Source: Spinactinospora alkalitolerans (GTDB lineage Bacteria; Actinomycetota; Actinomycetes; Streptosporangiales; Streptosporangiaceae). From it: 64,000 nucleotides of DNA. Positions 1-64,000 of this stretch are shown here, in pieces. Each line of letters starts with the position of its first letter. Positions within the stretch are counted from its first letter, which is position 1. The position numbers and the translations under genes were made by a program. The notes under the pieces are model-generated. The model was not told the origin of the DNA, did not search any database, and saw only the letters and a program-made list of their open reading frames with translations. Location: assembly GCF_013408795.1 (NCBI RefSeq), contig NZ_JACCCC010000001.1, forward strand, positions 2,976,001-3,040,000. Direction: 5' to 3'.

Positions 1-744
1 CACAACGAGACCACCGAACTCGTCGCCCTGCGCACCGACGCCCGCATCGAACCCGTGCCGGACCGGGGCCGCAGGGTGTGGCTGCACCACGGCAGCTCGA
101 TCAGCCACGGCTCCGACGCCGCGAGCCCCACCACCACCTGGCCCGCACTCGCCGCCTCCCTCGGCGGCGTGGAACTGATCAACCTGGGCCTGGGCGGCAG
201 CGCCCTGCTCGACCCGTTCACCGCCCGCGCCATGCGGGACACCCCCGCCGACCTGATCAGCATCAAGATCGGCGTCAACCTGGTCAACACCGACCTGATG
301 CGCCTGCGTGCCTTCACCTCCGCGGTGCACGGTTTCCTCGACACCGTCCGCGAAGGCCACCCCACCGCACCGCTGCTGGTCGCCTCGCCCATCCTGTGCC
401 CCATCCACGAGGACACCCCCGGTCCCAGCGCCCCGGACTTCAGCGACCTCAGCGCGGGACGGCTCCGGTTCCGGGCCACGGGCGATCCGGCGGAACGCGC
501 GAGCGGGAGACTGACCCTGGGCGTCATCCGAGACGAGCTGGCCCGGATCGTGGCGCAGCGGGCGGACGAGGACCCGAACCTGCACTACCTCGACGGCCGC
601 GACCTCTACGGTGCGGCGGACTCCGCCGAGCTGCCGCTGCCCGACCGGCTCCACCCGGACGCCGCCACCCACCGCCGCATCGGCGAACGCTTCGCCAAGC
701 TCGCTTTCGGCAACGGCGGCCCGTTCTCCGCGGAGAGCGCCTGA
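1..744 (+). CDS. SGNH/GDSL-type esterase, 5' end outside the window
   Basis: The reading frame is open from base 1, so the N-terminus lies upstream. About 247 residues are visible. Block I is GSSISHG with the nucleophilic serine. Block II is NLGLGGSALLDP, holding the oxyanion-hole glycine. KIGVNLVN sits where block III (usually GxND) is expected, with the Asn kept in a variant context. DRLHPD near the C-terminus supplies the Asp-x-x-His pair. These four blocks define SGNH hydrolases, which cleave esters of lipids or carbohydrates. The residues before block I may be the end of a beta-sandwich domain, as in two-domain carbohydrate-esterase-like SGNH proteins (inference). The substrate cannot be read from sequence. 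Confidence 0.85.
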   Translation, partial: HNETTELVALRTDARIEPVPDRGRRVWLHHGSSISHGSDAASPTTTWPALAASLGGVELINLGLGGSALLDPFTARAMRDTPADLISIKIGVNLVNTDLMRLRAFTSAVHGFLDTVREGHPTAPLLVASPILCPIHEDTPGPSAPDFSDLSAGRLRFRATGDPAERASGRLTLGVIRDELARIVAQRADEDPNLHYLDGRDLYGAADSAELPLPDRLHPDAATHRRIGERFAKLAFGNGGPFSAESA

Positions 745-904
745 GACGCCCCCGGCCCGTCCGCCCCGCATGTCCGTGCTGTTCGGGATGGTGCATCGCC
801 GGTCGGCGCAGCGCCTCGATGGCCGTGACGGTCACCGGTTCCCGGAGGTCATCCTCACGTCGACGCCCCGCCTGGAGTGTCACCGACCTCCTGGCCGAGT
901 ACGT

Positions 905-1483
905 TTAGCCGCCCACGCCAGGCGGCCCGTCGAGCACCCTGGGAACGTACTCGAGCAGCTGGAGCCGGCCGTCGAACGTGCGGCTGTCGACCAGGTCGAG
1001 GGCGATGTCGGGATACCCGTCGAAGATGCGATCCCTCCCGGTGGCGCCGGTGATGACCGGGAAGACGATCACACGGAAGCGGTCCACCACGCCGGCTTCG
1101 AGCAGCGACCGGCACAGGCTGAGGCTGCCAACGGTGCGCAGGGGCCGCGAGTCGCGCCGCTTCATGTCCTGCACGGTTTCGACGGGGTCCCCGTTGACCA
1201 ACTCGGTGTTGGCCCACGAAAGCGGTGTCTGCAAGGTGGAGGAGAACACCACCTTGGGCATCGCGGTCAATGCGGCGAGGCCGGGATCGTCGGGCATCTC
1301 GGCGGCGAATCCGGACATCAGCCGGTACGTCGTCGCACCGAAGAGGGCGGTGTGCTCGTGTTCGGCTCCCTCCTTGAGCCAGGCGAGGTACTCGGGCCCC
1401 TCCATGCCCCAGTAGCCGGGCCAGCCGTCCGCGGCCCCGTAACCGTCGAGTGAGATGATGAAGTCCACCATGAGGCTCGACAT
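905..1483 (-). CDS. dihydrofolate reductase-fold (RibD C-terminal) family reductase
   Basis: This is a 192-residue protein of the RibD_C/DHFR-like family, NAD(P)H-dependent cytosolic reductases of mostly unknown substrate. The N-terminal strand MVDFIISLDGY is the family's usual opening. MPKVVFSSTL in the middle and VGSLSLCRSLLEAGVVD with FPVITG further on are the cofactor-binding half. The ATG at 1483 has a clear Shine-Dalgarno (GAAAGGAAA) just upstream, and longer versions of the frame run through the divergent deaminase gene, so this start is preferred. It is divergently arranged with the deaminase at 1685. A second member of the family is cut by the right end of the window. Confidence 0.85.
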   Translation of the reverse strand: MSSLMVDFIISLDGYGAADGWPGYWGMEGPEYLAWLKEGAEHEHTALFGATTYRLMSGFAAEMPDDPGLAALTAMPKVVFSSTLQTPLSWANTELVNGDPVETVQDMKRRDSRPLRTVGSLSLCRSLLEAGVVDRFRVIVFPVITGATGRDRIFDGYPDIALDLVDSRTFDGRLQLLEYVPRVLDGPPGVGG

Positions 1484-1684
1484 CGGACTTTCCTTTCTTC
1501 CGCGGGTGTGCCGTGCCAGTGGTGACTGGCGGAGAGACGGAAACTCATCGCCTCGGGCGGTCCAGGCGACCAAACGGTCGCTGACGGCGGCCTTCCCGGG
1601 TCCCCGGGGATGAACGGGGAGCCGGAACCACGGCCCCATCGGCGATCTACCATGCGCTGACGACCGACTTGCGGGAGGGCATCC

Positions 1685-2164
1685 ATGGTGAACGACGCCG
1701 AACTGCACCATCTGCGCCGCTGCGTGGAACTGGCGACCGAGGCCCTGGAGGCGGGCGACGAGCCGTTCGGCTCCGTGCTCGTCGCCGCGGACGGGACCGT
1801 CCTGGCCGAGGACCACAACCGCGTGGCCGCGGGCGACCGGACCCGGCATCCGGAGTTCGAGCTGGCGCGCTGGGCCGCGGCGAACATGGCCCCCGGGGAG
1901 CGGGCGGCGGCGACCGTCTTCACCTCGGGTGAGCACTGCCCGATGTGCGCCGCCGCGCACGGCTGGGTCGGGCTGGGCCGCATCGTGTACGTGAGCTCCT
2001 CCGGGCAGCTGACGGCCTGGCTCGCCGAGCTGGGGGTTCCAGCGCCTCCCGTGCGGCCGCTGCCCGCCCGGGAGGTCGTCCCAGGCCTGGTGGTGGAGGG
2101 GCCGTTTCCCGAGCTCGCGGAGCAGGTTCGCGACCTGCACCGCCGCTTCTACGGCTCCCCCTGA
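1685..2164 (+). CDS. nucleoside deaminase (CMP/dCMP deaminase zinc family)
   Basis: This 159-residue cytosolic enzyme belongs to the zinc-dependent cytidine/guanine deaminase superfamily. The zinc site is visible as RHPEFE (His ligand plus catalytic Glu, the HxE motif) near residue 60 and EHCPMC about 30 residues later (the two Cys ligands). The opening NDAELHHLRRCVELATEAL and the GDEPFGSVLV strand are typical of the guanine/nucleoside deaminase branch. GGGAGGG lies 7 nt before the ATG. A strong hairpin follows the stop codon. The exact substrate (guanine, cytosine or another base) is not decided by these motifs. Confidence 0.85.
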   Translation: MVNDAELHHLRRCVELATEALEAGDEPFGSVLVAADGTVLAEDHNRVAAGDRTRHPEFELARWAAANMAPGERAAATVFTSGEHCPMCAAAHGWVGLGRIVYVSSSGQLTAWLAELGVPAPPVRPLPAREVVPGLVVEGPFPELAEQVRDLHRRFYGSP

Positions 2165-2174
2165 GAAGGGATCC

Positions 2175-2227
2175 ACGCCGGGGGCCGTCCCGCGGCTCTC
2201 GACGAGCCGCGGGACGGCCCCCGGCGT
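2175..2227. terminator. 24-bp perfect hairpin after the deaminase gene
   Basis: A perfect 24-bp inverted repeat with a 5-nt loop (TCGAC) begins 11 nt after the deaminase stop. The arms lie at 2175-2198 and 2204-2227. There is no U-tract, as is usual for high-GC actinobacterial terminators. Its position and length make it a transcription terminator, probably acting in both directions. Confidence 0.85.
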
Positions 2228-2433
2228 CGGTGGAGCGCGCGCCGGCTAAAGGGTCGTGGGCAGGACCGGGTGGCGCTCGAACAGGATGGTGCCGCGCACG
2301 ACGGCCTCCTTGTACAGCACCGCCGGGCGCCCGATCGGATGCTGTCACGGGGGTCGGTCATGGGGCCACACCGGCCCCTCGCCACCGCGAGCACATTCTC
2401 CCTTCGATACCGCCGTCGTCTCTTTGGTAGGGG

Positions 2434-2609
2434 GTGGGGCCCGTCCGCTCCGGTTCGACGCCGCGGGCGCGCAGCGCCTGCAACCCGTCCTGGCGGCCGC
2501 CTTCGGCATCGGCGTCCTCGGTGAGCGCCCCACCGCGAGCCAGATCGGCGGGTGCGCGCTGGTGGTCGCCGTCGTCTGGTACACCGGCCGCACGCCCCGG
2601 TCCCCGTAG
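2434..2609 (+). pseudogene. C-terminal fragment of an EamA/DMT-family transporter
   Basis: The frame contains LQPVLAAAFGIGVLGERPTA followed by the hydrophobic stretch GGCALVVAVVWYTGR and a stop. This matches the last two helices of EamA (drug/metabolite) exporters, where a Pro-Val...GE(R/P)-t..Q..G..L pattern is characteristic. Nothing upstream encodes the other eight helices, so this is a relic. It ends 23 bp before the convergent RNase H stop. Confidence 0.65.
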
Positions 2610-2631
2610 TCGGGCCGGCCCCTTCCCGGAG

Positions 2632-3135
2632 TCAGGTCTCCCGCCCCGGCCCCGCGGGAACGCGGGGTCGGGGACCGCGGGCGGCCTCGTCGCGGCCGCG
2701 GCAGGCCAGGACGTCGGCGCGCTCGTTGCCGGGATCGCCGCTGTGGCCCTTGACCCACTTCCACTCGATCTCGTAGCGCAGGGCCGCGGTGTCCAGGCGC
2801 TTCCACAGGTCGGCGTTCTTCACCGGCTTGCGCCCGGCGGTCTGCCAGCCCTTGCGCTTCCAGCCGTGGATCCAGGCGGTGATGCCGTTGCGCACGTAGG
2901 TGCTGTCGGTGTGCAGGTGCACCGGCAGCGGCCGCTTCAGGCTCTCCAGCGCCATGATGGCGGCCATGAGTTCCATCCGGTTGTTGGTGGTGTCGGCCTC
3001 ACCGCCGTAGAGCTCCTTCTCGTGGCCGCCGTAGCGCAGCACGACGCCCCACCCGCCCGGCCCGGGGTTGCCGCTGCAGGCGCCGTCGGTGTAGATCTGC
3101 ACGGCGTCGGCACCCGGTTCCGCCCGTTCGTTCAC
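2632..3135 (-). CDS. rnhA: ribonuclease HI
   Basis: This 167-residue enzyme cleaves the RNA strand of RNA-DNA hybrids. The four catalytic carboxylates are visible: Asp17 in [17 protein letters not shown], Glu55 in NNRMEL, Asp77 in HTDSTYV and Asp141 in GNERAD, with the helper His131 in VKGHSG. The length fits bacterial type 1 RNase H. The basic segment [10 protein letters not shown] is the handle region. The likely start is the GTG at 3135. An in-frame GTG at 3141 is equally possible, and the longer frame runs into the upstream monooxygenase. The last 20 residues (rich in Arg, Pro and Gly) are a non-conserved tail. Confidence 0.93.
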
Positions 3136-3203
3136 TCGCACGCCGCGCAATCTATCCGTTCCGCCCCGGCCCCGGCGACCCGCGGCTCCCGCGGGCCCGC
3201 CGA

Positions 3204-4421
3204 CTACTCCAGGTACGCGGCCACCTTCTCGGGCGAGGAGATCTCCTCGGCGAACCGCATGGGGTTGTCCAGCCCGCTGATGACCAGGTCGGTGACGGCC
3301 GGATTCGTCCTCCCCGCCCGCATCAGCTCGAAGGCGTGCTGCGGGATGTCCTCCTGCTCGACCCCGGCGAGCAGGTTCGCCAGCCACGCCGTGTAGCGGG
3401 CGTAGCCCCAGTACTCGGCGAAGGCGTCCCGCATGAACCCGGCGTCGAAGGACCCGTCGCCGTGCGCGGCGATCCGGTTGAGGTAGACGTGGGCGCAGGC
3501 GGTGGAGTTGTTCCAGCTCTGCATCATGACGGGCTCGCTGGAGAGGACCACGTCGGCCATGCCCAGGACGCTGCCGCCCGAGGGCAGCTCGCCGACCGGC
3601 TGCCGGACGTAGGGGGTGATCGTCTCCAGGTGGATGCTCTGCTCGTCGACGAGTCGGGCGCCGGAGAGCTGCGCGTGCAACTCGGGCGCGTGCTCGGCGA
3701 AGACCCCGAGCAGCCGCCGGAACATCTGCTCCGGGGTCCGCCGCTCGCCGGAGAGGTCGAGCGGCCCGCCCGGCTCGGCGTACAGCGCCATCCGGTGCGC
3801 CCGGCCGTAGGGCGTCAGCGCGGGGTCCAGGCGCATGGCGCCGAGATCACCCATGAAAACGGCCTGGATGCGGTCGTGTTCGTTCAGGGCCGCCCCGTGC
3901 ACGTAGGCGTCGACGGCGACCTTGGGGCGTCCCCCGGCGGAGCGGGAGCGGTCCGGGGCGAACAGCCGCCCGAGTTCGCCGCCGCCCACGGCGACGACGA
4001 TGAGGTCGTACATGGAGGTGAAGTAGTCGAGGTCGGTGACCGTGGCGCCGTGGATGGTGACCTTGCCGCCGCGGTCCTCGAACGCCTCCAGCCAGTCGGC
4101 CATCTTGACCCGCTGGTCCATCGACACCCCGCCGCCCGGGATGTGGCCGGTGAAGTCGAGCATCGGCTCGCCCGAGTCCGTCCTCAGGTCCAGGGCGATC
4201 GACTCCACCCGCGGGGCCTGGTCACCCCAGAGGTCCAGGTCCATGCCGCGTTCGTAGGCCAGCACGCTGGGGAAGGTCAACTGGCCGGTGGAGATCGGTC
4301 CGTACCGGATCTCGTCGGAGGTCCGCCCGGTCAGCAGCGTGACGTCGTAACCCCGCTGCAGCAGGCCGTGGGCGAGGAGGAGGCCGGATTGACCGGCGCC
4401 GACGATCAGGATCCTTCGCAT
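3204..4421 (-). CDS. styrene/indole monooxygenase StyA-like flavoprotein
   Basis: This is a 405-residue FAD-dependent monooxygenase. The N-terminus [19 protein letters not shown] is a Rossmann dinucleotide-binding motif (GxGxxG), and [20 protein letters not shown] continues as in StyA-type enzymes. [13 protein letters not shown] marks the second FAD-contacting strand. The length and the absence of an NADPH site match two-component styrene/indole monooxygenases, which take reduced FAD from a separate reductase. No StyB-like reductase gene is present nearby, so any reductase partner must come from elsewhere. The substrate in this organism is unknown. Confidence 0.82.
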
Positions 4422-4757
4422 GCATGCCGCCCTTGCTGTGGGTGTGCGGACGGACCGCGGCCCTACCGCAGGACGCGGCCAGTGGTCCGTCCGGCACCGG
4501 TCGTTCTGTGAAGCATTGAGTGAACCGAGTGAGAGGTGGTGTCCCTTTTATCACTGATCGCCGTTGCTCTTCGATGACGAGGGCGCAACCGTGCGCGAAT
4601 CGGAACCGGGGACGGACCGGATGAGCCCGGAGGAGGGCCGCGGACCGGTGGACGCCCCCGGTTCGCGCCGCCCCGGGGGCCGCGGCGGCGCGACCGGGAC
4701 GGTGCTGCCCGGGCTGTCGAAGGGCCGTGTCGCCACCCGCCGTCGCCCGGCGCCTCT

Positions 4758-5450
4758 GTGGCCTGCTCCGCCCTGTCCTTCCAGTGGCCGGACGGCACCG
4801 CCGTCTTCGACGGGCTCTCCCTCAGCATCGGCCGGGGCCGCACCGGCCTCGTCGGCGCCAACGGCACGGGCAAGTCCACCCTGCTAGGGCTGCTGGCCGG
4901 CCGGTTGCGCCCCTCCGAGGGGTCGGTGACCGTCGGCGGCAGCCTCGCCTACCTTCCGCAGAACGTCACCCTCGACACGGCACTACGCGTCGACCAGGCT
5001 CTGGGCATCGCCGAGCGGCGCACCGCGCTGCGCGCCACCGAGGCCGGAGACGTCAGCGAGGAGCACTTCGAGACGGTCGGCGACGACTGGGACGTCGAAG
5101 AGCGGGCCCTGGCGACACTGGGCTCGCTCGGACTCGGCGGCGTCGGACTGGAGCGCACCGTGGGCCAGATGTCGGGCGGGGAGACCGTTCTGCTGCGCCT
5201 GGCCGCGCTGCTGCTGCAGCGTCCCGACGTTCTACTGCTCGACGAGCCGACCAACAACCTCGACGTGGCCAGCGTGCGGCAGCTGACGAGCGCTCTGGAC
5301 TCCTACCGGGGCGCGCTCCTGATCGCAGGCCACGACCTGGCCTTCCTCGAATCGGTCGGTATCACCCGCCGGCTGCTCCTCGCGGAAGAGCTTCAGGAGA
5401 CCACCGCCGAAGAGGTCCGCGACCTGCTCGAAGCCTCAGAGGCCGGCTGA
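4758..5450 (+). CDS. single-domain ABC-F-like ATPase, probably truncated
   Basis: About 230 residues form one ABC nucleotide-binding domain: Walker A GANGTGKST, signature MSGGE, Walker B VLLLDEPTNNLD, and the H-switch in AGHD. The opening (SALSFQWPDGTAVFDGL) and the Walker B context are those of ABC-F proteins, ribosome-associated ATPases involved in antibiotic resistance or translation. ABC-F proteins normally have two such domains in about 530 residues. Here the frame stops after the first, with an unusual tail in place of the linker. It may be a decayed gene or a functional half-protein. The GTG start is uncertain. An 8-bp inverted repeat (5438-5445 and 5459-5466) overlaps the stop and may terminate transcription. 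Confidence 0.7.
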   Translation: MACSALSFQWPDGTAVFDGLSLSIGRGRTGLVGANGTGKSTLLGLLAGRLRPSEGSVTVGGSLAYLPQNVTLDTALRVDQALGIAERRTALRATEAGDVSEEHFETVGDDWDVEERALATLGSLGLGGVGLERTVGQMSGGETVLLRLAALLLQRPDVLLLDEPTNNLDVASVRQLTSALDSYRGALLIAGHDLAFLESVGITRRLLLAEELQETTAEEVRDLLEASEAG

Positions 5451-5961
5451 GGGTCCCGCGGCCTCTCGGGTCTCGAGCAGGGTGGCGCCGGCGGCCGGGC
5501 GGTCTCGGCCCCGTCCGGCCGCCGGCGTTCCCTCGGGTCCGGCGCGGAACGGACCGGCTACCTCCCTGTTCTTCTCTACGGAGTGAGGAGGAAATGTACG
5601 AGGTGGCTTTATCCGGCCGTTGCGGGGGTGGCTGCCCGCGGATGGGAAGGCCCTCTGCCTCTCAGGGGTTGCGCAAGGCCGTGGAATGTCTTTTTTGTCT
5701 GCTTCCTGTGGTTCCTCCCGCCTGCGCGTGAATCCGCACGCGTACAGGTCGTCGATCCGGACCACGAGCAGCACCAAGTCCGGAAAAGCCCTCAAAACGC
5801 GCTCCCGCAAGGCCGTACCCTGCTCTTCTGTCGGATGTCCTTCACAATTCTCTAATACGCCGCGACACGGATCGTTACTCCATGGTTATGGTGCGGCTGT
5901 TGATACTCCGGGTTTTGATCGAACTATACTGCGCCGGTAAGCGGTAAACTCGGGAGTTCAA
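5451..5961. other. gene-poor leader region of the Cys-rich cluster
   Basis: About 500 bp have no convincing conserved gene. GC content falls visibly towards the right (5830-5990 is much AT-richer than the flanks), as expected of acquired DNA. A 45-codon frame at 5594-5731 follows a GAGGAGG sequence and encodes a short Cys-containing peptide, but the spacing to its ATG is only 2 nt, so it is not called as a gene. Confidence 0.5.
5900..5930 (+). promoter_or_regulatory. candidate sigma-70-type promoter
   Basis: TTGATA at 5900-5905 and TATACT at 5925-5930 are separated by 19 bp, slightly longer than ideal. They sit 32 bp before the ATG at 5962, which has GGGAG as its ribosome binding site. Both hexamers stand out against the GC-rich background. 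Confidence 0.5.
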
Positions 5962-7131
5962 ATGGAAAGAAATGGAAAGCTATTCTTAGGATATGATGCC
6001 TCGTGCATCGACTGCTCCGACATCGCGCGGTCGATACGGCGTGGGGCCGGGAACCACATCGAGGTCGTATCGCTACGCTCCCCGCAAATGCGGAAATGGC
6101 GTCAGCAGGCTCTCGGCGACGACGCGCCGTGGGCTCCGACTCTGGTCCGAGCGACCGACGACACGGTCGAGGCGTGGACGGGATGGCAGATCGCCCCCGT
6201 TCTGTCCCGCCACCTCGACGCAAAGACCACGTGGCGTGTTCTCGGCGCACTCGGGGGAAATGCACTTGATAACAGAAAGAGGAAAGTCCCTCGCTTTGGA
6301 AGAAGCGCGTTCATTCGCGGCGCGGTTGGATCCATAGTCGGCCTCGGCGTACTGATGAAGGCGGGCCCGGCCGCCGCAGACACACCTGCCCGTTCCTCGG
6401 TGGCCAACGTCAACCCCGATGACGTTGAGGTGCTCCACAATGACCGCTTGATGGCGGCCGCCCGGCGCGGTCTCGCCACCTCGGACTTCGCAAATGTGGC
6501 TGACACGTATTCTTTGGTAAGCCCGGGCGGCGCTGCTCCTGCCTCCGCCGCCGAGCTACCGGACTCCGCTCTTCGGGAATCGGATGACGCAACGGGGGAG
6601 GTATCGCCGCCCGCCGGAGAACTCGAGGTCTACGGCGTGGAGATCGATCGAGGCGAAGGGATCACCGAGACCAGCGTGGTCTATTACCAGCACGAACAGA
6701 GTATGCTCGTGCATGTCAGGGTGCTCGATGAACCAGTCGACGGAATCAAGACGCGAGCCCACCGCCTCCACGTCGAACACGGCTCCTCTCCTGAGCACCC
6801 GTTCCTCTCCACTCTCGCGCACAGCATCAACGGAGCAGTCCCGACGCCGATCCCAGAAGGGGATCTGGATACTTTGTCCGCCGATCCATGCGGAGGCTGC
6901 AATCTGAGCTGCGGGCCCGGGAACCCGTGCGAGGAAAAGCATCTCACCGAGCAGTGCAACTGGGAGGCCACGTGGCAGTGCGTCGCCGGTTTGGGCGGCT
7001 GTGCACTATGCGTGACCTGCGGCGGCTGGTTCACGTGCATCGCCTGCGCACTGGCCTCGTGCCCCGCTGCCGTAGACGCATGCTGCACGTCCACCGACAC
7101 GCTCTGCGCGATCTGCGTCTATCCGACATAG
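5962..7131 (+). CDS. fulvocin C-related bacteriocin-type protein: thioredoxin-like head, Cys-rich tail
   Basis: This 389-residue protein has three parts. Residues 1-95 look like a thioredoxin-fold domain with a CxxC (CIDC at 15-18), a WAPTLVRA strand and a TGWQIAPVLSRHL helix. Residues 103-140 are basic and then hydrophobic (AFIRGAVGSIVGLGVLMKAG, ending AAA-D), resembling an internal export signal or membrane segment. After a polar stretch, the last 82 residues hold 16 cysteines in short C-x(2-6)-C spacings. From memory this matches actinobacterial proteins named bacteriocin fulvocin C-related. The layout also recalls halocin C8 precursors, whose Cys-rich toxin is the C-terminal part. Release of a Cys-rich peptide is inference. 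It leads a three-gene unit with the next two genes. Confidence 0.65.
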   Translation: MERNGKLFLGYDASCIDCSDIARSIRRGAGNHIEVVSLRSPQMRKWRQQALGDDAPWAPTLVRATDDTVEAWTGWQIAPVLSRHLDAKTTWRVLGALGGNALDNRKRKVPRFGRSAFIRGAVGSIVGLGVLMKAGPAAADTPARSSVANVNPDDVEVLHNDRLMAAARRGLATSDFANVADTYSLVSPGGAAPASAAELPDSALRESDDATGEVSPPAGELEVYGVEIDRGEGITETSVVYYQHEQSMLVHVRVLDEPVDGIKTRAHRLHVEHGSSPEHPFLSTLAHSINGAVPTPIPEGDLDTLSADPCGGCNLSCGPGNPCEEKHLTEQCNWEATWQCVAGLGGCALCVTCGGWFTCIACALASCPAAVDACCTSTDTLCAICVYPT

Positions 7132-7173
7132 CAGGGGCGGAAGCAAAGAATGAAGCAAGATGAGTGAATCAGC

Positions 7174-7392
7174 ATGCTAAAAAGCATTTGGAAGAACAGG
7201 GCCTATGGGGTCGCGATAGCCGGTTGCATCGTCATTGCTCTCGGAGTGAGCAACCTGGTGCAGCAGGACGCGATCATAGGCTGGCTCGAAATTGTCGGAG
7301 GCACAGTGCTCGTCGCCGGAACGATCATCAACTTTGTTCTGGAGGGGAGGAGGTCGGCGCGTCGGCGAGGGCAGGGCGAAACAGGCCGATGA
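7174..7392 (+). CDS. small two-helix membrane protein
   Basis: This 72-residue protein has two hydrophobic segments, YGVAIAGCIVIALGVSNLV and IIGWLEIVGGTVLVAGTII, followed by a strongly basic tail (EGRRSARRRGQ), so both ends are probably cytosolic. It lies 42 bp after the Cys-rich protein gene, and its stop overlaps the start of the next gene as ATGA, which implies translational coupling. Small membrane proteins beside bacteriocin genes are often immunity or export helpers, but nothing in this sequence proves such a role. No known family is recognised. Confidence 0.65.
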   Translation: MLKSIWKNRAYGVAIAGCIVIALGVSNLVQQDAIIGWLEIVGGTVLVAGTIINFVLEGRRSARRRGQGETGR

Positions 7393-8588
7393 GTACGGGC
7401 GTGCTCGTCGGTCCGGACGGTGGGCAGGAAGTCGTTCTTGCCCACCGAGCCCGGACGCGAGTCGGCCGACTGTGCTCCGGATACGCCGATCATGCGCTCC
7501 TGGTGACGGACTCGGGGCTGAATTCCGCCACCCCTCATGTGCAAGAGACGGTGGACCGGATGACGGCATCCGGAGTCCACACGGATGTCCTTTCACTGCC
7601 GTCGGATCAGACGGGAACCGTGGGATCGGCCCGCCTCGTCCGTGACCGCATGCGCATGACCGGCTCGCGTCTCTGCGTCGCACTCGGCGGCGGGTCCGCC
7701 ATAGACGCGGCGAAGCTCGCCCGCGCCGCCCACCATCGACCGTGGCTGCTCGATCGGGCCATCTGGCGGCGACCGACCGGGGTGCTCGCCCTCCCCGACT
7801 CGCGGGGCCCTGATTCCACACCCCACCTCATAGCCCTCTCGACCCGACCGGGCACCGCCGCGGAGGTGGCGTCCCGGGTCGCGCTCGCCCCGGACACCGG
7901 TACGTCGCGCCGGCTCCTGACGGGGGGATTCCTGAGGCCCACCATGGCCCTCATAGATCCGGACTGGAGCTCTACCCTGAGTCGCGAAGCGTGGTTCGAG
8001 TCTCTGAACGAGATCCTGTTCCGGATATTGGGGCCTTTTCTCATAACCCGGCGGAGCTCAAAGAGAATCGACCGCACTGCGGTGGAATGGATCGAAGAGA
8101 TCCTGGATATCGGTGCGCACCTCACGGACCATGAGTATCCGGCCGACGGCCAGCGCCTTCGGACAGCCGAGTTGAGCGTGTCGACGGCCACAGCAGGCCA
8201 CGTGCACCATTGGGCCCCGACGATGCCGGCATGGTGGTGCATCCAGAACACGGTGGTTGCGCATACCGGACTGTCCAAGGGGACGGCGACCTCCCGAGCA
8301 CTTCCGGTTCTGCTCGAAAAGATCGCAGACGGCGAGGAATCCCTTGGCTCCGCCGGTCGGCTGCGGACCATGGAGAAGTACAGGAGCTACGAGAAGTCGA
8401 TGCGGGAGGCGATCGGTGACTTCTGCGCCGCCGCCCGGAACGCCGATGCCGCCCATCACGGACGGCGGTCCGATGAAGAACTCGTCAAATGGGGGAATGA
8501 GACCCTGACGCTATGGGGGAGGCACCCCGGAATCGCGGCCTTGGGAGCCAAGGGTGTACGGGACGTCCTGCAGGAATCCGGATTCTGA
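7389..8588 (+). CDS. iron-alcohol-dehydrogenase-fold protein with degenerate metal site
   Basis: This 399-residue protein has the iron-containing ADH/glycerol dehydrogenase fold. LCVALGGGSAIDAAKL (about residues 95-110) is the NAD(P)-pyrophosphate site. STRPGTAAEVAS (about 151-162) is the equivalent of the usual T-x-G-T-G-S-E-V segment. PTMALIDPD follows as in the family. The metal ligands are altered: the expected D-x-x-x-H is E-S-L-N-E (about 204-208), and the later H-G ligand is replaced by KG in GLSKGTATS. ADH-fold proteins of this kind occur in RiPP clusters such as those for daptides (known). A role in maturing or reading the upstream Cys-rich protein is inference. The ATG at 7389 overlaps the previous stop. 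Much longer upstream versions of the frame cross that gene and are not credible. Confidence 0.72.
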   Translation: MSTGVLVGPDGGQEVVLAHRARTRVGRLCSGYADHALLVTDSGLNSATPHVQETVDRMTASGVHTDVLSLPSDQTGTVGSARLVRDRMRMTGSRLCVALGGGSAIDAAKLARAAHHRPWLLDRAIWRRPTGVLALPDSRGPDSTPHLIALSTRPGTAAEVASRVALAPDTGTSRRLLTGGFLRPTMALIDPDWSSTLSREAWFESLNEILFRILGPFLITRRSSKRIDRTAVEWIEEILDIGAHLTDHEYPADGQRLRTAELSVSTATAGHVHHWAPTMPAWWCIQNTVVAHTGLSKGTATSRALPVLLEKIADGEESLGSAGRLRTMEKYRSYEKSMREAIGDFCAAARNADAAHHGRRSDEELVKWGNETLTLWGRHPGIAALGAKGVRDVLQESGF

Positions 8589-8720
8589 CGAGAAGAACGG
8601 GACCGTCTGGTGAGGGCGGGTGCGGGTCCGGGAGTCGAAAGCTCCACCGCTTCGCCTCCGACGTCTCGGACGCGGTTCCGGCCGGCCCCGTTCCCTCGGG
8701 TCCGGCGCGGAACGGGCGGG

Positions 8721-8890
8721 CTACTCCCCCGGAGCCGCGGCGACATCGGCGGGCGCGCCGGTGCGGTGCTGCCGAGGGCTGATGCCGCGGACGCGCTTGA
8801 AGGCGGTGCTGAGCGCGAAGGAGCTGCCGTAGCCGACCCGCCGCGCGACCGCGTCGACGGTGGCGTCGGACTCGCGCAGCAGGTCGGCGG
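8721..8890 (-). pseudogene. C-terminal fragment of an AraC-family regulator
   Basis: Read on the minus strand this gives LLRESDATVDAVARRVGYGS followed by FALSTAFKRVRGISPRQHR and a stop. That is the second helix-turn-helix of AraC/XylS regulators, with its signature of Val-A-x-x-V-G-Y-x-S-x-x and F-K-R-x-x-G-x-S-P. The rest of the gene is missing, and the frame breaks near 8890, next to another fragment on the opposite strand. Confidence 0.75.
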
Positions 8891-8892
8891 CG

Positions 8893-9067
8893 CGAGGTCG
8901 AGGCCCGCGGACCCGAGGGGTGCGCCGTCCGGTTGAGCGCGGACTCCGCGGAGCCGGTGGTCCAGTACATCGCCGCGATCGCCGCGCTCGGCGCCGAGTT
9001 CACCCTTGACGCGCCGGAGGAGATCGTCGAGCGCGTATGGGATCTGGGACGCCGGCTCGCCGGGTGA
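8893..9067 (+). pseudogene. C-terminal fragment of a WYL/YafY-type regulator
   Basis: About 55 residues ending at the TGA at 9065-9067 read as V-R-L-S-A-D-S, then PVVQYIAAIAALGAEF, and end EEIVERVWDLGRRLAG. This resembles the C-terminal extension of WYL-domain regulators, where a positional Leu-Gly-Ala/P-x-E-L pattern precedes a final amphipathic helix. There is no start codon in context. It directly abuts the AraC fragment, so two broken regulators meet here. Confidence 0.5.
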
Positions 9068-9101
9068 GTGCATCCCCGCCGTCGGCGGGGATGCGGCGGG
9101 G

Positions 9102-9926
9102 TCAGCCGGCGACGGCGCGCAGCGTGCCCGGGCGGCGTCCGGTCAGGTGGTCGAGCCCGGCCGCCGCGCCGTCGTCGTCGGGCAGGTAGACGATGAGGCG
9201 CTGGCCGTCGGCGTCGGGGAGGTCCAGCACCTCATAAGCCAGCCGCAGCTCCCCCGCATCGGGGTGGACCCACCGCTCGACGCCGGTGCGCCTGGGCGTG
9301 CTCGGCGGCGCCTGCCAGCGCTGGACGAACGCGGCGCCGGCGACGACGGTCAGCTCGTCGGCGAGTGCCGCGACGTGCGGCTCGTCGCGGCCGAAGAGCC
9401 TGAGACGGGACACCTGCTCCTCGGCGACGCGGTCCCAGTCGGGGTAGCCGGTGCGGGCTCGGGCGTCGGTGAACACGAACCGCGCGAGGTTGGGCGGATC
9501 GGCGAGGCGCTCGAAGCCGTCGGTGAACGCGAGCACGTCGCTCAGCCGGTTGAGCAGCACGGCCGGGCCGGGACCGAGCCGGTCCAGGAGCGCGCGCACC
9601 GTGGGGCGGACCGTGCGCGCGGGTGCCGCGGCGCCGCAGGAGGCGCCCCCGGCGGTCTTGGCGAGGCGGCGCAGGTGGACGCGCTCGTCGACGGAGAGCC
9701 GGAGCGCGTCGGAGAGTGCGCCGAGCACCTGCGCCGACGGGTGGCTGTCGCGTCCCTGCTCCAGCCGCGTCAGGTACTCGACGCTGACGCCCGACAGCGT
9801 CGCCAGTTCGGCCCGGCGCAGCCCCGGCGTGCGGCGCCGGGCGCCGCCGGCGGGCAGTCCGGCATCGGCGGGTGTGACGGCTTCGCGGCGCGCGCGCAGG
9901 AACGCCCCCAGATCGCTGTCGCTCAT
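9102..9926 (-). CDS. MmyB-like helix-turn-helix transcriptional regulator
   Basis: This is a 274-residue regulator. Residues 1-85 are an XRE-type HTH (LGAFLRARREAV, then PGLRRAELATLSGVSVEYLT and RLEQGRD). The remainder is the MmyB-like ligand-binding domain (LLDRLGPGPAVLLNRLSDVL, GYPDWDRVAEEQV, and GERWVHPDAGEL-like strands). Such proteins usually sit divergent from the SDR oxidoreductase they control. The expected SDR gene starts at 10027 but is cut off after about 17 codons, so this regulator has probably lost its target. Confidence 0.88.
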   Translation of the reverse strand: MSDSDLGAFLRARREAVTPADAGLPAGGARRRTPGLRRAELATLSGVSVEYLTRLEQGRDSHPSAQVLGALSDALRLSVDERVHLRRLAKTAGGASCGAAAPARTVRPTVRALLDRLGPGPAVLLNRLSDVLAFTDGFERLADPPNLARFVFTDARARTGYPDWDRVAEEQVSRLRLFGRDEPHVAALADELTVVAGAAFVQRWQAPPSTPRRTGVERWVHPDAGELRLAYEVLDLPDADGQRLIVYLPDDDGAAAGLDHLTGRRPGTLRAVAG

Positions 9927-10026
9927 GCGCCGAGCCTAGCGGTCGCCCGGCGCACGAGACCGGCCTCGGCGGGGCCAGTCTCCGCGCGGTCTCCCCGCGC
10001 CGCGACGGCGACGAAACGATGGCGAC

Positions 10027-10080
10027 ATGAGCAACGGAACCGACACTCCGCCGAGGACCGCCATCGTCACCGGAAGCACC
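10027..10080 (+). pseudogene. 5' stub of an SDR-family oxidoreductase
   Basis: The frame opens MSNGTDTPPRTAIVTGS, the first beta strand and the start of the T-G-x-x-x-G-x-G cofactor loop of short-chain dehydrogenases, then turns into antisense of a serine-recombinase fragment. It lies 100 bp from the divergent MmyB-like regulator, the usual arrangement. Only the first 17 or so codons survive. Confidence 0.65.
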
Positions 10081-10082
10081 TT

Positions 10083-10230
10083 GCTTGGGGCTGAGCTTGG
10101 GTTGCCTGCCGCGCAGCTTGCCCTTGGCGCGAGCGACGGCCATGCCTTCGCGGGTGCGCATCCGCAGGAGGTCGACTTCGAACTCGGCGAAGGCGGCCAG
10201 GATGTACTGGGGCAGGTGCAGTATTGGCAG
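10083..10230 (-). pseudogene. serine recombinase (resolvase/invertase) fragment
   Basis: On the minus strand the frame reads ILAAFAEFEVDLLRMRTREG, then MAVARAKGKLRGRQPKLSPK. This is the E-helix and linker region of resolvase/invertase recombinases, whose consensus is A-E-F-E-x-D-L-I-R-x-R-T-x-E-G and G-K-L-x-G-x-x-P-K-L. The catalytic Ser domain and the C-terminal HTH are missing. It ends exactly where the SDR stub begins, which marks a recombination breakpoint. Confidence 0.75.
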
Positions 10231-10572
10231 GCTGCGGTATTCGCCCCGGGGCCCGGTCGGTGATCGGGGCCCGTGGCGTTCTATCTGCCGGCCTGGTCAG
10301 GGGAAGGGACATCGCGGCTTCCGGGAGTCAGCCGTGGTAGGGCTGGGGCAGGCGGGCCAGCGCTGCTTCGGTGACGGCGTCGGTGCTCAGGGGCTGGAGC
10401 ATGGGTCGGCGTTGGATGTGGTGTTCGGCGGCCAGAGCCGTGTGAGTGTAGGAGTCCGCGGCTTCCTTTGGGCGGCGGCCGGTGTGCTCCCAACCGGTGA
10501 CGGGAGCACACCGACACCCTCGGCTCACCCCCCGGCGCGGGCATTCCGTTCCGGGACACCTGGCCCTGGCGC
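10231..10572. other. gene-less junction region
   Basis: About 340 bp lie between the recombinase fragment and the rhodanese gene. A minus-strand frame ending at 10328 carries about 55 plausible residues (including TALAAEHHIQRRPMLQPLST) but has no start of its own and no family I recognise. It is probably the tail of another truncated gene. Confidence 0.4.
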
Positions 10573-11154
10573 TCACCGCTGGTTGGCGTTGCGGCTGATC
10601 CTGGCCAGGGAGGCCTCGACGTCCACCTTGTTCCGGGGCTGGTTGTAGGGCAGCTTGGTCAGGGCCATGCCCATGGCACAGGTGTTGGTGATCGCGGCGA
10701 AGGTCAGTCCGGCGCCGATGAATCCGGCGATCCACACCGCGGGCGGCCACCAGATGCCCGCGATCACCGACAGCAGGACGATGCTTCCGGCGACTAGGCG
10801 TACCTGCCGCTCCAGCGCCCAGCGCTCGGGGCCTCTGATCACCGGTGCGCCGGCAGCGGTCCAGGCGTTCATGCCGCCTGTCATCACCGCGGTGTCCCCC
10901 AGTCCGGCCCTGGTGAGCTTGCCCTGGCACTGTTCGGCGCGGTTGCCGGACTGGCAGATGAGCACCATCTGTCCTCCGGCGTCCTGGGTGATTCGCTCCA
11001 GGTGGCGGTCCACCTGTCCCAAGGGAAGGTTGATCGCTCCGTCGATGTGCGAGCTCTCATACTCAGCGGGTGTACGCACATCCACGAGCAGAGTGTCGGG
11101 GTTGGTCTCGATCAGAGCACGGACAGCGGCGGCATCGATGGCCTTCGGCGGCAT
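10573..11154 (-). CDS. YgaP-like rhodanese with C-terminal membrane (DUF2892) domain
   Basis: This 193-residue protein has an N-terminal rhodanese domain (VDVRTPAEYESSHIDGA, then the active loop with Cys67 in LICQSGNRA), which carries sulfane sulfur as a Cys-persulfide. Residues 115-175 form a two-helix DUF2892 hairpin (LVAGSIVLLSVIAGIW and AVWIAGFIGAGLTF) ending ITNTCAMGMAL. This matches membrane rhodanese YgaP of E. coli. It lies 115 bp downstream of the CstB-like gene on the same strand and probably passes persulfide sulfur within the same pathway. A hairpin between the two genes may reduce read-through. Confidence 0.9.
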   Translation of the reverse strand: MPPKAIDAAAVRALIETNPDTLLVDVRTPAEYESSHIDGAINLPLGQVDRHLERITQDAGGQMVLICQSGNRAEQCQGKLTRAGLGDTAVMTGGMNAWTAAGAPVIRGPERWALERQVRLVAGSIVLLSVIAGIWWPPAVWIAGFIGAGLTFAAITNTCAMGMALTKLPYNQPRNKVDVEASLARISRNANQR

Positions 11155-11183
11155 GGGTGACTCCTAGTGGGTCTGGTGGGTGC

Positions 11184-11216
11184 GGGGGTGCCAGCCCGCT
11201 GCCGGGCTGGCCCCCC
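11184..11216 (-). terminator. GC-rich hairpin between the CstB-like and YgaP-like genes
   Basis: Arms at 11184-11198 and 11203-11216 pair almost perfectly (GCCAGCCCG/CGGGCTGGC core, 4-nt loop CTGC). The hairpin follows the stop of the 11270 gene by about 54 bp and precedes the YgaP-like start. It is a probable terminator or attenuator within the sulfur operon. Confidence 0.6.
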
Positions 11217-11269
11217 GGGGAAACGCTGTGGACAGGGTCTTCCGGGAGGGTTGGAAGGAGCCCTTCAGG

Positions 11270-12643
11270 TTAAGCGGAGGCGAGCTGGTAGGCGTTGTAG
11301 CCGCCGACCAGGTCGGACACCTCCTGGAAGCCGCGTGCGCGCAGGTAACTCGCCGCGACACTGGAACGGTAACCACCGGCGCAGTGCACGACCACAGGAC
11401 GGTCGGTGGCCAGTTCGTCCATCCGCTCGGGAAGGTTGGCCAGCGGGATGTGCGCCGCGCCCTTGATGGCGCCGCCTTCGCGTTCGGCGCTGCCCCGTAC
11501 GTCCACCACGACCGGGGCCTGGTCCTTCCGCAGCGCGCTGTTCAACTCGGTGGCGCTGACGCGCGGGGCCCGGACGGTCTCTTGGGGAACCTGGGCCATG
11601 GCCGACTCGGGCTGGGGCAGATAACCGGCGACGTTGTCCAGGCCGATCCGGGCGAGGCGGGTGACCGTCTCGCGCTCTCGGCCGGGGTCGGTGACGACCA
11701 GGATCGAACTGCCGGGTTCGACCATCATTCCGGCGGTCTCGGCGAAGCGGCCCTCGGTGCCGATGTTGAGGGCGCCGCGCAGGTGTCCGGCGCTGAAGGC
11801 CTGCTGGTCGCGGGCGTCGACCACGACCGCGCCCTGGGCGCGCAGGTCCAGGAACGTGTCCAGTTCCAGTGGCCGGACCAGGGCGTCGATGTCGACGGGG
11901 TCGCGCTGTTGCCTGTTGCGGGCCGCGTCGTAGGGGAAGTAGTTCGGGATGGCCTCCTGGCCCTCGCGGACCAGTGCGACGAAGTCCTCCTCGCTCATCG
12001 GCTGGCACGCGTAGTTGGTGCGGCGCTGGTCACCGATGGTGGACTGGGTCTCGGTCGAGATGTTCTTTCCGCAGGCCGACCCCGCGCCGTGGCCCGGGAA
12101 CAGGCGGGTGGCGTCGGGCAGGGCCATGAGCTTGTCGTGCACCGAGTCGTAGAGCATCGGGGCGAGCTTGTCGGGCGTGTGGCCGAAGGAGGCGGCCAGG
12201 TCGGGGCGGCCCACGTCACCGATGAAGAGCGCGTCGCCGGTCAGGACACCGTAGGGAACCGTGTGGTCGGGCTTTTCGTAGACGAGCACACTGATGGATT
12301 CCGGTGTGTGGCCGGGGGTGTGCATGATCTCCAGGGTGACCTCGCCCAGGCTGATGCGCTCTCCTTCGGCCAGGCGGCGGATGGGGAACTGGGTCTCGGC
12401 CGTGTCGCCGTAGCCGATCCAGGCGCCGGTGCGCTCGGCGATCTCGAAGTGCCCGGAGATGAAGTCGGCGTGCAGGTGGGTGTTGATGACGCCCTCGACG
12501 GTGAGGCCCTGGTCGCGCGCGTCGTCGAGGTACTCGTCGACGTCGATGCGCGGGTCGATGATCACGGCCTTGCCGGTGCTCTCGTCGGCGACCAGGTAGG
12601 AGGCCTGGGAGAGGCAGTCGAGGTAGTACTGGGTGAAGATCAC
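11270..12643 (-). CDS. CstB-type persulfide dioxygenase/sulfurtransferase
   Basis: This 457-residue protein has three domains. Residues 1-235 are a metallo-beta-lactamase fold with THLHADFISGH (55-65), TPGHTPES, GDALFIGDVGRPDL and FPGHGAGSACGK. The usual second-metal His after the Asp is Phe, which fits the mononuclear iron site of ETHE1/CstB persulfide dioxygenases. Residues about 260-350 are a rhodanese domain without the catalytic Cys. Residues about 365-455 are an active rhodanese with VHCAGGYRS. This exact MBL-pseudorhodanese-rhodanese order is that of Staphylococcus aureus CstB, which oxidises persulfides and yields thiosulfate. A CstR-like operator lies about 20 bp upstream of the start. 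Confidence 0.9.
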   Translation of the reverse strand: MIFTQYYLDCLSQASYLVADESTGKAVIIDPRIDVDEYLDDARDQGLTVEGVINTHLHADFISGHFEIAERTGAWIGYGDTAETQFPIRRLAEGERISLGEVTLEIMHTPGHTPESISVLVYEKPDHTVPYGVLTGDALFIGDVGRPDLAASFGHTPDKLAPMLYDSVHDKLMALPDATRLFPGHGAGSACGKNISTETQSTIGDQRRTNYACQPMSEEDFVALVREGQEAIPNYFPYDAARNRQQRDPVDIDALVRPLELDTFLDLRAQGAVVVDARDQQAFSAGHLRGALNIGTEGRFAETAGMMVEPGSSILVVTDPGRERETVTRLARIGLDNVAGYLPQPESAMAQVPQETVRAPRVSATELNSALRKDQAPVVVDVRGSAEREGGAIKGAAHIPLANLPERMDELATDRPVVVHCAGGYRSSVAASYLRARGFQEVSDLVGGYNAYQLASA

Positions 12644-12663
12644 GGTTCGCTCCTTGTCCGTAA

Positions 12664-12679
12664 GACCCCCGGGGGTATG
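12664..12679. promoter_or_regulatory. candidate CstR operator upstream of the CstB-like gene
   Basis: GACCCCCGGGGGTATG is centred on a perfect ACCCCC/GGGGGT palindrome (12665-12676). It shares its A-C-C-C-C-C...G-G-G-G-T-x-T form with three further sites in this island. It lies 21 bp before the ATG at 12643, where a bound CsoR/CstR-type repressor would block transcription. Confidence 0.65.
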
Positions 12680-12911
12680 CCAATGATCTGGGTGCCCCTG
12701 GGTGTGTGTTGAGAGGGGGGGTCCGTGCTGCCCTCCAGCGAGGACCGGAAGCCTACAGAGGGGTCAGGGGAGACTTAGGGAGAATTCCCCGGGTTCTGTT
12801 TGGCCTGACAGGAGTGGTCTGGGTGTGTTGCAGCCGGAGCAGAGTACCACCGCTCGTCTCCGCCTGGAGTCCCAACCTGTCATCACCTCTCTCGTTCTCA
12901 CTCGGACCAGC

Positions 12912-12928
12912 ATACCCCCGGGTGTACC
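12912..12928. promoter_or_regulatory. candidate CstR operator in the intergenic control region
   Basis: ATACCCCCGGGTGTACC is a second copy of the palindrome, in the 740-bp gap between the CstB-like gene and the DUF302 gene. It could control either divergent unit. The rest of this gap (12644-13384) shows no convincing gene. Confidence 0.6.
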
Positions 12929-13384
12929 TATTCCTGGCGGAGTCTTCCTGCATCCGTATGGTCGCCCTTACTCGGGAGGTGTCCTGCGGGCTGGCGTGCC
13001 ACCGAAGACAGCCGCCGTGAGGCATGCCCGGGCCTCCCCGGAGCGTGGATGAGACAGGTTGGAAAAGGACGATGCCCAGGTCAGTGAGCAAGCAGGGGGC
13101 ATCCGAACGCGCAAGGAGATCGGCATCGAGCGCTGCGCGCTGAAGGTTCTCCGCGGTGACTTCGATGCCAGCGCCCAAGCACATGACAACAGCGCCAGCG
13201 CTCTCGTTCAGTGGACATTGACAGCGACCGCCCGGTGAACCGCCCCGACGAACCGACCGCCGGGTGGGTTCCTGCCGGAGGGCGATTGTGGTGGAGGCCG
13301 TGGCCGCGTGATCGGTGCGACAGCCGGGCGCCCGGACCACTGGCGGCCTGAGGGGAAACGCACCTACGAGCAGAGGAACAAGCC

Positions 13385-13782
13385 ATGGACTATGCCCGTA
13401 CGATCACCTGGACGTGTCCTACCAGGAAGCCGTGCCGCAAGTGAAGGAAGCCTTCAAGGCCCAGGGGTTCGGCACGTTGACCGAGATCGACGTACAGGCA
13501 CCCCTGAAGGAGAAGCTGGGTTTGGACATGGAGCCCTACACGATCCTGGGCGCCTGCAACCCCGACCTCGCCCACCGGGCTCTGGAGGCCGAGCGGGAGA
13601 TCGGGCTGCTCCTGCCCTGCAATGTGGTGGTGCGCGCTCATGATGGTGGTGTCCTCGTCCAGGCGCTGGACCCGCAGGTCATGGTGAGTGTGCCTGAGCG
13701 CGACGCACTCCAGCCCATTGCGGAGGAGGCCGACACCCGTATCCGGGCCGCTCTGAACTCACTGAACCCGGAAGGTGCCTGA
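13385..13782 (+). pseudogene. DUF302 protein gene with a one-base frameshift after codon 8
   Basis: DUF302 proteins are small alpha-beta proteins found beside thiol- and sulfur-handling genes. The ATG at 13385 follows AGAGGAAC and encodes MDYARTIT, the normal family opening. The family sequence then continues one frame over as LDVSYQEAVPQVKEAFKAQG, TLTEIDV, then EPYTILGACNPDLAHRALEA and IGLLLPCNVVV. Adding a single C at 13407-13408 would restore a 132-residue protein. The body after the break is fully conserved, so either the gene is newly broken or one base was lost in assembly. It sits between two operator-like palindromes and the CstR-type gene. Confidence 0.75.
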
Positions 13783-14307
<525 letters not shown>

Positions 14308-14355
14308 TCGGAACGCGCGGCAAGGCGGCTTGCCGCGCATACGTTTGCCTGTCTT

Positions 14356-14373
14356 ATACCCCCCGGGGTGTAT
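14356..14373. promoter_or_regulatory. strongest CstR-type operator
   Basis: ATACCCCCCGGGGTGTAT is a near-perfect palindrome of the form known for CsoR/CstR operators (A-T-A-C-C flanking a G/C-rich centre). It lies between the repressor gene and the second MBL-rhodanese gene, 66 bp before that start. Confidence 0.75.
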
Positions 14374-14438
14374 TACAGAAAGCATCGAGGAGTCACTCAA
14401 CGTATGGATGTGCGTGGGAAGCAAGGAGAGTGATCACG

Positions 14439-15833
14439 ATGACTGCCGGAATCGACGTCCAGGTGATCGATACGTCCTCACTGGGCGACCGCAGCTACCT
14501 GGCCACCGACGGCGAGGTCGCGCTGGTGGTCGACCCCCAGCGCGACATCGACCGCATCATCGCACTGGCAGGACGCCTGGGAGTGCGCATCACCCACGTG
14601 CTGGAGACCCACGTCCACAACGACTACGTCTCCGGTGGGCTGGAACTGTCCCGGCTGACCGGCGCGACCTACGCGATGGCGGCCGCCGACGAGGTCCCCT
14701 TCCAGCGGATGCCGCTGGCCGACGGCGACCTGGTGGAGGTCTCCCCGCGTATGCGGATGCGGGCCATCGCCACCCCCGGACACACCTTCCACCACCTGTC
14801 CTACGGGCTGGAAGGCCCCCAGGGAGCTGAAGGGGTGTTCACCGGCGGTTCGCTGCTGTTCGGCACCACCGGGCGCACCGACCTGCTGGGCCACGAGCAC
14901 GCCGAAACGCTGGCCCGACACCAGCACGCCTCCGCGCACAAACTCGCCGACCTGCTGCCCGAAGGGGCACAGGTGTGGCCCACCCACGGTTTTGGCAGCT
15001 TCTGCTCGGCCACCCAGGCCGAAGGGGACGCCTCCACCGTGGGACGGGAGAGGGAACTCAACCCGGCGCTGCGCCTGGCCGCCGAGGAGTTCGTCACCCA
15101 GACCCTGTCGGGTCTGGACGCCTACCCCGCCTACTACGCCCACATGGGGGTCACCAACCTCGCCGGTCCCGAACCGGTGGACCTGCGCGCCCCCACCACC
15201 GCGGACCCGCTACAGCTGCGTCGGCGTCTGGAGGCGGGCGAGTGGGTCGTGGACCTGCGCAACCGCAAGGCCTATGTGAGGGCGCACCTGGCCGGCACCG
15301 TCAGCCTGGCTTTGGACGGGCCGATGGCCACCTGGCTGGGCTGGATGATCGACTGGGGAGCCCCTCTCACCCTCCTGGGTGAGACCATCGAACAGGTCGC
15401 GACGGCCCAGCGCGAGCTGGTGCGCATCGGCATCGACCGTGTCGCCGCCGCGGCCACCGGCACCCCCGAGGAGCTCGCCGCCGAACCCGACCAGGTCCGC
15501 ACCATGGCCACCGCCGACTTCGCCGCACTGTCCGCGGCCCTGGAGGGGGAAGCCCCCGACGGCCTGCCCGCGCCCGAGGTCGTGCTGGACGTGAGGATGG
15601 GCAACGAGTGGAACGCCTCCCACGTCGTCGGCGCCGTGCACCTCCCGCTGCCCGAGCTGCCCCACCGCATCGACGAGGTTCCCGAGGGAGCGGTGTGGGT
15701 CCACTGCGGCAGCGGCTACCGCGCCACCGCCGCGGCCTCGCTGCTGGCCCGCGCCGGCCGCCACGTGGTGGTCGTGGACGACGCCTTCGACACCGCGGTC
15801 GACAAGGGCGTCCCCCTCACCACTCCCGCATAG
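14439..15833 (+). CDS. MBL-fold/rhodanese fusion, sulfur dioxygenase-like
   Basis: This 464-residue protein repeats the MBL plus two-rhodanese layout. The MBL domain has ETHVHNDYVSGG, ATPGHTFHH and WPTHGFGSFC. At the position of the iron-ligand Asp (family T-G-D-A-L) it has FTGGSLLFG, so one canonical ligand is absent. The first rhodanese lacks Cys (VVDLRNRKAYVRAHLAGTV). The second has VHCGSGYRATAA. The ATG at 14439 follows AAGGAGAG. The gene is downstream of the strongest operator, so it is probably induced by persulfides. It may process a different sulfur substrate from the 11270 gene. A hairpin follows the stop. Confidence 0.85.
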   Translation: MTAGIDVQVIDTSSLGDRSYLATDGEVALVVDPQRDIDRIIALAGRLGVRITHVLETHVHNDYVSGGLELSRLTGATYAMAAADEVPFQRMPLADGDLVEVSPRMRMRAIATPGHTFHHLSYGLEGPQGAEGVFTGGSLLFGTTGRTDLLGHEHAETLARHQHASAHKLADLLPEGAQVWPTHGFGSFCSATQAEGDASTVGRERELNPALRLAAEEFVTQTLSGLDAYPAYYAHMGVTNLAGPEPVDLRAPTTADPLQLRRRLEAGEWVVDLRNRKAYVRAHLAGTVSLALDGPMATWLGWMIDWGAPLTLLGETIEQVATAQRELVRIGIDRVAAAATGTPEELAAEPDQVRTMATADFAALSAALEGEAPDGLPAPEVVLDVRMGNEWNASHVVGAVHLPLPELPHRIDEVPEGAVWVHCGSGYRATAAASLLARAGRHVVVVDDAFDTAVDKGVPLTTPA

Positions 15834-15865
15834 CCGTCCGGCTTTTTCAAGGACACAGAACCGTT

Positions 15866-15902
15866 CGGGCGTTCACCGGCGACCGGTCCGCGTGAACGCC
15901 CG
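15866..15902 (+). terminator. hairpin after the MBL-rhodanese gene
   Basis: Perfect 11-bp arms CGGGCGTTCAC (15866-15876) and GTGAACGCCCG (15892-15902) enclose a 15-nt loop. It lies 33 bp past the stop. Confidence 0.65.
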
Positions 15903-16068
15903 GCGACGCCGTGCACCAGCAGCGACCACGCCCAGACACGCGCTCTGCCACCGGGGTGCCGCCGCGCGCACCCGCCTCCCGACCCGTACGAACACCAACA
16001 CGCACTGTCGGCGACGGGTCCCGCGTGCCTGACCGGTGACGCCCATCCGACGCGAAGGACTTCCCACC

Positions 16069-16854
16069 ATGACCATGGCGATACTGTTCGGCCTGCTCAT
16101 CGGGCTACTGCTCGGACTGCTCGGAGCGGGCGGATCCATCCTCGCTGTGCCAGCGCTGGTCTTTGGTGTGGGGATGGGGCTGCACGAGGCCATCCCCGCC
16201 TCCCTCGTCGTGGTCGGCGCCTCCGCCCTGGCCGGACTGATTCCACGACTGCGCCAGCAGGTGATTCGCTGGCCCGTCGCCCTGGTCTTCGGCGCCGCAG
16301 GACTGCCCGCCGCCTTCGCCGGAACCGCGGTCGGCCGACTCCTGCCCGAGCGCTGGCTCATGCTCGGTTTCGCCGTACTCATGGTCGCCGTCGCCGTGCG
16401 CATGCTCCGTAGCCAAACCGAGCACGGCGGTGCGTGCCGCACCCGAGCCGGCGGGATCAACTGGCGCAGCTGTCTGCCCAAGGCGCTCGCGGCCGGCGCG
16501 GCCGTCGGTTTCCTCACCGGGCTGTTCGGTGTCGGCGGTGGCTTCGTCATTGTTCCCGCCCTCGTCCTGCTGCTGGGGTTGACCACCACCGAGGCCGTCG
16601 CCACCTCCCTGGTCATCGTCGCCATCAACGCGGCCTCGGGCCTGGCCGCGCACGCCGGAGCCGCAGCCGACCTGGACTACACCGTCATCGCGGCCTTCGC
16701 CGCCGCGGCCATGGCCGCCTCTCTTGCCGCTGGCCGCATAGCGAACAAGATTCCCGCAAAGCCGCTGCGCAGGGGGTTCGCCGGAGTGGTGCTGACGGTG
16801 GCCGCCGGAGTGGCCGGTACGGCGCTGCTGGCGCCCCATCTGCTCACAGCCTGA
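16069..16854 (+). CDS. TauE/SafE-family sulfite exporter
   Basis: This 261-residue inner-membrane protein has about eight hydrophobic segments and the family's two GxGGG-type repeats: LLGLLGAGGSILAVPALVF near the N-terminus and TGLFGVGGGFVIVPALVLL in the second half. Such proteins export sulfite or related sulfur oxyanions. In this island the export of sulfite made by the persulfide dioxygenase is the obvious role (inference). The ATG at 16069 follows GAAGGA and is preferred over the upstream GTG at 16036. Confidence 0.9.
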   Translation: MTMAILFGLLIGLLLGLLGAGGSILAVPALVFGVGMGLHEAIPASLVVVGASALAGLIPRLRQQVIRWPVALVFGAAGLPAAFAGTAVGRLLPERWLMLGFAVLMVAVAVRMLRSQTEHGGACRTRAGGINWRSCLPKALAAGAAVGFLTGLFGVGGGFVIVPALVLLLGLTTTEAVATSLVIVAINAASGLAAHAGAAADLDYTVIAAFAAAAMAASLAAGRIANKIPAKPLRRGFAGVVLTVAAGVAGTALLAPHLLTA

Positions 16855-17139
16855 CCGGGTCCCGAAAAACCCCAGCTCACGGCTGCGTTGGCGCCCGCAG
16901 GCCCCCACCAGTTGCGACATAGGAGCCGTCCGGGCCCAGAGTTGTTTCCTTCTCGGTAGGTGGCTGTTTCCCGTCGGCCAGGGCAGCCTGACCAGGTCCA
17001 GCTGCCTTGTTGGGGAAGTGATGAAGGCGGTGCGTGTCGGGATCGCCTCCCAGCATCCGGTGGGGTGGTGAGCGCGGCGACTCATGACCGGGCCGGGCCC
17101 AGCGGTATGTGTCAAGCCGACTCGGTCGGGGGCGGGTGT
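16855..17139. other. intergenic region with no recognisable gene
   Basis: I see nothing assignable in these 285 bp. A minus-strand frame through here (ending at 16877) overlaps the next gene in another frame and has no family features. Confidence 0.4.
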
Positions 17140-17433
17140 TCACTGGCTCTCCAGGGGGACGCGGCGGTAGCGGGAGGTCGCGGAGCGCTCGCTGATCCCG
17201 GCCTGGGTGGCCAGGGTGCGCACGGTTACTCCGCGTTCGCGGGCCTGGCGGGCTGCCTCCAGCTCGATGGCGTTGAGCAGCTCCCGGGCGGTACGGGCGC
17301 CGGTGAGGATATGGGCCAAGGTCTCGACCGGGGCGTCCTCGCAGGCCACGCCGAGGCCGCTGGGGCTCACCGAGTCCAGGCGGGTGGTGATCTGGCGGGC
17401 CCGTTTGTCGGGGTCGGCGACGGGGCATCTCAA
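17140..17433 (-). CDS. small helix-turn-helix protein
   Basis: About 97 residues end with ARQARERGVTVRTLATQAGI and SERSATSRYRR, a clear helix-turn-helix of the sigma-region-4/MarR-like type preceded by a helical segment (VETLAHILTGARTARELL). The start is not certain: the TTG at 17433 is used here, and an ATG at 17556 would give 138 residues but crosses the promoter region of the next gene. It is divergent from the DUF2243 gene and may regulate it (inference). No named family is recognised. Confidence 0.55.
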   Translation of the reverse strand: MRCPVADPDKRARQITTRLDSVSPSGLGVACEDAPVETLAHILTGARTARELLNAIELEAARQARERGVTVRTLATQAGISERSATSRYRRVPLESQ

Positions 17434-17568
17434 TGTCTGTGTCAAGGCTCTGGCTGGATTGAACCTGATCAGTGGAAGCACCGGCGGGCCTGTGTGTTTC
17501 GCCCTTGGGCCTCGGGTAGCCGTGTACGACGGCTCGACACAAGACCGGCCCAGCATCCAGGGGAACCG

Positions 17569-18063
17569 ATGTCCACACCAACGCGAGGAAAGCCGCGCTC
17601 ACGCCATGGTCGTAACCTGATCGCGGGCATCCTGCTCGGCTTGGGCACCGCCGCCTTCATCGACGAGATGGTCTTTCACCAGCTCCTGCACTGGCACCAC
17701 TTCTACGACCTGTCCACCAGCGACGTGGGACTGGTCTCGGACGGACTCTTCCACGCCTTCAGCTGGTTCGCCACCGTCGCCTCGCTGCTGATGGTCGCCG
17801 CGCTGCGCCGCGAACACACCTTCTGGGGCGCGGCCTTCACCGCCGGGTGGCTGACCGGGGCAGGGTTCTTCCAGCTCTACGACGGATTGGTCCAGCACAA
17901 GGTGATGGGCATACACCAGATCCGCTACGGCGTGAACCTGGTGCCCTACGACGTGACGTGGAACGTCATCGCCGCCGTCCTGCTCCTCGCTGGAATCGTG
18001 CTGTGGATCGTCACCGCACGACGCGCGGGCCGGTCCGCAAAACCCACCAGGGCCCAGGCCTGA
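17569..18063 (+). CDS. DUF2243 membrane protein
   Basis: This 164-residue integral membrane protein has four hydrophobic segments. Conserved charged and His residues lie within or near them (FIDEMVFHQLLHWHHFYD, VSDGLFHAFSW, GFFQLYDGLVQHKVMGIHQI), the hallmark of the DUF2243 family and suggestive of metal or haem binding. Its stop is 3 bp before the next start, so the two genes form an operon. In actinobacteria DUF2243 commonly precedes a CtaG-like protein, as here. Its function is unknown. Confidence 0.85.
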   Translation: MSTPTRGKPRSRHGRNLIAGILLGLGTAAFIDEMVFHQLLHWHHFYDLSTSDVGLVSDGLFHAFSWFATVASLLMVAALRREHTFWGAAFTAGWLTGAGFFQLYDGLVQHKVMGIHQIRYGVNLVPYDVTWNVIAAVLLLAGIVLWIVTARRAGRSAKPTRAQA

Positions 18064-18066
18064 CCC

Positions 18067-18873
18067 ATGGACCACCACGAACACCACGTCCCGGGGGCCG
18101 CCTGGCTCAGCCCGGGAGAATCGGCGACAGCGCTCCTGTTGGTGACCACCCTGGTGGCCTACGCGGTAGCGGTGGCGATCCTGCACAGGCGCGGCACCTC
18201 CTGGCCGGTCGCCCGCACTGTGTCCTGGGCGGCAGGCCTGCTGTGCGTGGGCGTGGCCCTGGTCGGCCCCTTGACCGAACGGGCCCACCACGACTTCACC
18301 GTCCACATGGCCGGACACGTCCTGTTGGGAATGCTGGGGCCGCTCCTGCTGGTGTTGGCGGCCCCGATCACCCTGGCCCTGCGGGTACTACCGGTGCGGA
18401 CGACCCGCCCCCTCGCCCGGCTGCTGTCCTCACTTCCACTGGCGGTGCTGACGAACCCGTTCGTGGCAGGGGTGCTCAACATCGGCGGACTGTGGGTGCT
18501 CTACCGAACCGGCCTGTACACCGTGATGCACACCGATCCGTTGGTGCACGCTCTGATCCACGCGCACGTGCTGGCCGCCGGATACCTGTTCACCTTCGCC
18601 GTCCTGGGCGGCCCCGACCCGGCGCCGCACCGGCCCTCCCCGCCGTGGCGGGCAGCGGCGCTGGTCCTGGCGATCGCCGCGCACAACATCCTCGCCAAAA
18701 CCCTCTATGCCGCCCCGCCCGAGGGGGTCCCCGCCGAACAGGCGCGCGCGGGGGCCGAGCTGATGTACTACGCGGGTGCGCCGGTGGAGATCGCGCTGAT
18801 CTTCCTGGTGTGCCGCCCCTGGATCCTGCCACGCAGGAAGGCCTCGAACGCCGTTGGGTTCGAGGCCGTGTAG
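18067..18873 (+). CDS. ctaG: CtaG-type cytochrome c oxidase assembly factor
   Basis: This 268-residue protein has about seven membrane helices and the caa3_CtaG family's His-rich positions: HDFTVHMAGHVLLGMLGPLL, DPLVHALIHAHVLAAGYLF and AAHNILAKTLY. CtaG is needed to build the copper centre of the caa3/aa3 oxidase. It is coupled to the DUF2243 gene. Sulfide poisons haem-copper oxidases, so its place at the edge of a sulfide-response island may be meaningful (inference). A 10-bp perfect hairpin (18840-18849 with 18858-18867) overlaps the last codons and is a probable terminator. Confidence 0.85.
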   Translation: MDHHEHHVPGAAWLSPGESATALLLVTTLVAYAVAVAILHRRGTSWPVARTVSWAAGLLCVGVALVGPLTERAHHDFTVHMAGHVLLGMLGPLLLVLAAPITLALRVLPVRTTRPLARLLSSLPLAVLTNPFVAGVLNIGGLWVLYRTGLYTVMHTDPLVHALIHAHVLAAGYLFTFAVLGGPDPAPHRPSPPWRAAALVLAIAAHNILAKTLYAAPPEGVPAEQARAGAELMYYAGAPVEIALIFLVCRPWILPRRKASNAVGFEAV

Positions 18874-18876
18874 GGT

Positions 18877-19152
18877 TCACGATGCCGAGTCCACCACAGG
18901 CACCGGAGGATACGGTCGCTGGTCCCTCCCCATCGCCCACAGCACGTTCATCCGTTGCCTGGTCGGGCACAACACCGTCTGAGAGGCGGCAGTGCCCGCG
19001 AAGCCCATGGATGGCACTTTCGTCATCAGCCTCACCCGGTCCCCGGGAGCCACCCACCCATTCTTCAGGCGGACCATGCCCAGGTGCTGGGCGGCGGCGA
19101 TGAGTTCGCCGATGAAGGTTCTCGCCAGCACGCGGCGCTCTCCCCAACACAA
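18877..19152 (-). CDS. hypothetical protein
   Basis: A 91-residue frame with moderate codon bias (LARTFIGELIAAAQHLGMVR, WVAPGDRVRLMTKV) but no family I recognise. It may be a relic associated with the truncated recombinase on the same strand. Its start and reality are uncertain. The GAGGTT/AACCTC inverted repeat at 19158-19178 lies just upstream. Confidence 0.35.
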   Translation of the reverse strand: MCWGERRVLARTFIGELIAAAQHLGMVRLKNGWVAPGDRVRLMTKVPSMGFAGTAASQTVLCPTRQRMNVLWAMGRDQRPYPPVPVVDSAS

Positions 19153-19190
19153 GACCCGAGGTTTGCGCTACTAACCTCATGGTGTTTGTG

Positions 19191-19868
19191 TCATGGGCTT
19201 GGGGTCGTTGGGTTCCGGGCCCAGAAGGGGGAGACGGTCTCGGCGTGCGCGGCGAGGTAGTCGCTCCACTCCCTTCGGGCGATGGAGGCCCACCGGGTGG
19301 CGGTGCTGACATGCATACCCACCAGCTCGGCCAGGATCGGCGCGGGCAGGTCGGCCAGCAGAGCCACCAGGGCGGCGTTGCGGGCCGGGCGAGCGGCCAT
19401 GCCCATGTCGGCGAACCACTCGCTCATCCGGGCCGGCGTGACCGGCATCCCCGGCAGGCCGCCGGGGAACAGCCACACCCGTTCGGGTTCGGGGGCGAGC
19501 GTGCCCAGCGGAACGTAGGGATCGCTCACCTGGCGGTGCAGCAGCACGGCGAGCTTGGGCGGGATGAACAGGGCGTGGGTGTCCAGATCCAGATAGGTGT
19601 GTCCGTCCTCGATACGGACCTGGTCGGTGCGCAGGTGGCGGATCTGGGTGGCGGGCAGGCCGAACAGCAGCACCAAGGCCCCGGCCAGACGGGAACGCAC
19701 CGGCCAGGCTTCCTCGTCCAGGCAGCGGGCGAGCAGGCCGCGGCGTTCGTCCTGGTCCATGTACCGCACGGGCAGGCCGCAGGTCCGGTGCGGGACGCTC
19801 ACCACCGGCGTCAGGCCGCTTTTTGAAGAACATCTCCCCATGGGATCGGCGGTGTAACGCTTAGCCAC
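19191..19868 (-). pseudogene. truncated tyrosine-recombinase-like protein
   Basis: A 225-residue frame resembles the C-terminal half of actinobacterial XerD-like integrases (RSRLAGALVLLFGLPATQIR, LRTDQV, a strand with DGHTYLDLD, and an ILAELVGMHVSTATRWASIA end helix). The canonical catalytic R-H-R-H-Y set is not convincingly present, and the N-terminal DNA-binding half is missing. The stretch before about residue 35 does not fit the family. It lies at the right edge of the sulfur island, mirrored by the serine-recombinase fragment at the left edge. Confidence 0.55.
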
Positions 19869-20141
19869 CCCTCAGTGAGATTTTCGCCGTACTAGGTATT
19901 TGAGGCGGCATTGGTCAGCGATGTGCCGGCTCGTGGCTTTGCCCCACGACCTCGGCGACCGGGTATCGCTGTCTCAGTGGGGATCTCCAAACGTACGTCT
20001 TCAGCCGCGATCACAGGGAAACACGGCCGTGCTTGGTCAGATGACGCCGGCTCCGCCACCGGTGAATCAAGGACCGTTGACCTCAAGCGCGCTTGAACTT
20101 GTAGTGTGCTCGTCGACCTGACATTCGACCGAGGATCTGCG

Positions 20142-21074
20142 ATGCCCGAGACGGGTGGCCTCGAAAACGCCGCCAAGCTGGCGTTGACGGCTTTCTTCTG
20201 GTGGCGCACCGATATCCAGCACGAAGTATGCGAGGCCTACTGGCGCGACGTACACGGGATCATGTTCTCCCGCGTACCGGGCCTGTGGCAGTGTCGACAG
20301 CTCCGCCTTGCAGCCAACCGTCCCGATCTCTGGCCAGCAGTCCAGGGCATCTCGCTTGAAGCGCCGGAAGCGGCTCAGCCTCAGGGCATGTCCCACGGGC
20401 TCTTCCTGTCCGAGGCCGACCTGGCCGCGTTCGGTCGCAATCCGATCGCGATGGAGACCATCCCCAACGACGCACACAACTTCATCAGCCGCATCGGTGC
20501 CCAGCTGTCGCCTCCGGACAGCGGCCGAACGCTTGTCGACCGCATCAACGATCCCGCTATGCAGGGCGCTCCCCCAGTGCCAACCTTTGTGCTCTGCTTC
20601 GTTTCAAGAGCGGGAGCCACGTCGGCCGAGACGTTCCATCGCTACCTGACCGAGCACGTTGCACGCCCGTGGAGCGGGCATCCAGGCGTCATGCGTTTAC
20701 GCGTTGAGCCGCTTCCCCCTTACGAGCAGTCGGCAATGAGCTCGCCTGGTGTGGCGCACCAATGGCCGAGTGACGAGACCTACCTTGGCTGGATCGAGCT
20801 GGCGGTGCGCAACGAGGGCGTTGTCGGCGATCTCCTGGAGGTCACGGCCGCCGACGAACTTGGTAAACAGGTCAGGGCTGTCCATACCTACCCGGTACGT
20901 GAGATCTACACGATCATCTCCGCGGGACGGCCGACCGAGGTCGGTCTCCGCGGTTATCCGGCAGTGCAGACAATCATTGCCGCAGGCGCAGACGATCAGC
21001 GCGGTGAGGCCGTCCTGAATCTCCTCTTCGGCGATGCCGTACGCGGCCTGGATCAGCTCAGGCCGCGAACCTGA
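20142..21074 (+). CDS. EthD-like ferredoxin-fold protein
   Basis: About 310 residues appear to hold two dimeric alpha-beta-barrel repeats: one around WWRTDIQHEVCEAYWRDVHG and a second around FVLCFVSRAGATSAETFHRY followed by LTEHVARPW. The spaced Tyr-x-x-H...H pattern is like EthD-type proteins that bind or rearrange small hydrophobic substrates. The ATG at 20142 with GAGGA upstream is preferred to one at 20106. Its base composition is somewhat less GC-biased than that of its neighbours. No partner genes are evident. Confidence 0.6.
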   Translation: MPETGGLENAAKLALTAFFWWRTDIQHEVCEAYWRDVHGIMFSRVPGLWQCRQLRLAANRPDLWPAVQGISLEAPEAAQPQGMSHGLFLSEADLAAFGRNPIAMETIPNDAHNFISRIGAQLSPPDSGRTLVDRINDPAMQGAPPVPTFVLCFVSRAGATSAETFHRYLTEHVARPWSGHPGVMRLRVEPLPPYEQSAMSSPGVAHQWPSDETYLGWIELAVRNEGVVGDLLEVTAADELGKQVRAVHTYPVREIYTIISAGRPTEVGLRGYPAVQTIIAAGADDQRGEAVLNLLFGDAVRGLDQLRPRT

Positions 21075-21691
21075 ACACGTCGCGGCCGGTACCCGACAAT
21101 CGTCGCCGCCCGCGGCCGGCGAACGGTGACCGGCGCTCGCTGTGACGTGTAACGCTTACGGATCCCTTCCGTACGTACGGGTGAGGTCCCTCAGCGAGAC
21201 GAGCTCGGGAGGACGTTTGCTCATGTCCACGGAAGCGTCCGCAGGGGTCGATCTGCTCGTCGGAGAGGTATTCATGCGGCGTGGCCACGAACGCAGGGTC
21301 CGCACATCGGGCGAAGCGTCGCCGTCGCCGAACCGTCGCCCAGGTCACGGCTCTACCGCTAAATCCTGTAGTGATCCTCCTCGCTCCCCCGTACACCCAG
21401 GGGCCGGTGTCGCGCTCACCGATGAAGCCCGAGGGGAAGCCGCGATCGAAGGCGGCCGCCGACCTGGTCGACGCCCCGGGCCGGACCCTTCTGTAACGCC
21501 GCCGGGAGCGGGGCGTCCGCGCCTCGCGCCCGGTCCCCGTCCGTCTCCTCCTGGACCACCGGATATGCCGAGTCACTGATTCGACGAAGAGCGCCCTGCC
21601 CCCGCTGAAACGCGCTTCGGAGCAACGACGCGGCACACGAGCCACCGCCCGCCGCGGGAGCGGCGGGCGGTGGCTCGGCCGGACGGCGCGT
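21075..21691. other. gene-less region before the beta-galactosidase terminus
   Basis: Six hundred bases carry only overlapping, low-complexity Arg-rich frames with no recognisable domain. They look like degraded coding DNA. Confidence 0.5.
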
Positions 21692-24600
21692 TCAGTCCGC
21701 GGGCAGCGCCTTCAGCGCGACGGCGAAGGAGCGGGTCGCCGGCCACAGCGCGTGCCGGGGCAGCACGTCCAGGCCGCAGGCCCGTGAACCGAGCCCGTGC
21801 TGCGCGGCGTCGAGGTACAGGTGCACTCCCGTACTCTCCGGCAGCTCATGTGCGTGGGCCGCCGCGGCGAGCTCCTGGGCGGTGTGCCGGCTCGCCGTGA
21901 AGCCGACCCGCGATTCGCCCACCGACCGCGCCGCCAGGCCCGGCGCCGCCCCGGTCAGCCGCACCCACCGGGTCTGGGAACGGTGGCCGGACTCCTGCGG
22001 CCGGGAGTAGGCCACGGCCAGTTCGTCGATCGGCGCGCCGTAGGTGCCCACCAGCGCCGCTCGGCGGGAGTCCGGGTAGGACTCCTGCGGTCCGGTGCCG
22101 AACCACTCGGCCCGGCGCAGCCCGCCGGGCAGGTCCAGGCGGATGCCCAGCCGCGGCCAGGTGCAGTCCCAGCCCGGCGTGGGCACGGCGTCCACGTGCA
22201 CGAAGACCTCGTCGCCGTCGGAGGTGTAGGCCACGGTCACGTCCACGCCCAGCGAGGTGCCCGCGGCACCGGTGCGCGAGCGCACCACGAGCCGGTGCCC
22301 GTCGATCCGCACCGACTCGGTGCGGTGCAGCAGCCGGTCCAGGCCCCGCTCGCGCCACCTCTGGGCCGACGACGGCGCATCGGTTCCGGCGCCGTCGGTC
22401 AGGGCCGGGTCGGCCTCCTCGTAGGCGTGCGGGGCCGTACCCCGGTCGTTGTCGGTGGGGGCGCGCCACAGCTCCGGGAACGCTCCGCTCACCTCCAGCT
22501 CACCCAGGCGCAGCAGGTGACCGGTGACGGCGTCCACGCGGGCCGGGCCGACGGCGATCACGTCGCCCTCGCGCGCCGGGCGCACCGACCGCGCAGGCCC
22601 CGGAGGCCGCACCGCGGGCGGTCGCGGCCCGCCGCCGCGCAGTGGCGCGGCGGTGCAGTCCACCTGGTGGGCGGCGACCCGGTGCCCGGCCGGGGCCCAC
22701 GCGGTCGCCTCGGCCAGCTCGGCGGTGAGCGTCACCGACACCTCGCCGCCGCCCGCCTCGCGCAGCGCGGCCGGCAGGGCCGGTGGGGCGTCGACCTCGG
22801 CCCGCCGCCCCGGTGCGACAACGGGGACGGGCACCCGGCCGTCCGCCGTGACCGCGCCGTCGACCTGGACGCTCCAGGCCACGCGCAGGTCGGCGGTGTC
22901 GGCGCTGTGCCTGCGGCTGCTCAGCGTGATCCGCCCGGTGGCCGGGTCGAGGTCGAGACGGACGGGCGCGACGACGGCGGCGAACTCGGCCAGCCCCGGA
23001 GAAGGGGTGTCGTCGGACAGGACGAGCCCGTCCATGACGAAGTTGCCGTCGTGGACCGGTTCGCCGAAGTCCCCGCCGTAGGCGAAGTACTCGGTGCCCT
23101 CGGGGGTGCGCGTGCGCAGGCCGTGGTCGCGCCATTCCCAGACGAAACCGCCGTGCAGGCGCGGGTAGCGGTCGAACAGCTCCTCGTAGTCGCTGATCGC
23201 GCCGGGGCCGTTGCCCATCGCGTGGACGTACTCGCACAGCACGAAGGGACGGCTGCGGATGCGGGCGGCCTGGGCGGGGCCGGCGGCCCGTACGGGGCCG
23301 GACTCCTCGCCGACGGCCGCGCACTCCTGCAGCGTGGGGTACATGCGGGAGTAGACGTCGGTGTAGTCCCCGGTGCGGTCGCCCTCGTAGTGCACCGGGC
23401 GGTCCGGGTCGCGCCGGTGCACCCAGGCCGACATCAGGGCGAGGTTGCGCCCGGTACCGGCCTCGTTGCCGAGTGACCACATGACCACGCTGGGATGGTT
23501 CTTGTCCCGCTCGACGGTGCGGCGGATGCGGTCGAGGCAGGCCTGCTCCCACCGGGGGTCGTCGCTGGGGTTGTCGCGCCAGCCGGCCTGCTCGAAGCCG
23601 TGGGTCTCCAGGTCGCACTCGTCGACGACCCAGAAGCCCAACTCGTCGGCCAGGTCGAGCACGCCGGGGTGCGGCGGGTAGTGGCTGGTGCGGATGGCGT
23701 TGACGTTGTGCCGCTTCATCAGCGCCAGGTCGGCCCGCGCGTGCTCGGCGTCGAAGACCCGGCCCCGATCGGCCTGGATCTCGTGCCGGTTGACGCCGTG
23801 GAAGGTCACCGGCCGGCCGTTGACGAGGAACCGGTCCCCCTCGATGCGCACCGTGCGGAAACCCAGGTGCAGGCGGACCCGCTCCCCGGTGGCGGTGACG
23901 ACCGCCTCGTAGCGGCGGGGGGTCTCGGCGCTCCACGGCCGCACCGTGCCGACGTCGACGGCGCCCACGTCCTCGGCGCGCTCCCACCGCTGCTCCACGC
24001 CCAGCTCGGGGATTGACAGCACCACCGGGTAGGCGGCCGCGGGGGCGTCGATCTCGGCCTCGACGCGTCCGGCGCCCGTGGTGTGGTCGTACTCCGCGCG
24101 CAGCCAGACGTCGTCCAGCCGGGCGGCGGGGCGGGCCAGGAGCGTCACCTCCCGGAAGATGCCGGGCAGCCACCACTGGTCCTGGTCTTCGAGGTAGCTG
24201 GCCGACGACCACTGGTGCACGCGCACCACCAGCAGGTTCTCCCCGCTGCGCAGGGCGCCGGTGACGTCGAACTCCTGCACCAGCCGACTGCCCTTGCCCA
24301 CCCCGATCTCGGTGCCGTTGAGCCACACCCGGTAGGTGGACTCCACGCCGTCGAAGCGCAGCAGCACCCGGTCCGCGTCGGCCCACGCCCCGCCGGCGGG
24401 CACGGTGAAGCGGCGGCGGTGGTCGCCGGTGGGGTTCGCCGTCGGCACGCGGGGCGGGTCCACCGGGAAGGGGTAGCGGACGTTGGTGTACCAGGGGCGC
24501 CCGTAGGCCCCGTCGCCGTGCAGCACCCAGTGGGACGGCACGGGCAGCTCATCCCAGGCGTCGTCGTCGTAGTCCTCGCGCCACGTCTCCTCCCCCGGCT

Positions 24601-24736
24601 CGGCCGTGGGCCAGAGCCGGAAGCGCCACCGGCCGCTGAGGTCCAGGGCGGGGGCGTCGGTGCACAGGCGGGCGCGCGGGGCGGTGCGGCCGCCCGCGCC
24701 GGGGGTGAAGTCCTCGTAGTAGGCCAGGTCGGTCAC
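21692..24736 (-). CDS. lacZ: beta-galactosidase, glycoside hydrolase family 2
   Basis: This 1014-residue cytosolic enzyme has the LacZ architecture: sugar-binding domain (PSHWVLHGDGAYGRPWYTNV), immunoglobulin-like domain, TIM-barrel catalytic domain and C-terminal beta-sandwich (Bgal_small_N). The acid/base Glu is in MWSLGNEAGTGRN, the nucleophile Glu in FVLCEYVHAMGNGPG, and the HHYPPH-like loop is NAIRTSHYPPHPGVLD. Its length equals that of classical LacZ. It is the last gene of a minus-strand operon with a sugar ABC transporter, 66 bp downstream of the permease. It hydrolyses the imported beta-galactoside. Confidence 0.95.
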   Translation of the reverse strand: MTDLAYYEDFTPGAGGRTAPRARLCTDAPALDLSGRWRFRLWPTAEPGEETWREDYDDDAWDELPVPSHWVLHGDGAYGRPWYTNVRYPFPVDPPRVPTANPTGDHRRRFTVPAGGAWADADRVLLRFDGVESTYRVWLNGTEIGVGKGSRLVQEFDVTGALRSGENLLVVRVHQWSSASYLEDQDQWWLPGIFREVTLLARPAARLDDVWLRAEYDHTTGAGRVEAEIDAPAAAYPVVLSIPELGVEQRWERAEDVGAVDVGTVRPWSAETPRRYEAVVTATGERVRLHLGFRTVRIEGDRFLVNGRPVTFHGVNRHEIQADRGRVFDAEHARADLALMKRHNVNAIRTSHYPPHPGVLDLADELGFWVVDECDLETHGFEQAGWRDNPSDDPRWEQACLDRIRRTVERDKNHPSVVMWSLGNEAGTGRNLALMSAWVHRRDPDRPVHYEGDRTGDYTDVYSRMYPTLQECAAVGEESGPVRAAGPAQAARIRSRPFVLCEYVHAMGNGPGAISDYEELFDRYPRLHGGFVWEWRDHGLRTRTPEGTEYFAYGGDFGEPVHDGNFVMDGLVLSDDTPSPGLAEFAAVVAPVRLDLDPATGRITLSSRRHSADTADLRVAWSVQVDGAVTADGRVPVPVVAPGRRAEVDAPPALPAALREAGGGEVSVTLTAELAEATAWAPAGHRVAAHQVDCTAAPLRGGGPRPPAVRPPGPARSVRPAREGDVIAVGPARVDAVTGHLLRLGELEVSGAFPELWRAPTDNDRGTAPHAYEEADPALTDGAGTDAPSSAQRWRERGLDRLLHRTESVRIDGHRLVVRSRTGAAGTSLGVDVTVAYTSDGDEVFVHVDAVPTPGWDCTWPRLGIRLDLPGGLRRAEWFGTGPQESYPDSRRAALVGTYGAPIDELAVAYSRPQESGHRSQTRWVRLTGAAPGLAARSVGESRVGFTASRHTAQELAAAAHAHELPESTGVHLYLDAAQHGLGSRACGLDVLPRHALWPATRSFAVALKALPAD

Positions 24737-24801
24737 TGATGGTCCTCCAGCGTGGTGGTGCGGTGAACAGGCGGGGCGCGGTGGCGGCCGCGGTCGGTCG
24801 G

Positions 24802-25737
24802 CTACTCCTTGACCGCGCCGTCGGTGAACCCGCCGCGCCAGAACCGCTGCAGGACGAGCATGGCGGCGATCAGCGGCACGATCGAGACCAGGACCCCGCC
24901 GGTGGTGAGCTGGTAGAACTCCGGCAGGCGCTGGACCTGGCTGTACCAGTTGTTCAGGCCCAACGTGATCGGATACAGGTCCTGGTCGGCGAGCATGACC
25001 AGCGGCAGGAAGTAGTTGTTCCAGATTCCGACGAGCTGGAACAGGAAGACGGTCACCATGGCCGGGACCATGGCGCGCAGCCCCAGAGTGTGGAAGATGC
25101 GCATCTCACCGGCGCCGTCGATCCGCGCCGCCTCGATGACCGAGTCCGGCACGGTGGCGGTGGCGTAGATCCGGCACAGGAAGAAGCCGAAGGGCGACAC
25201 CACCGAGGGGATCAGCACGCTCCAGTAGGTGTTGGTCAGTCCCAGCTCGCTGAACAGCAGGAACAGCGGCAGCGCCGTGGCCGTGGCCGGAACCAGCACG
25301 CCGCCGAGGACCAGCCCGAAGACGAGCTCGCGCCCGCGGAAGGCGTACTTGGCCAGCGCGTACCCGCCCGCCGCTGCGAAGTAGGTGGCGATCAGGCCGC
25401 CCACGCCGACGTAGAGGACGCTGTTGGCGAACCACCGCAGGAATATCCCGCCGTCGTAGGTGAAGACCTGGACGAGGTTCTGCCAGAGGTTGATCTCCGG
25501 GGCGAACCAGAAGCCGTTGGTGGAGAACAGGTCCTCGGTGGTCTTGGTGGCCGCCACCACGATCCAGTAGATCGGGACGAGGAAGTACAGGCTGACGACG
25601 GTCAGGATCCCGGTGACCAGGATCGTCGACCGCGAGGTGCGGCGGGGCCGGCCGCGCTCGGCGGGCGGGGCGGGGGCCGCGGGGGCCGGGGCGCTCGGGG
25701 AGGCCTTCACACCCACTTCTTCCTTCGAGGTGCTCAC
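24802..25737 (-). CDS. sugar ABC transporter permease (MalG type)
   Basis: This 311-residue inner-membrane protein has about six helices after a Pro/Ala-rich cytosolic start. The EAA loop is VIEAARIDGAGEMRIFHTLG, the coupling motif for the ATPase. FFLPLVML and the end RFWRGGFTDGAVKE are typical of CUT1-family second permeases. The GTG at 25737 overlaps the previous TGA. There is no transporter ATPase in the operon, so a shared MsiK-type ATPase is probably used, as is common in actinobacteria. Confidence 0.9.
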   Translation of the reverse strand: MSTSKEEVGVKASPSAPAPAAPAPPAERGRPRRTSRSTILVTGILTVVSLYFLVPIYWIVVAATKTTEDLFSTNGFWFAPEINLWQNLVQVFTYDGGIFLRWFANSVLYVGVGGLIATYFAAAGGYALAKYAFRGRELVFGLVLGGVLVPATATALPLFLLFSELGLTNTYWSVLIPSVVSPFGFFLCRIYATATVPDSVIEAARIDGAGEMRIFHTLGLRAMVPAMVTVFLFQLVGIWNNYFLPLVMLADQDLYPITLGLNNWYSQVQRLPEFYQLTTGGVLVSIVPLIAAMLVLQRFWRGGFTDGAVKE

Positions 25738-26621
25738 TTCCCGCCTCCCTTCCGGTTGGTCAGGTAGAGGAACGCGAAGGACAGCACGAACGCCGTGAGC
25801 GCGATGAGCACCGCTTGGGCCGCCGCCACGTTGTAGGCGTTGTAGTTGAAGGCGGAGTTGTAGGCGGAGAGGTTCGGCGAGTAGTCGTTGTTGATCGCCG
25901 GGGAGACCGCCTGGAGCATCTGCGGCTCGGCGAAGAGCTGCAGGGTCCCGATGATCGAGAAGACGGTCGTGAGGACCAGCGCCGGGCGGATCAGGGGAAG
26001 CTGGATCAGCCGGGCGATGCGCCACGGCCCGGCGCCGTCCACCCGCGCCGCCTCGTAGAGGTCGCCGGGGATGGACTTGAGCTGGGCGACGATGATGAGC
26101 ATGTTGTAGCCGGCGTAGGTCCAGGTGACGATGTTGGCGATGGACCACAGCACGGTGCTCGGGCCGAGGAAGTCCAGCGTGATCCCGAAGCTCTCGGCGA
26201 TGTCGATGAACGGGCTCAGGCCCGGCACGTAGAGGAACGACCACAGGATGGTGGCGATGACGCCGGGCACGCCGTAGGGCATGAAGTAGGCCGCCCGGAA
26301 GAACTGCGGCCACTTCGCCGAGGCCGACTCCAGCAGCAGGGCCAGCGCGGTGGCCATGGCGATCATCACCGGGACCTGGACCACCCCGAACAGCAGCATC
26401 CGGCCGATGGAGGCGATGAACTCCGAGTTCTCCAGCGCCAGGGCGTAGTTGGCGAACCCGGCGAAGGTGGTGGTCGCCCCCTCCTCGCCGAAGAGCCCGG
26501 AGAGCCGCACCCGGGTGAAGCTCTGCCACACGGCGTAGAGGATCGGCAGCAGGAACGCCAGACCGAAGAAGGTCAGGAACGGCGCGAGCAGGAGCCAGGG
26601 GGCCCGTTTCTGGGAGTTCAT
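25734..26621 (-). CDS. sugar ABC transporter permease (MalF type)
   Basis: This 295-residue protein has about six helices and begins WLLLAPFLTFFGLAFLLPIL. The EAA loop is LYEAARVDGAGPWRIARLI. It pairs with the MalG-type permease next to it to form the channel. The ATG at 26621 overlaps the stop of the binding-protein gene (ATGA) and its own stop overlaps the next start, so the three transporter genes are translationally coupled. Confidence 0.9.
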   Translation of the reverse strand: MNSQKRAPWLLLAPFLTFFGLAFLLPILYAVWQSFTRVRLSGLFGEEGATTTFAGFANYALALENSEFIASIGRMLLFGVVQVPVMIAMATALALLLESASAKWPQFFRAAYFMPYGVPGVIATILWSFLYVPGLSPFIDIAESFGITLDFLGPSTVLWSIANIVTWTYAGYNMLIIVAQLKSIPGDLYEAARVDGAGPWRIARLIQLPLIRPALVLTTVFSIIGTLQLFAEPQMLQAVSPAINNDYSPNLSAYNSAFNYNAYNVAAAQAVLIALTAFVLSFAFLYLTNRKGGGK

Positions 26622-27952
26622 GCCGCCCTCGCGTTCAGGCCCTTGTCGCGCAGCATCTTCACCGTCTCCTCCTGCGTCCGGGCGCACGCCTCCATGAGGG
26701 TCATCTCGCCGGCGAGCTTGCGGCGGACGTTGTCGGAGAGGGCGTCGAAGACCTGCTGCGTGGTCGGTCCCCACGCCCAGTCGGGGTTCTGCTGCTCGGC
26801 TGCGGGCACCAGGATCTCCTCGTTGTAGTTCTGTCCGCCGAAGAACTCCGAGGGCTGCCGGCGCACCGTGCCGATGTGGTCCGGCGACGGCGACCAGCCG
26901 ATGCCGGAGTGCTTGATCATCGCGTCGATGCCCTCGGGGTCGGTGGTCATCCACACGCTGAAGTCCAGGGCCTCCTGCGGGTGGCGGGAGTTGGCCAGTG
27001 TGGCGACCGTCGAACCGCCCAGGTGGGTGGAGCCGAAACCGGTGTCGCCCCAGGTGGGCATGGGGGCCACCCGCCACAGGCCCTCGGTGCCGCCGGTGCC
27101 CTTGATGAGCGCGTCGGCCCAGGAGGCGCTGGTGACGGCGCCGAGGGACCCGTCGCTCGCGGCGGCGAACCAGGCCGGGGAGAAGTGGGCCATCGAGATG
27201 TCCACGAGGTCCTGGTCGATGGCCTTGTCGAAGTGCTCGGCCACGCGCATGGTGGCGTCGTCGGTCATGTCGATCACCCAGCCGTCGTCGTCGGCCCGGA
27301 ACCAGGTGGCCCCGGCCTGGGTGGCGAAGGCGGTGAAGAAGGAGGTGTCGCCCACCGGGAAGCACTCCAGGTACCGGCCGGCGGCGCGGTACTCCGCGGC
27401 CAGCTCGGCCCACTCCTCCCAGGTGGCGGCGGGTTCGGCCCCCAGCTCGTCCATGATGTCGGCCCGGTAGTAGAAGGCGCAGGGCCCGGAGTCCTGCGGG
27501 ATGCCGTAGATCCCGCCGTTGAAGCCGACCTGGCTCATCAGCGTGGGGTCGTACTTGTCGGCGTGCTCGCCGGCCCCGTAGCGGGAGAGGTCCACCAGCC
27601 CGTTGACGAGCATGAAGGCCGGGATCTGCCGCATCTCGATCTGGGCGAGATCAGGCCCGCCCCCGGCGGCCAGGGCGGAGAACATCTTCTGGTAGCCGCC
27701 GTCGTTGGACGCCTGGGTCCACACCGCCTCGACCTGGACGTCGGGATTCTTCTCGTTCCAGATGTCGCAGACCTTCTGCAGGTCCTTCAACCACGACCAG
27801 TAGGTCAGGTGCACGGTCTCCCCCGGCTCGGCGCGCGGGATCAGCGCCTGTTCGGCGGTTCCGCGCCGCCCCGTGCCGCAGGCGGCCAGGGTGGCCCCCA
27901 GCCCGGCGCCGAGCCCGGCTCTGAGCAGGTGCCTTCGTGACAGTTCCGCCAT
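26618..27952 (-). CDS. sugar ABC transporter solute-binding lipoprotein
   Basis: This 444-residue extracellular protein opens LSRRHLLRAGLGAGLGATLA followed by the lipobox Cys (LAAC), so it carries both a twin-Arg motif and a lipidation site. The mature part has family 1 solute-binding features (VHLTYWSWLKDLQKVCDIWN, AAGGGPDLAQIE, YGIPQDSG, GAVTSASWAD). The ATG at 27952 follows GGAAGG. It is the first gene of the beta-galactosidase operon. The likely ligand is a galactoside or galacto-oligosaccharide (inference from context). Confidence 0.93.
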   Translation of the reverse strand: MAELSRRHLLRAGLGAGLGATLAACGTGRRGTAEQALIPRAEPGETVHLTYWSWLKDLQKVCDIWNEKNPDVQVEAVWTQASNDGGYQKMFSALAAGGGPDLAQIEMRQIPAFMLVNGLVDLSRYGAGEHADKYDPTLMSQVGFNGGIYGIPQDSGPCAFYYRADIMDELGAEPAATWEEWAELAAEYRAAGRYLECFPVGDTSFFTAFATQAGATWFRADDDGWVIDMTDDATMRVAEHFDKAIDQDLVDISMAHFSPAWFAAASDGSLGAVTSASWADALIKGTGGTEGLWRVAPMPTWGDTGFGSTHLGGSTVATLANSRHPQEALDFSVWMTTDPEGIDAMIKHSGIGWSPSPDHIGTVRRQPSEFFGGQNYNEEILVPAAEQQNPDWAWGPTTQQVFDALSDNVRRKLAGEMTLMEACARTQEETVKMLRDKGLNARAA

Positions 27953-28100
27953 GAACCTTCCCCTCGAAAGGTCTCGGCCCGCGGGCCGAGACCCGCACAC
28001 TCACCGGAACGGCCGGAGCGGCGTGCGCCGGCGCACGCCCGGCGGACCCGATACCCTGATCCGTCGCATCGCGGGCCATCCCAACGGCAGTTCGAACACA

Positions 28101-28116
28101 AGCGAAAGAATTCGCT
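28101..28116. promoter_or_regulatory. candidate operator of the beta-galactoside operon
   Basis: AGCGAAAGAATTCGCT is a perfect 6-bp inverted repeat around a 4-bp spacer, 149 bp upstream of the binding-protein start, in an AT-richer patch likely to hold the promoter. No LacI-family gene is in the window. Confidence 0.4.
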
Positions 28117-28290
28117 CAGAAGCACGCACATCATCGAGCGGAAAACTGCGGATTGTCAACACTTCTGATCGATATTGACCGACTCTCCATCAACTTCGGA
28201 CACCGAGCGGTAACGTCGTTCCGCGCTACGGCAGGCACGGCGCCCCGACCGGTTCGGGTGGGAAGCACGCCGAGACCTCGACCGATGCGG

Positions 28291-28585
28291 ACCTATTGAG
28301 GTTTGCAGAAGTCGAGTGGGCCTTTAGGTGCAGGGACGGTTCTGCGGGAGGTCGCCGGGAGAGTGCGGCCCTCTTGGCGCGTCCTTCACCGGTGAGCCCG
28401 GCGTGGGGCCGCGCCTCCCGGCCGAAGCGGTGGCGCGGGTTCGCGCACACCTTTGCCGTCTGCTTCGGCGGCGGGGCGCGGCCCACCGGCGGCGATAAAG
28501 CATCCCGCCCGAGGAAAGGGGCCGCGCTCCCGCCGCAGCCTCCCCGCCATCCCACCCCGCGCAACTTCTGCAAACCTCAGTAGGT
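28291..28585. mobile_element. MITE-like non-autonomous element
   Basis: The 295-bp unit is bounded by 22-bp terminal inverted repeats that differ at one base: left 28291-28312 (ACCTATTGAGGTTTGCAGAA and on) and right 28564-28585 (its complement). The 251-bp interior has no conserved frame. No target-site duplication is visible. Size, terminal repeats and lack of coding fit a MITE or deleted insertion sequence. It lies between the sugar operon and a secreted-protein gene. Confidence 0.6.
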
Positions 28586-28750
28586 GGCCCTCGGCTCCCG
28601 GAGCTACAGCGAGCCGCCAAGTGGGAGGCGAGGAGTATCGGAACAAAACCCCGCGCTAAAAGTCCGCTGCTGGAGCGCTGCGAAATATCCGTTTTCCGGG
28701 TTTCGGTAGGTGAACCTCAGCGACGGTTGCAACACCACCTGACACAGAAC

Positions 28751-28786
28751 CGCGGGGCGGGGAACTCCGCGTTCTCCCGCCCCGCG
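28751..28786 (-). terminator. hairpin downstream of the small secreted protein gene
   Basis: CGCGGGGCGGGGAAC pairs with GTTCTCCCGCCCCGCG (one bulged base, 5-nt loop). It is about 95 bp beyond the stop at 28880. Confidence 0.65.
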
Positions 28787-28879
28787 TTCTCCCGGCCTGC
28801 TCCCTCCAGCGTCGTGCTCCGTGAGCGCGAGCGGAGGGCGACCCTGCCGGCCCCGAGTCCGGGGACGGGGCCGCCGCGG

Positions 28880-29338
28880 TCAGGCGTGGGCGCTGTAGTA
28901 GGGCGAGCAGGCGATCTTGCTCGACCCTTGCAGCACGCAGACCCGGAGCAGAAGGCGGGTGCCCTCCGCGATGTTCTTGGTCTTGCTGGCCGTGTAGGGG
29001 GCCGTGTGGCCCGAGGTCGCCGCATAGAGCAAGAACCCGCCGCCGTCGTAGTAGACCCTGCCCTCGACGGCGTAGCCGTCACTGAGCGAGTCCCTCGCGT
29101 AGAGGGTGTCGCCTTTGGGCCAGCCGTTGTTGGAGCCGGGGTCGGCGTTCCAGAGGACCACTCCGGCATCGCTGCCGCTGTTGCCGATGGTGATGTAGCG
29201 GGAGCCGTCGGACTGCAGGCCGTAGTCGCCGAAGCTGAAGCTGGCGGCCTGGGCGGGAGCGGCCACCGCGGTGAAGGCGCCGGCCGTCATCACCGCCACC
29301 GCCGCGATGGCCGCCGCGCGTCGCAGAATCTGTCGCAT
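28880..29338 (-). CDS. small secreted protein of unknown function
   Basis: This 152-residue protein has a clear Sec signal peptide (basic ILRRAAAIAAVAV, hydrophobic core, cleavage after APAQA-A). The mature part is about 120 residues, Gly/Ser/Tyr-rich with probable beta strands (SRYITIGNSGSDAGVVLWN, GRVYYDGGGFLLYA) and two Cys near the C-terminus that could form a disulfide (RVCVLQGSSKIAC). It is followed by a strong terminator. I recognise no family. Confidence 0.8.
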   Translation of the reverse strand: MRQILRRAAAIAAVAVMTAGAFTAVAAPAQAASFSFGDYGLQSDGSRYITIGNSGSDAGVVLWNADPGSNNGWPKGDTLYARDSLSDGYAVEGRVYYDGGGFLLYAATSGHTAPYTASKTKNIAEGTRLLLRVCVLQGSSKIACSPYYSAHA

Positions 29339-29642
29339 TTACACCTCTTTTGTGAGGGAACGGGGGCTTTGCGAGCCTAGCGAGCGCCCGTGACACCGCG
29401 CACTGAAATGACCACAAACGGACACGGCGTCGCGCTCCGACGGCCCACCCAGGACCTCCCGCACCCGCGCGTGCTAAGAGGGCGAGGAGGACCTGCGCTC
29501 CTACCGCGCCGCGTAGGGGCCCGGGCGCGATACAGCCGATCTCCTCGGCGGTGGGAGCGGGGAACACGTGCAGGGGGCGGGCCGAGGCTCTAGGCTGCGG
29601 TGCGCGTGTCGGTGGGCTGTGGGCGGACAGGGAGCGCGGTCG

Positions 29643-31499
29643 GTGGCGGAACGACTCAAAGGAGTGCTCGGCTGGACCGGGATCGCGGTGCTCGTGGGGG
29701 CCGTGGTCCTCATGGTGCCCCGCCTCTTCGGCCTCGATGAGGACGTCGCGGCCGGCCAGGACCTGTCACCGCTGATCGTGGCGGCACTGGTCCTCGGGCT
29801 CGCGGCGGGCGGCTTCGTGACCCTTCGATTCCCGGACGGCCACGGCGACCGCGGCACCGGCCGCCCGGACCTGGTGGGCGCGATCGTACGGGTGGCGGCC
29901 GTCCTGGCGGGGTTCGCCCTGGTATGGGCGACCTATCCCACCCGGCACCTGGCCCCCGCGGTCCGCAACGGGGACTACCGCATGTTCCCCGGCATGGTGA
30001 CCGAGCTGTGGATCGGTGTCTGCCTCGTCGCACTGGGACTGGTGCTGCTGTGCTCGGGCAGCTCCCTGCTGCTGCCGCAGAGCTGGAAGCGCGCGCTGAC
30101 CGGACTCACGGCGGGCATCCTGGCGGTGATCCTGCTCTGGGGGATGACCCCGCCTCTCACCCGGTTCCTCATGGTCGAGCACGCGGTCGCCAAGACCGTG
30201 GGGGACCCCGCGCCGGTACCCGCCGACATCAGCCGGGTGGGGTGGAGCTGGCAGCCGGAGCACCGCGTCATGGGCGTGGAACGGGGACCGCGCGGACCGA
30301 TCGTGCGCTACGCCGACGGCTTCGTCGCCCTGGACGGGGCCGACGGCGAGGAGCTGTGGACCTACCGGCTGCCCTACGCACGGCAGGTGGAGACCGGCGT
30401 CTTCGCGGGCGATGAGCGGTACGCCTACCTCCTGTACGTGGCCGAGCCCGAACTCGAGACCAGGACGATGGTGGTGCTGGACACCGCGACCGGGGAGGTG
30501 GTCCGAAACGCACCCATGCCCGAACTGGGTGAGGACGCACCGTCGAAGGGCCCGCACCTGACCCCTGATCTGCGTGTCTTCCTCGTCCAGGAGGACGGTG
30601 GGGCCGTGGTGGTCGCCCACGCCACGGACTCCGCCGAACGGATCTGGGAATTCCCACTGGAGGACTCGACTCCGGAACGCCTGTGCCGGTGGGACGGGAA
30701 CGACGGGATACGCGAACACGGTGACCGAGTCCTGGTGGCCCGGCTGTGCCTGGACGAGGAGCACCTTCCGGACCATGACCGCAGCGCCGCCCTCGCGAAC
30801 ATGGACGTCCCCGACGACGCGGTGGAGAGCGTGGTCGCGCTGGACACCGCCACCGGTCAGCAGGTGTGGCGCCGTGAATGGACACCCGACGACCTGTCCA
30901 CCGGCGACCTGCCCTATGTCGGCGGCACTCGTGAAGGGCGCGGAGCCGAACCGGTGGCCGTGACCGAGGGCGGCACGTTCACCCTGGCCACAGGAGAGCC
31001 CGTGCGAGTCCGCCCCGAGAAGCCCGGCGACCCCCGGAGACACCGGGACCACACCCTGGCGATCGACACCGCGGGAGCCGTGGTGCTGCGGGAGGCCGTG
31101 CTGCGACTGGAGGAGGCCGAGAAGCCCGCCCTCGTCCTGCGCACCGACGCCGCGGGCGAGGTCGTCCAGCGCACAGAACTCGCCCCGGACATAGTGGGCC
31201 GCTACCTGGAGTCCGTCCACGTCCTGGACGAGGTCCTGGTCGCCCCGCACGTGGAGCGCGACGACTCCACTGAGAACCCGATCCGCGCGCTCGCGGCCGT
31301 GCCCCTCGGGGCGGAGGTGGGAGAGGACGACCTCGTGTGGATCGACTTCGGCGGTGAACGGCTCCCGGAGACCCCCGATTCCCGGCAGACCCAGGCCCTG
31401 CACCGCACGCTGGCCGTCCCCGGTGCCGTGGTGTCCTATGTCATTGACCCGAACGAATCCGGATCCGACCTTTCTCCCCTCCACGGCCTGGTCCCGTGA
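29643..31499 (+). CDS. membrane protein with PQQ-like beta-propeller domain
   Basis: About 618 residues. The N-terminal 190 hold four to five hydrophobic helices (WTGIAVLVGAVVLMVPRLFG, LIVAALVLGLAAGGFVTL, a third before YPTRHLAPA, ELWIGVCLVALGLVLLCSG, AGILAVILLWGM). The extracytoplasmic remainder has PQQ-like repeats recognisable by ALDGADGEELWTYRL, VLDTATGEVVR and VALDTATGQQVWRREW. Such proteins act in envelope processes or sensing; the ligand is unknown. The GTG at 29643 (GGGAGC upstream) is chosen over an earlier in-frame ATG at 29568. Confidence 0.78.
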   Translation: MAERLKGVLGWTGIAVLVGAVVLMVPRLFGLDEDVAAGQDLSPLIVAALVLGLAAGGFVTLRFPDGHGDRGTGRPDLVGAIVRVAAVLAGFALVWATYPTRHLAPAVRNGDYRMFPGMVTELWIGVCLVALGLVLLCSGSSLLLPQSWKRALTGLTAGILAVILLWGMTPPLTRFLMVEHAVAKTVGDPAPVPADISRVGWSWQPEHRVMGVERGPRGPIVRYADGFVALDGADGEELWTYRLPYARQVETGVFAGDERYAYLLYVAEPELETRTMVVLDTATGEVVRNAPMPELGEDAPSKGPHLTPDLRVFLVQEDGGAVVVAHATDSAERIWEFPLEDSTPERLCRWDGNDGIREHGDRVLVARLCLDEEHLPDHDRSAALANMDVPDDAVESVVALDTATGQQVWRREWTPDDLSTGDLPYVGGTREGRGAEPVAVTEGGTFTLATGEPVRVRPEKPGDPRRHRDHTLAIDTAGAVVLREAVLRLEEAEKPALVLRTDAAGEVVQRTELAPDIVGRYLESVHVLDEVLVAPHVERDDSTENPIRALAAVPLGAEVGEDDLVWIDFGGERLPETPDSRQTQALHRTLAVPGAVVSYVIDPNESGSDLSPLHGLVP

Positions 31500-31689
31500 C
31501 CCCGCCCCGTCTCCGCCTCGACGGGCTACTCAGCTCCTCGCTGACCAAGAAGGACGCCGAGGCGGAGACCACCGGACCCGGCAGCGGCAGGGGTGGCGAT
31601 CAAGATGCGGATCGGTATCGGCCCCCTTCATAGGGGTCGGGGGACATCGCGCACTCACCGTCCGGACGCATCCGCTCCGTCCACGCGGG

Positions 31690-32100
31690 GACGGCCCATC
31701 GTCTCGGCGATGAGATCGGAGTCGAGGGAGTGGGCATGGATAACGGCGAGGTCGAAGGAGCCGGGCAGCTTCTCCCCGGTCAGCCGGAAGGCATCGCGTG
31801 CCGCCTCGTCCGAGGCATCGACATGGAGACGACGGTCTCGCCTCCTTCAGCTCCGAAGCCGCCTCCGCGTAGACCCGGCCGACGAGTGCGTAGATCGCCT
31901 CGGCGCCGCCCAGCAGCGCCATGATCCCGCAGATCTGCTGCGATATGACCTGCGGGTTCCTCGATTTGCGACCGGCGCTGCTCGTGGCCTCCCCCTTCCC
32001 GAGCAGGACCGCGTCGACGACCGTCGGAAGAGCGGCGATGCGCAGCCACCGCTCCCGTAGGCGGTCACCGCTAACCGGCCAACCGGTTCCGTCAGCAGGG
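31690..32100 (-). pseudogene. decayed paralogue of the zinc-ribbon membrane protein at 39528
   Basis: On the minus strand a hydrophobic helix (IMALLGGAEAIYALVGRVY) is followed by GGETVVSM and then, one frame over, by ARDAFRLTGEKLPGSFDLAV and ETMGR. The intact gene at 39528-40520 has GGETVVSV, then ALDAFRLAWEELPGSFDIVS and VETMGRDEL. At least one frameshift lies between the two parts, and the rest of the gene is missing. Confidence 0.65.
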
Positions 32101-33645
32101 TGATGAGCTCCTGGTCGAGGGGAACGGCGTCGACGGTTTCGCCAGGGTCGACCAGAGCGCTCTGCACACGGCGACCGACGCCGCCTACCGCAGGGCTCTG
32201 CGACCGGGGCCCCGGTGTCTCCGCGTCCGCATCTCGGGAAGCCTCTGGCGGAAGTGTCGCCTTCTCCGACGATGCCGAAGCCGAAGCCGCCAAAGATGCC
32301 GCGTCGCCCGCTTCGGGGCTCGACGGCCTCGAGGTCACCCCCTGGATCCCGAGTAGTCGGCGGATGTCAGCCCACAGCCATTGCGGCAGCTCGGGAGGAG
32401 TGGCGCTGCGCTTCAGACTCTTCGCGGCGCCCGAGCAGCGGCCCGCCCGCTCGATGTCACCGGAGAGCCCGTACTCCTGACCGACGCGGGAGAGCAGCAG
32501 GCGCAGTTCCGACCAGAGGACGTCGTTTCCGGGCGCGACGGCGATCCGGGGTTCCTCGGTCCATGCAGGGGACTCCTGGAGCGGCCGGGCGAGCGCACCG
32601 CGCTTCCGCGCGGCCCGGCCCGAGTGCGTCGTCCCCTCCGCGGGATGCTTCTCGGCCGTTCGGACGGTGCGGGGCGCCGGTCACGATGCCTGAGATCGGG
32701 AGGGAGAACCGGACATTGACGGGGAAGCCGGGGGCGGGCCCCTGCGCCGATCGCGTGTCCGCCCTGACCACGTGGGAGAAGCCCGCCGCGGACGGATCCG
32801 CGACGGTTCGGCTCTCCGATTCCCTCGGCAGCACGGTGAAGCCCTCGGTCAGGAGAGGAAGCCCCGGCGGGAGCACGGGACGGGCAGGAGATGCGTCGGG
32901 GGCGGGGACCGCGGGCCCGCCCGTCTTCGCAGCTTTGCGCTTCCGCCGGATCTCATCGGCGTGGGGAGTGCTGAGGCCGTGTTCGCTCAGGACGCATTCG
33001 TCCAGGTCAACCCATATGACAGGGTCCTTCTCCGGGCGCGTCCCGATTTCGAGCCGGTACCGTCCCGCTTCTCCGCCCAGGCGGCAGTGCAGGGTGTAGC
33101 CGAACTGTTCGAGAAGCTGTTTGGGAGCCTTCGCCCCGGGCGCGAAGAGCCAGGTCAGCCAGGAAGCCGTATCACGCAGCCGAACATCGCAGTCCTCCCA
33201 GTAGGAGGGGGAGGTGGTGCGGAACTCGACCGCGACGATCCCGCGATCGTCACTCGTGCCGATCCGCATGCTGCGACAGGTCCCTCCCTCCCGGAAGTTC
33301 CCGCTCAAGACGGGAGGGGCGACCCGTTGCCCCTGCCTCCTCAGCCAGTGGGCCAGATCGAGGTTGACGTACAGGTGGTCCGCGCTGCGCTCATCGTTAT
33401 AGGACCTCAGACACTCGGCCGGTCGGCCGTTCTCCGGGTAGTGCGCGAAATGGGGGACGTAAACCCGGCCGACCCTGGCCTTGAGTTTCTTTCCGCACCC
33501 TCCCAGCCATGTCCCGCACCAGAAGCTGCGGATCGCGTACCTCTCCTTGAGGTGCCGCGCGGCCTCGTAGTCCTGCGGCAGATCACCGGCTCGTAAGAGC
33601 CGGCGCCGCCCAGGACGGCCGTCTGCACCTTGCGCCTGTCTTCCA
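32101..33645 (-). pseudogene. CoiA-like zinc-ribbon protein gene with two frameshifts
   Basis: The ATG at 33645 encodes MEDRRKVQTAVLGGAG. The sequence then continues one frame over with DLPQDYEAARHLKERYAIRS, then FWCGTWLGGCGKKLKA and VPHFAHYP, the Cys/His zinc-ribbon opening of CoiA-family proteins. The central part (DHLYVNLDLAHWLRR, then DPVIWVDLDECVLSEHGL) follows in that frame to about 32690. The coding signal then shifts again (VLWSELRLLLSRVGQEYGLS, LPQWLWADIRRLLG) and fades near 32100. CoiA proteins are linked to DNA uptake and nuclease function. The two single-base shifts fall around short C/G runs. Confidence 0.65.
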
Positions 33646-33728
33646 TCGGGGGACTCCTTCTCAGGTCGGACGGTCGGTGATCCGGCTTCGGCGGCACCGG
33701 TGGACGGCTTCCACCGCGATCGGCCCGC

Positions 33729-35876
33729 TCACGCGATTCCCGCTTCGGTCAGGAACTCGCTCGGCTCCTTGTGCCAGGAGACATGGAGCTGGTCGCGGGC
33801 GCGGGTGCAGGCGACGAACAGCAGGCAGCGCTCGGCCATCAGGTCGGTGGCGTGCTGGATCGGGTCGACGTCGGCGGGGGTGACGGCCTTGGCGAAGGGC
33901 ACCGCCCAGTCGCACACCCCCGCCACCGCGACGCAGCGGAACTCCAGCCCCTTGAGCGCGTGCATGGTGCCCGCGCGCACCCCCTCGGTCTCGGGCTTGG
34001 GGGTCGAGCGCAGCAGCACCGCCGGGACGCCCTCGGCCACCAACCCCTCCTTCACCTTCCTGGCCACCGCGTTGAACCGGGCCGCGACCGCGATCTCCGA
34101 AGGGGCGATCCCCGCCTCCACCCACGCGCGCACCCGGCGGACGACCTCGGCGACCTCCGCATCCTGGTCGGGGGCGCCGAACGCGACGGGGGCCGCGCCG
34201 TGCAGCGACGACCGGTACCCGGCGAGGGTGTCGTCCCCGCCGTCGGCCAGCCCCTCCACCGGACGGCCGTCCAGCAGCGCCCGCGACCAGGCCAGGATCT
34301 CCTGGGTGCTGCGGTAGTTCCGCTTCAGCCGGGTGGTGCGCCCCACCACCTTGATGCCCAGGGACTTCAGCGACACCTTCGCGTCGTAGATCCGCTGGTG
34401 CGGGTCGCCGGCGATGAACAGGTCGTCGGGCCGGACCGGGACGGCGGCGCGCAGCAGCCGCCACTGGGCCGGGTGCAGGTCCTGGGCCTCGTCGACGACG
34501 ACGTGCCGGTACAGCGGCCCCTCCTCCTCCAGCGTCCGGGCCGCGACGTCGCAGGCCCGCAGGTGGGTGTGCACGCCGTCGGCGTCCAGGCCCGCGGTGA
34601 ACTCGCTCATCGCCCGCCACAGCAGCGGCCGGAGGGCGCGCGCCAGCGGCCTGCCCCGGCCGGGCCGGTCGGCGGCCAGGTAGGCGTCCGGGTCGTCGAT
34701 GCGCTGAGCCAGGACGACGTGCCGGTACTCCTGGGCGAGGAACCGCTCATTCCACGGCAGGTCGAGGCGCTCGGCGATCTCCTTCCAGCGGGCCTGCTCC
34801 TCCGCGTCGCCGAGGAAATGCGGGGCCTCGCCCCCGGCAGCCTCGGTGAGGACCCGGCCGGCCTGGGCGTTGACGGTGGTGACGTCGACGCGCTCCAGCA
34901 GGTCCGGGTCGGCGACGAGCTCGGTCAGCCCCGAGCGCAGCGCCGACACCAGGGCGTTGGTGAACGTGGTGAGCAGGATGCGCTCGCCTGGCCGCAGGTG
35001 GTTCAGGAGGTGCCTGACCCGGTGCATGGCCACCACCGACTTGCCGGTTCCGGGACCGCCGGTCACCTGGTAGCTGCCGGGGTAGCTGGGCCGGTAGGCG
35101 ACCTTGCGCTGGGAGGGGTGCAGGAAGATCCGCCACTCGGCGAACGGCCGGTCCAGGATCTCGGCCAGCTCCTCGGCGCCCGAGACCAGCGCGATCCGGG
35201 TGGGGGTGTTGCGGATGGCCGTCTCGATGACGGAGGAGTCGTCACCGGCGGCCGGTGCGGGGGCGCGGTGGGCGACGATGTCGCGCCACACCTCCTCCAC
35301 GCCGAACCCGTTGGCGAGGAACTGCAGCACCTCTGCCTGGTCCTCGGGCAGGTAGGGCGCGAACACCTCCAACTGCTGAGCGTCGACGATGGTGCGGGCG
35401 GCGCGCAGTGTCGTGTCGTCGACGCCGAGGGCGCGCAGGTCCCCGTCGGAGATGTCGGCGAAGAGGAGCCGGCCCGCTCCGGCGGCCCGCCGCTCCATCG
35501 CCGGGGTGACGCGCTCCAGCCCCTCGGCGTCCCAGACCTCCAGTCCGCGGGTGGCGGAGTTGACCCCGGCGTCGAGCTTGGCCGCCCACGCGTAGGCGTC
35601 GTCGTGCGGCAGGACCTTCAGCAGCAGCAGGGTGCCGCCGCCCTCCGGGGCGAACACCACGCCCCGGTGGAAGTTGTCCACCTTGAACGTGCGGATGTGC
35701 CGGTTGCGCGCCCCGGCCGGGGGCTTGAAGTTCAGCCCCTTGTCCGCCTTGAGCTGGGCGGGGGTGAGCTTGGGGAACTTGTCCATCGCCTCGCGCACGT
35801 TCTTGCGCACGTGCACCGGCAGCGCGTCGTAGTCTCCGCCCTTGAAGAACCGCTTCTCGAACGCGAGCTGGGGCAT
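33729..35876 (-). CDS. UvrD/Rep-type helicase with RelE-like N-terminal domain
   Basis: This is a 715-residue superfamily 1A helicase. Walker A is TGGPGTGKSVVAMHR (about residue 275), Walker B VVVDEAQDLHP, motif III FIAGDPHQRIYD, motif IV LKRNYRST and motif VI FVACTRARDQLHVSW. The first 110 residues, before the helicase core, look like a RelE/ParE-superfamily fold (LPVHVRKNVREAMDKFPKL, HIRTFKVDNFHRGVVF, LLLKVLPHDDAYAWA). It is 84 bp downstream of a Ser/Thr kinase gene and probably co-transcribed. A role in phage defence or DNA-stress signalling is inference from this pairing and the nearby restriction genes. Confidence 0.85.
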   Translation of the reverse strand: MPQLAFEKRFFKGGDYDALPVHVRKNVREAMDKFPKLTPAQLKADKGLNFKPPAGARNRHIRTFKVDNFHRGVVFAPEGGGTLLLLKVLPHDDAYAWAAKLDAGVNSATRGLEVWDAEGLERVTPAMERRAAGAGRLLFADISDGDLRALGVDDTTLRAARTIVDAQQLEVFAPYLPEDQAEVLQFLANGFGVEEVWRDIVAHRAPAPAAGDDSSVIETAIRNTPTRIALVSGAEELAEILDRPFAEWRIFLHPSQRKVAYRPSYPGSYQVTGGPGTGKSVVAMHRVRHLLNHLRPGERILLTTFTNALVSALRSGLTELVADPDLLERVDVTTVNAQAGRVLTEAAGGEAPHFLGDAEEQARWKEIAERLDLPWNERFLAQEYRHVVLAQRIDDPDAYLAADRPGRGRPLARALRPLLWRAMSEFTAGLDADGVHTHLRACDVAARTLEEEGPLYRHVVVDEAQDLHPAQWRLLRAAVPVRPDDLFIAGDPHQRIYDAKVSLKSLGIKVVGRTTRLKRNYRSTQEILAWSRALLDGRPVEGLADGGDDTLAGYRSSLHGAAPVAFGAPDQDAEVAEVVRRVRAWVEAGIAPSEIAVAARFNAVARKVKEGLVAEGVPAVLLRSTPKPETEGVRAGTMHALKGLEFRCVAVAGVCDWAVPFAKAVTPADVDPIQHATDLMAERCLLFVACTRARDQLHVSWHKEPSEFLTEAGIA

Positions 35877-35959
35877 GGGGGGACGGTCGCCTTCCTGGTC
35901 GTGCCGACGGGGGAGGAGAAGGGACGGTGGTGTGGCGGCTCGGCCGGTGGTGCGTGCGG

Positions 35960-37558
<1,599 letters not shown>

Positions 37559-37617
37559 CGTGCCCTGTCCTCTCCGCTCTCGTGTTGTGGGAAGTGGGAG
37601 TGGCGACCGGACGGCTG

Positions 37618-37869
37618 CTAGAGCCGGTCGGCCTTCACGTCCCGCAGGAAGGACGCCCACTCACCCGAGGGGAAGCCGAGGTGGCCGAGGTGGCGGTTCC
37701 GGGTGTCGCGCATCAGGGCCGAGTCCGATAGTTCGGCGACCTCGACGCAGTTTCCGCCCTTCTCGTTGCTGTAAGAGGACTTGTGCCACGCCAGACGGAC
37801 CTCGACGCAGTTTCCGCCCTTGGAGTTGCTGTAGCTGCTCTTGCGCCACGTCTCACCGATGACACTCAC
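37618..37869 (-). CDS. DUF397 protein with a duplicated N-terminal motif
   Basis: This 83-residue protein starts with two tandem copies of W-(R/H)-K-S-S-Y-S-N-x-K-G-G-N-C-V-E-V, then SALMRDTRNR and FPSGEWASFLRDVKA, the usual DUF397 tail. Normal members are about 60 residues with one copy. It is coupled to the XRE regulator through a 4-bp overlap. DUF397 proteins regularly accompany XRE/DUF5753 regulators in streptomycetes and relatives and may act as their antagonists (known association, unclear mechanism). Confidence 0.9.
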   Translation of the reverse strand: MSVIGETWRKSSYSNSKGGNCVEVRLAWHKSSYSNEKGGNCVEVAELSDSALMRDTRNRHLGHLGFPSGEWASFLRDVKADRL

Positions 37870-38678
37870 TGGAACTCTCCTCGAACCTTCTCAATCAGTC
37901 CGCGCGATGCTGCCGGAGGCAAGGCGACTCCCCGTAGCTCTCCGTACAGGCGCACGTACTCTTCCACTCCGTCTGGGTCGTCCACTGGAGTCCCGGAAAT
38001 CCGAGTCTCCATGTACAGAACCACACCTCGATTCGGGACCGTAATCAGGGTGAAGGCTCCTGAAAGCCCAGGGTGGTGTTCCGTTGCCATCGGTACCACC
38101 TGAATGACCACGTGTGGAATTGCGGATGCCTCTAGCAGGTGTTCAAGCTGACGGCCCATGATTTCACGGCCACCGATCGGCCGACGTAGCAGCGTCTCAT
38201 CCAGGACGACCAGGAGAAGCGGCGGTCGATCCGAAGACAGGATGGACTGCCGGTCCATCCGAGCACGTACCTGCTCGTCTATCTCGGCGGCCGAGTCGGT
38301 TGGCTGGCCGTCCCGAAGAATCGTCCGCGCATATTCCTCGGTCTGAAGCAGCCCCGGAATCAGCAGAGGGTGATACTCCCTGATCTCGGATGCTTCGCGT
38401 TGCAGCTCCACGACGTCACGGAACCAGTCAGGGAAGCCGTTGCCTGATGGCAGTCCTTCCCACAGTCGTCGGACCCTTCCCCCAGTGTTGAGGGCGCGGT
38501 CGATCTGTTCCGCATGTTCCGGTTTGCAACCTCGTATGCCGCGTTCGATAGCACTCAGCATCGCGGGCGAGATGGTCATGGACCTGCTGAGTTGGTCCTG
38601 TGAAAGACCATGTCTTTCACGTAGTAAGCGGACCTGCTTGCCGAACTTGAGCCACTGGGGGTTGACCTTGTCGACCAT
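37866..38678 (-). CDS. XRE-family regulator with DUF5753 domain
   Basis: This 270-residue protein has an N-terminal helix-turn-helix (QVRLLRERHGLSQDQLSRSM, then SAIERG) and a DUF5753 domain recognisable by YHPLLIPGLLQTEEYARTIL, MDRQSIL and GVEEYVRLYGELR. It is an actinobacterial BldB/Scr-type regulator partner of the DUF397 protein. It is divergent from the RsbW-like gene, and three C-A-A-C-A-C boxes lie in the spacer. Confidence 0.92.
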   Translation of the reverse strand: MVDKVNPQWLKFGKQVRLLRERHGLSQDQLSRSMTISPAMLSAIERGIRGCKPEHAEQIDRALNTGGRVRRLWEGLPSGNGFPDWFRDVVELQREASEIREYHPLLIPGLLQTEEYARTILRDGQPTDSAAEIDEQVRARMDRQSILSSDRPPLLLVVLDETLLRRPIGGREIMGRQLEHLLEASAIPHVVIQVVPMATEHHPGLSGAFTLITVPNRGVVLYMETRISGTPVDDPDGVEEYVRLYGELRGVALPPAASRGLIEKVRGEFQ

Positions 38679-38681
38679 ACC

Positions 38682-38776
38682 TCAACACTTCAGCACACAC
38701 AGCCAACACTTGTCGACCCCAGTCGACGGAAAACTCCAGATCAGTTGAATCCCTGGAAAAACTCGGAGGTGTTGAG
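38682..38776. promoter_or_regulatory. repeated CAACACTT boxes
   Basis: TCAACACTT (38682-38690), CCAACACTT (38703-38711) and the inverted AGGTGTTGAG (38767-38776) lie just upstream of the XRE regulator start. They are candidate binding sites for that regulator. Confidence 0.45.
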
Positions 38777-38904
38777 CCAGTGTGGAGACGTAGACGCCAT
38801 TAAAGGATTGACCGTAATCGGCGTATATGAAAGCGGCCCTGCCCGGTGCAGCCACACCGACCAGGGCCTTAGCCCCCGACCTGGTAAGGACAGGTGAGGA
38901 CTCG

Positions 38905-38985
38905 ATGCCCAAGGCTATTCCCCGCTGTCGCGCTCCGCGCGTCCGGCCCTACGTGCGGCGCACGGCCCCGCAGAGGGTGTGGTGA
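38905..38985 (+). CDS. 26-codon Arg-rich small ORF overlapping the ATPase start
   Basis: The ATG at 38905 has GTGAGGA at an ideal distance and encodes MPKAIPRCRAPRVRPYVRRT plus six more residues. Its TGA at 38983 overlaps the GTG start of the RsbW-like gene, so it could act as a leader that couples translation. It is too short for a domain call. Confidence 0.45.
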   Translation: MPKAIPRCRAPRVRPYVRRTAPQRVW

Positions 38986-39494
38986 CCGTGGAGTCGTTCA
39001 GCGCCGTCTTCTCCGGCACCCCCAACAGCGTGGCCACCGCCCGGCACTGGCTTGAGGGCCTGCTCGCCTCCGGCCACCGCGGCCCCGAGATCCCCGACGA
39101 CGTTCGGGCCACCGCCGTTCTGCTGCTCTCCGAACTGGCCACCAACGCCGTCCGGCACACCCGCAGCTCCAACGGCGGCGTCTACACCGTCCGCGTCCAC
39201 CTGCGCCCCGGCATGGTCGGCGTGGAGGTCGAGGACCGCGGCCCCCTCGACGGCCGGCGGCTGGAACTCGCCGAGACCGGCCCGGACTCGGAGTCCGGGC
39301 GCGGGCTGGCGCTGGTCGAGGCGTTCGCCGACCTGTGGGGACCCCTCACCAAGGGGTGCGGCGTCTTCTTCCGGCTGAGCTGGACCCCGGATGAGCCGCC
39401 GCCCCCGCTGCCCCGCCGCTCCCCCGGGCGCACCCTCGCCGAGGGCGGCCCGTTCGTCCGGCCGCACAGCACGGGCGGGAGGGCCGTGGCGTGA
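38979..39494 (+). CDS. RsbW-like ATP-binding regulatory protein
   Basis: This 171-residue protein has a GHKL ATPase fold: N box LLLSELATNAVRHTR, G1 EDRGPLDG, and G2 SGRGLALVEAF. These small proteins are anti-sigma-factor kinase-like regulators found in large numbers in actinobacteria. A Pro/Arg-rich tail follows the domain. The start is GTG at 38979 or 38982. It faces the XRE/DUF397 pair across a short control region. Confidence 0.87.
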   Translation: MVTVESFSAVFSGTPNSVATARHWLEGLLASGHRGPEIPDDVRATAVLLLSELATNAVRHTRSSNGGVYTVRVHLRPGMVGVEVEDRGPLDGRRLELAETGPDSESGRGLALVEAFADLWGPLTKGCGVFFRLSWTPDEPPPPLPRRSPGRTLAEGGPFVRPHSTGGRAVA

Positions 39495-39527
39495 CGGTCG
39501 GCGGCCTGGCCCGGGCGGACGCCCGGG

Positions 39528-40520
39528 TCAGGCCGCGTTCTCGTACTGGGTGCGGGTGAACATCCGCGTCTGTATGTCCTCCGAGGGCGCCGCGTCTCCT
39601 CTGCCACAGGAGATCTCCAGGAACTCCGCGGAGTCGCCGATGTGCGTGACGTTCACCCAGTCGGGCTCCTCTGGATCGCCGAACCGGAACCCCACGCTCG
39701 ACAGCCAGACCTGGTCCCCGGACAGGGTCTCCTGCTGGTTGGACGACGGCGTGGGGAGGGACGTGAGCCCCGCCAGCCCCTCCTCAAGGTCGGTGCAGGT
39801 GCGCCGGATCAGTTCAAGGGTCTGCGGCGAGCCGATGGTCAGGGACGGCTTGTCGCAGTAGTCGTCGGCGCACTCCCCCGGGGTGTTCTCCGTCGGCTCG
39901 GACCCGTCGTGCTCGACCGGCGCGCTGTCGAGCCCGGAGGGCCGGGGGCCGAACTCCTCCTGTAACTCGTCCCGGCCCATCGTCTCGACGGAGATCCCGA
40001 AGTCGGAGAAGACGGTGACGGAGACGATGTCGAAGGAGCCGGGTAGCTCCTCCCAGGCCAGCCGGAAGGCGTCAAGGGCTACCCCCTCCAGGTCCATGTC
40101 CGCGGAGTCCAGGTATCCACTGTCCTCGACGTACTCCGACACGGAGACGACGGTCTCGCCTCCTTCGGCTGTGAAGACACTGACGAAGGGGTTCATCCGG
40201 CCGTCGGCCTCGAGCTCCTCGACCAGCACGGCGGCGTCGGTGAGCCGGGTGGTGCGCGGCCCGTAGACGGCGAAGACCGTGATCCCCGCGACGAGCAGCA
40301 GCACGAGCCCGCCGGCGATCCCGGTCACGACCCACACGGTCCTGCGGGAACGCTTGGGCTGTGCCGTGCCCATTGGCGGCTGCCGGGGAGGGGCGTTGTA
40401 CCGGGGCGGCGCCGGGGACGGCTGCTGCTGAGCCTGAGCCTGGGCCTGAGCCAGGGGAAACCCGCAGTTGCCGCAGAAGGCCTGTGCGTGGGTCGGCGAC
40501 CCGCAACGTGGACAGCGCAT
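39528..40520 (-). CDS. zinc-ribbon, single-pass membrane protein
   Basis: This 330-residue protein starts with a zinc ribbon (MRCPRCGSP and FCGNCGFPL), then a Gln/Pro/Ala linker, one transmembrane helix (TVWVVTGIAGGLVLLLVAGI) and an extracytoplasmic domain of about 240 residues with four Cys (GECADDYC, RTCTDLEEG, EISCGRG). The zinc ribbon would face the cytoplasm. The family is unknown to me. A broken paralogue lies at 31690-32100, which helps define the conserved core (GGETVVSV...DAFRL...ELPGSFD). Confidence 0.8.
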   Translation of the reverse strand: MRCPRCGSPTHAQAFCGNCGFPLAQAQAQAQQQPSPAPPRYNAPPRQPPMGTAQPKRSRRTVWVVTGIAGGLVLLLVAGITVFAVYGPRTTRLTDAAVLVEELEADGRMNPFVSVFTAEGGETVVSVSEYVEDSGYLDSADMDLEGVALDAFRLAWEELPGSFDIVSVTVFSDFGISVETMGRDELQEEFGPRPSGLDSAPVEHDGSEPTENTPGECADDYCDKPSLTIGSPQTLELIRRTCTDLEEGLAGLTSLPTPSSNQQETLSGDQVWLSSVGFRFGDPEEPDWVNVTHIGDSAEFLEISCGRGDAAPSEDIQTRMFTRTQYENAA

Positions 40521-40632
40521 GGCGCTCCTTGGAGGGTGGGGGATTCACTCCGCGGATCATTGGTTCGATGCGTATTCCGGCGGAGGGATGGACCAAACGG
40601 CTTGGAGGATGAAGAAGGCCCCTACTCCTGGC

Positions 40633-43600
40633 CTACTCCTGGACTCCGTTGTGTTTGCGGAGCAGGCGGAACGCGGCGCGGCGCATGCTGTTGTCGAGAG
40701 AGCTCCTGAACTCGTCCTCGGTGAAGTAGCGGTCGGTGAACTTGCTGTTGGTCTCGGCGCGCTCCAGCATCGCGTTCTCCATCGCCGGTTCGAAGACGTG
40801 CCGGAACGCCTCCTCGTCGTTGTTGGCGACGGCGGCCTGCTGGACCTCGGGATCGTCCATCACCGCGGCCAGCCGCTCCTCGACCATCAGCCGGTCGGCC
40901 TCGGACAGCCCCTGCCCGAAGTGCTCGTTGAACGCCTCGATGACCTCCGACAGCAGCATCTTCTCCGGCTCGTCCGCGCCGGCGCCCGCCTTGTCTGCGA
41001 AGCCGGGGAGCACCTGCTCCCCCTCGGACACGAGGCCGACGTCGTGTTCGCCGGTCTTGACCACGCGCAGATGGCTCAGGTCCGGATTGCCGATGTCGAT
41101 GCCGCCGTCGGTCTTGTCGCGCAACCGCGGCGCCAGGTGCTTGCCGAACAGGTAGAGCCGCTCCAGCTCGGCGTCGGTGTAGGGCACCACCTGGGCGAGG
41201 AAGCCGTACTTGCGGATGTAGTCGCCGAGGTCGGCGCGGAACCGCTCCGCGGCCGCCCTGTCCGCCTCGTCCTCGCCGTCCCGCAGCTCGGTGAAGCGCT
41301 TGAGGGCCGGATCGGTCAGCCGGTACAGCTCGCCGTGGCGCTCCTCGCGCTGCCTGGAGCCCTCCTCGGTCTCGCGCCGCACCGCCAGGTAGGCGGTGGC
41401 GAACTCCGCCATCTCGGAGGCGAGCAGGATCGGCGGTTCCATGACCGCGCGCTGCGCGTCGTAGAGCAGGTTGGGGTCGGTCGCGGTGGTCACCGCCTCC
41501 TCGTAGAAGGGGCGGAAGGCCTCCTGGACGTCGTCGGCCTCGTTGGCGAAGTCCAGCACGAACAGGTCGTCCTGGGCCTTCCTCGGGTGGGTGCGGTTGA
41601 GCCGGGACAGGGTCTGCACCGCCGCGACGCTCTTCAGCCGCTTCTCGACGTACATGGTGGTCAGCAGCGGCTGGTCGAACCCGGTCTGGTACTTCTCGGC
41701 GACCACCAGGATACGGTATTCCCGCTTCGCACCGGATCCGGTCCGGGCCGAGGCGAGCCGGTCGTCAGCGCGGGTGTAGGCGAAGCGCTTGGGCAGCTCC
41801 CCCTCGGAGAACCCGTTGAGCTGGGATTCGGTGAGCTCCTCGGATTCGCCGTCGAGTTTCAGCGAGCCGGAGAAGGCGATCAGCACGCCGGGGTCGGGGT
41901 AGCCGCTGTCGTCGATGTGCTTGCGCAGCGCCCGGTAGAGCTTCACGGCGCTCTCGCGGGAGCGGGTGACCACCATGGCCTTGGCCCGGCCGCCGAGCCT
42001 GCCGGCGGTGTGCGCCCGGAAGTGCTCGATGATGATCTCGGCGTGCTGGCTGAGCGTGGACGGGTGCAGGTAGGCGGCGCGGGCGAGCAGGGCGCCCGCC
42101 TTGTCCGGATCGACCTCGGGGTCGTCGGGATCGTTGGGGTTCTCGCGGACCAGCTTGTAATAGGTCTTGTAGGTGATGTAGTTGCGCAGTGGGTCGAGGA
42201 TGAAGCCCTCCTCGATGGCCTGGCGCATCGAGTAGGTGTGGAAGGGCCGGTACTCGCCGGACACCGGGTCGTGCTCCCCGAACAGTTCGAGGGTCTTGTG
42301 TTTGGGGGTGGCGGTGAACGCGAAGTAGGACAGGTTCCTGCTGCGCCCCCGAGCCTTGGCGGACTCGGTGAGCGCCTTGGTGGTGGGGTCGGTCTCGGCG
42401 GCGCCGCCGTGGTCGCCGCTGCTGTCGTTGTCTCCGCTGTCGTCGGTGTCGTCGTCGGCGTCCAGACCGAGGTCGCGCAGCACACGCTTGACGTCGGCGG
42501 CGGCGTCGCCGGACTGGGAGGAGTGCGCCTCGTCCACGACGATCGCGAACCGGCTGCCGCGGATCTCGACGGGCTCGCGCTTCAGGTAGTCCAGCAGCGC
42601 GGGGAACGTCTGCAGGGTGACGATGACGATCTTTCCGGCCTGGCTGGACAGCGCCTTGGCGAGCTGCGCGGACTTGGAGCCGCGGCTGCCGTCGACCTTC
42701 ACGACCAGGCCTTCGGTCTGCTGGAAGCCGCCGACCGTGTCCTGTAGCTGGCGGTCGAGCACGGTGCGGTCGGTGATGATGATCGTCTTGTCGAAGACCG
42801 CGGTGTTGGGCTTGAGGCCGTCGGCCAGTGCGGCGGGGTCGATGTCGGCGGGGTCGGCCGGAGCGTGCAGCGAGGACAGCCGGTGCGCCAGCCAGGCGAT
42901 GGTGTTGGACTTGCCCGACCCGGCCGAGTGCATCACCAGGTAGTTGTGCCCGGCCCCGTGCCGGGCGGCGTGGCCGACCATGGTGCGCACGGCGTGCCAC
43001 TGGTGGAAGCGCGGGAAGATCAGCGTCTTCCTCTTGCTGCGGCCGTCCTCGGCCTTCCTCTCCTCCAGGTGGATGAACCGCTCGATCAGGTCCATCCAGT
43101 TGTCCGGGTGCCAGATCCGCTCCCACAGGTAGGCGGTGCGGTAGCCGGAGCTGTCGGGGGCCGGCGGCGGGTTGCCCGCGCCGCCGGGGCTGCCGGGGCC
43201 CTCCGAGCCGGTGTTGAAGGGCAGGAAGCGGGTGTCGTCGCCCTTGAGTTGGGTGGTGAGGAAGACGAGGTCGGGGTCGATCGCGAAGTGCACCAGGGCG
43301 CGCTTGGCGAACAGCGGCTCGGTCGGGTTGCGGTCGCGGCGGTACTGCCGTTTCGCGTCCTCGACGGTCTGGCCGGTGAGCGGGTTCTTCAGCTCGGCGG
43401 TGGCCACGGGGAGGCCGTTGACGAACAGCGCGAGGTCGACGCTGTTGCCCCGGTCGGAGCCGTCCTTGGTGTAGGGCAGTTGGCGGACGACGGTGAGCCG
43501 GTTCTGTTCGTACTCGGTGAAGGCGTCGGCGGAGGATGCCAGCGACGGTTTGAAGTAGGCGAGCCGGAACCGGACGCCGTGATCTTTGACGCCCTCGCGG

Positions 43601-43866
43601 AGGACGGCGAGCGTGCCGCGCTTGTCGATCTCCTTGCCGAGGAGGGCCAGGAACTTCTGCTGGGCGGTTTCCTGGCTGCCGCCGTGGAAGGGGACGAGCC
43701 TCTCCCAGGCGTCGGCCTGCGTGGCCCCGATGAACGCGAACAACTCCGCACTGTCGAGCCCGAGGACGGGATCGTAGTGGGAGGGCGTACCGGGCCGCCA
43801 GCCGTCGGCGGTCATGGCGGCGACGATGGCGTCCTCGAAGGATCTCTCGTCGTGGATCGGACTCAT
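40633..43866 (-). CDS. hsdR: type I restriction enzyme, R subunit
   Basis: A 1077-residue motor and nuclease subunit. The N-terminal PD-(D/E)xK nuclease is seen in VDLALFVNGLPVATAELKNP (catalytic Asp and E-x-K). The superfamily 2 helicase follows: GSGKSNTIAW (Walker A), VDEAHSSQ (motif II), FAFTATPKHKT (motif III), and SRLNRTHPRKAQDD (motif VI). An acidic insert (Asp-rich, about 42,400-42,480 in DNA) separates motifs II and III. The ATG at 43866 overlaps the hsdS stop. It cleaves unmodified DNA after translocation and needs HsdM and HsdS. Confidence 0.95.
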   Translation of the reverse strand: MSPIHDERSFEDAIVAAMTADGWRPGTPSHYDPVLGLDSAELFAFIGATQADAWERLVPFHGGSQETAQQKFLALLGKEIDKRGTLAVLREGVKDHGVRFRLAYFKPSLASSADAFTEYEQNRLTVVRQLPYTKDGSDRGNSVDLALFVNGLPVATAELKNPLTGQTVEDAKRQYRRDRNPTEPLFAKRALVHFAIDPDLVFLTTQLKGDDTRFLPFNTGSEGPGSPGGAGNPPPAPDSSGYRTAYLWERIWHPDNWMDLIERFIHLEERKAEDGRSKRKTLIFPRFHQWHAVRTMVGHAARHGAGHNYLVMHSAGSGKSNTIAWLAHRLSSLHAPADPADIDPAALADGLKPNTAVFDKTIIITDRTVLDRQLQDTVGGFQQTEGLVVKVDGSRGSKSAQLAKALSSQAGKIVIVTLQTFPALLDYLKREPVEIRGSRFAIVVDEAHSSQSGDAAADVKRVLRDLGLDADDDTDDSGDNDSSGDHGGAAETDPTTKALTESAKARGRSRNLSYFAFTATPKHKTLELFGEHDPVSGEYRPFHTYSMRQAIEEGFILDPLRNYITYKTYYKLVRENPNDPDDPEVDPDKAGALLARAAYLHPSTLSQHAEIIIEHFRAHTAGRLGGRAKAMVVTRSRESAVKLYRALRKHIDDSGYPDPGVLIAFSGSLKLDGESEELTESQLNGFSEGELPKRFAYTRADDRLASARTGSGAKREYRILVVAEKYQTGFDQPLLTTMYVEKRLKSVAAVQTLSRLNRTHPRKAQDDLFVLDFANEADDVQEAFRPFYEEAVTTATDPNLLYDAQRAVMEPPILLASEMAEFATAYLAVRRETEEGSRQREERHGELYRLTDPALKRFTELRDGEDEADRAAAERFRADLGDYIRKYGFLAQVVPYTDAELERLYLFGKHLAPRLRDKTDGGIDIGNPDLSHLRVVKTGEHDVGLVSEGEQVLPGFADKAGAGADEPEKMLLSEVIEAFNEHFGQGLSEADRLMVEERLAAVMDDPEVQQAAVANNDEEAFRHVFEPAMENAMLERAETNSKFTDRYFTEDEFRSSLDNSMRRAAFRLLRKHNGVQE

Positions 43867-45155
43867 GAGAGGTCGGCTCCCCTCGCGGTGGTGACGTCGA
43901 TCTGACCGGTGACAGCGGCGGTGATGAGGGCTTGGCGGCGTTCGGCGAGGAGGGAGAGTTGGCGCCTGACAGCCGATACCAGTCGGCACTCCTCAACGAT
44001 TTCCCGATCTAGATAGCGAACTATCTCCTCTTGGGTCTTTGGATCGGGGAAAGGGAATCTACGGGCGGAAATCTGTTCACCCGTCAAATGAGTAATAGTT
44101 GAAGTGTTCCCATCAGCTTCAAAGATGCCCATTGTCCGCGCAATGCGCAAGCAGTAGTAAAGCCATCGAACCAGGCTTCTCCCACGAGAGCGGGCCCTGT
44201 GAAGCGCTTTCTGATAGTAGATTTCACCAATCCGGCCATCCCAGATTGCGGCCCTCCCAGGGTAGCTGCCACCCTCACAAATCAGGAGATCACCAGGGAG
44301 GACCTCATAGCGAGGCCGTTCCTCTTCGGAAAAATCCATGTAAGCGAGGTCGTCTACATGAACTTTATCCCACTGAACATTGGCAACGCGGAGGTAGGGC
44401 CTTAGTCGGTCACCGTTTACTTGCTCCTGGTTGAGCATCTTTCCAAGCTGGATACTGAACTGGCTAGACACGGAAGCGACAAGCCACGTCTCGGGGACGT
44501 CTCCTAGCCAAGAAAGATTATCGTAACTATGGCGCTCACCAATGCCGGCGCCGCGGACAGCATCAAAGACATGCGCCAGTTCTCGCTCTTCGAGTAGAGC
44601 TAACTGCCGATAAATTCCGTTCTCGAATTGCGCAAGGGTATTTGTCTCCGCATCAAGGAAGTCGGCGATACGTCGTTGCTCTTCCAAGGAGGGAAGGTCA
44701 ACCCGAAGTGCCCGAATCCGCTCCGCGCTCAAGTGGTATATGTTCGCGCCGCTTGCAATGGAAGAGAAAAGTCCCGACCCGAATGCGGAGCGCGCCCACC
44801 ACCCTAGGAAGCGTCCCTCCGCAGTTTCAGCACGCGGCCGCATCCGCAACAGAGTGTTTTGGAAACAGACGGCACCCTCAATCTCCCCATGCCATACTGC
44901 AGATGCTCCAACCGAACCGATACTTCCACTTCCTTCGGTGATTAGAACGTCTCCCGAGCGGAGAGAGAAGATCGTCTGCTCGGTAGGGGTGAAGTTCATC
45001 GACTTCACGTCACTGAGGTCAAGTTCTCCATCCTTGATGTTCGCCGCCCGGAGATACGGCACCATGTGAGGGCCTTCAGCATGCTGCGGCGCCCTCTGCC
45101 TTCCTAGAACTACCTCGGCAACGCTGCGTACAGAAACATTGGCGCCCCAGCTCAC
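43863..45155 (-). CDS. hsdS: type I restriction-modification, specificity subunit
   Basis: This 430-residue protein has two target-recognition domains, each followed by a conserved helix: LPSLEEQRRIADFLDAETNT after the first, and the P-K-T-Q-E-E-I-V-R-Y-L-D-R-E-I end helix after the second, then SLLAERRQALITAAVTGQID. The recognition domains (about 44,000-45,100) are clearly AT-richer than hsdM and hsdR, typical of swapped TRDs. It starts at 45155 in a 4-bp overlap with hsdM. The recognised sequence cannot be read from the protein. Confidence 0.93.
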   Translation of the reverse strand: MSWGANVSVRSVAEVVLGRQRAPQHAEGPHMVPYLRAANIKDGELDLSDVKSMNFTPTEQTIFSLRSGDVLITEGSGSIGSVGASAVWHGEIEGAVCFQNTLLRMRPRAETAEGRFLGWWARSAFGSGLFSSIASGANIYHLSAERIRALRVDLPSLEEQRRIADFLDAETNTLAQFENGIYRQLALLEERELAHVFDAVRGAGIGERHSYDNLSWLGDVPETWLVASVSSQFSIQLGKMLNQEQVNGDRLRPYLRVANVQWDKVHVDDLAYMDFSEEERPRYEVLPGDLLICEGGSYPGRAAIWDGRIGEIYYQKALHRARSRGRSLVRWLYYCLRIARTMGIFEADGNTSTITHLTGEQISARRFPFPDPKTQEEIVRYLDREIVEECRLVSAVRRQLSLLAERRQALITAAVTGQIDVTTARGADLS

Positions 45156-47167
45156 TTCTTCACCTTCCGCAGCAGGTTCTGGATCTCGGCCTCAAGCTCG
45201 TCCAGCTCAGCGTCAATCTCTTCCAGTGGCCGGGGCGGAACATACTTGTAGAAGTGCCGCGTGAGCGGAATCTCGTAACCGATCTTTGTCTTCTCGTGGT
45301 CGATCCACGCATCCGGCACGTGCGGCAGGACCTCGCGCTCCAGGTAGGCGTCGATGTCCTCCTTCAGTGGAACGTTCTCGTAGTCCCTCAGCTCCGGATC
45401 GGGCTCGACCGCTCCTCCCCGCTTCTTCTGCACCTCGCCCTCGGGGTCGCGGACCGACACCGCCGCCCATATCGCCTTGTCCACGTTGGCCGGGGGCTTG
45501 CCGACTCCACCCTCGGCGAGGGCGCCCTTCAGGCGGCCGGCGAACTCGGTCCTGGAGAAGCCGGGCTTCTCCCCCACCAGCGGGCGCAGGGCGTCCAGCA
45601 ACTGGTCCCGGTACTCGTACTTCGCCAGCGCCTTACCGGTCTTCAGCGTGGCCTCAAGCTCGGTCAGCGCCTCCTCGGTCACCTCGAAGCGCAGTTTCAG
45701 CGGGCGCTCGACCGTGATCCGGTGGTAGCCGAAGTCCTCGTTGTCGAAGACCTTGACCTTGTCGTGCAGCGGATGTTCGGGGTTCTCGGCGACGGTCGAG
45801 GCGTCCGCGTACAGCCGCGTGAGCTCGTCGATCTGCTCGTCGGTGACGTACTTGCGCTTGTCGCCCAGCGACTTGCGCATCTTGGCGAAGTGCTCGCGGG
45901 CGTCGACCAGCACCACCCTGCCCTTGTGCCGCTCCTCCTTGCGGTTGGTCAGGATCCAGAAGTAGGTGGAGATCCCGGTGTTGTAGAAGAGCTGGTCGGG
46001 CAGCGCGACGATCGCCTCCAGCCAGTCGTTCTCCAGGATCCACTGCCGGATCCTGGACTCGCCGGACTCGGCCGCGCCGGTGAACAGCGGGGAGCCGTTG
46101 AAGACGATCGCGATCCGGCTGCCGCCGGTGCGCCGGCCGTCCTCCTCCACCTGCACCGGCTTCATCTTGGCGATCATGTGCTGGAGGAACAGCAGCGAAC
46201 CGTCGTTGATCCTGGGCAGGCCCGCGCCGAACCGGCCGGAGAAGCCCAGCGACTCGTGCTCGGTCTCGACCTCGTCCTTGACCTTCTTCCACTCCACCCC
46301 GAACGGCGGGTTGGCGAGCATGTAGTCGAACTTCCCGCCGTAGTGCCGGTCGTGGCCGAAGGAGTTGCCGAACGCGATGTTCTTGGGGTCCTGGCCCTTG
46401 ATCATCAGGTCGGACCGGCAGATCGCCCAGGACTCGGCGTTGAGCTCCTGCCCCGAGACCACGACCTTGGCGTGCGGGTTGACCGCGCGGATGTGGTCGT
46501 GGGTCTCGGTGAGCATGCCGCCGGTGCCGCAGGCCGGGTCCAGGACCTCGCGGATGGTGCCCGGCACGCGCAGCACGTCCTCGTCCGGGGCGAGCAGCAG
46601 GTTCACCATGAGGCGAATGACCTCGCGCGGGGTGAAGTGCTCACCCGCGGTCTCGTTGGAGACCTCGGAGAACTTGCGGATGAGCTCCTCGAAGACGTAG
46701 CCCATCTGGACGTTGGAGACCCGCTCCGGGTGCAGGTCCAGGTCGGCGAACCTGCCGAGCACCCGGTAGAGCAGTCCGGCGTCGTCCAGCCGGGCGATCT
46801 GGCGGGGGAAGTCGTACTTCTCCAGCACCTCGGCGGCGTTGTCGGAGAAGGCGCCGATGTAGGCGGACAGGTGCTTGGCGGCCTGCGACGGGTCGTCGGC
46901 GATCTGCTCCAGCGTCAGGCGGCCGGTGTTGTAGAAGCTCTGCCCGGACGCCCTGAGCAGCATCTGGTGCTCGACCGGCTTGCCCTTCCACTTCTCGTGT
47001 GCCGCGCGCACCTCGTCCTTGGTCTGCTCCAGGACGCAGTCCAGCCGGCGCAGCACGGTGAACGGCAGGATCACCTTGCCGTACTCGGACTGCTTGAAGT
47101 CGCCGCGCAGCAGGTCGGCGACCGACCAGATGAAGCCCACCAGCTCCTGGTGCTTGCTGTTGTTCAC
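45152..47167 (-). CDS. hsdM: type I restriction-modification, DNA adenine methyltransferase
   Basis: This 671-residue N6-adenine methyltransferase has an N-terminal HsdM_N helical domain (ELVGFIWSVADLLRGDFKQS), SAM motif LDPACGTGGMLTETHD, catalytic ANPPFGVEW, and a C-terminal coiled tail. GTG at 47167 with GGAAGGA upstream is the start. It leads the hsdM-hsdS-hsdR operon, in which every junction overlaps by 4 bp. It methylates host sites to protect them from HsdR. Confidence 0.95.
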   Translation of the reverse strand: MNNSKHQELVGFIWSVADLLRGDFKQSEYGKVILPFTVLRRLDCVLEQTKDEVRAAHEKWKGKPVEHQMLLRASGQSFYNTGRLTLEQIADDPSQAAKHLSAYIGAFSDNAAEVLEKYDFPRQIARLDDAGLLYRVLGRFADLDLHPERVSNVQMGYVFEELIRKFSEVSNETAGEHFTPREVIRLMVNLLLAPDEDVLRVPGTIREVLDPACGTGGMLTETHDHIRAVNPHAKVVVSGQELNAESWAICRSDLMIKGQDPKNIAFGNSFGHDRHYGGKFDYMLANPPFGVEWKKVKDEVETEHESLGFSGRFGAGLPRINDGSLLFLQHMIAKMKPVQVEEDGRRTGGSRIAIVFNGSPLFTGAAESGESRIRQWILENDWLEAIVALPDQLFYNTGISTYFWILTNRKEERHKGRVVLVDAREHFAKMRKSLGDKRKYVTDEQIDELTRLYADASTVAENPEHPLHDKVKVFDNEDFGYHRITVERPLKLRFEVTEEALTELEATLKTGKALAKYEYRDQLLDALRPLVGEKPGFSRTEFAGRLKGALAEGGVGKPPANVDKAIWAAVSVRDPEGEVQKKRGGAVEPDPELRDYENVPLKEDIDAYLEREVLPHVPDAWIDHEKTKIGYEIPLTRHFYKYVPPRPLEEIDAELDELEAEIQNLLRKVKK

Positions 47168-47586
47168 CGATGTCCTTCCGAAGGGCCCGGACGGGCGGGC
47201 GCGTTCTCACGGGGGAATGGGGTAATTCTGGCGTGTTTAACAGGTCTGCGCAGCGGGACGGGGGGTTCGTCCGATGGTGGCCTCTCCTCGCACTCCTCAT
47301 GGCGCCGATTGACAGTACACCACACGAATATACGTGTTGACTAGGTTTTCAGAGAACCTCCGTGTCGGCGTGAAGGCCCCCTCCCGGTCCGGGAGTAGGC
47401 CGCGGTCGCCCCTACGCCCGGAACCTGGCGCGGGAAGGTGCGGCCTGCGCGGCAGGCCGCACCGACCGATCGAGCACCGGGCACCGGGCACCGCCTCCGC
47501 GGGGTTGCCTCTCCGGTGTCCGGTCCTCGCTGTACCGCCGGTACTACGCGCACCGCGGCAGCCGACTCTCCGGGCGGACAAGAGGC
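47168..47586. other. hsd promoter region and flank
   Basis: About 420 bp with no gene. The inverted repeat ACACG-AATATA-CGTGT at 47322-47337 is in an AT-rich pocket about 155 bp upstream of hsdM and is a candidate control site or promoter element. Confidence 0.4.
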
Positions 47587-49660
47587 TCAGCCACCATCGG
47601 TCTTCCGCTGCACCGTCTTCAGGAGTTCGGTGGCGAATTCGCGCATCATGGCATCACCGGCCGCGGCCGACAGCTCCACCGCCCGCTCCAGGAACTCGAC
47701 CGCCTCCTCATCCCGGCCCTGCTGCTCCAGGAGACCGCCGAGAAAGGCACTGAACCGGGGGGGCGGTGTCCTCGGCGTCGGCCGCCCGGCGGAGCCAGTG
47801 CTCGGCCTCCTCGGTTTGGCCCTGCCTGTAGAGCAGGGTGCCGAGATCGAACATGGCTCCGGGGGCTTCCGAGTCGGCGGCCCGGCGGGACCAGTACTCG
47901 ATCTCCTCCCTCCTGCCCTGCTCGAAAAGCAGGTTGCGGAGCTCGAGCAAGGCACTGCCGTCCCCTGCGACAGCGGCCCGACCGTAGCAGTCTTCGGCCT
48001 CCTCGACCCTGCCCTGCTCGTAGAGCAGAGTGCCCAGCCTGAACAGGGCCTCGTTGTAGCCCACGTCGACGGCTCGGCGGTACCGGTCTTCGGCTTCGCG
48101 GTGGTGTCCGGCGCTGTGGGCCCAGACGCCCAAGAGGGTCATGGCGCCGGGGTGCCCGCTGCGTGCCAGGGATTCGCACGCCGCCACGGCGAGGTCGTGC
48201 TGGTCGGCGCGGTCGGCTTTGAAGACGATGGTGAAGCGTTCATCGTCGCCGGAGGCGTGGTCCAGGGCGGTCTGCCAGGTGGAGGCGGGGATGGGGGCGG
48301 TGGCGGCTTCGACGAGGTAGTCGAAGGCGCGCCAGCACCGCTGATCGCCGTCGTCGGGTACGAGCAGGCTGCTCACTCCGAGCCGGGGCTGCTGAGCCCA
48401 GTCCAGCGCCTGCTCGAAGGATTCGGGCCGTAGCGCGGCCGCCCCGGCCAGATACGGCCGGTGGGCCTGGTCCAGCATGGCGGAGGTGGGTGCGGTGAGC
48501 AGGCCGGTGCGGGCCAGGTCGACGGCGGCGGCGACCAGGGCGTGGCCGCGGGGATGGCCGCCGCGCGCGGTGGAGCGCCGGGCGTTGCGCCACTCGGCGA
48601 GCAGGTCGGGGCCGGCGGCCAGGTATTCGGCGATGCCGTGTACTCCATGGCGGGCCACCGCCTCGTCCAGCCGCTCGTCACCGGCCTCGGCGGCGCGCTG
48701 GATCTCCCCGGGCGACCAGACCCGGTCGAGTTCGACGGTGTCGAAGCGTCTGAGCAGGGCGGCGGTGTTCTCCCGCTCGCCGCGCACCTCACGCCGCTCC
48801 TGCCCGGAGGCGAGGGCGTCGGCGCGGTAGGTGTCGGCGAACTCCGAGCGCAGCGTGGCCACCACGACCGCGTCGGCGCGTTTCAGCGCCTTCAGGGTGT
48901 CCTCGGTCAGCCCGCTCTCGCCCAGGCCCAGGTAGCGGTGGAGGTCGTCCAGCCACACCACCGTCCCGTCCTCCTGCTGAGTGGTGGAAAGCCGGGTGGC
49001 CAGGGCCCGCAGGTCGGCGCCGACCGCCGGCGCGATCAGGCGGCGGCCGGGCAGAGTCCGTTTGAGGGCCTGCAGGGCGGCGCGGGACTTGCCCGCGGTG
49101 GAGTCACCCACCACCAGCACCGCCCCACCGCCGGACGCGGCCCGGGCTATGTACCGCTCCAGCACCTCATCAACATCGCGGGCCACATAGGGCGGCAGCG
49201 CCGTACCGTCGGCGCCGGGCCGGGCGGCGTGTACCCCCGACTCCCGCGGATCGGCCTGCTCCACCGTGCCCGCCGAAGCCACCCGGTCAGGGGCCTCGGC
49301 CGATCCTTCAACGGGCGGAGACTGGCTGATCGTCATGGTGTGGGCGGTGTAGGTGTCACCGTGGTTGCCGCCGACCTGCTGCACGGGCCCACTCACGTCC
49401 CCGGCCTGAAGCGCCGCGCCGCCGGCATCGCCCACCGAGTTCACCACGCTCCCCGCCGAGGCCGCAGCCGTCGACGAGGGCTGTGCCTGCGTGCGGGCCA
49501 GCATCAGCGCCAGAACCAGCGACGGCACGGCGGTGACGAACGAACCGGCCCCGGCGACCCAGGACAGCGCCTCCAGACCCGGCAGGTAGTACAGCGCCAC
49601 CGCCAGACCCGCACACGCCGCGGCCGCCGAACCGCCGACCCACACCCACACCCACCGCAT
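47587..49660 (-). pseudogene. membrane-anchored P-loop ATPase with Sel1/TPR repeats, frameshifted near the end
   Basis: The protein starts at 49660 with two hydrophobic helices (GGSAAAACAGLAVALYYLPG, GAGSFVTAVPSLVLALMLAR). A short low-complexity region with TYTAHTMTISQ leads to a STAND-like ATPase: GDSTAGKSRAALQAL (P-loop), VVWLDDLHRYLG (Walker B). At least four Sel1/TPR-like repeats follow (RAVDVGYNEALFRLGTLLYE, EEAEDCYGRAAVAGDGSALL). In the last repeats the frame breaks at a run of seven G (47757-47763), and the coding signal continues one frame over (AFLGGLLEQQGRDEEAVEFL) to a stop at 47587. As sequenced, the frame stops at 47708. The protein may be a defence or signalling ATPase beside the hsd operon. 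Confidence 0.75.
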
Positions 49661-49902
49661 GCACCGATTCTGGCGGAACCCGCACCCGCCCGTACCCGCA
49701 AGCGCCCGGTGGCCGGAACCGGCGTCCACAGCCGGGCCCTTATCGACCGGGCCGAACCGACCGCACGGCCGCGCCGGCGGCCTGGGCCGCTCGGCGCGCT
49801 GCCTTGGCGACCGATCCCCGGTCGGCGGTCGGCCGACGGAGAAGCCGGGGCCTCGATAATCGGGTTGCGCCCGGTGCCCGCCGTCCGGTTGGGTCGGTGC
49901 CC

Positions 49903-50676
49903 ATGACCGCCTTGGACGATCTCGTGCGCCCGGACCGCTATCCGCGTTCGTCAACCTATGACCAGGCCTGGCTGCTGGGACTGGACATGGGGCCGAACCC
50001 GTTGTGGCTGCTGGAGGACCTCGTCGGTGATCTCGATCTGCGGCCGGGGATGCGGGTACTCGATCTCGGCTCCGGCAAAGGCGCGACCTCGGTGTTCCTG
50101 GCCCGCGAGTACGGCGTGCAGGTGGTCGCGGCCGACTGGTGGATCGGCGCGCAGGAGGCGGCGGGCGTCTTCGCCGAGGCCGGTGTCGGCGATCGAGTGG
50201 AGGCGGTGCAGGCGGAGGCGCACGCCCTGCCGTTCGAGGAGGAGAGCTTCGACGCGATCGTGAGCATCGACGCCTTCGAGTACTTCGGCACGGCCGACGG
50301 CTACCTGCCGTACCTGGTGCGGTTCCTGCGTCCGGGCGGGCGACTGGGCATGGCGACGCCCGCGATGACCCGCGAGGTCCGAGAACTCGGGGCGATCCCT
50401 CCCCACATCAAGAAGGTGGTCGGCTGGGAGGCGATGGCCTGGCACACGGCGGAGTGGTGGCGCTTCCAGTGGGAGATCACCGAACTGGTCACGGTCACCT
50501 CCGCGCGACCGCAGCGGGACGGCTGGCGAGACTGGCTGCTGTGGGCTCGGGCGTGCGCCGAGTATCTGCCGGACGGCCATGCCTCGAACCGGCCCGTGAT
50601 CGACATGCTCACCGCCGACGGCGGCGAGTTCCTCACCTTCGCACGGGTGACCGCGCGCAAGGAGGCCCGTCCGTAG
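49903..50676 (+). CDS. class I SAM-dependent methyltransferase
   Basis: This 257-residue protein has motif I RVLDLGSGKGATSVFLAREY, motif II VVAADWW, and VSIDAFEYFG and LRPGGRLGMATP as motifs IV and V. It is a small-molecule or lipid-type methyltransferase judged from WHTAEWWRFQWEIT near the C-terminus. The ATG at 49903 is chosen; a longer frame from 49804 has no family support. It stands alone, divergent from the P-loop ATPase. Confidence 0.85.
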   Translation: MTALDDLVRPDRYPRSSTYDQAWLLGLDMGPNPLWLLEDLVGDLDLRPGMRVLDLGSGKGATSVFLAREYGVQVVAADWWIGAQEAAGVFAEAGVGDRVEAVQAEAHALPFEEESFDAIVSIDAFEYFGTADGYLPYLVRFLRPGGRLGMATPAMTREVRELGAIPPHIKKVVGWEAMAWHTAEWWRFQWEITELVTVTSARPQRDGWRDWLLWARACAEYLPDGHASNRPVIDMLTADGGEFLTFARVTARKEARP

Positions 50677-51179
50677 CCTCCGGCGAGAAGGCGGCGTCCC
50701 CGCCGCGCCTTCTGAGGACCGCCCCCGCTCCAAGTGGCGTGCGGGTGGGCATTTCTCTCGCGCGGCCGAGGGCCTTGGACGGCAGTCGCCCTCCCGCGCA
50801 CGAAGCGGCCCTGTTGCTCTGGGCGCGCACCGCCACCGTGCTCTCGGTCTGGTGCCCATGGAGGCGGCGCGGGGTGCGCGGCGCCGGGCGATCCCTGCAA
50901 TGGGCCTTCGGCCACGCGAGAGGATCGCCCGGTCGCCGCGGGCTTGCGTACCGGGGCTGAGGCCACGTCCTGCGCTGATCGGGGTCGAGACTCAAGGCCG
51001 AGATCGCCGGGGGCGTGTATCGACTCTCGGCTTCCGGCTCCTCGGTCGTAAGGGCCTCAGGTCGCGATCGGGTTCACGGTGAAGAACTCGGCTGATCCGA
51101 CGGTCACGTCCCGCTGAGCGGTGGAGCGAACACGAGCACGAACGCCACCGCGGCGATCGCACCTGTCAGAGCCGCGGCT
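50677..51179. other. gene-less intergenic region
   Basis: About 500 bp between the methyltransferase and the exporter operon. All frames here are Arg-rich and overlap one another, and I see no conserved domain or clear hairpin. Confidence 0.5.
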
Positions 51180-51947
51180 TCAGTCCCAGCGGAAGAGCAC
51201 GGCCGCGACGGCGGCGCCGAAGACGATCGTCACGCCGAGGCTCACCAGATGAGCCGGTTCGACGGCGGCGCCGGCCCAGGCCGCGGACAGGGCTTCGACC
51301 CCGGCACCGAAGGTCAGCCACTCGCCGACGGTCGCGACCGCGTCGGGCAGGGCGCCGCGCCCGCCGAACATGCCTCCGAGCGCGCCGAGGGCGAAGAACA
51401 CGATGAGTCCGATCGCCACCGCCGAGTTGGGCGTCGGCGCGATCGCCGCGACGATCATGCCGACGGCATACATCGCCGCCATCGCGAGTACGAAGACGCC
51501 GAGGGCCGCACCGAGGTGGGCCGGCGGATTGGCGCCGAACACCAGGACCGCCACGGCGAGCGCCGCGGCGATTCCGACGATCGCCTGGATCACGCTCACG
51601 ACCACCTGAGCCACGAGCACCATGGCCGGTGACGCCGGGGTGACCGAGAGCCTGCGCAGGATCCCGGTGCGGCGGTAGTACGCCAGGAAGCTCGGCATGT
51701 TGATGACGCCGATGGTGGCGATGACCATGGTCAGCACCAGCGGCAGGACGAACACGTCCAGTGCGGTACGCCCGTTGGTCACGACCTCGTCGCTCGCCGC
51801 CGAGGCGCTCATCACCAGAATCAGTAGAGGTAGGCCGACGGGAACGACGAGACCGGCGGTGTCGCGTGCGACCATCCTGGCCTCGCACAGGATCAGGGTC
51901 AGCCAGGCTCCCAGGCCCGGGCGGCGGGTCTCGATCTCGATGCTCAT
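51180..51947 (-). CDS. ABC-2 type transporter permease
   Basis: This 255-residue membrane protein has about six helices, including ILCEARMVARDTAGLVVPVG at the start and GLIVFFALGALGGMFGG. The ABC-2 core motif INMPSFLAYYRRTGILRRLS and VTPASPAMVLVAQ are typical of drug-exporter permeases. It begins in a 4-bp overlap with the ATPase gene and forms the exporter with it. Confidence 0.88.
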   Translation of the reverse strand: MSIEIETRRPGLGAWLTLILCEARMVARDTAGLVVPVGLPLLILVMSASAASDEVVTNGRTALDVFVLPLVLTMVIATIGVINMPSFLAYYRRTGILRRLSVTPASPAMVLVAQVVVSVIQAIVGIAAALAVAVLVFGANPPAHLGAALGVFVLAMAAMYAVGMIVAAIAPTPNSAVAIGLIVFFALGALGGMFGGRGALPDAVATVGEWLTFGAGVEALSAAWAGAAVEPAHLVSLGVTIVFGAAVAAVLFRWD

Positions 51948-52681
51948 TCGGCGTCCTCCAGTTCCTTTCCGGTGAGTGCGACGAATGCGCCGTCGAGGTC
52001 CTCGGCTCCCGCTCGCGAAATCAGGCCGGAGGGCGTGTCGAGGGCGATGACGCGCCCGGCGTCGATGAGGGCGACGCGGTCGCAGAGGCGCTCGACCTCC
52101 TCCATCGCGTGACTCACCAGCAAGACGGTGACGTCCTCGTCGCGGAGGCGCTCGATCGCCTGCCACATTCGGCGCCTGGCCCGCGGGTCGAGACCCGTCG
52201 TGAGCTCGTCGAGGATCACCACGCGGGGTCGTCCGGCGAGCGCGAGAGCGATGGACAGCCGCTGCTGCTGGCCGCCGGAGAGCTTCTCGAACCGGATGCC
52301 GCGCTGCTCGGCCAGATCGACCAGTTCCAGGAGTTCCTCGGTGGGCCTGGGGGCGGGGTAGAAGCTGCGGTATAAGGCGATGAGTTCGGCGACGGTCAAC
52401 GCGTGGTGCAGGTAGGCCTGCTGCAACTGGACTCCGAGGACCTGGCGGACCTTCGCGCGGTCGCGCCGGGGATCCAGGCCGAGGACGCTGACGCGTCCGC
52501 GGTCGGGCGTGCGCAACCCTGCGATCATCTCGACCGTTGTGGTCTTGCCCGCGCCGTTCGTGCCGAGGACGCCGAGCACCGTTCCCGTGTCGACCCGCAG
52601 ATTCACGTCGTCGACGGCGACCTTGTCGCCGTACCGTTTGCGGAGGTTCTCGGCGTGGACCGCTGGTGCTGTGCTGCTCAT
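51944..52681 (-). CDS. ABC transporter ATP-binding protein, drug-export type
   Basis: This 245-residue ATPase has Walker A GTNGAGKTTT, signature LSGGQQQRLSIALAL, Walker B VVILDELTTGLDP and H-loop VSHAMEE. It is DrrA-like (linked to an ABC-2 permease). The ATG at 52681 is the start; longer in-frame versions run over the histidine kinase on the other strand. It is divergent from the two-component genes, which probably control the exporter. Confidence 0.9.
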   Translation of the reverse strand: MSSTAPAVHAENLRKRYGDKVAVDDVNLRVDTGTVLGVLGTNGAGKTTTVEMIAGLRTPDRGRVSVLGLDPRRDRAKVRQVLGVQLQQAYLHHALTVAELIALYRSFYPAPRPTEELLELVDLAEQRGIRFEKLSGGQQQRLSIALALAGRPRVVILDELTTGLDPRARRRMWQAIERLRDEDVTVLLVSHAMEEVERLCDRVALIDAGRVIALDTPSGLISRAGAEDLDGAFVALTGKELEDAE

Positions 52682-52792
52682 GGCGACGACGCTAGGCGGC
52701 CGGGTCGGCGTCGCACCTGTGCCGGAAGTCAGCATTGCCGCCCATGACTTCCGGCACCTGCGCCGTCCCCACACAGAATCTAGGGTGACGTC

Positions 52793-53896
52793 ATGCGTAG
52801 ACTCGGGCCGGAGGAGTGGTCGGGCCTGGCGATGCTCGTCGTATCGGTCGCGGTGGCCGGACCGATCCTGATCGGCGCAGCCGAGACCACGATCCCCCGC
52901 GGCTGGTGGATCGTACTGTTCGCGGTGCTCATCGTCGCCTTGCCGATCGCTGGCGTCGGCGAACGTCCGGCCGGGCTCAGATACGCGGCTTTCGCCGTGG
53001 CGGTCGTGTCGTCCTGGGCGGTGGTGTTGACCGCGCCGAGCATGGGGCTGTTGCCGGTCCTGCTGGTCCTCACAGCGGCGGTGAGCGTCTACATCGTGCC
53101 GTTGCGCGTGGGATTCGCCGTCGTCGGGCTCAACACGGCCGTCCTCGCGTCCGTCATGGTGCAGCGGGCGGGTGCGGTCACTGAGGCGGTGATCGTGACG
53201 GGCTTCTATCTGCTGATCCAGCTGGCGACATTGCTGAGCTCGGTCACGCTCATCCGTGAGCAGCGGATGCGCCGGGAGTTGACCGAGGCTCATATCGAAC
53301 TGCAGGCGGCGACGGTTCTGTTGTCGGAGTCGGCGCGCACCGCCGAGCGACTGCGGATATCGCGCGATCTGCACGACCTCATCGGCCATCAGCTGACCGT
53401 CCTCACACTGGAGCTGGAGGCGGCGCGGCACCGTGAGGGCGAGCGGGCACGCGAGCACGTCGACCGGGCGAACCGAGTAGCGCGTGACCTGCTGGCGGAT
53501 GTGCGGGCCACGGTGGGGGAGCTGCGGGCCGAGTCGTCGGACCTCACCGAGGCGCTGCGTCAGGTGGTGCGGGACCTGCCCGGCCTCGAGGTGTCGATCG
53601 ACGTCGACTCCCATGTGCGGGTCGGTGAGGAGCAGACCGCTGCGCTCGTGCGGGCCGTGCAGGAGATCGTCACCAACACGATCCGGCACGCCGACGCCCG
53701 CGAGCTGCGGATCGAGGTCTCCTCCGACGGGTCCGGCGCCGTCCTGGCCGCGGTGGACGACGGACGCGGAGCATGCGAGCCGGTGCTCGGCAACGGCCTG
53801 CGCGGGCTCACCGAGCGGTTCGAAGCGCTCGGCGGCGACGTGGCATTCGACGGCGGCGAAGGGTTCCGGGTCACCGCCCGGGTGCCGGCATCGTGA
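52793..53896 (+). CDS. NarL-type sensor histidine kinase
   Basis: This 367-residue kinase has four to five N-terminal membrane helices (LAMLVVSVAVAGPILIGAA, WIVLFAVLIVALPIAGV, then others up to about residue 152). The HisKA_3 phospho-acceptor is His194 in SRDLHDLIGHQLTVLTLELE. The ATPase domain follows: EIVTNTIRHADA (N box) and GNGLRGLTERFEALGG (G box). Its TGA overlaps the GTG of the response regulator. It probably senses an envelope or antibiotic signal and regulates the adjacent exporter. Confidence 0.92.
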   Translation: MRRLGPEEWSGLAMLVVSVAVAGPILIGAAETTIPRGWWIVLFAVLIVALPIAGVGERPAGLRYAAFAVAVVSSWAVVLTAPSMGLLPVLLVLTAAVSVYIVPLRVGFAVVGLNTAVLASVMVQRAGAVTEAVIVTGFYLLIQLATLLSSVTLIREQRMRRELTEAHIELQAATVLLSESARTAERLRISRDLHDLIGHQLTVLTLELEAARHREGERAREHVDRANRVARDLLADVRATVGELRAESSDLTEALRQVVRDLPGLEVSIDVDSHVRVGEEQTAALVRAVQEIVTNTIRHADARELRIEVSSDGSGAVLAAVDDGRGACEPVLGNGLRGLTERFEALGGDVAFDGGEGFRVTARVPAS

Positions 53897-54537
53897 CCCG
53901 GGTCGTGGTGGTCGACGACCAGGCCCTCGTACGCCAGGGAATCCGCGGCTTGCTGGAAGTCGCCGAGGTCGAGGTGGTGGGCGTGGCCGACGACGGACAG
54001 TCGGCGTTGGACGTCATCGCGGCGACCGCGCCGGACGTGATCCTGCTCGACCTCCGGATGCCCCGGTACGACGGAATCTGGACGCTCAAGCAGCTACGCG
54101 GACGCGGCATCGGGATCCCGGTGCTCGTGCTGACGACTTTTGCCGACGACACTCTCGTACTCGACGCCCTGCGCGCCGGGGCACGCGGCTACCTGCTCAA
54201 AGATGTGACGCTGGAGCAGTTGACCCGTGCGGTGCACACCCTGGCCGAGGGCGGGACGCTCATCGCCCCGTCGATCACCGACCGGCTGCTGCGGGCGATC
54301 CGCTCGGGTCCGTCACCGGTCGGCGCCGACGCCCCGCCGGTGCAGGACCTCACCGAACGCGAGCTAGAGGTACTGCGGCTGGTGGCCGAGGGCTACAGCA
54401 ACCGCGAGATCTCCGAGGCGCTGTTCCTCGTCGAGGGCACGGTGAAGAACCACGTCTCGACCATCCTGCTCAAACTCGGTGCCCGGGATCGCACCAACGC
54501 CGTCCTACGGGCCCTCCACGAGGGGATCTTGCGATAG
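53893..54537 (+). CDS. LuxR/NarL-type response regulator
   Basis: This 214-residue protein has a receiver domain (VVVDDQ, phospho-acceptor Asp53 in VILLDLRMPRYDG, Lys in YLLKDVT) and a C-terminal LuxR helix-turn-helix (LTERELEVLRLVAEGYSNRE, then LFLVEGTVKNHVSTILLKLG). GTG at 53893 overlaps the kinase stop. It is the cognate regulator of the kinase and likely of the divergent exporter. Confidence 0.93.
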   Translation: MTRVVVVDDQALVRQGIRGLLEVAEVEVVGVADDGQSALDVIAATAPDVILLDLRMPRYDGIWTLKQLRGRGIGIPVLVLTTFADDTLVLDALRAGARGYLLKDVTLEQLTRAVHTLAEGGTLIAPSITDRLLRAIRSGPSPVGADAPPVQDLTERELEVLRLVAEGYSNREISEALFLVEGTVKNHVSTILLKLGARDRTNAVLRALHEGILR

Positions 54538-54603
54538 CGAGCCCCCGCTCACCTCTGTCCGGTCGGCCCCTCCCCGCCCCGGCCGGATCTTCGGCCCGGC
54601 CGC

Positions 54604-54972
54604 TCAGGCGACGGCGCGCAGCCGGGCGTCGAGGGCGTCGAGGTCGGGGACGAACCACACGTGGTCGGCCCGGTTCGACTCGTGGACGAGGGCGCGCAGG
54701 GCCGAACTGGCCGCCAGGTGCCGGGAGATGTCGCCGACGACGGCCAGGCGCAGCCGGTAGTTGAGGAACTTCTGCATGACCTCGCCGGCGAAGCGGGTGC
54801 CCAGGGAGAAGAAGCGCTCGTCCAGTCGGCTCGCGGGCACGGCCACCACCTCGGCGCCGAGGAAGGCCGCGCCGATCAGGTCCAGCGCGTCCTGCACGGT
54901 GGTCACCCGCGGCCCGGCCGGATCGCACACCAGCACCTGGACCCCGGCCCGCTCCTGCACCACGTCAGGCAT
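54604..54972 (-). CDS. DUF4180 protein
   Basis: This 122-residue protein of the DUF4180 family has VQDALDLIGAAFLGAEVVAV, DERFFSLGTRFAGEVMQKFL, and a STAS-like fold suggested by RLRLAVVGDI. It overlaps the HTH gene by 8 bp and so is co-translated with it. Function unknown; DUF4180 is often found beside small DNA-binding proteins. Confidence 0.8.
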   Translation of the reverse strand: MPDVVQERAGVQVLVCDPAGPRVTTVQDALDLIGAAFLGAEVVAVPASRLDERFFSLGTRFAGEVMQKFLNYRLRLAVVGDISRHLAASSALRALVHESNRADHVWFVPDLDALDARLRAVA

Positions 54973-55429
54973 CGTCGGCCTCCGGGGCGAGCAGGCCGTT
55001 GTCGCCGTCGAGCACGGCTTCGAGCAGTTGCAGCACCTCGGCGGTGGCGGCGGCGCCGCCCAGTATCACGATCTTCATGCGGTTCCGCTCCTCGTCGTGG
55101 ACGGTCTGGATGCGCAGCGGCGGCGCGGAGTCGCGGGCGGTGTTCGCCCCGGCGAGGACGAGCGTGCTCAGCCGGTCGGCGGCGGTCCGGTCGACGCCGT
55201 CGATCTGCACGATGCTCGACACCTCCACCGCCGCGGCGCCGGTGGGCCGGGCCGGTTCCGGCTGCGGCCGCCCGATCAGCGCCTCGAGGTCGGCGCGGGC
55301 GATCCGGTACTGCTTGCCGATCCGCACCGCCTTCAGCCGGCCGGAGCGGATGTAGCCGCGCACGGTACGCACATGCAGGCCGAGCCGGTCGGCCACCTGC
55401 TCAACCGAGTACATTTCTTCGCTCATCAT
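54965..55429 (-). CDS. excisionase-type helix-turn-helix protein
   Basis: This 154-residue protein has an N-terminal HTH_17 domain (MYSVEQVADRLGLHVRTVRG, YIRSGRLKAVRIGKQYRI), as in excisionases and small MerR-like regulators. A hypothetical alpha-beta domain follows (VSSIVQIDGVD, KIVILGGAAATAEVLQLLEA). The start is ATG 55429 or 55426. An inverted repeat overlaps the start and suggests autoregulation. Confidence 0.82.
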   Translation of the reverse strand: MMSEEMYSVEQVADRLGLHVRTVRGYIRSGRLKAVRIGKQYRIARADLEALIGRPQPEPARPTGAAAVEVSSIVQIDGVDRTAADRLSTLVLAGANTARDSAPPLRIQTVHDEERNRMKIVILGGAAATAEVLQLLEAVLDGDNGLLAPEADDA

Positions 55430-55463
55430 TCCCTAATCTAGACCATGGAGGGAATGATAGGGA
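55427..55463. promoter_or_regulatory. candidate autoregulatory operator
   Basis: ATTCCCT (55427-55433) and AGGGAAT (55448-55454) are a perfect inverted repeat spaced by 14 bp, with a third AGGGAA at 55458-55463. The left arm covers the start codon of the HTH gene. Confidence 0.55.
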
Positions 55464-55699
55464 ACTTTACTGTACTGTGGCGCACGCCATGGGCGGGTGA
55501 CCGCATGGCGGGACCTGACCCGTAGCTCGACCGTGCCGCGCCCCGACCTCGGGCAGGTCGGTCGCCCCGGCCGCCCGCGGACCGCACGTTGAAACAGAAT
55601 CCATTTCGGTGCAGATTCGCCCCACGATCGGATGACGAACGGTATGGGAAATGCTATTTGGAAACTCTTCCGATTCCTGAAAACCCGAAAAACAAGGCG

Positions 55700-55728
55700 T
55701 TGACGCACCGTGTTCGCGTGAATACCAT
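55700..55728 (+). promoter_or_regulatory. candidate housekeeping-type promoter
   Basis: TTGACG (55700-55705) and TACCAT (55723-55728) are 17 bp apart, the ideal spacing, in an AT-richer leader. It points towards the secreted protein gene at 55904. The remainder of 55430-55903 has no gene. Confidence 0.6.
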
Positions 55729-55903
55729 GCCAAGTACGATCCGGCGCGAATTTCCCACATCCCCTACATTCGCAGCGAAGCGCCCGTCTCGCCGAAGATC
55801 TTTATTCCCCTGATCTCCTGATCGTCGTGCGCAAATGCATTCCGATCGCCCGCCGGATCACCCCCTCCAGTCCCCCACCTCCATGATCGGAAGTGATCCC
55901 CCC

Positions 55904-56545
55904 GTGTTCAAGGCAATTTCCGCTGCCGCCGCATCGCTCTTCGCGGCATCCGCCCTGCTCGCAGCACCCGCGAGCGCCGAAACCATCGTGATCCCCCCGC
56001 CCCCGCCCGGAGGGATCACCATCGACCTCGTCACCATAAACGGTTCGGGCTGCGCCCCCGGGACGGCCGCCGTGTCCGTCGCCCCCGACAACACGGCCTT
56101 CACCGTCACCTACAGCGAATACCTCGCCCAGGCCGGCGGAAACAGCAGTCCCATCGATTCACGGAAGAACTGCCAGCTCGCCGTGCGGGTCAACGTTCCG
56201 CAGGGATACACTTACGCCATCGCCCGGGCCGACTACCGCGGATACGCCGACCTGGCCGACGGCGCCACCGGAACACAGAAGGCGAGCTACTATTTCCAGG
56301 GAATGGAGCAGACCATTCCCGTCATGCACGAACTGAACGGTCCCCACGCCAACAACTGGCAGTTCAGTGACGAGGCCGGACTCTACGTCTACGCGCCCTG
56401 CGACGCGATCCGCAACTTCAACATCAACACCGAACTGCGGGTGGACGCGGGCGATTCGGACGAGACCAGCTTCATGACGATGGACTCGACGGACGGCAGC
56501 ATCTCGACCACCTACCAGTTCTCCTGGAAGCAGTGCGACGAGTGA
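55904..56545 (+). CDS. secreted DUF4360 protein
   Basis: About 213 residues. A Sec signal peptide (AISAAAASLFAASALLAAPA, cleavage after ASA-E) precedes a DUF4360 domain of beta-sandwich type with four or more Cys (GSGCAPGTAAVSVAPDN, SRKNCQLAVRVNVPQGY, APCDAIRN, SWKQCDE). DUF4360 proteins are common in fungi and actinobacteria and function is unknown. GTG at 55904 places the signal peptide correctly; ATG at 55883 or 55835 would add a short unconserved prefix. Confidence 0.85.
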   Translation: MFKAISAAAASLFAASALLAAPASAETIVIPPPPPGGITIDLVTINGSGCAPGTAAVSVAPDNTAFTVTYSEYLAQAGGNSSPIDSRKNCQLAVRVNVPQGYTYAIARADYRGYADLADGATGTQKASYYFQGMEQTIPVMHELNGPHANNWQFSDEAGLYVYAPCDAIRNFNINTELRVDAGDSDETSFMTMDSTDGSISTTYQFSWKQCDE

Positions 56546-56586
56546 CCGCAGGCCCCCCGCCTGAAGTCTGAGTCACCCCGGCAGAG

Positions 56587-56626
56587 GGGTTGGTCGGTCG
56601 CGGCCCGGGCCGCGACCGACCAACCC
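56587..56626 (+). terminator. 40-bp perfect palindrome after the DUF4360 gene
   Basis: Two exact 20-bp arms meet without a loop, centred between 56606 and 56607, about 42 bp past the stop. It also lies 23 bp beyond the end of the convergent methyltransferase gene, so it can end both transcripts. Confidence 0.85.
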
Positions 56627-56648
56627 ACGGAGGCGGTCCGGAGCGCGC

Positions 56649-57284
56649 TCAGCCGGTGCCGGCGGCGCCGGTCAGGCGGTGCACGCTGACGGCGTAGCCG
56701 CCGCCGTCGTAGTCATCGCCGTCCCACGTGGCGTGGCGCCGCACCAGGGCGAGCCCGGCGGCGGCGCACCAGGCGTCGTAGTCGGCCAGCGTGGTCGGGG
56801 CCGAGGCCAGGGGAAGGTTTCGGGCGTCGAGGCCGAATCCGGCGACCAGGAGGCCGCCCGGTCCGAGCATCGAGGCCAGTTCGCCCACGACCGCGGCCTC
56901 GGTGTCGGGGGCGAGCAGCGGGATGACGTTGCCTGCGGCCACGACCATGTCGAAGCCCGGCTCCAGACCCAGCGACGCCACGTCGGTCAGGTCGGCCTCC
57001 AGCCAGGTCATCGCGGGCGCGCGGCGGCGCGCCTCGGCCAGCATGGAGGGGTCGAGGTCCACGCCCGCGCACGCGTGCCCGAGTTCGGCGAGCCGGATCG
57101 CGACCCGGCCGGTCCCGCACCCGGCGTCCAGGACCCGGGAACCGGGGCGCAGCAGGCCGGCGCAGAACCGGGCCTCACCGTGCACGTCGGCGCCGGAGTC
57201 GGCGAGTTCGGCGAACCGGGCGGCGTAGCGCGCGCCCTGGCCGCCTCCCGTCATCTCGGCCCACCGGCTCCCGTGTCCGTCCAC
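56649..57284 (-). CDS. class I SAM-dependent methyltransferase
   Basis: This 211-residue protein has motif I SRVLDAGCGTGRVAIRLAEL, acidic loop GVDLDPSMLAEAR, and MVVAAGNVIPLLAP with MLGPGGLLVAGF. The N-terminal GGQGARYAARFAELADSG is typical of a small actinobacterial class of such enzymes. The GTG at 57284 is the start. The substrate is unknown. Confidence 0.85.
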   Translation of the reverse strand: MDGHGSRWAEMTGGGQGARYAARFAELADSGADVHGEARFCAGLLRPGSRVLDAGCGTGRVAIRLAELGHACAGVDLDPSMLAEARRRAPAMTWLEADLTDVASLGLEPGFDMVVAAGNVIPLLAPDTEAAVVGELASMLGPGGLLVAGFGLDARNLPLASAPTTLADYDAWCAAAGLALVRRHATWDGDDYDGGGYAVSVHRLTGAAGTG

Positions 57285-57365
57285 CGTGTCCTCGACCTCC
57301 CCCTGAGCGCGGCATCCGCCTCGACGATACTTCCCGCCCCGGGCCGGCGAGGCCGCGCCCCGCGT

Positions 57366-57720
57366 TCAGGCTCCGGGGCCGCGGACGGCGGCGAACCGCG
57401 GCCGGGCACCCGCAGCCCCACGCCGCCCTCCTTGCTGGACCGGCCCCATGCCGGAGAGGAACTCGGCGGCGTCCTCGGCGTCCTGGCCGTGCACCATGAC
57501 GGTGCCGGAGGCCGCGGCGGACACGTCGGTGAAACCGGCCTCCGTCAGGATCGCGGTGATGCGGTCCCGGCCGGTGAAGTTCACCGGCCCGGGCGCGTCG
57601 TCCTCAGCCGGATCGGGAAGGGGAACGTGTCGCATCGTGGCCTCCCAGATCCGCCCGGACTCGTTCGTACCGGAGTCCCGGCCGCAACCGAAGACCGGTC
57701 GGCCTCCGGATCTGAGGGCG
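57366..57720 (-). pseudogene. C-terminal remnant of a SAM-dependent methyltransferase
   Basis: The minus-strand frame reads NESGRIWEATMRHVPLPDPA, then FTGRDRITAILTEAGFTDVS and DAAEFLSGMGPVQQG. This is the end of methyltransferases, in which a W-x-x-x-x-x-x-x-x-L-P pattern precedes the P-D-R-V-x-x-I-L-x-x-A-G-F helix. The SAM-binding half is missing, and upstream sequence degenerates into the promoter region of the divergent gene. Confidence 0.65.
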
Positions 57721-57851
57721 CCGCCACGGGGCCCTGCAGCGAACCGGCGGACGTAAAGCCCGCCGCTGCCGCGACGCGCCGCGCACCGCCCCGGAGTCCG
57801 GCCGGATGGCGGCGGCCGCCTGCTGTCGGTGGCGCGGTCTAGCGTGGCGCC

Positions 57852-58643
57852 ATGACACTCGTGGACCACGACCGCCACTGCGCCGAAATCGTCGCGCAGA
57901 CCGACCTGCTGAGGTCCCACATCGAGGGCGCGGACCTTGCGGACCCCGTCCCCTCCTGTCCCGGCTGGAGCCTCGGCCAACTGCTGCGCCATCTCGGCGG
58001 CGGCCACCGCTGGACCGAGACGATCGTGCGGACCCGGGCGGCACAGCCTCCCGCCGACGACCACTTCCGCGACCTGTCCGGCTACACCGACGAGGACCCC
58101 GCCGTGCTCGGCCCCTGGCTCGCCGAGGGCGCCGCGCAGCTGGCCGACACGCTGCGCTCCGCCGGGCCCGACGCGCAGATGTGGACCGCGGTTCCGGGGA
58201 GGACCGCGGCGTTCTGGGCCCGCCGCTTCGCGCACGAGACGGTCGTTCACCGGGCCGACGCGGCCTTGGCGCTCGGCGCGGAGTTCACCGTCGCCGAGGA
58301 GGTCGCCCTCGACGCCCTCGACGAGTGGATGGAGCTCGGCTCGCTGCCGCAGATGCTGGAGTTCCATCCGGAAAAGCGCGAGCTGCTCGGTCCCGGCCGC
58401 ACCCTGCACTTCCACGCCACCGACACCGCGCCGGAGGCGGCAGCGGAGTGGCTGGTCGACCTCACCGGCGACGCCATCGCCTGGCGCCGAGCGCATGAGA
58501 AGGCCGCCGTGACCGTGCGCGGCCCGCTGACCGATCTGCTGCTGGTCGTCTACGGACGGCGGCCCGCCCGCAGCAGGGACATCGAGATCCTCGGCGATGC
58601 GGAGCTGCTCGACTTCTGGCTGGAGCGGGTCGGGTTCGGGTGA
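57852..58643 (+). CDS. maleylpyruvate isomerase-family mycothiol-dependent enzyme
   Basis: This 263-residue protein has a DinB-like four-helix N-terminal domain with CPGWSLGQLLRHLGGGHRW and the metal-linked RRFAHETVVHRADA, then the MDMPI C-terminal domain. These enzymes use mycothiol, an actinobacterial thiol, in detoxification or isomerisation. Its presence supports an actinobacterial host. The substrate is not known. Confidence 0.88.
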   Translation: MTLVDHDRHCAEIVAQTDLLRSHIEGADLADPVPSCPGWSLGQLLRHLGGGHRWTETIVRTRAAQPPADDHFRDLSGYTDEDPAVLGPWLAEGAAQLADTLRSAGPDAQMWTAVPGRTAAFWARRFAHETVVHRADAALALGAEFTVAEEVALDALDEWMELGSLPQMLEFHPEKRELLGPGRTLHFHATDTAPEAAAEWLVDLTGDAIAWRRAHEKAAVTVRGPLTDLLLVVYGRRPARSRDIEILGDAELLDFWLERVGFG

Positions 58644-58680
58644 TCAGCGAGCGACGCACGGCAGCGTCCGTCCTGCGCGT

Positions 58681-58855
58681 TCAGCGCGGCGCAGTGCCGA
58701 AACGGTCCTCGGCGTCGTGGAGGAGCAGCACGTCGATACGGTCGGTGCCCATGCGGGTGAGCGAGTCCTCGACGCTGCGCAGGACGCCTTCGCGCGAGAA
58801 GTCCCACACCCGGCGGTGTGCCGCGGGCACCATGAAGGCCTCGTCCATCCGGCCC
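58681..58855 (-). pseudogene. aldo/keto reductase fragment
   Basis: The frame reads RRVWDFSREGVLRSVEDSLT and RMGTDRIDVLLLHDAEDRF, the central helix-strand (DFSxxGVxxSLExSLxRLGxDxIDxLxLHD) of aldo/keto reductases. The catalytic Asp-Tyr-Lys-His half and the C-terminus are absent. Confidence 0.8.
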
Positions 58856-58898
58856 GCCGGATCCGCGCGGACGGATGGGAGCGGGTGCGGCCGAGCCC

Positions 58899-59153
58899 TC
58901 AGGCGAGCAGGTCGGCCCGCATCCGGGCCAGGCCCCGGGACAGCAGTCGGGAGACGTGTGCTCGGGGCAGCCCCATGGCCGAGGCGATCTGCGCCTGGCT
59001 CCTGTGGCCGAAGAAGCACAGCACCACGGCGCGGCGCTCGCGCCGGGAGAGACCGGTCAGCGACTCCTCCAGCGCGGACCGGCCGGACGCGCCGCCCGGC
59101 GCGTGCACGGGCTTGTCCGGCAGCAGTGTGCGAGAGGTGCCAGAGGTCTCCAT
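58899..59153 (-). CDS. sigma-70 region-4-only protein
   Basis: About 84 residues hold only region 4 of a SigB/SigF-type sigma factor: EESLTGLSRRERRAVVLCFF, then HRSQAQIASAMGLPRAHVSR and LLSRGLARMRADLL. SigB/F factors normally have about 260 residues with regions 2 and 3. It may be a truncated sigma factor or a small DNA-binding protein. The ATG at 59153 is likely. It lies among gene fragments. Confidence 0.6.
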   Translation of the reverse strand: METSGTSRTLLPDKPVHAPGGASGRSALEESLTGLSRRERRAVVLCFFGHRSQAQIASAMGLPRAHVSRLLSRGLARMRADLLA

Positions 59154-59394
59154 CGGTTCCACCGCCTTCTCGAAGGTCGGGTCCCGGTGCCTCTCGGGCC
59201 ATCGGCGCGCGGGGCGAAGAGGAGGGGCGGGGAAGGCGGGTGCGGGGACTGGGTGCGACCTGCGGACCACCCTGCCGACCTCTGCCCGAGGACACGGGAA
59301 CAAGATCAGGGTTACACGGCCGCGCTTCCGGACCTGGGGCCAACGTTACCCGCCGCCGCCCCGGTTGCAACACACCGTCCCGCCCGGGAAGTCG

Positions 59395-59508
59395 GATTCC
59401 CGCGGCGGGCTGCTGGTGGAGCACGGCGACCGCGCGCTGCTGATCGACGCGGGGTTCGGCCGCGTCCGCCGGGGCGGCGACGGCCCCGCCTGGCGCCCCC
59501 TCCCCTGA
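59395..59508 (+). pseudogene. metallo-beta-lactamase-fold fragment
   Basis: A short frame contains GGLLVEHGDRALLIDAGFGR, the first two strands of MBL-fold hydrolases (Leu-V-E-x-G-x-x-x-L-L-I-D-x-G), before a stop. No metal motif follows. Confidence 0.5.
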
Positions 59509-59606
59509 TGGCCGCCGCCGGCCGTCTTCTCCCTGCGCCCCATGAACAGGGGGATCCTCAGCGCCGGATCCCGTTCCGATGCTCCTCACCCCGGACCCGG
59601 CCCGCG

Positions 59607-60014
59607 TCAGCGCCCGGTTCGGCCCCGGGCCTTGAGTCTGCGCCAGCCGCCGGCGCGGTTGTCGGCGATGATGTGGCGGATCATCCGGGTGAGGGCAGGG
59701 GCGTTGATCGTCTCGCCCCTGCGGAAGGCGACCGTGCGGGCGGTCTTGTTGTCGTGGCCGGCCGTGATGATGCCTTCGGGGTCGGGGACGATGGCGCCGT
59801 CGTAGAGGAAGACGTTGACGTGGTCCTTCGCCGCGAGCAGCGCGCAGATGTTCCCGTCGAGCACGAAGTAGGGCCGGGTGGTTCGTTTGATCGTCTCGAC
59901 GACGTCGGGGTCGGCGGCGTGGACGAGCTCTCGGACCTGGCGGCAGATGTCCCGCTGCCATTCGGGTAGCGCGTCGATGTAGGCGTCAACGCGCGGATCG
60001 GCGACGTAGGGCAT
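59607..60014 (-). CDS. DUF1801 protein
   Basis: This 135-residue protein has the DUF1801 pattern: VDAYIDALPEWQRDICRQVR, VVETIKRTTRPYFVLDGNIC, and DNKTARTVAFRRGETINAPA. Members have a small alpha-beta fold with unclear function. It lies 57 bp downstream of the DUF1761 gene on the same strand. Confidence 0.85.
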   Translation of the reverse strand: MPYVADPRVDAYIDALPEWQRDICRQVRELVHAADPDVVETIKRTTRPYFVLDGNICALLAAKDHVNVFLYDGAIVPDPEGIITAGHDNKTARTVAFRRGETINAPALTRMIRHIIADNRAGGWRRLKARGRTGR

Positions 60015-60071
60015 CGAGCATCCTCCTCGTTCGCGGACGTGGGTCTCACGTCGGGACGTCCTGTGGTCGGG

Positions 60072-60461
60072 TCAGAGCCAGACGCCGACGATCGTCCCCA
60101 TGGCGAGCATCTTGACGAGCCAGTCGCCGCCGTGCACGACCGCGGTGGTCACCGGAACCTTGTCCCACATGACCGACCCGGTCAGCAGGACGAAGGGGAA
60201 CCCGGCCCACAGTGCGAGGGCGAGCAGCAGCGTCGGCCCGACCCCCGGCAGGTGCATCCCGTGTGCCAGGCCGGTGATGACCGACGCTGTGAGGGTGCTG
60301 CGTCCCAGTTCCAGGAGAACATGCAACGGGGACGGCCGGTCGCGGGCCGGCGCGCGACCGGCGAGACGCCTGGCCTCGATGGGCGCCGCGACGGCGTACC
60401 AGACGGAGCTGAGCACGAACGCCGTCACCGCGGCGATGGCGACGGCGGCGGCGGGGTTCAC
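60072..60461 (-). CDS. DUF1761 membrane protein
   Basis: About 129 residues with four hydrophobic helices (AAAVAIAAVTAFVLSSVWYA, ASVITGLAHGMHLPG, TLLLALALWAGFPFVLLTG, and LVKMLAMGTIVGVWL). The VWY and GFPFVLL motifs match DUF1761. GTG at 60461 is preferred. It is divergent from the TetR gene and probably repressed by it through the operators between them. Confidence 0.85.
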   Translation of the reverse strand: MNPAAAVAIAAVTAFVLSSVWYAVAAPIEARRLAGRAPARDRPSPLHVLLELGRSTLTASVITGLAHGMHLPGVGPTLLLALALWAGFPFVLLTGSVMWDKVPVTTAVVHGGDWLVKMLAMGTIVGVWL

Positions 60462-60491
60462 GCCTCTCCACCCGCCGCCGCGGAACAAAAG

Positions 60492-60541
60492 AAACTAAAC
60501 CGGGTAGTGTTCATAGAGGTAAACTAAACTGGTTAGTGTTC
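60492..60541. promoter_or_regulatory. paired TetR-type operators
   Basis: Two 21-bp direct copies, 60492-60512 and 60521-60541 (AAACTAAACYGGKTAGTGTT plus C), differ at two positions and are 29 bp apart. Each holds an imperfect palindrome (ACTAAAC-GGTTAGT). They lie between the divergent DUF1761 and TetR genes. Confidence 0.75.
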
Positions 60542-60563
60542 TACGTCAAGAAAGGGCCTGCCC

Positions 60564-61211
60564 ATGCCGGATCCGACCCGCGCCGAGCAGCGGTCGGTAC
60601 GCAAGCGCGCCGAGATCCTGACCGCAGCGCGCAGTGTCTTCACCGCACACGGCTACCTGGGCACCAGCATGGACGCCGTGGCGGCGACGGCCGGGGCGTC
60701 GAAGCGGACCGTCTACCAGTACTTCGCGGACAAGGAGGAGCTGTTCGCCAGCGTCGTCCTCGACACGGTCGACCGCGGCTACGAGTACTTCCGGCCGTCG
60801 ATCCTCGCCCTCGCCGAGGCCGACGACCTCGACGAGGCGTTCCGGCGCCAGGCGCGCATCACGGTCACCGGGATCATGAACCCCGAGGTCCTGCAGATGC
60901 GCCGCCTGGTGATGGCCGAGGCGGACCGGTTCCCCGACATCGGCCGCGACTACTACCGGCGCAGTTGGGGCCGCACCATTGAACTGCTCGCCCGGTCCCT
61001 CGCCCGCCTCGCCGAACGCGGGCTGCTGACCGTCTCCGACCCCGAGCGGGCCGCCCACATGTTCACCTGGCTCGTGGTGTCCATACCCCTGCAGCGAACC
61101 GCCTTCATGGGCAACACCGCGACCTACACCCAGGCCGAACTCGACGCCATCGCCGACGAGGGCGCCCGCGTCTTCCTCGCCGCCCACCCCCCGGCCGGCA
61201 CCGGACGCTGA
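60564..61211 (+). CDS. TetR/AcrR-family regulator
   Basis: This 215-residue regulator has the N-terminal HTH RAEILTAARSVFTAHGYLGT, SMDAVAATAGASKRTVYQYF and ADKEELFASVV. A C-terminal AcrR-type ligand domain contains MNPEVLQMRRLVMAEADRFP and FTWLVVSIPLQRTAF. It probably binds the two operators just upstream to control itself and the DUF1761/DUF1801 unit. The inducer is unknown. Confidence 0.92.
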   Translation: MPDPTRAEQRSVRKRAEILTAARSVFTAHGYLGTSMDAVAATAGASKRTVYQYFADKEELFASVVLDTVDRGYEYFRPSILALAEADDLDEAFRRQARITVTGIMNPEVLQMRRLVMAEADRFPDIGRDYYRRSWGRTIELLARSLARLAERGLLTVSDPERAAHMFTWLVVSIPLQRTAFMGNTATYTQAELDAIADEGARVFLAAHPPAGTGR

Positions 61212-61218
61212 CCCGTCG

Positions 61219-62076
61219 TCAGAAGGACGGCTCCGGGCGCGGCCCCCGGCGCAGCTCCGACTCGTCCCAGGAGGCGACGGCGACCTCGTCGCCGACGGAG
61301 AGCGCGCCGGAGCGCAGCACGGCGAACTTGGCGCCGAAGGCGACGCCGCCCTCGGCAGCCCTGCGGTAGCCGGCGAGGGCGCGGAGCGGTTCGGGCCCCG
61401 CCCGCACGCCGGTCTCCTGGTCGACCGTTGTGACGGCGCAGCGGATCGCGAGCTTGGCATAGCCCAGTTCGGCACCGCCGACGCCGATCCGGCGCGCGCG
61501 GTCCTCGGTGTGGGGTTCGGCCCAGCCGGCGACCACGATGTTGGGGCGGAAGCGCGCCATCGGCAGCGGATCTCCGCCCCGCTCGGCGATCCGCTCGTTC
61601 AACAGGTCCAGGGAGGACCGCGAGACGACGAGCAGGGGGCAGCTGTCGGCGTAGCCGGAGGTGCCCGGCGTCGCACCGCCGGTCACCCGCTCGTGTTCGG
61701 GCGGCACCCGCACGAGCCTGCTCCTGGCGCCGAGCACCTCCGACAGCCACTCGGCGGCCGCGTCGCCCTGGTCGATGCCCTTGTACGGCGTCCCGAACAG
61801 CTCCACGTCGCGCCGGGCGGCGCCGGTGTCCACGGCGATGCCCACCGCCTCGACGCCGGGGGCCCGCAGCGTGAGGCGCCCGCCGCGGTCGCCGACCTCG
61901 GGGCGGATCAGCGCCAGCCGCGGATCACGCCACTGGCTGCGGAACACGCCGTCCTCGCCGATGACCATGAAACCGCGGTCGTGCGCGAGTCCCGCGGGCG
62001 TCAGCACCGCGTCGCGCGCCGACGTCCCGGCGCATCCCTTGACGGGGTAGCAGGTCAGTTCGTCGATCACGGCCAC
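61219..62076 (-). CDS. MOSC-domain protein
   Basis: This 285-residue protein has an N-terminal MOSC beta-barrel (IDELTCYPVKGCAGTSARDA, RGFMVIGEDG) and the C-terminal MOSC domain, with FRPNIVVAGW and the conserved Cys in YAKLAIRCAVTTVDQETG, the molybdenum-cofactor/sulfur-carrier site (as in mARC and MoCo sulfurase C-termini). It is probably a Moco-dependent N-reductase of YcbX type. The stop is 7 bp from the TetR stop, convergent. Confidence 0.88.
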   Translation of the reverse strand: MAVIDELTCYPVKGCAGTSARDAVLTPAGLAHDRGFMVIGEDGVFRSQWRDPRLALIRPEVGDRGGRLTLRAPGVEAVGIAVDTGAARRDVELFGTPYKGIDQGDAAAEWLSEVLGARSRLVRVPPEHERVTGGATPGTSGYADSCPLLVVSRSSLDLLNERIAERGGDPLPMARFRPNIVVAGWAEPHTEDRARRIGVGGAELGYAKLAIRCAVTTVDQETGVRAGPEPLRALAGYRRAAEGGVAFGAKFAVLRSGALSVGDEVAVASWDESELRRGPRPEPSF

Positions 62077-62350
62077 GCGCCGACGCTACTACCCGCCGCC
62101 GCGCCGATGGCGCCCCGGGTCCGCAGCGGCGGCCGCGCAGTCCCGTGCGCGGCCGCCGGTTCGCCGTCCGATGGAGGACGGGAACCGGATACGGACGAGG
62201 CCCACGGCGCCGATCCCGGCCTGCGTGACGAGCTCGAGCGCCGCGCCCTCCGGCTGCCGCGCCGCCTGCCGGTTCCCCGTAGGTCAGTTGGCACCTGGTG
62301 ACACGCTCCTTACCGGCACTCCTGCTTCGGCGGCCTGCTCGGCCGGTCGT

Positions 62351-63265
62351 TCAGCGGGCCGTTGCGATGAGGCGTCGCAGGGCGGTATGGGCGGGCGGCC
62401 CCCAGGTGGGCTTGCCGCCTGGGCGGCCCTGGAGGCCAGCCTCTCCGATGAGGATGCCGACGAGGGCGCGCAGCACCGCGCAACCGCGGGCGCGGCGCAG
62501 GGTCGCGGCGTCCGGGGCCGGCTGGTAGGCGTCATGGAAGCGGTCGGCGGCACCGTCCGGCAGCAGGATCCAAGCGGCGGCAAGGTCGCAGGCTGGATCG
62601 CCCGCGCAGAGGTCCCCGAAGTCGATCACGCCGCAGAAGGCGCCGTCCGCGGTAAGGACGTTGGCCGGATGCAGGTCGGCGTGGAGCCACAGTGCCGGGC
62701 CCGCCCAGTTGGGTGCGGCGGCGGCGTCTTCCCAGATGGCGCGGACGGCATCCGGGTCGGGGATCAGTCCCAGCTCGGTGGCCGAGGCGAGTTGCTCGGC
62801 GAACTGCTCGGCGGCGTCAGCCAGTGGCCCCCCGCGGCCGCGGCCGGCGGGCGCCCCGCCGGGGGCAGGCCGGTGAAGAGCCGTAAGGAAGGCGGCCAAG
62901 CTGTCGGCCGCGTCCGCAGCACGCGTGGCGGGGGCGCGGTCGGCGGGTGTGCCCGGTACCCAGGTGGTGACGATCCAGGGCCGCGGAAACCGCTCGGAGG
63001 GCTCGCCGAGGCGCTGCGGGACGGGGACCGGCAAAGGAAGATGCGGGGCGAGGGAGGGCAGCCAGGCGTGCTCCTTGCGCAGCAGCACGTCCGCGGACTC
63101 CGTCGCCCAGGGCAACCGGACGGCGAGGTCGTCGCCGAGCCGCCACAACTGGTTGTCCCAGCCACGCGCGCCGAGCCTCAGAGGGTGGTCAGCCAGGTCG
63201 GGGTGCTGGTCGCGCAACAGATCCCGGACCAGTTCCGCGGTGATCTCGATCTCGGTGACGGTCAT
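62351..63265 (-). CDS. aminoglycoside phosphotransferase-family kinase
   Basis: This 304-residue protein has the APH fold: catalytic loop WLHADLHPANVL, metal-binding GVIDFGDLCAGDPACDLA, and ATP-lobe VRLPWATESADVLLRKEHAW. APH-like kinases phosphorylate antibiotics or cellular small molecules. The substrate is not identifiable. ATG at 63265 begins the conserved MTVTEIEITAELVRDLL. Confidence 0.88.
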   Translation of the reverse strand: MTVTEIEITAELVRDLLRDQHPDLADHPLRLGARGWDNQLWRLGDDLAVRLPWATESADVLLRKEHAWLPSLAPHLPLPVPVPQRLGEPSERFPRPWIVTTWVPGTPADRAPATRAADAADSLAAFLTALHRPAPGGAPAGRGRGGPLADAAEQFAEQLASATELGLIPDPDAVRAIWEDAAAAPNWAGPALWLHADLHPANVLTADGAFCGVIDFGDLCAGDPACDLAAAWILLPDGAADRFHDAYQPAPDAATLRRARGCAVLRALVGILIGEAGLQGRPGGKPTWGPPAHTALRRLIATAR

Positions 63266-63541
63266 GCAGGGCAACCATAGTCGGCGCCGCCCGACCGCTC
63301 CCCCTCGCGGTACGGAGGTTCCCGCTGTCATCCCTCGTCGGTGGCGTCCTTGTCGCGCAGGGCCCGCACCCCGACCCGAAGGGCGGCTTCCCGCCGAGCT
63401 CGGAGACGCCATGGCGCACTTGAAGGAGGCACTGATCCTCGGAGCGGGCGATCTCACGCAGCGCCTGGCTCTCGGCGGGATCCCCTAACGGCCACGGGAT
63501 CCTTGGGTGGCCCGAGCCCGCGCCGATCCGAGGTCGGGTAT
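63266..63541. other. gene-less spacer
   Basis: About 275 bp with no recognisable gene or hairpin. Confidence 0.4.
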
Positions 63542-64000
63542 TCAGCGCCTGGTCTCGTACCTGGTCAGGACCACGCCGTCGGGAAACGTCCGGGTCTCCA
63601 CCAGGTTCAGGTTCACCCAGTTGTCCAGGGCCGTGAAGAACGGCGTGCCGCCGCCCACCAGGACCGGGTGGGCGACGATCGCGTACTCGTCGATCAGCCC
63701 GGCCCGCATGGCCGCCGCAGCGAGGGTGGCGCCGCCGACGTCCATGGGACCGCCATCCTCAGTCTTGAGCCGGGTGATCTCGGTGACAGCATCGCCGGTG
63801 ACCAGGCGGGCGTTCCAGTCGACCGCGCTGGTCGTCGAGGAGAACACCACCTTCGGCATGTCCCGCCAGCGGCGGGCGAACTCGGTCTGCGCCGGTGTGG
63901 CGCCAGGCTGCTGGTCGGCGGTCGGCCAGTGGGAGCTCATCGTCTCCCACAGTTTGCGCCCGTACAGCGCCAGGCCCGTCGCCCCCACCCGGTCGGACCA
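63542..64000 (-). CDS. dihydrofolate reductase-fold reductase, 5' end outside the window
   Basis: The frame is open to base 64000, so the N-terminus is missing. Visible are LALYGRKLWETMSSHW, MPKVVFSSTTS, MDVGGATLAAAAMRAGLIDE and VAHPVLVGGGTPFF, the family pattern of RibD_C/DHFR-like reductases and of the gene at 905. About 153 residues are seen. Confidence 0.85.
   Translation of the reverse strand, partial: WSDRVGATGLALYGRKLWETMSSHWPTADQQPGATPAQTEFARRWRDMPKVVFSSTTSAVDWNARLVTGDAVTEITRLKTEDGGPMDVGGATLAAAAMRAGLIDEYAIVAHPVLVGGGTPFFTALDNWVNLNLVETRTFPDGVVLTRYETRR

What the first reader, a model, noticed from the sequence alone, without database searches (positions are those of the whole stretch)
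5962..8588. Three-gene cluster with a Cys-rich precursor-like protein and a metal-free ADH-fold partner
The first protein joins a CxxC thioredoxin-like head, an internal export-like segment and an 82-residue tail with 16 Cys. It is followed by a coupled two-TM mini protein and a coupled iron-ADH-fold protein. The cluster is AT-richer than its surroundings and has its own promoter-like site. It could be an uncharacterised bacteriocin/RiPP-like system in which the head assists disulfide formation, the mini protein gives immunity and the ADH-fold protein modifies or binds the product. Resemblance to fulvocin C-related proteins and to halocin C8 layout is from memory; the joint function is inference.
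Basis: partly seen in the sequence, partly recalled or inferred. Interest (0 to 1): 0.75.

Follow-up and report, generated by a model that had tools for sequence, protein, structure and literature searches.

The report
Cys-rich secreted protein with daptide-type dehydrogenase
A rare three-gene cassette in actinobacteria pairs a large, cysteine-packed, probably exported protein with an enzyme related to the one that rewrites the last amino acid (threonine) of daptide peptides, and the protein always ends in threonine, which suggests an undescribed kind of end-modified, disulfide-rich bacteriocin that can be tested directly.

Summary
The three genes are real. A (5962-7131) has a CxxC thioredoxin-like head, an internal export-like segment and an 82-residue tail with 16 Cys. 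B (7174-7392) is a 72-residue two-TM protein. C (7389-8588) is a full Fe-ADH fold.

C's only strong family match is the daptide dehydrogenase DapC/MpaC (E=1e-45, 156 bits, below the cut-off of 300). It shares DapC's replaced metal site (Glu208, Arg212, Trp283, Lys297). [quoted passage not shown]

A-(B)-C recurs in three species (four loci, A 44-68% identical) with unrelated flanks. All four A proteins end in Thr, written with three different codons. Only 2 of 49 head relatives without C do so (Fisher p=5e-5). DapB is absent from all three genomes.

Best explanation: A is a protein-sized precursor of a disulfide-rich secreted effector, probably a bacteriocin, and C converts its C-terminal Thr to a ketone. 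Shown: anatomy, synteny, Thr invariance, DapC signature. Inferred: catalysis, export, antibacterial activity, B as immunity.

Head and export segment belong to a wider family with very variable tails, including "fulvocin C-related" proteins, whose model A does not match. New variant of a known kind.

The parts
5514..5566 (+). left copy of a 53-nt direct repeat bracketing the cassette (87% identical to the right copy)
   Evidence: 25-bp core found exactly twice in the whole genome
5962..7131 (+). gene A: 389-aa precursor-like protein with C-terminal Thr
5962..6270 (+). A head (aa 1-103), thioredoxin-like, CxxC at aa 15-18
   Evidence: AF2 model and structural matches for aa 1-91; CxxC invariant in A3
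6280..6378 (+). A internal export-like (Tat-like, degenerate twin-Arg) segment, aa 107-139
   Evidence: homologous segment reads RRRFLR/SRGQFLK in relatives; weak TIGR02811 TAT match in two relatives
6379..6882 (+). A middle domain, beta-rich in the model, aa 140-307
   Evidence: AF2 model, pLDDT about 60 in the strands
6883..7128 (+). A Cys-rich tail, aa 308-389, 16 Cys
   Evidence: Cys pattern kept in relatives
7126..7128 (+). codon of the invariant C-terminal Thr389
   Evidence: ACA/ACA/ACC/ACT in the four loci; statistics
7174..7392 (+). gene B: 72-aa two-TM mini protein
   Evidence: L033 counterpart about 35% identical, L035 counterpart by position and topology only
7389..8588 (+). gene C: 399-aa metal-ligand-free Fe-ADH-fold protein of DapC type
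7686..7697 (+). C GGGS motif (aa 100-103), nucleotide-binding loop
   Evidence: invariant
8010..8024 (+). C Glu208-xxx-Arg212 in place of the first two metal ligands
8235..8279 (+). C Trp283, Asn287, Lys297: the other replaced ligand positions; Trp and Lys shared with every DapC aligned, Asn with most
8677..8729 (+). right copy of the 53-nt direct repeat

Best explanation
A rarely distributed, probably mobile cassette makes a disulfide-rich secreted effector, most likely a bacteriocin, whose C-terminus is chemically altered. A is the precursor. Its folded thioredoxin-like head acts as a large leader and stays inside; the internal export segment carries the middle domain and Cys-rich tail across the membrane; proteolysis would free the tail. 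Before export, C, a DapC-type NAD-dependent and metal-independent dehydrogenase, oxidises the side chain of A's invariant C-terminal Thr; CO2 is lost and a C-terminal aminoacetone ketone remains, 46 Da lighter. Because no DapB (leader-binding RRE protein) is present in these genomes, C must recognise A directly, perhaps through the head. B, a two-TM protein, is the best candidate for immunity or for anchoring C. Shown: anatomy, conserved A-(B)-C cassette, invariant terminal Thr, DapC signature in C, lack of DapB. Inferred: the reaction on A, export route, cleavage, antibacterial activity, role of B.
For: C: NF041822 daptide_DH E=1e-45 against 1e-8 or worse for all other families, same in all four C proteins; DapC-specific replacement of the metal site; nearest relatives outside the cassette are DapCs in clusters with Thr-ended precursors. 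Literature: DapC decarboxylates the C-terminal Thr, lost its metal ligands, prefers NAD+ (PMC10036551, PMC12338566). A: Thr-ended in 4 of 4 loci with C against 2 of 49 relatives without C, three synonymous codons, only two Cys and this Thr invariant in the last 14 residues. Conserved order with unrelated flanks. Purifying selection, strongest on the head. Even Cys counts in 29 of 38 Cys-rich relatives, p=0.0017.
Against: DapB, needed for efficient daptide decarboxylation, is absent, and TfDapC alone did not modify the free precursor. C scores under the DapC cut-off. Only four loci in three species, so the Thr statistic rests on few lineages and was noticed in the same data. B is absent from one locus. 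The twin-Arg motif is degenerate (RSAF) in A. The tail fold is unresolved. No direct evidence of any antibacterial activity.
Confidence: 0.5

Rival explanations
1. A is a secreted Cys-rich bacteriocin-like effector, but C acts on something else or is a retained, non-catalytic partner (for example a chaperone or immunity factor); the terminal Thr is coincidental or structural.
For: No DapB; C is below the DapC cut-off; other Cys-rich head proteins manage without any C.
Against: Thr is invariant while the three residues before it vary; the active-site signature and the NAD loop are kept in all four C proteins; C is under purifying selection.
Confidence: 0.25
2. A is not a toxin precursor but a membrane-tethered redox or metal-handling protein: the thioredoxin-like head and Cys-rich tail act together, and C supplies or uses reducing power.
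For: CxxC head and Cys-rich tail are in one chain; the tail is partly hydrophobic; C has a dehydrogenase fold.
Against: The head is joined to many unrelated tails in relatives, several annotated as fulvocin C-related, which is unlike one enzyme; the Cys number varies between 14 and 16 among the four; no known metal or redox domain is recognised in the tail.
Confidence: 0.15
3. The cassette is a decaying mobile insert without present function in this strain.
For: AT-richer island between direct repeats, flanked by what look like gene remnants; no promoter-like site found.
Against: All three frames are intact and dN/dS is well under 1 against L033 for A and C; the promoter scan does not cover all actinobacterial promoter types.
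Confidence: 0.08

Closest known systems
Daptides (DapC/MpaC dehydrogenase with Thr-terminated precursors)
   Same: C is a DapC relative with the same replaced metal site; the neighbouring precursor-like protein ends in invariant Thr; two-TM mini proteins also occur near some daptide clusters.
   Different: The precursor is a 380-390 aa protein with a folded head and 14-16 Cys tail instead of a roughly 50-aa peptide; no DapB in the genome; no DapD, DapM or peptidase in the cassette; C below the curated cut-off.
Bacteriocin fulvocin C-related proteins (NCBIfam NF033852)
   Same: Same thioredoxin-like head and R-x-x-F-L export segment; Cys-rich C-terminal tail with an even number of Cys in most.
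   Different: The curated model spans their middle and tail and does not match A; their tails have mostly 8-12 Cys; most of those checked have no conserved same-strand downstream gene and none has a C.
Halocin C8 (comparison from memory only)
   Same: Remembered layout: exported preproprotein whose C-terminal Cys-rich part is the toxin and whose middle part gives immunity.
   Different: No sequence comparison could be made here; the thioredoxin-like head and DapC partner are not part of the halocin layout as remembered.
Iron-containing alcohol dehydrogenases (PF00465)
   Same: C has the full fold and the GGGS nucleotide loop.
   Different: The metal ligands Asp/His/His/His are replaced by Glu/Arg/Trp/Lys.

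Membership tests
Daptide RiPP cluster | DapC dehydrogenase at or above the curated score (NF041822, 300 bits) | tested here: not met
   155.9 bits, E=1.3e-45
Daptide RiPP cluster | DapC-type replaced metal site | tested here: met
   Glu208, Arg212, Trp283, Lys297 shared with every full-length DapC aligned; Asn287 is Thr in three of them
Daptide RiPP cluster | precursor with invariant C-terminal Thr | tested here: met
   4 of 4 A proteins
Daptide RiPP cluster | DapB leader-binding RRE protein (NF041823) | tested here: not met
   absent from G000, G061, G021; found in G066 and G074 by the same search
Daptide RiPP cluster | short peptide precursors with the daptide leader motif | tested here: not met
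   A is 389 aa without a daptide family match; a real daptide precursor does match NF041808
Daptide RiPP cluster | aminotransferase DapD and methyltransferase DapM | tested here: inconclusive
   none in the cassette; elsewhere in the genome not searched
Bacteriocin fulvocin C-related (NF033852) | match to the curated model (middle and tail) | tested here: not met
   no match for A, while L041 and L079 match at 5e-33 and 1e-25
Bacteriocin fulvocin C-related (NF033852) | shared head and export segment (not part of the model) | tested here: met
   tblastn to 1e-15 on records annotated with that name
Iron-containing alcohol dehydrogenase (PF00465) | fold and Pfam match | tested here: met
Iron-containing alcohol dehydrogenase (PF00465) | Asp/His/His/His metal site | tested here: not met
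   Glu208 and Arg212 by alignment with 3zdr; Trp283 and Lys297 by spacing and by alignment with DapC
Halocin C8 | sequence similarity of the Cys-rich domain | tested here: inconclusive
   no relevant Pfam or NCBIfam hit for the isolated tail; whether a halocin C8 model is in these libraries was not established

The most novel reading that the evidence does not exclude
A new class of protein-sized, disulfide-rich RiPP-like bacteriocins: a folded thioredoxin-like domain replaces the leader peptide, a stand-alone DapC-type enzyme converts the C-terminal Thr to a ketone without a separate RRE protein, and the head plus export segment is an exchangeable module for many unrelated secreted tails in actinobacteria.
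Probability: 0.4. Interest if true: 0.85.

Novelty: new variant of a known kind. Interest (0 to 1): 0.68.

Why it matters
If true, C-terminal ketone installation is not confined to short daptide peptides but is used on large disulfide-rich proteins, by an enzyme that recognises its substrate without DapB. That would be a handy tool for putting a reactive ketone on protein C-termini. It would also give a first biochemical handle on the 'fulvocin C-related' head family, which is widespread in actinobacteria and for which a full-text phrase search found one incidental mention.

Tried and rejected
Promoter search: no sigma-70-type site. Profile of A against the PDB: nothing useful. AF2 of A: head usable, export segment and tail mostly under pLDDT 50, so the fold of the tail is undecided. 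Foldseek with A: no E below 0.001. Viral-contig scans with A and C profiles: no relatives. Plasmid searches: C finds only annotated mpaC on two Streptomyces plasmids; A finds fulvocin-related proteins and a Rubrobacter plasmid protein. The family of G572 (385 genomes) searched with the C profile at E<1e-45: none, and the tool warns that this lacks a positive control. Mini proteins near daptide clusters resemble B in size and topology (two TM, 62-85 aa) but do not align significantly, so common origin is not claimed. A tree groups the four C proteins (100/99) but its outgroups are on long branches, so whether C lies inside or beside DapC is open. Papers: no full-text hit linking terminal Thr decarboxylation with bacteriocins, and none for halocin C8 with the terms tried.

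Full report
Observation. The three genes exist as described. A is 389 aa at 5962-7131, B 72 aa at 7174-7392, C 399 aa at 7389-8588, starting at the ATG that overlaps B's stop. A has CIDC at residues 15-18 in its head and 16 Cys in residues 308-389. B has two predicted TM segments. G+C is 64% against 72-73% on both sides. The claimed promoter-like site was not found. The A-B gap is 42 nt, so only B-C is tightly coupled.

What C is. Pfam gives Fe-ADH (E=1e-16) and the predicted fold matches Fe-ADHs over its length (Foldseek E=4e-14). Among curated families one stands out: NF041822, the daptide dehydrogenase, E=1.3e-45 over residues 37-397, against about 1e-8 or worse for all others; all four C proteins match it. 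The score (156 bits) is below the equivalog cut-off of 300, so C is not filed as a daptide DapC. The metal site is gone: against 3zdr the ligand Asp aligns with Glu208 and the first His with Arg212, and by the 14-residue spacing the other two His correspond to Trp283 and Lys297 (inference from established knowledge of the fold). DapC sequences recovered from real daptide clusters (precursors ending LT or VT) have the same Glu, Arg, Trp and Lys, and Asn at 287 (Thr in three). A tree groups the four C proteins with full support but leaves their place relative to DapC open.

What DapC does. From the literature (PMC10036551; [quoted passage not shown] TfDapC is predicted to have lost the metal ligands, prefers NAD+, works without added metal, and without DapB shows no activity on the free precursor but minimal activity on an MBP fusion.

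The link to A. Homologues of the whole of A next to a C homologue occur in two other species of the same family: two loci in Nocardiopsis sp. MG754419 (G061; L033, L034; named through) and one in G021 (L035). Order and strand are kept; a B-like two-TM protein sits between A and C in three of four. Outside the cassette the loci share nothing at the level tested except a generic helix-turn-helix gene in two of them. In 343 genomes of the family the only strong C matches are these four; 395 genomes of the class add only daptide-grade matches. All four A proteins end in Thr, written ACA, ACA, ACC and ACT. In the last 14 residues only two Cys and this Thr are invariant. Among 49 other head-family proteins without C only two end in Thr (Fisher p=5e-5; 4.5e-4 if the four loci count as three lineages). 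Full-length Rubrobacter relatives, in which no C was detected on the short contigs held, stop soon after the CC motif and lack the Thr extension. I noticed the Thr pattern in these same sequences after the DapC match suggested looking, so the p-value does not come from an independent set.

The head family. The head, residues 1-103, is modelled as a thioredoxin-like domain; the structural matches for residues 1-91 are mostly of that superfamily, with modest Z (4-5.4). The head and export-like segment also begin proteins annotated 'bacteriocin fulvocin C-related', but the curated model of that family covers their middle and tail and does not match A. Cys counts after the export segment are even in 29 of 38 Cys-rich members (p=0.0017), which suits disulfides. 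Most fulvocin types checked have no conserved same-strand downstream gene, so the A-(B)-C cassette is a special development.

Mechanism proposed. C oxidises and decarboxylates Thr389 of A inside the cell; the head acts as leader and stays behind; the Cys-rich tail is exported, disulfide-bonded and released. DapB is missing from all three genomes while the same search finds it in two daptide genomes, so recognition must be direct or use another protein. DapD and DapM are not in the cassette, so the predicted end product is the ketone; distant aminotransferases were not excluded. B may give immunity; in the strain lacking B in one locus, the other locus has it. Every step of this paragraph except the absence of DapB is inference. 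Confidence in the whole chain is about one half.

Mobility. The cassette lies between 53-nt direct repeats (87% identical) whose 25-bp core occurs exactly twice in the 6.68-Mb genome. In L035 the cassette lies between two related transposase fragments. Only four loci in three species were found, so it is rare and probably moves between strains (inference).

Verdict. Neither an artefact nor an ordinary ADH operon. It looks like the first step of daptide biosynthesis applied to a large disulfide-rich precursor, but it is not a daptide cluster by the tests made.

Noticed in passing
window 5514-5566 and 8677-8729: 53-nt direct repeats, 87% identical, bracket the cassette; the 25-bp core occurs exactly twice in the whole genome, on the same strand. 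They may mark the borders of an insertion.
   Followed up: partly
window 4758-5450: ABC-F-like ATPase gene of 230 aa that looks internally deleted: homologues in relatives match in two blocks about 1 kb apart.
   Followed up: partly
window 8735-8990, minus strand: Appears to be a C-terminal fragment of an AraC-type regulator, a likely gene remnant at the right border (read from the sequence; matches).
   Followed up: no
L103-L121 (family f60, apparently Rubrobacteraceae; G710:C1:2230508-2250092): The same thioredoxin-like head and SRGQFLKGVGG export segment precede many unrelated tails, four copies within about 20 kb in one genome; the 591-aa protein of L115 ends in what looks like a peptidase domain.
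   Followed up: partly
L093 5996-8505 (G061 C113): A DapC-like ADH gene next to a class-III aminotransferase gene in a genome without DapB: a possible further DapB-free pathway.
   Followed up: no
L052 5535-7029 (G021): A second head protein with an 18-Cys tail followed by a protein with three predicted TM segments, and no C.
   Followed up: partly
L017, L022, L023, L025-L027, L030-L032: A group of head proteins that have lost the R-x-x-F-L motif; most keep four tail Cys and L022 has none in its tail.
   Followed up: no
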